This document shows positions 1-21,609 of a stretch of DNA of 21,609 nt, one piece after another. Within the stretch, counting starts at the first letter, position 1, and every line of letters starts with the position of its first letter. The stretch is from a virus. A program made the position numbers and the translations under genes. The stretch spans positions 1-21,609 of IMG/VR virus record IMGVR_UViG_3300025668_000045. One strand, written 5' to 3'. The notes under the pieces were generated by a model. That model was not told the origin of the DNA. It did not search any database and saw nothing but the letters and a program-made list of their open reading frames with translations.

Positions 1-20
1 ATCATGTACTTACACTATGG

Positions 21-47
21 TGTAGCAGATGTAGCAGGTGTAGCAGG
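21..47 (+). repeat. three tandem 9-bp iterons TGTAGCAGG
   Basis: Three head-to-tail copies at exact 9-bp spacing; the first ends in A instead of G. This is the left block of the candidate origin. Confidence 0.9.
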
Positions 48-120
48 TATTTCTAAGTTCGTTCAGACATTTCTTGAAAACACATTTTTATTTTCTAAAT
101 TGAACTTTAACTCAAATTTA

Positions 121-233
121 CCTGCTACACCTGCTACACCAGCTACAACCCGCATAGTTACTAACTTTTTGCCATTTCAAACCTGCTACACCACCTGCTA
201 CACACCTGCTACACAGGCCTTGTTCCTGCTACA
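121..233 (-). repeat. seven inverted 9-bp iterons CCTGCTACA
   Basis: Three units are contiguous (121-147), mirroring the left block. Four more have variable spacing (starts 182, 194, 205, 225). All but the third are perfect copies of the reverse complement of TGTAGCAGG. Confidence 0.9.
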
Positions 234-279
234 CCTCTCTAATCAACACTAACGAACCACGGTTCACGGAGCGTAAACC

Positions 280-378
280 ATGATCAAGCTATTAATGCTT
301 AATTCACTCATTCTCGCGTTCAATGTCATTGCCATTGGCGCTCTTTCAATCTTAATTTCATTTGGAGCACTATCATGA
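280..378 (+). CDS. small single-pass membrane peptide, 32 aa
   Basis: I do not recognise the family. The ATG at 280 follows ACGGAG with good spacing. The peptide is almost entirely hydrophobic from residue 3 to the end (Leu, Ile, Val, Ala, Phe), so it should span the inner membrane once. Its TGA (376-378) overlaps the next ATG at 375 as ATGA, which indicates translational coupling. It is the first gene after the candidate origin. Small hydrophobic peptides at the start of early operons are often host-interaction or lysis-timing factors, but nothing here shows that. Confidence 0.6.
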   Translation: MIKLLMLNSLILAFNVIAIGALSILISFGALS

Positions 379-683
379 AGTACGTATCGGCTTTTACGCC
401 ATGCAAACAAAATCGTTCATCCGAGTGGCATGTCAACACAGCACCTGATGGATCTTTGTACGCCGTCTTCGGTAATCACAATCTCTTCCTCCCTTTCCAT
501 TCTATGTGGACAGGGGACAACCATTACGACACAAACTGTCTCAGTGCTAATGAGTTGTCTCTCTTGCAACAACAGAATCGTAAGGCTGGTTGGCCTCAAC
601 CAATCATTAACGAAACGTTTGATGCATACCAAATGGACTTTTGGTCAAACGGCACACACTTCAACAACGGAGCACTATCATGA
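375..683 (+). CDS. hypothetical early protein, 102 aa
   Basis: Family not recognised. The protein is soluble-looking and rich in Asn, His and aromatic residues, with no signal peptide or membrane segment. The start is fixed by the ATGA overlap with the upstream peptide and by GGAG 7 bases upstream. Its own TGA again overlaps the next ATG, with the same GGAGCACTATCATGA junction as at its 5' end. Both this protein and the preceding peptide therefore end in Gly-Ala-Leu-Ser. Confidence 0.7.
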   Translation: MKYVSAFTPCKQNRSSEWHVNTAPDGSLYAVFGNHNLFLPFHSMWTGDNHYDTNCLSANELSLLQQQNRKAGWPQPIINETFDAYQMDFWSNGTHFNNGALS

Positions 684-922
684 TCGACTTCCTTTACAAC
701 GCACGCATTAACATCTTTGTTTTCTTTTTATTCTTTTTTGTCTCTTTTGTCGGATTCATCGCTTGGGCTAACCACACACAGGTAGCCATCTACTCGCAGG
801 ACATTCCACCTAATCTTGTGTGTATCAAAGATACATATCCTGATGCGTATCTATGCATCGTCGACGACCAAGAAGTTCCTTGGTATCTATCATCAGAAGG
901 AGTACTAGCCAATGTTCAATAA
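680..922 (+). CDS. membrane-anchored hypothetical protein, 80 aa
   Basis: The start at 680 is chosen because it forms ATGA with the upstream stop and follows GGAG; an upstream in-frame start at 641 would lie inside the previous gene. Residues about 10-30 form one Phe/Val-rich transmembrane segment. A polar C-terminal part of about 50 residues contains two cysteines in a CIKDTYPDAYLC context that could form a disulfide if periplasmic. Function unknown. Confidence 0.7.
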   Translation: MIDFLYNARINIFVFFLFFFVSFVGFIAWANHTQVAIYSQDIPPNLVCIKDTYPDAYLCIVDDQEVPWYLSSEGVLANVQ

Positions 923-1148
923 ACTCAAGCGTGGAGCACGAACCGCGTTCAGTAAGCGTGATGCATACATTGCTAACGCTAAGCCATATGCAGACAAAGC
1001 TCTGGCCTATGCAAAAGAAAACCCTAGTGACGTAATGCTAGGTATCATGACGTTACTTCTCATGGATATTGAGTCTGACGTTGACGATCTCGAAGCTCAC
1101 ACTGGCATATCAGCCGCTGTTGATCTTCACGATTACCGTACTCGCTAA
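912..1148 (+). CDS. hypothetical protein, 78 aa
   Basis: The ATG at 912 overlaps the last codons of the upstream gene and is preceded by AGGAG. The N-terminal 25 residues are basic (Lys/Arg-rich). A hydrophobic stretch (VMLGIMTLLLMDI) follows at about 40-53, and the tail is acidic. It could be a small membrane-associated protein. Family not recognised. Confidence 0.65.
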   Translation: MFNKLKRGARTAFSKRDAYIANAKPYADKALAYAKENPSDVMLGIMTLLLMDIESDVDDLEAHTGISAAVDLHDYRTR

Positions 1149-1171
1149 ACAATCCGTAGGAGGATTACACA

Positions 1172-1336
1172 ATGAAAGAAGTTAACCTGAACATCGAACG
1201 TTGGTCTCTAGTCTCTGATCATGAGCCATTGGAGACTGTTTACATCCACGCTGATCTCATCTCTTTGCTTGACGATATTAGTAACGCTAATACTGATGAC
1301 GTGTTTGATATCAACATGCATGAGTACACGCACTAA
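1172..1336 (+). CDS. hypothetical acidic protein, 54 aa
   Basis: A short ORF with a very strong ribosome binding site (TAGGAGG, 8 bases before the ATG). The 54 residues are acidic (Glu/Asp-rich) with a helical middle (YIHADLISLLDDI) and no membrane segment. It ends with TAA at 1334-1336, just before two hairpins. Function unknown. Confidence 0.65.
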   Translation: MKEVNLNIERWSLVSDHEPLETVYIHADLISLLDDISNANTDDVFDINMHEYTH

Positions 1337-1338
1337 GC

Positions 1339-1397
1339 CACATGTCCTCCGGCCATGTGTCGTCGGTTGCATAAGTGAGTTACATGGGTAGCTCACT
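1339..1397 (+). promoter_or_regulatory. two hairpins in the leader of the 1427 gene
   Basis: Hairpin 1: CACATG (1339-1344) pairs with CATGTG (1354-1359) around a 9-nt loop carrying CCUCC, which resembles an anti-Shine-Dalgarno sequence. Hairpin 2: AGTGAGTTAC (1374-1383) pairs with GTAGCTCACT (1388-1397) as a 10-bp stem with one U-G wobble and a 4-nt AUGG loop. No T tract follows, so this looks more like a leader or mRNA-stability structure than an intrinsic terminator. Confidence 0.5.
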
Positions 1398-1426
1398 ATC
1401 ATTTCTTACTTAATAGGATTATTACT

Positions 1427-2128
1427 ATGAACGACTTTTCTTACGTTACATCAGCTCTTACTGCTATCTCTTCTTACAAGAATCAGTATGGTCTCATCGC
1501 TTCCAATGCTATCCGCATCAACGAAGAGCCAGTCATGAGCTCTTTGCTCAACGCTATCGCAGTCTCTCACGACCGCGCTACCGTTGACGCCACCAACCAC
1601 AAGTTCAACGGCGGCCCAGCACCTGTTGCTCCTCCGATTGCTTACCTTGATTTCGTTCAGGTACTCATGAACAAAGTGTGTGGTCTCGCTCGTCAAGACC
1701 TCCGTGGCAAGCGTACTGAAGACTTCGGTAACGGTATCGACTTCACTCAGGAGCTTACCGACCAGATCGGTTTCAGTGTTGACGCCGAGCAAATCCAGTC
1801 GCTAGTCGATGAGGATTTCTACACGCTCAACAACCTGCACTGCTACATCGCTCAGGGCATGTCGTACATCGATGACATCCCCGCGCTTCGTTACCACGCC
1901 GAGAGCACTAAGCTCGACGACGGTACTTGGATCAAGACCAACATCGCTGACTCCTTCGATGAGGCTCTCACTATCATGGAAGAGAAAGCCGCCATCTACG
2001 CCGAGCAACAGCAGATGGTACGTCAAGGTGAGTCAGCAACCGTCGACTTCGCAGCCCGCAGCGAGCATCCCTCGCCCGAGCAGCTCAAAGCGACCGGCGA
2101 CAAGTTCCGCGAAAGCGTCGCAGCTTAG
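1427..2128 (+). CDS. hypothetical early protein, 233 aa
   Basis: The largest product of the first gene block; I do not recognise it. No membrane segment or signal peptide is visible. The N-terminal half is mixed alpha/beta; the C-terminal 80 residues are acidic and Gln/Glu-rich, probably helical. Codons ending in C (CTC, GAC, TTC, ATC) are more frequent than in neighbouring small genes, which hints at high expression. It has its own structured leader with TAGGA before the ATG and its own strong terminator at 2140-2172, so it is probably an abundant early product. Confidence 0.75.
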   Translation: MNDFSYVTSALTAISSYKNQYGLIASNAIRINEEPVMSSLLNAIAVSHDRATVDATNHKFNGGPAPVAPPIAYLDFVQVLMNKVCGLARQDLRGKRTEDFGNGIDFTQELTDQIGFSVDAEQIQSLVDEDFYTLNNLHCYIAQGMSYIDDIPALRYHAESTKLDDGTWIKTNIADSFDEALTIMEEKAAIYAEQQQMVRQGESATVDFAARSEHPSPEQLKATGDKFRESVAA

Positions 2129-2139
2129 GCACTCCATAG

Positions 2140-2172
2140 CCCATCCAGCCCTCGGGTTGGGTGGGTTTTTTT
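2140..2172 (+). terminator. rho-independent terminator
   Basis: CCCATCCAGCC (2140-2150) pairs, with G-U wobbles, with GGTTGGGTGGG (2155-2165) around a CTCG loop, followed by seven T. It lies 11 bases after the stop of the 233-aa gene and separates the first gene block from the structured region. Confidence 0.9.
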
Positions 2173-2194
2173 ATGCATCTGTATGACCCAACCA

Positions 2195-2390
2195 GCAAGG
2201 CACTCAAACAACACACGGGCGCGCACCGAGCTTCACGTTACTACCGCTAGGGAGTGAAGCAAACGGGACGGGCTCAAACCCGTAGGGACGGTAGCGATCT
2301 TGATCAGATCGTAAGAATAACCGCCCGTGTGTTCTTTGAGTGTCTTGCGTATCCCCCAGACCGGACGGCGCGGATAGCCAGGGGGATATG
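2195..2390 (+). ncRNA. candidate structured RNA in a ~300-bp gene-free stretch
   Basis: Between the terminator and the next convincing gene (2173-2477) no good ORF is visible, but there is strong structure. A long helix pairs 2195-2221 with 2322-2348: 27 positions with one C-C mismatch and one G-U. It encloses three hairpins: 2230-2236 with 2254-2260 (GCTTCAC/GTGAAGC), 2268-2272 with 2279-2283 (ACGGG/CCCGT) and 2295-2300 with 2306-2311 (CGATCT/AGATCG). CTACCG (2241-2246), in the first loop, can also pair with CGGTAG (2289-2294) as a pseudoknot. A fourth stem pairs 2349-2357 with 2381-2389 (five C-G pairs). Six GGA triplets occur in 2195-2390, several in loops or linkers. A CsrA-binding RNA is possible; a MITE-like element or DNA site is the alternative. 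No promoter is clear. Confidence 0.5.
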
Positions 2391-2400
2391 GTGTGCCTGC

Positions 2401-2443
2401 TTCACTATCATCATTTTCACTATCATCGCGAGCGTAGCGAGCG
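2401..2443 (+). repeat. short direct repeats upstream of the 2478 gene
   Basis: TTCACTATCATC occurs at 2401-2412 and 2416-2427. GCGAGCG occurs at 2428-2434 and 2437-2443, separated by TA. They lie between the structured element and the next gene; role unknown. Confidence 0.7.
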
Positions 2444-2477
2444 GTGTGCGCGAACCACGAACCGAGGATCACGAATC

Positions 2478-2645
2478 ATGACTCGTCAAGATATATCAAG
2501 AAACATCAAGCTATACACCTTACTCACCCTATCAAAAATCTTTGAGCTTGCAGGTAAGTTCTGCCTCAAAGCCAACACATTCTTCTTCAAGTGCGATATC
2601 TGGTGTACAGCCAAATCAGCAAAATACAGGAGAGTATTTCTATGA
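2478..2645 (+). CDS. small basic hypothetical protein, 55 aa
   Basis: The start at 2478 is chosen because GAGGA sits 8 bases upstream; longer in-frame versions would run into the structured element. The protein is basic, with a hydrophobic helix and three Cys in its middle and C-terminal part (FCLKANTFFFKCDIWC). Its TGA (2643-2645) overlaps the next ATG at 2642. Family not recognised. Confidence 0.6.
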   Translation: MTRQDISRNIKLYTLLTLSKIFELAGKFCLKANTFFFKCDIWCTAKSAKYRRVFL

Positions 2646-2881
2646 CGTATTACATAACTCAACCTAACAGCAGCTTCGCTTATATGGAAAAAACCCTCGG
2701 CAAGTTTGCAGCCAAGCAAGCACGTTTCGCCCCTGACGGCACTAAGTACAGCGTTTACCGCAGCAAAGCAGCGTACCGAGAAGGTTTCGACTTCACCAGT
2801 TATGAGTTGCGTGACGGCAAACTCAAAAAATCCAACGCCCAACCCATCGTAGAACTTAACCGATTACTCCTTGGAGGCTAA
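2642..2881 (+). CDS. hypothetical basic protein, 79 aa
   Basis: The start at 2642 is supported by the ATGA overlap and by AGGAGAG 7 bases upstream. It is rich in Lys, Tyr and Ser, with no membrane segment; a central part KYSVYRSKAAYREGFDF looks like a compact beta-alpha fold. Unknown function. Confidence 0.7.
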   Translation: MTYYITQPNSSFAYMEKTLGKFAAKQARFAPDGTKYSVYRSKAAYREGFDFTSYELRDGKLKKSNAQPIVELNRLLLGG

Positions 2882-2883
2882 TC

Positions 2884-3072
2884 ATGCGCTTCGCCACATA
2901 CAAACACGACATTGAACTAGTCAAATCAGCCATCGCGTCACTGCACGTCGATCTCAAAGACAACCAGGTACATGAAGTTGCAGACCTTTTGCAATATGTA
3001 CCAACAGAAATCCTCAAGTCCTACATCATCGATGCAGATCTTCAAGAGTTCTGGGAGGACAAACGATCATGA
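2884..3072 (+). CDS. hypothetical protein, 62 aa
   Basis: Preceded by TTGGAGG, 2 bases after the upstream stop. Mostly alpha-helical and acidic at the C-terminus. It ends Lys-Arg-Ser-stop in an ATCATGA junction with the next gene. Unknown function. Confidence 0.65.
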   Translation: MRFATYKHDIELVKSAIASLHVDLKDNQVHEVADLLQYVPTEILKSYIIDADLQEFWEDKRS

Positions 3073-3266
3073 CAAGATTAGAAGCGCATAACATTCGCGC
3101 CCAACTATTTACAACCAACGCACTGATCCTTGAACTGCAAGAAGACGCACCAGAATCTATCTGTATCAGCAGAGCCGTCGACAAAATGGACGATGTCTAC
3201 GAACTAGTCACTCTTTTTTTAGAGGGCATGATTTTCGACGACGACAAACGGAGAATCAGATCATGA
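3069..3266 (+). CDS. hypothetical protein, 65 aa
   Basis: ATGA overlap with the gene before and after, and GGGAGG upstream. A helical, amphipathic protein with an acidic middle and a basic end (DDDKRRIRS). Unknown function. Confidence 0.65.
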   Translation: MTRLEAHNIRAQLFTTNALILELQEDAPESICISRAVDKMDDVYELVTLFLEGMIFDDDKRRIRS

Positions 3267-3394
3267 TGCCTTACCCGTTTGATTGCCCCAAATGCGGCCA
3301 GCGCTATTGGCGAGAAGAGTCAGTTGTCTACAACGAAAACTACGATGACACCATCTGCTGGCGATGTGATGAAGAAGAGGACGACGAATCATGA
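3263..3394 (+). CDS. small zinc-ribbon-like protein, 43 aa
   Basis: A short ORF with ATGA overlaps on both sides and GGAG upstream. It has CPKCG near the N-terminus (Cys8, Cys11) and CWRC near residue 32 (Cys32, Cys35), 20 residues apart: the four-cysteine pattern of a zinc ribbon. The last 10 residues are nearly all Asp/Glu. Such proteins commonly bind nucleic acid or RNA polymerase; the target is unknown. Confidence 0.7.
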   Translation: MMPYPFDCPKCGQRYWREESVVYNENYDDTICWRCDEEEDDES

Positions 3395-3585
3395 ACAACG
3401 AATCACGCACCATCAAAACTGAGCATGACGTTATGGTCACTCTTCTTTCTTACTTACATCACCATTATTTAAAAGTCAGTGAGACAGACGAAGCCCACGT
3501 AACCATATCTGTTGACCCAGTAGAACTAACGCAATGTGTTGCTGTGCTAGCACGAGCCCAAACAATGAGGAGCATCCAGCCGTGA
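3391..3585 (+). CDS. hypothetical protein, 64 aa
   Basis: Starts in an ATGA overlap with GAGGA upstream. A His-rich N-terminal helix is followed by a short beta segment. The TGA overlaps the GTG start of the next gene. Family not recognised. Confidence 0.65.
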   Translation: MNNESRTIKTEHDVMVTLLSYLHHHYLKVSETDEAHVTISVDPVELTQCVAVLARAQTMRSIQP

Positions 3586-3767
3586 GCAATAAAGACCAAG
3601 CGAACGACGGTGCAGCAATGACCTTCGACCAGATAGGCAAAGAAATAGGTCTCAGCCGCAACGGAGCAAAACACGTCTACATGCAGGCACTCAAGAAACT
3701 AGAAGGAGACAAACGCCTACAAGACTACGCTGACCACGAACCCCGAACCGAGGACAAAGAACCATGA
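3582..3767 (+). CDS. sigma70 region 4-like helix-turn-helix protein, 61 aa
   Basis: The GTG at 3582 is chosen because it overlaps the upstream stop (GTGA) and GAGGAG lies about 9 bases upstream. Residues 13-40 (MTFDQIGKEIGLSR then VYMQALKKL) match the pattern of sigma region 4.2, which reads roughly LT.eEIG..LG.Sr....i...AL.KL. No other sigma regions are present, so this is not a complete sigma factor. It may bind -35-like DNA or act as a regulator. The C-terminal end is charged. The family-level similarity is clear; the role is inference. Confidence 0.65.
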   Translation: MSNKDQANDGAAMTFDQIGKEIGLSRNGAKHVYMQALKKLEGDKRLQDYADHEPRTEDKEP

Positions 3768-4012
3768 AACGCAAATTGGAAAGACCACAGAAGAAAAACT
3801 TATCAGAAGACCCAGTTTTACGCTCCAGAGAAATAGCTAACAAACACAGACAAAAACATAACCTCAAGGCATTAACTGTACATGGAGACATGGCAGAAGC
3901 CTTCCATAATGCAAAAGACCAATACAACGAAAACCTGCCTTACTCGGTGAATACGAAACAATTCTTTTCAGTTCTTCTAGATCATTGGAGCAAACAATAT
4001 GACAGGACGTGA
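3764..4012 (+). CDS. hypothetical basic protein, 82 aa
   Basis: ATGA-coupled to the sigma-like gene, with GAGGA upstream. The first 35 residues are strongly basic (Lys/Arg/His). A helical region resembles small DNA-binding phage proteins, but no family is recognised. The 3' end overlaps the next gene by 14 nt. Confidence 0.65.
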   Translation: MKRKLERPQKKNLSEDPVLRSREIANKHRQKHNLKALTVHGDMAEAFHNAKDQYNENLPYSVNTKQFFSVLLDHWSKQYDRT

Positions 4013-4163
4013 ACCATGCAGCATCACCGACGACCCATACAACGACTACTCAGACTACATCGAACAGAAAGGTGTTTACAAACCTTATGTCGAGCCTGAC
4101 GAAGACGCTGCCTACGAAGAACAACGCCAAAAGGAGCTCGATGAATCAACCAAATCTGACTGA
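3999..4163 (+). CDS. small acidic protein, 54 aa
   Basis: A short ORF starting inside the previous gene with TTGGAG 8 bases upstream. It is highly acidic and Tyr-rich (DDPYNDYSDY, EPDEDAAYEE), probably unstructured or a DNA mimic-like surface. No homology recognised. It overlaps the next gene by 23 nt. Confidence 0.55.
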   Translation: MTGREPCSITDDPYNDYSDYIEQKGVYKPYVEPDEDAAYEEQRQKELDESTKSD

Positions 4164-4287
4164 TGAGCAAATCATAGATTTGTTCGACACACACCCAAAC
4201 CTATTTCTCAGTGAAATAGCCACGTTAACCGGCAAAACAGTGCCCGAACTCAAGAAAATATTATTAGGGAGCAACAAATGGAATTAG
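4141..4287 (+). CDS. small HTH-like protein, 48 aa
   Basis: The start at 4141 is preceded by AAGGAG; in-frame codons further upstream run through the 54-aa gene and look like shadow sequence. Residues about 21-42 (LFLSEIATLTGKTVPELKKIL) resemble a helix-turn-helix that could bind DNA. The end overlaps the next gene by 10 nt. Confidence 0.6.
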   Translation: MNQPNLTDEQIIDLFDTHPNLFLSEIATLTGKTVPELKKILLGSNKWN

Positions 4288-4631
4288 TAGCGCTTAACCA
4301 GTTCACCGGATCTCAAACCTTCACTCGCTGGACGCCAATCTCCAACAGTGTACTCACCGAAGGTGCATTATACGTAGCTGATCAAGCTGGTGCGTACTGG
4401 CTGTTCGACGCCATCCAAAGTCATCTTGACGAAACAAAAGCTGACTGGGCTCAAACAGTTCTTACTGTAAACAACGACGACAGCGCTGAGTTAGTCATGA
4501 CAAATGGCAACGACGACCCACTCAGCTCGCAAAAAGTCCCGTTCACCGACTTCCCACAGAAACAAATCACGATTTGGTCTGTACGCAACGAACTAGGTGC
4601 TCACACCCACATGCTGCCATCGGAGTACTAA
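4278..4631 (+). CDS. DUF6876-like protein, 117 aa
   Basis: The sequence follows the pattern I know for DUF6876 proteins of phages and plasmids: an N-terminal LNQFTGS segment, the core YVADQAGAYWLFDAI, PFTDFPQKQITIW, and the C-terminal LPSEY. Length fits the family. The ribosome binding site is AGGGAG. The biochemical role of the family is unknown to me. It sits in the middle of the early operon. Confidence 0.7.
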   Translation: MELVALNQFTGSQTFTRWTPISNSVLTEGALYVADQAGAYWLFDAIQSHLDETKADWAQTVLTVNNDDSAELVMTNGNDDPLSSQKVPFTDFPQKQITIWSVRNELGAHTHMLPSEY

Positions 4632-4633
4632 CT

Positions 4634-4879
4634 ATGGACAGTACGACACATAAAACCATTGCAGTAACAGCTGTCATGGAAACAGACCTCGTCACGTATA
4701 TAAATGTTCCTATAAATCTTAACGATGATGACCTCTGGACATTTATACGCGATGGAAACATCGACGGTGGAGACATGGCAGAAGCTGGCAGCGGTGACTG
4801 GCGTTGGCAAGAGCCCTACGAAACTGACTTCAGTGACTTGCATGATGACTATTCAAAGGAAATTAAAAATTATGAGTGA
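4634..4879 (+). CDS. hypothetical acidic protein, 81 aa
   Basis: The start at 4634 has GGAG 9 bases upstream; an upstream in-frame start at 4574 would lie in the DUF6876-like gene. Asp-rich protein with beta-strand-like N-terminal half and a Trp-containing acidic C-terminal half. Unknown function. Confidence 0.65.
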   Translation: MDSTTHKTIAVTAVMETDLVTYINVPINLNDDDLWTFIRDGNIDGGDMAEAGSGDWRWQEPYETDFSDLHDDYSKEIKNYE

Positions 4880-5096
4880 ACAGCTCCAAACAAACATTAA
4901 TTCATACCGCCATGCTCTGCTTGCAATTACAGAGCTCGCAGGCGACCAGGTGCCTACACATGAGCAGATCTTCGCAGGTATTTCTTATTACACCCAAATG
5001 TCTTTTGACCTGGCACCAAACGCGGACCTCGCACAACGAACCATAGACGCAGGTCTTGAATACGGTAAACAACTAAGTGAGGAAGATGATGACTGA
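4872..5096 (+). CDS. hypothetical helical protein, 74 aa
   Basis: The ATG at 4872 has AAAGGA upstream and overlaps the end of the previous gene by 8 nt. All-helical pattern with an acidic tail (SEEDDD). Family not recognised. Confidence 0.65.
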   Translation: MSEQLQTNINSYRHALLAITELAGDQVPTHEQIFAGISYYTQMSFDLAPNADLAQRTIDAGLEYGKQLSEEDDD

Positions 5097-5277
5097 CACA
5101 ATCCATTTACTGCAACCTGTTGGGCTTGTCCATACACCCAAAGATTTAGATGAGCTCCAAGATTACATCAGCAAGTTTAATGGTGGAGAAGCTCTAGCTG
5201 CCTTCACTTGTGCCTGGATGGCCTGGAACTTAGCCTGCAAACTTACCAACCCAGAAGGGAGGTCAGCTAATGACTGA
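5089..5277 (+). CDS. hypothetical protein, 62 aa
   Basis: Of two adjacent in-frame ATGs (5086, 5089), 5089 has better spacing from GAGGA. A hydrophobic helix AAFTCAWMAWNLACKL at about 37-52 could be membrane-associated or a protein core. Unknown function. Confidence 0.6.
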   Translation: MTDTIHLLQPVGLVHTPKDLDELQDYISKFNGGEALAAFTCAWMAWNLACKLTNPEGRSAND

Positions 5278-5626
5278 CATATATGAAGAAGAGTTCATGA
5301 ACGCGTTCGCCCGACTAATCAAGGAAACAACCGCAGAGGCACTGCTGGTACACGACACCAAGCTCGAGGATCGAATCGATGACCTCGAATCGCAGGCCTC
5401 GGACCTCGACGATCGCATCGAAGTCATCGATGGAGCTTTCGCCGACGTAGGAGAGCACGGCGAACGTCTCGACAATATTGAGCTATTTGAAGAGCGAATC
5501 GAAACACTAGAAAATCAACTGCGACAAAAAATTTATGGCCTCGATAAACTTGTAGAAAGAACAGTTCAAGAAATGATCAGTCAAAATCGCCTCAAACTCT
5601 ACGTTGCATCGCCACCGCCGCAATAG
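5270..5626 (+). CDS. coiled-coil protein, 118 aa
   Basis: Preceded by GGGAGG. From about residue 25 to 100 the sequence has a clear heptad pattern with Leu/Ile at core positions and many Glu/Asp/Arg (KLEDRIDDLESQASDLDDRI, ELFEERIETLENQLRQKI). It should form a long coiled-coil oligomer. Last gene of the first transcription block; no terminator T tract follows. Function unknown. Confidence 0.75.
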   Translation: MTDIYEEEFMNAFARLIKETTAEALLVHDTKLEDRIDDLESQASDLDDRIEVIDGAFADVGEHGERLDNIELFEERIETLENQLRQKIYGLDKLVERTVQEMISQNRLKLYVASPPPQ

Positions 5627-5629
5627 TAG

Positions 5630-5658
5630 TTGAACTAATATATTAGAATTAGTACTAT
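5630..5658 (+). promoter_or_regulatory. sigma70-like promoter with a palindrome in the spacer
   Basis: TTGAAC (5630-5635), a 17-bp spacer and TACTAT (5653-5658) form a good sigma70-type promoter for the DUF3310-polymerase operon. CTAATATATTAG (5635-5646), a perfect 12-bp palindrome, lies in the spacer and resembles the half-sites found upstream of other replication genes, so the promoter is probably regulated. Confidence 0.65.
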
Positions 5659-5680
5659 TTCGCTGACTTAGGAGAGTACG

Positions 5681-6007
5681 ATGACTATAAATAAAGCCAC
5701 ACCCCAGGAATGGGACCGAGTACGAATAAAAGTAAACCCTGATTATGTCGACCCATACGACATTCAACCTAACGACCCAATCAACAGCCCTAGCCACTAC
5801 AACTCTGGCGACATTGAGTGCATTGATGCAATCGAAGCATCTATGTCACCCGAAGCATTCAAAGGGTATCTCAAAGGCAACGTAGAAAAGTACGTGTGGC
5901 GCATGTCTTACAAAGGCAAGCCAGTAGAAGATCTACGCAAAGCACGTTTCTACCTCGACCGACTCATCTCGGCAGAACTAGGCGAGCCGTCAGTGAAAAA
6001 GTCATGA
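5681..6007 (+). CDS. DUF3310 protein, 108 aa
   Basis: After a 30-residue lead, the protein has the DUF3310 pattern: DPINSPSHYNSGDIECIDAI, then FKGYLKGNVEKYVWRM, then EDLRKARFYLDRLI. The domain is frequent in phages and also occurs in T7 gp1.7, which has nucleotide kinase activity; whether this short protein has such activity cannot be seen. AGGAGAG precedes the ATG. First gene after the 5630 promoter; ATGA-coupled to the next gene. Confidence 0.8.
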   Translation: MTINKATPQEWDRVRIKVNPDYVDPYDIQPNDPINSPSHYNSGDIECIDAIEASMSPEAFKGYLKGNVEKYVWRMSYKGKPVEDLRKARFYLDRLISAELGEPSVKKS

Positions 6008-6219
6008 CCACACCCTTCACTGATGTAGACGCAGCAGTTGAAGAAGGTCATTTCATACAAAACACACTAAACAAGACCGCGTACCTAGTATGTGACGTTC
6101 ACCGTGATATCTATGTACTTACTGAGGATCAGTACGCCCATAAAAAGTGGGCTGATCACACAGTACTAGAGATATTTCATCCAGGAGGATGCAATGGAGA
6201 CGAAAGAGTACCTCGATAG
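6004..6219 (+). CDS. hypothetical protein, 71 aa
   Basis: The start at 6004 is set by the ATGA overlap with the DUF3310 gene. Compact beta-rich protein with one Cys near the middle and one near the end. The end overlaps the next gene by 26 nt. Unknown function. Confidence 0.65.
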   Translation: MTTPFTDVDAAVEEGHFIQNTLNKTAYLVCDVHRDIYVLTEDQYAHKKWADHTVLEIFHPGGCNGDERVPR

Positions 6220-6400
6220 CCTGTCTAGCCTCAAAGACGACCAAATACACCCCGAGTTCCATACCTTTACTACTGTATGGATGAAGTCGCGAATGCCCGA
6301 ACGATATGCAGAGCTCATGTCTCAATACCGAGCCATTGAGGGCGAAATCTACGCGCAATACCAATGCGACGATGCTAATTCACCGGAGATACCATTCTAA
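6194..6400 (+). CDS. hypothetical protein, 68 aa
   Basis: A strong AGGAGG precedes the ATG. Helical, acidic protein. Its TAA shares one base with the ATG of the DNA polymerase gene (TAATG), so the two are translationally coupled. Unknown function. Confidence 0.7.
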   Translation: METKEYLDSLSSLKDDQIHPEFHTFTTVWMKSRMPERYAELMSQYRAIEGEIYAQYQCDDANSPEIPF

Positions 6401-8205
6401 TGTTAGTTACCCTGGACTTTGAGACGTACTTCGACACCAAAGTGTCGTTGTCAAAGCTAACGACTATGGATTATGTCCGACACGAGAAATTCAAAGTGTG
6501 GGGCGTAGGCATCAAAATTGATGACGGACCCACTGAATGGTTCGGTGAAGACGAAGCAGAAGTCGCCATCAGCGAGATTGACTGGAGACAAGCAACAGTC
6601 ATCTGCCACAACACACCATTCGATGGTTATATTTTAACCAGGTATTACCGCGTCACCCCCAAGTACTACATTGACACCGCAGCAATGAGCCGTGGCTTAT
6701 TCCCTGGCCAATCAGCTCGTCTCAAAGACTGTGCAATCCGTTGCTTTCCAGACGACGAGACTATGCGCAAAGGGGACGAGCTCATCGATGCTAAAGGTAT
6801 CTATGATCTTGATCCCGAAACTGAGCAAGCCCTGGGGGGCTACTGCATCCAGGACGTTGACCTCACCTGGGCGTTATACCAGCAGATGATTGATCAGATG
6901 CCCCAATCAGAAATGGACATCATCGATCTAACCTGTCGTATGTTCTGCGAACCAAAGCTGACCGTGGACCTCGATTCACTCATCGCGTTCCGTGATGATC
7001 AGATCGCAGCTAGTGAAAAAGCGATCAATGATGCAGGTATTGATCGGAAAATCCTCAGTTCTAATCAGCAGTTTGCTGAGTATATAAAGACTGACCTGGG
7101 CCTGGTGCCACCCACTAAGCGCAGCCCAACCACAGGCAAAGACATTCCTGCCCTGGGGAAAAACGACAAGGCATTCACTCAAATGCAGAAAATGTACCCA
7201 GAACACGAACCTATCTGGGCAGCACGCAAAGCAGTTAAAAGTCGCATCAACGAGACTAGAGCTCAACGCTTCATCGATGCAGCTCACGAGGATGGCACCA
7301 TCTCAGTCCCGCTGCGGTATTACGCTGCACACACAGGACGGTTTGGTGGCACAGAAAAAATCAACATGCAGAACATGCCTCGTAACTCTCCACTACGCAA
7401 GGCACTGTATGCACCCAAAGGTCAGCTCGTATTCGTAGCTGACTTATCAAATATCGAAGCACGTATGCTTGCCTGGCTTGCAGATGAAGATGACTTACTG
7501 GAGCAGTTCCGCAACGGCGACGACATCTACAGCAACCTGGCAACAAAAATCTATGGCAGACCCATCAACAAGACAGATGACCCAACAGAACGATTCGTTG
7601 GTAAGACAGCTGTCCTTGGTCTTGGATATGGCATGGGTGCAGCAAAGTTCCAATCAACCCTGGAAGCAGGTGCGATGGGACCACCAATGAAGTTCACCAC
7701 TGAAGAAGCCTTTGACGTAGTCAATACATACCGCAGTACGTATTCAGGTGTACAACTTCTTTGGAGCAAGCTCGAGCTTAAATTAGCTAACACTATTAAC
7801 CCAAGTTACGACGAGCACTGGCATGGCCTCCGTTTCCACCGCGGCAAGATTCATCTGCCCAACGGTATGGCCCTGCATTACAACAACCTCCGGTACGAAG
7901 GAGGAAAGCTCACCTACGACTCACGAGCAACAGAGTCTACATGGGGCGGGCGCATCACAGAAAACGTGGTGCAAGCGTTATCTAGGATCATCGTCACAGA
8001 TTCTATGTTGCGTATACAACAAGACGCATCTCTTGATGCACAAGTCGTTCTCACTGTCCACGATGAAATCGTATTAATTAGCCAAGCTAATAACCCCGAT
8101 GCTACAATGGGAAAGCTTATAGCACACATGTGCCAACCGCCTTCGTGGGCAAAAGATATACCCCTCGACGCGGAGGGTGGTTATGACTTTAGTTACAGTA
8201 AATAA
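6400..8205 (+). CDS. family A DNA polymerase with 3'-5' exonuclease, 601 aa
   Basis: It replicates phage DNA and proofreads. The N-terminal exonuclease has all three DEDD-type motifs: Asp6/Glu8 in LDFET, Asp75 in HNTPFD, and Tyr148-Asp152 in YCIQD. The polymerase domain has motif A (Asp348 in VADLSNIEAR), motif B (Arg398, Lys402, Leu406, Tyr410 in RFVGKTAVLGLGYG) and motif C (His554-Asp555-Glu556). No 5'-3' exonuclease domain is present, as usual for phage enzymes of about 600 aa. The residue matching E. coli Pol I Phe762 is Leu406. GGAG lies 11 bases upstream of the start, which is also coupled to the previous stop. csrA follows 5 bases after the stop. Confidence 0.96.
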   Translation: MLVTLDFETYFDTKVSLSKLTTMDYVRHEKFKVWGVGIKIDDGPTEWFGEDEAEVAISEIDWRQATVICHNTPFDGYILTRYYRVTPKYYIDTAAMSRGLFPGQSARLKDCAIRCFPDDETMRKGDELIDAKGIYDLDPETEQALGGYCIQDVDLTWALYQQMIDQMPQSEMDIIDLTCRMFCEPKLTVDLDSLIAFRDDQIAASEKAINDAGIDRKILSSNQQFAEYIKTDLGLVPPTKRSPTTGKDIPALGKNDKAFTQMQKMYPEHEPIWAARKAVKSRINETRAQRFIDAAHEDGTISVPLRYYAAHTGRFGGTEKINMQNMPRNSPLRKALYAPKGQLVFVADLSNIEARMLAWLADEDDLLEQFRNGDDIYSNLATKIYGRPINKTDDPTERFVGKTAVLGLGYGMGAAKFQSTLEAGAMGPPMKFTTEEAFDVVNTYRSTYSGVQLLWSKLELKLANTINPSYDEHWHGLRFHRGKIHLPNGMALHYNNLRYEGGKLTYDSRATESTWGGRITENVVQALSRIIVTDSMLRIQQDASLDAQVVLTVHDEIVLISQANNPDATMGKLIAHMCQPPSWAKDIPLDAEGGYDFSYSK

Positions 8206-8210
8206 CATCA

Positions 8211-8399
8211 ATGCCGCGACTAGTACTAACAAGGAAACTCAACGAGAAAATCATCCTTCATGATGATGACGGTGTTCTTGCTGAAGTAAAGATATCAAAA
8301 GTCGATAGGAATCAGGTCCGTCTTACATTTGAAGCGGACGAAAGCATCAAAATTGATCGACAAGAAATATTTAATAAGAACGCCGATCCTACTAAATAG
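8211..8399 (+). CDS. csrA: CsrA/RsmA-family RNA-binding regulator, 62 aa
   Basis: CsrA binds GGA motifs in mRNA leaders and blocks or promotes translation; it acts as a homodimer and is sequestered by GGA-rich RNAs. The protein has family length and aligns end to end: LVLTRKLNEKIIL matches the N-terminal LILTRRVGETLMI of E. coli CsrA, NQVRLTFEA matches NQVRIGVNA, and IDRQEIF matches VHREEIY. The key RNA-binding residues Leu4, Arg6 and Arg44 of the family have counterparts, shifted by a 2-residue insertion at the N-terminus and small changes inside. No Shine-Dalgarno is visible; it probably depends on coupling to the polymerase gene. It sits immediately upstream of the primase-helicase. Phage-encoded CsrA proteins are uncommon; the targets are unknown. 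Confidence 0.9.
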   Translation: MPRLVLTRKLNEKIILHDDDGVLAEVKISKVDRNQVRLTFEADESIKIDRQEIFNKNADPTK

Positions 8400-8400
8400 A

Positions 8401-8417
8401 TATTAGTCATGCTAATA
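8401..8417. promoter_or_regulatory. palindromic operator candidate TATTAG-N5-CTAATA
   Basis: TATTAG (8401-8406), TCATG, CTAATA (8412-8417) form a perfect 6-bp inverted repeat. It overlaps TAATAT (8413-8418), a possible -10, 23 bases before the primase-helicase start. The -35 is weak. The same element occurs at 13363-13379. Confidence 0.6.
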
Positions 8418-8440
8418 TAAGCTGCTCTGTAGGAGGAGCC

Positions 8441-10936
8441 ATGCACTTAACTTTTTTAGAAGCCGCCAACGGACAGCGGCTCAGCAAACGTCACTGTCCT
8501 AAAAACGGATTCACCCCTTATCCACATGTAAAAAGCGTAACATCACACCAATACGACATCCCAACAGACGAAACTGGGTTGTCAATGCTAGAAAAACTTA
8601 TTCGCGATCACGGTAAACAAGGCCACTGCCTTCTTAAAGGTAACCTCAAAAGACCCATACAAAACGAATCGCGCGCTGGTAAGACAGATCGAATTGGCTA
8701 CTCAAATCTTTTAGTACTTGATATTGATGGCATCGTCATCCCAGGTCATACCAATCCTAAAACCTTTACAGACAAAGATGTCAGCACATTAGCGAAAGCT
8801 GTGATGCGTGAGCTGCCACCTCAAGTGCAAGACTGCAGCTTCATAGCACAAGCATCAGCCAGTCTAGGTTTAAAAGGCGACAAAGTTTCCCTACACATCT
8901 TCATCCTGTTATCACATGCAATGCCTGCAAAAGCAGTCAAGCTGTGGTTACAAGACAGTAATTTTGAGTCTCAGCTGTTTTCATCGCAGTTAGAGCTGTC
9001 CAGTAACGGACACTCTTTAAAGTATCCTCTGGATGCTAGCGTAGCTGACAACTCAAAGCTCATCTTCATTGCGCCTCCTACCTTTGAAGACGGAACCCAC
9101 GATCCGTTCAGATCTAGTTCTGAGCGGATCGTGCGCGTTTCGGGTATATCGGAGACGCTGGATCTTGCTGGATTGATGGCTGACATCAGTCCAGAAGTAG
9201 TCCATCAAAAGAGCAATGTATATAAAAACAAACTGCGTGTAGCCCGTGGCTTCAACGCTAAGAAAGAACGGTTGACCATTGCCACTGTAGACAACAAGTC
9301 AGAAGAAATACTGACTAACCCTGACCGCATGTCAATACAGATCACAGACGATACCAACCCACCGTACATACGTTGCAACGTCAATGGTGGGGACAGCAAT
9401 GCCTACTACTTTAAGATTCAAGACCCCACCTACATGTACAACTTTAAGGGTGAGCCGATCTGGTCAATAGAGCAGGCAGACCCTGACTTCTACAAGTCTT
9501 TGTTTGATCACTACCAAGAAGAAATGGAGAAAGAAGGTCGAGCTAATTTTCCTGTAGCTATGCGTGACTTCTATACAGACACCTACTACAACGGAGTATT
9601 CGACCCAAACTTAAATCAGTTCAGTGATGAGTTCCCACTGATGCCTTGTTCATCAGCAAGTATCGAAGGCTTCATGCGATCGCATGGTCGTAGCAAGCCT
9701 GACTATATACCTGATGCACGCGTTGTATTCGATCCTGCATCAGACGATGCAGCAGTGAACCTGGCTAACGTGCCGTACCACATCAACATGTTCCGTAAGA
9801 CAGAGTACATGCTGTCGAACCGTGAGCACGAATCGCTAAGCATGGGTGACTCAGCAAAGATCGCGGACTCTTGCCCGCTGATCTACAAACTCATGACTCA
9901 CATTCTTGGTGGACAGAACCTTGAGGTTGAGCACTTTACTAACTGGCTGGCATACATCTTCCAGACCAAGCGCAAAGCAATGACTGCTTGGGTTCTACAA
10001 GGTGTACCAGGCACAGGTAAAGGTATCTTCTATACCAAAGTACTCAGACCACTGTTCGGTAACGAGCACGTACCGATGCGTGCGTTACAAAATATAGAAG
10101 AGCAGTTCAACTTGTACATGCGCCAGGCATTGTTCCTGGTGGTCGATGAGTTTCATATGGCTTCAGCCAACGCTGGCACTATGAAGATTGCGGACAAACT
10201 CAAGAACGCAATCACTGAAAACACAATAACTATTCGTGCAATGCGTTCTAACCAGGTAGAAATGCCTAACTACACAAACTTTATCTTCCTTACCAACCGT
10301 ATGGATGCTGTAAAGATTGAAGAGGGCGATCGTCGTTACAACATCGCACCTCGCCAAGAACAAAAGCTCGAGCATGTGTACCCAGAAGTTATTGATGGCA
10401 TCGATGACATCAGCTCTGAGCTACATAAGTTCGCGGCACTACTGCGTAACTACAAAGTCAACAAGCAGCTCGTCCGTACACCTATTGCTAACAACGCCAA
10501 AGCACAGATGGCTCAAGTCACTATGTCTGTGATGGAAGAGTTCTTTGCAGCAGTACGACACGGCAAGCTTAGTGTGTTCCTAGATATCTTAGACATCAGT
10601 GTGACTAACGTCATGCAAGGTCAAGAAATCACTACTGCACAACGCTTCGTTAAACAATGGGTAGCAGAGTCTCAATGGCCATACTCGGTCATTCCAATGG
10701 AACACCTGCGTGTTGTGTATGGCGTACTCACTGACGACCGCTTGTCTCAACGCGAGTTCCAAAAGAAAGCAGCACGCTGTGGTGTGACTAAAGAACGTAA
10801 ACGAACTCATTGTTCGCCAAGTGCAAATCCAATAACAGGCGTAGTAACGACTTGGAAACTAGAAGCAGAACAATTACAAGAAGTTACTGACAAGTACTTC
10901 GACGACAAAGACCGCAAGCTGCTAGCCGTCAGCTAA
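8441..10936 (+). CDS. primase-polymerase / SF3 helicase fusion, 831 aa
   Basis: A replication initiator-type enzyme: the N-terminal domain should make primers and the C-terminal helicase should unwind DNA as a hexamer. The N-terminal ~220 residues fit an archaeo-eukaryotic-type primase: catalytic Asp94-x-Asp96 in LLVLDIDG, His152 in KVSLHIFIL, and a later IFIAPP strand. The C-terminal domain has Walker A GVPGTGKG (about 523-530), Walker B LFLVVDEFH (about 565-573), and SF3 motif C FIFLTNRMDA (about 612-621) followed by GDRRYN. This organisation matches D5/DUF5906-type phage proteins and P4 alpha-like initiators. AGGAGG precedes the ATG. It is a plausible partner of the iterons at 21-233. Confidence 0.92.
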   Translation: MHLTFLEAANGQRLSKRHCPKNGFTPYPHVKSVTSHQYDIPTDETGLSMLEKLIRDHGKQGHCLLKGNLKRPIQNESRAGKTDRIGYSNLLVLDIDGIVIPGHTNPKTFTDKDVSTLAKAVMRELPPQVQDCSFIAQASASLGLKGDKVSLHIFILLSHAMPAKAVKLWLQDSNFESQLFSSQLELSSNGHSLKYPLDASVADNSKLIFIAPPTFEDGTHDPFRSSSERIVRVSGISETLDLAGLMADISPEVVHQKSNVYKNKLRVARGFNAKKERLTIATVDNKSEEILTNPDRMSIQITDDTNPPYIRCNVNGGDSNAYYFKIQDPTYMYNFKGEPIWSIEQADPDFYKSLFDHYQEEMEKEGRANFPVAMRDFYTDTYYNGVFDPNLNQFSDEFPLMPCSSASIEGFMRSHGRSKPDYIPDARVVFDPASDDAAVNLANVPYHINMFRKTEYMLSNREHESLSMGDSAKIADSCPLIYKLMTHILGGQNLEVEHFTNWLAYIFQTKRKAMTAWVLQGVPGTGKGIFYTKVLRPLFGNEHVPMRALQNIEEQFNLYMRQALFLVVDEFHMASANAGTMKIADKLKNAITENTITIRAMRSNQVEMPNYTNFIFLTNRMDAVKIEEGDRRYNIAPRQEQKLEHVYPEVIDGIDDISSELHKFAALLRNYKVNKQLVRTPIANNAKAQMAQVTMSVMEEFFAAVRHGKLSVFLDILDISVTNVMQGQEITTAQRFVKQWVAESQWPYSVIPMEHLRVVYGVLTDDRLSQREFQKKAARCGVTKERKRTHCSPSANPITGVVTTWKLEAEQLQEVTDKYFDDKDRKLLAVS

Positions 10937-10938
10937 AA

Positions 10939-10956
10939 TAATAGCTATACTAATAT
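10939..10956. promoter_or_regulatory. operator/promoter candidate upstream of the Cas4-like gene
   Basis: TAATAG (10939-10944), CTATA, CTAATA (10950-10955) is a one-mismatch copy of the palindrome at 8401 and 13363. It contains possible -10 boxes TATACT (10946-10951) and TAATAT (10951-10956). No convincing -35 is seen. Confidence 0.5.
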
Positions 10957-10983
10957 CTCTACTTATCACTACTAGGAAAGTAA

Positions 10984-11733
10984 ATGATTAAGTTGACACA
11001 AGCTACACGACCTGACGATGTAGTCGACTTCGAAAAACCAGAAAAACTAGGCGACGTTAGAGCCTGGAGCTACTCAGCTCTCAAGGTCTACGAAGAGTGC
11101 CCTTATCGTACCTACATAGGTCGCGTTAAGGGCGTCAAAGAACCTAGTGGCCCTGCTGCAGACCGCGGCACCGAGATCCACCAATACGCTGAAGACTATG
11201 TCAACGGCACTATGGGTGAGATGCACGACACCCTTCATAAATTCAAAGATGACTTTGAAGAACTACGGCAGCTTTTCATCGAAGCAAAAGTAGAACTAGA
11301 AGGTGAGTGGGGCTTTGACCTGGACTGGGCACCAGTCGGTTGGATGCAGAAAGAAACCTGGGCTCGTATCAAACTCGATGCCCTGGTTCAAGAAGACGAC
11401 ACCTCTGCACGCGTCATCGATTACAAGACCGGTAAGAAGTGGGGCAACGAAATAGCCCACGGTCAACAAGGTCTGCTCTATGCAATCGGTACGTTCTTCA
11501 GATACCCACACTTGCAGTTTGTGCAGGTTGAGTTCTGGTATCTCGATAAAGGTGAGACAACCAAGAAGACGTACACACGCGACCAGGCAATGGTGTTTGC
11601 ACCAGGCTTCCATCGTCGTGCAATCAAAATGACTACCGAAACAGAATTCAATCCAACACCTAGCAAAGACAGTTGCAGATGGTGCTCGTTCCGTAAAGGT
11701 GATGAACCTGAATGCACCTGGGGTGTGGACTAA
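10984..11733 (+). CDS. Cas4/RecB-like PD-(D/E)XK nuclease with Fe-S cysteines, 249 aa
   Basis: A predicted DNA exonuclease for phage recombination or end processing. Motifs in order: Cys39 in YEECPYR, His66 in RGTEIHQ, Asp132 in IKLDAL, Asp146-x-Lys148 in VIDYKTG, and the Gln/Tyr motif GQQGLLYAI (161-166). Cys231, Cys234 and Cys244 near the C-terminus, with Cys39, would hold a 4Fe-4S cluster as in Cas4 and AddB. There are no CRISPR elements, so a Cas adaptation role is unlikely. AGGAAA precedes the ATG; a terminator follows 27 bases after the stop. Confidence 0.88.
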   Translation: MIKLTQATRPDDVVDFEKPEKLGDVRAWSYSALKVYEECPYRTYIGRVKGVKEPSGPAADRGTEIHQYAEDYVNGTMGEMHDTLHKFKDDFEELRQLFIEAKVELEGEWGFDLDWAPVGWMQKETWARIKLDALVQEDDTSARVIDYKTGKKWGNEIAHGQQGLLYAIGTFFRYPHLQFVQVEFWYLDKGETTKKTYTRDQAMVFAPGFHRRAIKMTTETEFNPTPSKDSCRWCSFRKGDEPECTWGVD

Positions 11734-11759
11734 CTAATTAACAGCTTCCCCGTGTGATT

Positions 11760-11783
11760 GCCCTACCTCGGTGGGGCTTTTTT
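11760..11783 (+). terminator. rho-independent terminator
   Basis: GCCCTAC (11760-11766) pairs with GTGGGGC (11771-11777) around a CTCG loop, followed by six T. It ends the replication operon and has the same loop as the terminator at 2140. Confidence 0.9.
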
Positions 11784-11835
11784 ATTCCCGATCGGAATTC
11801 AAATGATCCCCATGAAACATGAAGAGAGAATCCCT

Positions 11836-12009
11836 ATGAAACTATTCAAGACCCTATGCAGCAATGCGCTTATGTTCATCGTAAGCGTACTTGCTGTCTT
11901 ACTTACCCTATCTGTCCTCGGACAAGCCCTCGCTCTTGGTTTCTACGCACTGCTGCTCACTGCAGTCGTGGGCCTTGTTGCGTTCTTATATTTCAGGAGA
12001 CCTACGTGA
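11836..12009 (+). CDS. two-helix membrane protein, 57 aa
   Basis: The ATG at 11836 follows AGAGAG with fair spacing; in-frame ATGs at 11803 and 11812 are possible but lack a better site. After a short basic start, residues about 8-52 are almost wholly hydrophobic with a Gly break, so two membrane helices are likely, followed by FRRPT. The stop overlaps the next start as GTGA. Unknown function. Confidence 0.65.
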   Translation: MKLFKTLCSNALMFIVSVLAVLLTLSVLGQALALGFYALLLTAVVGLVAFLYFRRPT

Positions 12010-12134
12010 TTCAAGCAGTACTCGCTTTACTCAGCCTTTACGAAACACTTTTTCTAATCGCAGCCATTATTGGAGTTACCTATGATTTTTGCAGGTCTAC
12101 TTTCGGCGCTCGGCTTACTGTTCCTAATCTTTAA
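12006..12134 (+). CDS. small membrane peptide, 42 aa
   Basis: The GTG at 12006 overlaps the upstream stop (GTGA) and is preceded by AGGAG at 7 bases. One hydrophobic helix spans residues about 2-24; the tail is polar. It overlaps the next gene by 53 nt, which lowers confidence. Confidence 0.5.
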   Translation: MIQAVLALLSLYETLFLIAAIIGVTYDFCRSTFGARLTVPNL

Positions 12135-12372
12135 GTTCGGCGTACGCCGCGTCATTGCCTACGACATACCTATCGACATCACCGTTACAGCTTTCCTCAT
12201 GTACGCATTCGCCGGTACATACAGCGGCATGATTGCTGCAATGGTCGGCGGTCTTATTGTCTCCGTCACTTTGTTCATCATGAAACGCACCATGCGTCGC
12301 GAAGAACTACAACTTGTCAAAACCTCAAACTTTCCATATCGCGCCGTGCGCTGGATAGGAGTCCAACCATGA
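12082..12372 (+). CDS. multi-pass membrane protein, 96 aa
   Basis: The ATG at 12082 is chosen because TTGGAG lies 6 bases upstream; the TTG at 12070 is part of that site. Three hydrophobic segments (about 2-17, 28-44, 48-68) and a basic C-terminal tail (MKRTMRREE) indicate an inner-membrane protein with its end in the cytoplasm. Small membrane proteins of this kind are common in phage replication regions; the role is unknown. Confidence 0.7.
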   Translation: MIFAGLLSALGLLFLIFKFGVRRVIAYDIPIDITVTAFLMYAFAGTYSGMIAAMVGGLIVSVTLFIMKRTMRREELQLVKTSNFPYRAVRWIGVQP

Positions 12373-12590
12373 TTGATTACAAAGAGCTGCTTTGCGGCCA
12401 CTTAAAGGAGATGTACGGAAATGCAGATGTTCTACAAACGCGACGGGTGGCTAGTCGAATACAAACTCGTTACAGACCCAGCGGAAGCGATGTACTGGAC
12501 TACACACCGTTTGAAGAAATCAGAGATCAGGATTATGACGCAGTGCGATCGCGCAACAGCAGCTCAACTCAGACAGGAGATACTCGATGA
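12369..12590 (+). CDS. hypothetical protein, 73 aa (overlaps another frame)
   Basis: The ATG forms ATGA with the upstream stop, GGAG lies 8 bases upstream, and its own TGA overlaps the ATG at 12587. The junctions are those of a real gene in this phage. The last 15 residues (RSRNSSSTQTGDTR) look like shadow coding. From 12421 it shares the DNA with another credible frame. Unknown function. Confidence 0.5.
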   Translation: MIDYKELLCGHLKEMYGNADVLQTRRVASRIQTRYRPSGSDVLDYTPFEEIRDQDYDAVRSRNSSSTQTGDTR

Positions 12591-12639
12591 CATCCTCAGT
12601 AGAGAACCTAATCCCACTAAAAGAAAAGCGGCCAGCTAA
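12421..12639 (+). CDS. hypothetical protein, 72 aa (overlaps another frame)
   Basis: AAGGAG lies 10 bases before the ATG. The codons are typical of neighbouring genes, and the product looks like a folded protein (WLVEYKLVTDPAEAMYW followed by amphipathic helices). It overlaps the 12369 gene by 170 nt and the 12587 gene by 53 nt, so one of the two frames may not be used. Unknown function. Confidence 0.5.
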   Translation: MQMFYKRDGWLVEYKLVTDPAEAMYWTTHRLKKSEIRIMTQCDRATAAQLRQEILDDILSREPNPTKRKAAS

Positions 12640-13342
12640 GCTGCTCAGCAGAGACAGCAACACCAAGCTCATCAAAACTGCTAAGAACCAACCAGTTGTC
12701 TTGGCGGGCCTGTCGATGATGCCAACGCCTGAGCTGTGTCCCTCATCTAAAATTGCTCAATGTTTTGATGATTGCCTCAAACACAGTGGGCTCGCCCAGG
12801 TGTACAGAAGCATCAATGACGCACGCCAGTGCAAAACGGATTACTTTTTGCAGCAGACAGATGAATTTATCAGCCACCTCAACAGAGAGCTTACTAACCT
12901 CAGTGCTTACGCTGCTAAACACAGCAAGCGCGCAGTTGTCCGACTCAACGTTTTGTCAGACGTAGCCTGGGAAAACTATGGTGTTATCCAGAACTTCCCT
13001 GACATTTTGTTCTATGACTACACCAAACGCGCTGCTCGTCTAGGCAAAACACCGAGTAACTACCACCTCATGTTTAGCTACAGCGGCGCTCCTAAGTACC
13101 AGACTCAAGTCAACATGGCGTTAAAGACAGACGTACCCATCACTGTAGTCTTTAAGAATGGACTACCCTCTAAGTTCCTGGGACGTGATGTTATAGACGG
13201 CGACAAGTCTGACCTGGATAACTTAAAAGCTCGAAACAAAATTGTAGGGCTGCGCGTCAAAGGCAACGAAGCTAAACGATCAGACAGTCCGTTTATCGTA
13301 GATTCGCAGACGTGTCCTGTTCCACTATTACTTGCTGCTTAA
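12587..13342 (+). CDS. conserved phage protein of unknown function, 251 aa
   Basis: I recognise the sequence type as a conserved phage protein, but know no activity. The core includes GLSMMPTPELCPSSKIAQCF, RLNVLSDVAWE, FYDYTKRAARLGKTPSNYHL and DVIDGDKSDLDNL. Cys51, Cys59 and Cys63 near the N-terminus could bind metal. AGGAG lies 7 bases upstream. It precedes the promoter of the SNF2-like gene. A link to DNA metabolism is suggested by context only. Confidence 0.75.
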   Translation: MTSSVENLIPLKEKRPAKLLSRDSNTKLIKTAKNQPVVLAGLSMMPTPELCPSSKIAQCFDDCLKHSGLAQVYRSINDARQCKTDYFLQQTDEFISHLNRELTNLSAYAAKHSKRAVVRLNVLSDVAWENYGVIQNFPDILFYDYTKRAARLGKTPSNYHLMFSYSGAPKYQTQVNMALKTDVPITVVFKNGLPSKFLGRDVIDGDKSDLDNLKARNKIVGLRVKGNEAKRSDSPFIVDSQTCPVPLLLAA

Positions 13343-13351
13343 TACATCCAT

Positions 13352-13380
13352 TTGCCCCATTATATTAGCTATGCTAATAT
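13352..13380 (+). promoter_or_regulatory. sigma70-like promoter overlapped by a palindromic operator
   Basis: TTGCCC (13352-13357), a 17-bp spacer and TAATAT (13375-13380). The palindrome TATTAG-CTATG-CTAATA (13363-13379) covers the spacer and the -10, as expected for a repressor site. It would drive the SNF2-like helicase and the genes after it. Confidence 0.7.
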
Positions 13381-13399
13381 ACTAAACCATCAATGAGTG

Positions 13400-14743
13400 A
13401 TGACTATGTACGAACCTTTCGAGCATCAAAAGATCACGACAGACTTCATTCTTGCCAACCCTCGTTGCCTCATCACATCTGACCCAGGCACAGGCAAGAC
13501 ACGATCCGTACTAGACGCGATCGTGGGCCGCGAATCACGAACCTTAGTTCTCGCACCGTTGTCCATCCTCGAAGCATCGTGGGGAGATGACATCGACAAG
13601 TTCACTCCTAACCTTACGTACGCAGTTGCGTACGCTAAGAATCGTGAGAAAGCATTTGCCGGTACAGAAAACGTAGTCATCACTAATCATGACGCAGTCA
13701 AATGGCTCGCTAAAAATATTCATGTACTTGCTGACTTCGATACCCTGATCATTGACGAGTTCACTGCATTCAAGAACCAAAGCAGTCAGCGCAGCAAAGC
13801 ATGCAAGAAGATCGCAGAAGCATTCACACATCGCATTGCTATGTCTGGCACACCCAACAGCAACGGCATCCTAGACGTATGGCACCCAACGCTAATCGTG
13901 GACGACGGACAACGTCTCGGGCATCGCTTCTATAGTTTCCGATCATCTGTTTGCACACCACGTTTCAACGGCTTTGCTAACGAGTGGGTACAAAAAGACG
14001 ACGCAGAAGAAGTTGTAGCTGCGGCCCTCAGTGACATCAACATACGCTTCGAGCTAACCGAATGTATCGACATGCCACCGCAAAGCGTACAGACCATGTA
14101 CGTATCGCTGCCTAAGAAAATCATGCAGCAGTACCAGCAGCTCAGCGAAGACTCTGTGCTGTACACCGGAGAAGCAACCATCAACGCTGTGCACGCTGGT
14201 AGTAAGGTCAAGAAGCTACTTCAGTTGTGTACCGGCGCTGTCTATGACGAGAACGGTGACACACAACGCATTCACAAAGAACGGTATGACATCGTCATGC
14301 AGCTCGTTGCCGAACGTGCGCAGTCACTTGTTGCATTCAACTGGAAGCACGAGCAGCGGTACATGGTTGAGCTAGCAGACAAGATGGGTATCAAGCACGC
14401 AACGATTGACGGCAGTACAGCAGCACACAAACGCAAAGAGATTGTTGACCGGCTACAAGCAGGGCAGCTACAGGTTGTGTTCTGTCACCCCCAATCAGCA
14501 GGTCACGGCTTGACCATGACCAAAGCAAAGACAGTTATATGGGCGTCGCCTACATACAACGCAGAACATTATCAGCAGTTCAACCGTCGCATCTATCGAG
14601 CCGGTCAGACTGAAAAGACTGAGGTCATACAGATCGCCGCACGCAACACCTGGGAACCAGAGGTGTATGAGAAGTTGCAAGGCAAGGTCGATCGTATGGA
14701 CCAGTTACTCGGAATACTAAACAAACTAAAGCAAGCAGCCTAA
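13400..14743 (+). CDS. SNF2-like superfamily 2 helicase, about 447 aa
   Basis: A predicted ATP-dependent DNA translocase or helicase of phage replication/recombination. Motifs: I in SDPGTGKT (Lys at about 33), Ia in LVLAPLSILEASW, II as IIDEFTAF (Asp-Glu at about 119-120, with Phe-Thr in place of the usual Ala-His), III as SGTP (about 149-152), and a C-terminal RecA-like domain with QSAGHGLTM and motif VI QQFNRRIYRAGQT. Possible starts are GTG 13397, ATG 13400 and ATG 13406; none has a clear Shine-Dalgarno. The predicted promoter would leave a leader of only about 13-20 nt. Confidence 0.9.
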   Translation: MTMYEPFEHQKITTDFILANPRCLITSDPGTGKTRSVLDAIVGRESRTLVLAPLSILEASWGDDIDKFTPNLTYAVAYAKNREKAFAGTENVVITNHDAVKWLAKNIHVLADFDTLIIDEFTAFKNQSSQRSKACKKIAEAFTHRIAMSGTPNSNGILDVWHPTLIVDDGQRLGHRFYSFRSSVCTPRFNGFANEWVQKDDAEEVVAAALSDINIRFELTECIDMPPQSVQTMYVSLPKKIMQQYQQLSEDSVLYTGEATINAVHAGSKVKKLLQLCTGAVYDENGDTQRIHKERYDIVMQLVAERAQSLVAFNWKHEQRYMVELADKMGIKHATIDGSTAAHKRKEIVDRLQAGQLQVVFCHPQSAGHGLTMTKAKTVIWASPTYNAEHYQQFNRRIYRAGQTEKTEVIQIAARNTWEPEVYEKLQGKVDRMDQLLGILNKLKQAA

Positions 14744-14764
14744 ACCCACCAAGAGAAAACTACT

Positions 14765-15130
14765 ATGACTATAAATGAACTTATTGAACTCAGAGCAACT
14801 GTCAAAGATGACATTGCTGACCTCAACGCCCAACTCAAGGTGTTGAACAAATCTAAAGAAGAGCTTGATTGGCAGCTCTTAAACCAATTGGACGAGCAGG
14901 GTTTGTCACGTACCGCTAATGACAAAGCCAGCGTGTCCATTAACCAAGATACTGTACCTGACGTGACTGACTGGGATGCTCTTTATGAGCACATCAACAG
15001 CACTAAAGACTACAGTCTCTTGCAAAGACGGGTATCGTCGACTGCATACAAAGAACTTCTAAAGCTTGGCGAAGAAGTCCCTGGTCTGCAGCCCCGTGAA
15101 ATTCGACGCATTAACTTTCGATCCCTTTAA
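14765..15130 (+). CDS. conserved phage protein, 121 aa
   Basis: The N-terminal half is an amphipathic helix/coiled coil (KDDIADLNAQLKVLNKSKEEL), and the C-terminal part DYSLLQRRVSSTAYKELLKL is of a type I know as conserved in phage recombination regions. No catalytic motif is visible. Weak AGAGA ribosome site. Lies between the SNF2-like gene and the 229-aa protein, probably in one operon. Confidence 0.7.
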   Translation: MTINELIELRATVKDDIADLNAQLKVLNKSKEELDWQLLNQLDEQGLSRTANDKASVSINQDTVPDVTDWDALYEHINSTKDYSLLQRRVSSTAYKELLKLGEEVPGLQPREIRRINFRSL

Positions 15131-15162
15131 ACATGAATCATGAAGAATGAAGAGTAAACATT

Positions 15163-15852
15163 ATGACTAAATCAGCAGTAGCAGTAGCACCAACCAGCCT
15201 CGTAGCATCCACTGACACTTTGCCAGCGCACCTCAAAGCTGTCCAAGGTTCAGGCCGAGGTAACGAAAACGTAGGACAAAACGTGCAGATCCCTCGGGTC
15301 AAGCTCCTACAGAAAATGTCTAATGAAGTTGACAAGCATCATGCGTCTTACCTCGAAGGTTGCGAGCCAGGTCACCTGATCAACACGCTGAACAACCACA
15401 ACTATGGCAATGACTTGTACTGTATATCATTGACATTCAAGATCGAGTACGTCGTATGGCGTGACATCGACGCTGGTGGTGGCTACGGCGGCGCGTTCGA
15501 CACTGAAGCAGAAGCTCAAAAGTATATCGCTGAGCAAGACAAACCTGCTGAGTGGGCAGCTATGGAGACCCACGCACACGTCCTTCTTATCAAAGATCCT
15601 GAGACAGGTGAGCTCGAGCGTTCACCAGCGATTATGGATTTCGCTAGCTCCAAGCTGCGTGTATCCAAAGCATGGAACTCTCAGATCGGTATGAAAGGCG
15701 GCGACCGTTTCGCAGGTCTTTGGAAAGTTTCTGGCGTACCTACCGAAAACAAGATGGGCAAGGCGTTTATGAATTGCGAAGTCTCGTTTGTTGGCTGGGC
15801 TCAGGAAGAAGACTACAAGGTAGCTGAGTCGCTGTACGAACAGTACAGCTAA
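15163..15852 (+). CDS. conserved phage protein, possibly DNA-binding, 229 aa
   Basis: The N-terminal 30 residues are low-complexity. The core (VQIPRVKLLQKMSNEVD, LYCISLTFKIEYVVW, HAHVLLIKDPETG, DRFAGLWKVSGV, NCEVSFVGWA) looks like a beta-rich domain and ends with an acidic helix. I know similar proteins near phage SNF2 and Cas4-like genes. A single-strand-binding or recombination-partner role fits the place and fold type, but it is inference; no catalytic residues are seen. Confidence 0.65.
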   Translation: MTKSAVAVAPTSLVASTDTLPAHLKAVQGSGRGNENVGQNVQIPRVKLLQKMSNEVDKHHASYLEGCEPGHLINTLNNHNYGNDLYCISLTFKIEYVVWRDIDAGGGYGGAFDTEAEAQKYIAEQDKPAEWAAMETHAHVLLIKDPETGELERSPAIMDFASSKLRVSKAWNSQIGMKGGDRFAGLWKVSGVPTENKMGKAFMNCEVSFVGWAQEEDYKVAESLYEQYS

Positions 15853-15930
15853 CTAGATAGGTCAAGGGCGAGAGTGGTCGTCCTATAGTACCGGCTTGGC
15901 CCACCGTAGACCGAAACGGGCTCCTTATTT

Positions 15931-16365
15931 ATGAACGAGCACGGCTTCATCCGAAGCATACATAGGTTCCTTTCTCCTGACGTATATGCGTGGAAAATAC
16001 ACGATAAGTTTGCAGGGGGCGTACCTGACGCTTGTTACATTGGACCCGCAGGGCTGTTATTTGTGGAATACAAATACGTCAAGTCCCTACCTAAACGAGA
16101 TGACACTTTAATACGTCACTCCCTATCTGAATTACAACTTCAATGGTTAAACCGTGTCAGTGGCCCAGCTACTGCTGCCCTAATTATTGGTGTAGAAGAT
16201 ACGGCACTAATAATACCTAGTGACTTTTCAGCTAATATAAGTAGAATAAACTATATAGAAGAAAATATATCGCGGCGAGAAGTCGCAGATTGGATATATT
16301 CAATAACGCACTCAGGACGAGCAAATGAAAGAAGAACGCCCTCAGGCGGTAAAAAACTTGCGTAA
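15931..16365 (+). CDS. VRR-NUC family nuclease, 144 aa
   Basis: A predicted structure-specific DNA nuclease. The single domain shows the VRR-NUC core: GGVPDACY (Asp as metal ligand), LLFVEYKYV (Glu-x-Lys catalytic pair) and LSELQLQWLNRV (the conserved Q-W helix). Length is right for a stand-alone phage VRR-NUC, the type often linked to Holliday-junction cleavage. No Shine-Dalgarno is visible before the ATG; the 78-nt upstream gap may be structured. The end overlaps the repressor gene by 41 nt. Confidence 0.85.
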   Translation: MNEHGFIRSIHRFLSPDVYAWKIHDKFAGGVPDACYIGPAGLLFVEYKYVKSLPKRDDTLIRHSLSELQLQWLNRVSGPATAALIIGVEDTALIIPSDFSANISRINYIEENISRREVADWIYSITHSGRANERRTPSGGKKLA

Positions 16366-16921
16366 AATTTGGGAAATAAAAAAAGTAGAAATGCAGTTTA
16401 CCCAGGTTGAAGCAGCCAAAGAACTAGGATGGTCGCAAGGTGCAATCTCGCACTACTTAAACAACATTACTGATCTAGGCCCAGCCGCAACTATTAAATT
16501 TGCTAATTTTCTCGGGGTAGATCCCTTAGAAATTGATTCAGACATTACTGAATTTCTGCCGAATGTTCGCACACGAATACTAAAGTACGACGTACAAGAT
16601 TTGACAAAAGTCGTCAACACCAAGATCTACGACGCAAATCCAGCTTCTGCTTTCTGGGTAAAAATCTATCCCACTTCATTTGCGCACCTAGACGAGTATC
16701 TTACCGACTCGACACAATTCAAAAACTATGTTGACGCTGAGTGGCTTACAAAAGTTTGCCCAGTTAAAGACTTTCCAAAAGCAAAAGCTTTTCTTGTTCA
16801 GCTTAAAGGTGAAAAAAGCGCGCGAATTTATCGAGGAAATAACTTGCCGCCTGCAGACAGAATGTCTAAAAAGTATGCAGTTTTAGAAACAGAAATAAGC
16901 CATAGCCTAACTAGTCAATAA
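16325..16921 (+). CDS. lambda CI-like repressor with a degenerate S24 domain, 198 aa
   Basis: The N-terminal 70 residues match the lambda CI DNA-binding domain pattern: LRKIWEIKK, then the HTH (TQVEAAKELGWSQGAISHYL), then TIKFANFLGVDPLEI. The C-terminal 100 residues align loosely with an S24/LexA-like domain around SAFWVKIYPTSF and AFLVQLKGEKSARIYRG. No clear Ala-Gly cleavage site is visible, and the lysine expected for the Ser-Lys dyad seems missing. It may therefore be a non-cleavable regulator or be controlled differently. It is probably the lysogeny regulator; the downstream palindrome may be its operator. AGGAC lies upstream of the start. Confidence 0.75.
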   Translation: MKEERPQAVKNLRKIWEIKKVEMQFTQVEAAKELGWSQGAISHYLNNITDLGPAATIKFANFLGVDPLEIDSDITEFLPNVRTRILKYDVQDLTKVVNTKIYDANPASAFWVKIYPTSFAHLDEYLTDSTQFKNYVDAEWLTKVCPVKDFPKAKAFLVQLKGEKSARIYRGNNLPPADRMSKKYAVLETEISHSLTSQ

Positions 16922-16937
16922 TACTTGAAGTATTATT
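16917..16937. promoter_or_regulatory. 21-bp perfect palindrome, operator candidate
   Basis: AATAATACTT (16917-16926), a central G, then its exact reverse complement (16928-16937). It overlaps the stop of the CI-like gene and precedes the excisionase-like gene by 80 bp. The odd-length dyad with one central base is like lambdoid operators. A weak AT-rich terminator is the alternative. Confidence 0.6.
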
Positions 16938-17017
16938 TTAACTTTATTAGAATTCTATCTTGTTGGACAATTGTAGTGTTTCCCTTACACACATCCACGA
17001 CATAGGAAGTCAAAGGT

Positions 17018-17239
17018 ATGCTAGAGGTTCTGATTAACCAGTATGGCCCGTTTATGGATTTAGCCGATCTTGCTGACTTACTCAAAATAAAAAGAGAGTC
17101 CCTGTATCAACAAATCTACAGAGATGGTTTAAACATTCCACACGTAAAGCACGGGAAAAAATATCTTTTCCCTACGCCTGAAGTCGCTAACTATTTTACA
17201 GCCCAGCTAGATCTTCAGCGCGTAAGTTCACGTACCTAG
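17018..17239 (+). CDS. excisionase-like HTH protein, 73 aa
   Basis: Residues about 12-62 (MDLADLADLLKIKRESLYQQIYRDG, IPHVKHGKKYLFPTPEVANYF) follow the winged-HTH pattern of AlpA/excisionase-type proteins: a helix-turn-helix, a wing with a basic stretch, and a final helix. Size and place next to the integrase fit an Xis that directs excision. It converges on the integrase gene with a 44-nt tail-to-tail overlap. A PrtN-like activator role is another option. Confidence 0.7.
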   Translation: MLEVLINQYGPFMDLADLADLLKIKRESLYQQIYRDGLNIPHVKHGKKYLFPTPEVANYFTAQLDLQRVSSRT

Positions 17240-18194
17240 AAAGCTGATCTAATGTGCGGTGCCCTGACACGACCCGCACTTGTTCGACTCTCATGCCGCG
17301 TTCAAACATACGACTAATAGCTTCATGACGTAAATCGTGGAACCTCAAGTCGTCTATCCCTAGTTTTACCGTCATCCTGGCAAACTTGTCTGAAATCGAT
17401 GCTGCCCGCTTTACGCTAATAAGGTTTGGCCCTTGCCCAAGTACGTTTGACGAGCGTAGCAACGCCTCTCTCACGCCTTGAAGTAGAGGTATATCGCACT
17501 TAGATTTACCTCCTTTAGCGTCTTTATCTTTCCGCATTAAGTGGATAACGCCCTTGTTTTCATCTATGTCCGACCACTTCAACGCATGAATCTCACCTTG
17601 ACGCATGCCAGATTCCACTGCCAGATCTATCGCAGCACTAATCCAGTGTCCTTCTGCAGCTTTCATCAGAGTTTCGTACTCGCCTGGCTCCAACCGCCTG
17701 TCTCTTCTGACGCTACCCATGATCAACTTCTTCTTCTTGAGCTCATCGATTGCCATATCTACTACAGGCTGCTCGGTTTTTATTCTGCTGTTTGTGACGG
17801 CTTGCTTCAGATAATACATTTGAGCCTGTAGTGTGCTTGCAGCAATGGTCTCTAGCCGAAATGCAGCAAAATCCAACACGTCATCAAAAGTCAGATCGTG
17901 TATCGAGACACCGTGAAAGTATTCTTTGATTTGATTTAGCTGCCCCAGCTTAGGTCCAGCAACTTCTAGCCCAAACCTTTCATACGAGTAGACCAGGTCA
18001 TCAACTATGTGCTCGATGAGCACGGACCGCGATTCACGAGCATCGATCCACGAACCGTTGTCCATGCTCATCTCTACGCGCCGTGACCATGCTGTAGCCG
18101 CTGCTTTCGTTTGGAATGTTTTAGTCTGAGGAGAAAAACCTTTCTTGCGGATCTGAGTGTGCCAGAGTCCACCGCGCTTTCTTATTGTTGCCAT
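17196..18194 (-). CDS. int: tyrosine recombinase integrase, 332 aa
   Basis: It catalyses site-specific integration and excision of the phage. The N-terminal part has an arm-binding-like segment (MATIRKRGGLWHTQIRKKG) and a helical core-binding domain. The catalytic domain has Arg198 (ESGMRQGE), a Lys in the RKDKDAKGGKSK beta-hairpin, His286-x-x-Arg289 (FHDLRH), His312 (VSGHRT) and nucleophile Tyr321 (LSRYVNL), so it looks active. The ATG is 68 bases from the attP core. It overlaps the excisionase-like gene at the 3' end. Confidence 0.95.
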   Translation of the reverse strand: MATIRKRGGLWHTQIRKKGFSPQTKTFQTKAAATAWSRRVEMSMDNGSWIDARESRSVLIEHIVDDLVYSYERFGLEVAGPKLGQLNQIKEYFHGVSIHDLTFDDVLDFAAFRLETIAASTLQAQMYYLKQAVTNSRIKTEQPVVDMAIDELKKKKLIMGSVRRDRRLEPGEYETLMKAAEGHWISAAIDLAVESGMRQGEIHALKWSDIDENKGVIHLMRKDKDAKGGKSKCDIPLLQGVREALLRSSNVLGQGPNLISVKRAASISDKFARMTVKLGIDDLRFHDLRHEAISRMFERGMRVEQVRVVSGHRTLDQLSRYVNLRAEDLAGL

Positions 18195-18244
18195 TGTGCC
18201 GTCCGTGTGCCTGAGACTCTCATCTTACTGAAAAATCTATGCAC

Positions 18245-18389
18245 AACAAGCACTTACATGTGTGGCGGAGAGAGAGGGATTCTGTGCGCCGAATTGCAAA
18301 TTCCCGTTCTATTTCAATAGGTTAAGTACTACTTACTGCTACTTACCCTACAGATGCTAGAATCCCTAAGTGCTTGTTTCTACTACTTA
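18245..18389. repeat. inverted and direct repeats around the attP core
   Basis: AACAAGCACTTA (18245-18256) and its exact reverse complement (18367-18378) bracket the tRNA-like core. TACTACTTA occurs at 18327-18335 and 18381-18389, and the shared CTACTTA also at 18339-18345, 10 bp from the first. These are likely arm-type integrase or excisionase sites; binding is inference. Confidence 0.7.
18263..18282 (-). other. attP core identical to a tRNA-Ser 3' end
   Basis: The minus strand reads GAATCCCTCTCTCTCCGCCA. It fits tRNA numbering exactly: GAAT as T-loop 57-60, CCCTC as the T-stem 3' strand, TCTCTCC as the acceptor 3' strand, G73, then CCA. The discriminator G and the acceptor sequence point to tRNA-Ser. 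No other part of a tRNA is present. This is what is expected of an attP that integrates into the 3' end of a host tRNA-Ser gene and restores it. Confidence 0.85.
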
Positions 18390-18410
18390 ATTTAATTTAC
18401 TTATATCTTG

Positions 18411-18429
18411 AGTGTGCCAGCGGCACACT
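18411..18429 (-). terminator. hairpin at the end of the leftward structural genes
   Basis: AGTGTGCC (18411-18418) pairs with GGCACACT (18422-18429) around a 3-nt loop and overlaps the stop of the 77-aa minus-strand gene. It lacks a good T tract on either strand, so it may be a weak terminator or an mRNA end structure that separates tail-gene transcription from the attP region. Confidence 0.5.
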
Positions 18430-18661
18430 ACGCAAATCGGTACGCACCACGGTTCTTTTTACGGCTCACCACAGCAACATTCTTGCTGCTATTGTTCCTG
18501 GGGTTGCCGTCTTTATGGTGAACGTCTTTCTTGTCACCTTTCTTTACCTTCCCCTGTGCCAAGGCATCACGCCGCGCTTTGTTACGAGCAGCGCGACGCT
18601 TCTTCTGAGCATCAGTCTGGTGATACTTATACTCTTCTTTGTAGTCTCTGTTAGTAGCCAT
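18428..18661 (-). CDS. small HNH-like basic protein, 77 aa
   Basis: A strongly basic protein (many Lys/Arg) with an HNH-like core: VHHKDGNPRNNSSKNVAVVSRKKNR, where the His pair and the two Asn positions match the usual H-N-H spacing. The N-terminal half is a charged helix. Proteins of this type occur next to phage structural genes; nuclease activity or a DNA-packaging role is not proven. It overlaps the preceding 32-aa peptide by 11 nt. Confidence 0.65.
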   Translation of the reverse strand: MATNRDYKEEYKYHQTDAQKKRRAARNKARRDALAQGKVKKGDKKDVHHKDGNPRNNSSKNVAVVSRKKNRGAYRFA

Positions 18662-18749
18662 AATTCTTTTTCGCCTTCTTCTTAGCCTTCTTCTTCTTTG
18701 GCTTGTCTTGTTGGTTCAAAAAACATTGCTTACCTTTACCTGCATGCAT
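18651..18749 (-). CDS. lysine-rich peptide, 32 aa
   Basis: GGAGAC precedes the ATG at 18749 with good spacing. The peptide carries one Cys and then a cluster of about 12 Lys (DKPKKKKAKKKAKKNYGY), so it should bind nucleic acid or acidic surfaces. It begins within the end of the 116-aa gene region and overlaps the HNH-like start. No family is recognised. Confidence 0.6.
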   Translation of the reverse strand: MHAGKGKQCFLNQQDKPKKKKAKKKAKKNYGY

Positions 18750-18751
18750 GG

Positions 18752-19102
18752 TTAGTCTCCTTTGGGTGCGCCGTCTTTAACGGTTTTGATGTGGTTGTAG
18801 AATGCGCCTGTTTTATCGAGCGTGCCTGCGTCTATGTCATGCCATAGCATATCAAGCTGATCTTCTAAGCCCCCGTAGCCGGATTGTCGGGACTGGCTCC
18901 AAGTCAGGTCAGGCGACCCTTCCGCCACACCTATGACCATCTCAAGTTCTTCAACGTAAACGTACCTTCTGGTCTGAGTGCGGTGATTTACAATTTCTCC
19001 GCTGTCTGTATACGCGTACCAATTGTCACCTTCGCCCTTGAGTCCTTGAGGACTAAAAAGGATGGTCTCATTTTCGTGATCCCATTGGACGTACAGCTTC
19101 AT
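18752..19102 (-). CDS. phage tail-region protein, 116 aa
   Basis: The ATG shares a base with the tail-gene stop (TAATG), so the two are coupled. The N-terminal half is beta-rich. The C-terminal part YGGLEDQLDMLWHDIDAGTLDKTGAFYNHIKTVKD is a motif I know from the ends of phage tail/structural proteins. It may be a tail-fibre accessory or assembly protein; the exact role is unknown. Confidence 0.65.
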   Translation of the reverse strand: MKLYVQWDHENETILFSPQGLKGEGDNWYAYTDSGEIVNHRTQTRRYVYVEELEMVIGVAEGSPDLTWSQSRQSGYGGLEDQLDMLWHDIDAGTLDKTGAFYNHIKTVKDGAPKGD

Positions 19103-21609
19103 TATCTTGCTCCCATAATAAATCCGGAGACTTCGTGGATGTAATCAGCCGTCGTTGAGTTGTCACCGCTACCTATTCCGCTGCTTCCTGTCCGAGTAAC
19201 CTCGAGCTTCATGTTGACCGCACCAAGGGTCTTATTAGATAGCGAGCCGCTAAGCGCAAATTGCGCGTACAGGTCTGTGTTCGCCTTGAATCGTGTTTCA
19301 CCGACTAGCTGATACGCGCTGCTAGAAGTTGCTGATACGGTGTCGCCCACCGCAAAAGCCGACCCTGAGCCTAGCGTGTACTGAACGTTTGTAAGATTGC
19401 TGGATGACTGGTAATTAACACTTGTTACTGTGTGTGTTTTACCTGTAGCAGTTACTGTCTGACCCGCTGTAACTAAGTTGGTTTTGTTACCCGAAAAACT
19501 TGCAACGTATATTCCGTACTGATTAAAGATACTGGAAACCGCTCCCAAGGATTGGTTACCGCCAGCAAGATCTTGCATGTACATTTTAAATGAATACGTC
19601 TTACTGCTAGTCGAATCATACCAGCCGGTAACCGAAGCAAAAGGCTTATGCCCGTTTGTTGCGTGAGTTGTAGCAGGGAGCTGCTGAGTAACAACTACAA
19701 TCGTACCGCCGCCTTGTGCCGTACTTCCTCTGAATAACTTCGTAGCAGTTGACCTAAACGGCTGGAGTACTGCAACGTCTCCAGTCATGTTGTCCGCGTA
19801 GACCGTTGTACCAGCCATGATCGTTGCGCTGATGCTGTTGCCAGTCAGCTTATTAACGTTCACCGAACCAAGCTGAAGAGTAGGAGTGCCATTAACGACC
19901 ACAGATGTAATTGAAGAGCCATCAATGTTGAGCTTGCTAGCGTCAATCGAGTTAGCACCTATTCTATCTGCAGATATCGCCCCCGCGTTAATAGTGTCGG
20001 CGTTTACGGAGCCTATTTGAGCTGAAGTGATTGATGCAGCTTTTATAAACGCCGCATCCATATAAACACCGGCTGGAACAGCAATACCGTTAATAGTCGT
20101 AGCGGTAGCCTGAACAACGAACGGGGTTGTTGCCGCCGTAGTGTCACTCCCGCCGCGCATGATCGCAAAACGGTCAGCGTTTACATAAAACTCGCTGGTA
20201 TTGTTTCCCGATGAAGTGGTCGTGTTCGCTAGACCGAACCCAGCAACCGCTCCGTTAGCATCTACCTTAACAGTGTACTGCCCTTCTAAAGTTCCAAGCG
20301 CACTGGCATTGGCGGTGAACTGCTGCTCAACCGTAACACCAGTGCCACCAGCATTGTCTAGTCGAGCCGTCAGTCCGTTTACGGTGCTTGCTGCCGCTGT
20401 AGCCGAACCATCTGCTGCAGTAGCAGAGGTGGCTGCGTTTGAAGCAAACGTAGATGCTTCTCCAGCTTTAGTGGTCGCCGTATTTGCTTGAGTAGTCGCA
20501 GTAGAAGCCGACTGCCCAGCAGCTGTTTCGCTTGCTGCTGCAGTGGTGGCGCTGGTAGAGGCAGCTCCAGCGCTATTCGCAGCGTTAGTTGCGCTGGTAC
20601 TCGCAGCAGTCTGACTTGCAGATGCGGCGGTTGCCGATGTACCTGCAGCAGTGGCTTGAGTTGCCGCTGTCTGGGCGCTTGTGTTTGCCGCAGTAGCGGA
20701 GTTGCCTGCTGCAGTGGCAGAGTTGGCGGCATTTGTGGCGCTAGTAGAGGCAGCCGAAGCTGACCCCGAGGCATTTGTCTCGCTAGACGCCGCATTGGTT
20801 TCTGCAGTTTCCGCACCACTTCTAGCTGTCTGGGCATCGATTCTATCTGTACTTGCTGCGCTTGCGCTTTGTCCTGCAGCGGTCTGACTTGCGCTTGCTG
20901 CGTTTGCGCTAGTAAGGGCTGCACTAGCAGAGTTTGCTGCATTAGTCTCTGCACTTTCTGCATTGGTCTCAGCTGTTTCAGCTGCGCTTTGTGCCGCAAC
21001 AGCTGCTAGCCTCGAGTTCTGGCTGGCAGTAGCGGATGTGCCTGCTGCAGTAGCGGATGTGGCTGCATTTGTTGCGCTAGTGGCAGCTGCACCTGCGCTG
21101 TTTCCTGCCGCGGTCGCACTATTTGCCGCCGTTGTAGCAGACGATGATGCAGTAGATGCCGAGCCAGCCGCACTTGTGGCACTGGCTACGGCGTTAGTCT
21201 CTGCGGTCTCAGCATTCGACTCGGCTGTCTCCGCAGCGAGTTGAGCAGCTTGAGAAGCAGATGCTCCCGTACCCGCTTGAGTAGCATATGTATTTGCGTC
21301 AGTTGCGCTTGAAGCTGCAGCAGTAGCTGAGTTCCCAGAAGCCGTGGCAGAGTTAGCTGCTGTCGTTGCAGATGTTGATGCGCTTGAGGCAGAACCCGCT
21401 GCGTTAGTCGCACTTGATGCGGCATTTGTTTCAGAAGTCTCAGCGTTGGATTCTGCTGTTTCGGCTGCCAACCTAGAGCTTTGGCTTGCACTAGCTGCGG
21501 TTCCAGCATTGGTAGCGAAAGTTGACGCGTTGCTTTCGCTGGTTGCTGCTGCACTGGCGCTATTCCCTGCAGCTGTAGCTGAGTTTGCCGCAGCTGTCTG
21601 AGAGTTTGT
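19102..21609 (-). CDS. tail tip/tail fibre protein with DUF1983-like C-terminal part, 5' end outside
   Basis: The frame is open to the right edge (at least 835 residues visible), so the real start lies beyond 21609; the TTG at 21471 is internal. The N-terminal visible part is an Ala/Ser/Thr-rich stalk with a 7-residue rhythm (S-A-x-x-A-x-x) that should form a long fibrous shaft. It then shows the DUF1983 pattern of lambda J-type proteins: GQYTVKVDANGAVAGFGLA, SEFYVNADRFAI, PFVVQ, and AAFIKAASITSAQIG. A Gly/Ser/Thr-rich beta domain of about 250 residues follows and may contact the receptor. This is the probable host-recognition protein of a long-tailed phage. Confidence 0.9.
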   Translation of the reverse strand, partial: TNSQTAAANSATAAGNSASAAATSESNASTFATNAGTAASASQSSRLAAETAESNAETSETNAASSATNAAGSASSASTSATTAANSATASGNSATAAASSATDANTYATQAGTGASASQAAQLAAETAESNAETAETNAVASATSAAGSASTASSSATTAANSATAAGNSAGAAATSATNAATSATAAGTSATASQNSRLAAVAAQSAAETAETNAESAETNAANSASAALTSANAASASQTAAGQSASAASTDRIDAQTARSGAETAETNAASSETNASGSASAASTSATNAANSATAAGNSATAANTSAQTAATQATAAGTSATAASASQTAASTSATNAANSAGAASTSATTAAASETAAGQSASTATTQANTATTKAGEASTFASNAATSATAADGSATAAASTVNGLTARLDNAGGTGVTVEQQFTANASALGTLEGQYTVKVDANGAVAGFGLANTTTSSGNNTSEFYVNADRFAIMRGGSDTTAATTPFVVQATATTINGIAVPAGVYMDAAFIKAASITSAQIGSVNADTINAGAISADRIGANSIDASKLNIDGSSITSVVVNGTPTLQLGSVNVNKLTGNSISATIMAGTTVYADNMTGDVAVLQPFRSTATKLFRGSTAQGGGTIVVVTQQLPATTHATNGHKPFASVTGWYDSTSSKTYSFKMYMQDLAGGNQSLGAVSSIFNQYGIYVASFSGNKTNLVTAGQTVTATGKTHTVTSVNYQSSSNLTNVQYTLGSGSAFAVGDTVSATSSSAYQLVGETRFKANTDLYAQFALSGSLSNKTLGAVNMKLEVTRTGSSGIGSGDNSTTADYIHEVSGFIMGAR
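21010..21609 (-). repeat. 231-bp tandem coding repeats of the fibre stalk
   Basis: Two units of exactly 77 codons (21241-21471 and 21010-21240) begin with LAAETAESNAET and align throughout; a third, partial unit runs off the right edge (21472-21609). Each unit equals 11 heptads. Further, less regular heptads continue to about 20360. Confidence 0.85.

Follow-up and report, generated by a model that had tools for sequence, protein, structure and literature searches.

A candidate structured noncoding RNA cassette in a variable slot of uncultured temperate phages

What kind of element lies in the gene-free, foldable DNA behind a strong terminator in an uncultured temperate phage? The whole stretch of DNA analysed here (the window; 21,609 nucleotides) is a 21.6-kb IMG/VR virus record. 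Its source is an uncultured temperate phage, and its gene families include a family A DNA polymerase, a VapE/DUF5906 protein, a PD-(D/E)XK nuclease and an SNF2 helicase, together with a CsrA homologue, an HTH repressor and an integrase. The integrase and the polymerase have best identities of about 33-38% to known relatives. A preliminary description of the sequence had reported a strong terminator followed by about 300 bp without a gene. The terminator is present, with its stem at 2138-2167, and the distance was about right, as the next small gene probably starts at 2478, some 310 bp past the terminator, in a context that is conserved in one relative (L004); a long co-directional operon lies downstream. 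Terminators were also read in the sequences at the corresponding place in L004, L009, L260 and L285-L290. The element that occupies this slot is real, conserved, structured and accessory, and it is most likely a noncoding RNA cassette without an Rfam family match.

The fold of 2195-2348 is real. The minimum free energy of 2195-2390 is -94.4 kcal/mol, compared with -61.6 +/- 4.4 kcal/mol in dinucleotide shuffles (0/200 as stable), and among 200-nt windows ranked by minimum free energy only the repeat-rich region at 20.4-21.2 kb, inside a large minus-strand ORF, is comparable. The closing helix P1 comprises 27 positions, namely 26 pairs (one G.U among them) and one C.C mismatch, and it encloses three hairpins (Table 1), which confirms the long helix (2195-2221 with 2322-2348) and three inner hairpins of the preliminary description. 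The minus strand of 2195-2390 folds equally stably, and a sequence scan of the element region revealed no sigma-70 promoter and no terminator of the element's own.

Table 1. Coordinates of the element, its parts and its upstream neighbours in the window.
Feature	Position	Strand	Remarks
233-aa gene	1427-2128		upstream of element; without database relatives
Intrinsic terminator of the 233-aa gene	2138-2174	+	13-pair stem at 2138-2167 plus T run; left border of variable slot
Whole element, structured RNA candidate, 154 nt	2195-2348	+	fold z -7.45 (2195-2390); homologue L009:1927-2069, minus strand
P1 closing helix, 5' arm	2195-2221	+	6 outer positions vary and co-vary; inner part the same sequence in both copies
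P2 hairpin	2226-2266	+	CCG/CGG at the base conserved; L009 has a different inner 7-bp stem and loop
P3 hairpin	2268-2283	+	4 pairs unchanged, one A-U to G-U in L009
Junction P3/P4 (AGGGACGGTA)	2284-2293	+	sequence-identical in both copies (alignment)
P4 hairpin, weakest helix	2294-2312	+	in L009 one pair broken and one U-A become U-G, the other 5 unchanged
Junction P4/P1 (AAGAATAAC)	2313-2321	+	one difference between copies (alignment)
P1 closing helix, 3' arm	2322-2348	+	pairs with 2195-2221

When all viral contigs were scanned with a 15-base junction motif, 16 loci matched; one of them, on the 6.4-kb contig L009, holds the whole element on the minus strand. This second copy occupies the same slot in the same orientation, where it follows the terminator of a 233-aa gene homologue, and folds with a z of -6.9 versus shuffles. 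Outside the inner part of P2 the two copies are about 89% identical (14 of 122 aligned positions differ), whereas the neighbouring proteins share only about 25-29% identity, and among the small genes common to both neighbourhoods the best conserved reaches 73% in DNA. P1 starts at the same position in both copies, with unrelated flanks. Within P1, 22 pairs are unchanged, two are altered on one side (A-U to G-U and G-U to G-C) and two are changed on both sides and still paired (C-G to U-A and G-C to U-A), while the central mismatch stays a mismatch (C.C in the window, A.C in L009). The base of P2 is unchanged in L009; its inner stem differs at all seven pairs, all seven still pair, and the hairpin differs in length by 11 nt. 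Across P1, P3 and P4, six of the seven changed pairs still pair, including the two with changes on both sides; the single break falls in P4, which is absent from the minimum free energy structure of L009 and poorly supported there. The fold is kept in both copies for P1, P2 and P3, and the pairing-breaking substitutions that the preliminary description had named as grounds for rejecting its proposal are limited to that one exception.

If the nine paired-column differences were placed randomly, about seven pairs would be expected to break, compared with the one observed (P ~1e-4), and a sliding control gave 98.8% paired positions in register against at most 50% out of register. A shuffle control on the alignment (115/500) is powerless with two rows, and the covariation as a whole is read from two homologous sequences only. 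Templated correction of palindromic DNA, without selection on an RNA, could also be a source of paired changes. The G.U positions, five on the + strand versus one on the - strand, are a mild indication that it is the RNA of the + strand that has been conserved. Covariance models of Rfam 15 produced no match in the window or its relatives at the gathering score and none overlapping the element at E <= 10, which bears out the earlier failure to assign it to a known RNA class, and ARAGORN found 0 tRNA/tmRNA genes. Because pairing is kept through double-sided changes, G.U pairs lean mildly towards the + strand and Rfam offers no match, a new structured phage RNA is the favoured reading.

Two further structures drawn in the preliminary description fared less well in comparison. 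The pseudoknot between 2241-2246 and 2289-2294 can be drawn in the window copy, but its 5' half is missing from L009, and by our own estimate, for a loop and a junction this long, a 6-bp match is not unlikely to occur by chance. The flanking stem of five C/G pairs (2353-2357 with 2381-2385) is present in the window, but in L284, a relative 98-99% identical to the window phage, the 3' arm reads AAGGG and two of the five pairs are lost. That the element forms part of a short protein-coding gene is scarcely credible. In the frame of a + strand ORF at 2254, six of the nine differences downstream of P2 share one codon position, but such a skew arises by chance in about 10% of trials; moreover, the copies share no start codon, differ in P2 length and have different ORF ends, and a search for protein relatives returned no family match and none that convinced.

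The distribution of the element was read among relatives found through the 233-aa protein and the small downstream gene. These relatives form two groups, one with the window, L284, L004, L260 and, more distantly, L290, and the other with L009 and L285-L289. The element is present in two of the ten phages with a readable slot, the window and L009, and is absent from the slot in L004, L260 and L285-L290, as read directly and in agreement with covariance-model searches. The nearest readable relatives of both carriers are without it. The L284 contig starts right behind the element, as if the assembly broke there, and is uninformative on its presence; within that community the element or its slot may vary. 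Since the two carriers sit in two groups, each with element-free nearest relatives, either two gains or at least three losses are required, and this distribution, together with the contrast in identity between the RNA and the neighbouring proteins, makes exchange between phages the simpler account. By these comparisons the element is accessory and probably horizontally exchanged. An inherited RNA under strong constraint, lost repeatedly, would be a less simple account. The original suggestion of a new phage RNA or regulatory element is therefore kept in part: a structured RNA is favoured, and its absence from most relatives marks it as accessory and exchangeable, not as part of the core regulation of this phage group.

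The same intergenic region carries the motif GTGTGCC in four related phages (window 2391-2397, L009, L004 and L260). It is doubled in three of the four, the second copy in the window being GTGTGCG, and in three of the four it is followed by a conserved TGCTTCACTATCATCATTTT; this region is likely an operator or promoter of the early operon. The position of the element relative to this motif bears on the possibility, which we rate as improbable, that it works in cis as the leader RNA of the early operon, for instance by controlling translation or as an antiterminator like put. In L009 the next gene begins about 40 nt downstream of the element, and in the window the long co-directional operon follows it, both in favour of a leader. 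However, the two carriers have different next genes, and eight relatives have the same operons without the element. The GTGTGCC pair comes after the element in the window and before it in L009, which makes a fixed cis role less likely than a self-contained unit. The HK022 put RNA, a cis-acting phage antiterminator of about 70 nt with two stem-loops directly behind the early promoters, is likewise a structured phage RNA in early-region intergenic DNA (PMC9378689). The element is twice that size and has another architecture (PMC9378689): its long helix closes around three hairpins, and its place relative to the likely operator motifs is not fixed. A DNA-level site for replication or single-strand initiation is very improbable: a long palindrome would fit such a site in a phage that encodes its own polymerase, but there is no GC-skew switch at 2.2 kb, and most relatives lack the element, whereas a site of this kind should be essential.

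The main and serious rival to an RNA cassette is a mobile palindromic DNA element, MITE-like or REP/ERIC-like, in which the P1 arms would be terminal inverted repeats mobilized by an enzyme in trans and the RNA fold would be incidental; we consider it unlikely, though likelier than the other alternatives. ERIC, REP and MITE sequences are likewise imperfect palindromes of 100-150 bp in intergenic DNA with sporadic distribution, and here presence in two branches is sporadic, the slots of sister phages are empty, homology stops at the ends of P1, the inner arms are identical in both copies and both strands fold equally. In contrast to mobile elements with conserved ends, however, the outermost arm positions, which would form the transposase site, differ between the copies and yet pair. 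The target duplication is at most 4 bp in the window, and the 6-bp candidate in L009 (AAACCA) is also within chance, because about 9% of random sites do equally well. Instead of several sites, only two copies are known, in the same slot and orientation, and the searches found none elsewhere. The MITE signature that the preliminary description had set against its own proposal, copies in unrelated genomes with target-site duplications, thus did not appear in a convincing form.

The searches for further copies covered viral, plasmid and bacterial sequences. A DNA similarity search of phage, plasmid and E. coli collections gave nothing relevant. In five motif scans with junction and arm motifs over 2.9 million viral contigs, L009 was the only homologue among the matches listed, and the other loci listed were short chance matches only, as were those listed from one scan of genome contigs with a too-loose pattern. 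Candidates L262, L263-L266 and L281-L283 from the motif scans were inspected and are not true homologues. A covariance model of the two sequences (R1) found no homologue in 1,496 sampled prokaryote genomes and 11 single genomes, the sample comprising Gammaproteobacteria (369), Alphaproteobacteria (337), the order of a Paraburkholderia (349), the cyanobacterial phylum (194) and the phylum of a Williamsia (247), all of them guesses at the host. Diverged members were possibly missed because these scans use exact motifs or a two-sequence model. The single R1 hit, L269, is a bare inverted repeat with an interior unrelated to the element. This bacterial genome carries two palindromes of about 100 bp (1501-1601 and 2382-2485) with similar arms, 0.9 kb apart, which are perhaps a repeat family of their own.

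Other known systems resemble the element in part. Retron msr-msd RNAs share a long inverted repeat that closes a set of small hairpins, but no reverse transcriptase was found among the neighbouring proteins scanned, which cover the small ORFs in part, and Rfam gave no match. Large phage-associated Rfam RNAs such as GOLLD and ROOL are likewise structured noncoding RNAs in phages and mobile DNA; they are several times longer than the 154-nt element, which lacks an Rfam match. That the element is a decoy RNA for CsrA, whether of the phage itself or of its host, is likewise very improbable. The window encodes a CsrA homologue (8211-8399) and its copy of the element has three GGA motifs; however, only one of the three is kept in L009, unlike the several conserved loop GGAs of a CsrB-type RNA, and csrA genes also occur in the RNA-free relatives L287, L289 and L290.

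Our best explanation is that 2195-2348 is a horizontally exchanged cassette for a + strand structured noncoding RNA, placed in a variable slot behind a phage-gene terminator, possibly released by RNase III and acting in trans, an account to which we give about even confidence. The RNA would be transcribed either from a promoter that escaped recognition or as part of a longer + strand transcript. A long helix joining both ends is the excision route of rRNA precursors; P1, with its 26 bp, is long enough for RNase III, which may cut this closing helix and release the core. The released core would then act in trans on a component of the host or of a rival phage, as an accessory function. Conservation of the junctions and of inner P1 suggests a sequence-specific partner. 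P2, which changes freely, would serve either as a spacer or as an arm for recognition, with its variable tip as the likeliest recognition surface. A broader reading is improbable at present: the element would represent a new family of exchangeable phage cassettes for compact structured RNAs, which RNase III excises from phage transcripts by cutting the long helix that closes them, while one hairpin varies to recognise different targets in hosts or rival phages. The search for accessory phage genes nearly always looks for proteins, and the gain and loss of a structured RNA as one unit in a variable slot would show that noncoding RNA cassettes, too, are traded among phages. The two copies and the empty-slot relatives offer a ready comparison for probing the role of the cassette.

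Several features elsewhere in the window were also recorded. The csrA gene lies directly behind the DNA polymerase gene, a position kept in L284, L287, L289 and L290, that is, in both phage groups. At the left end (10-240), short CTGCTACACC-type repeats occur in intergenic DNA. A 64-aa protein encoded at 3391-3585, which has no Pfam match, retains about 70% identity across both groups, while the adjacent small genes diverge.
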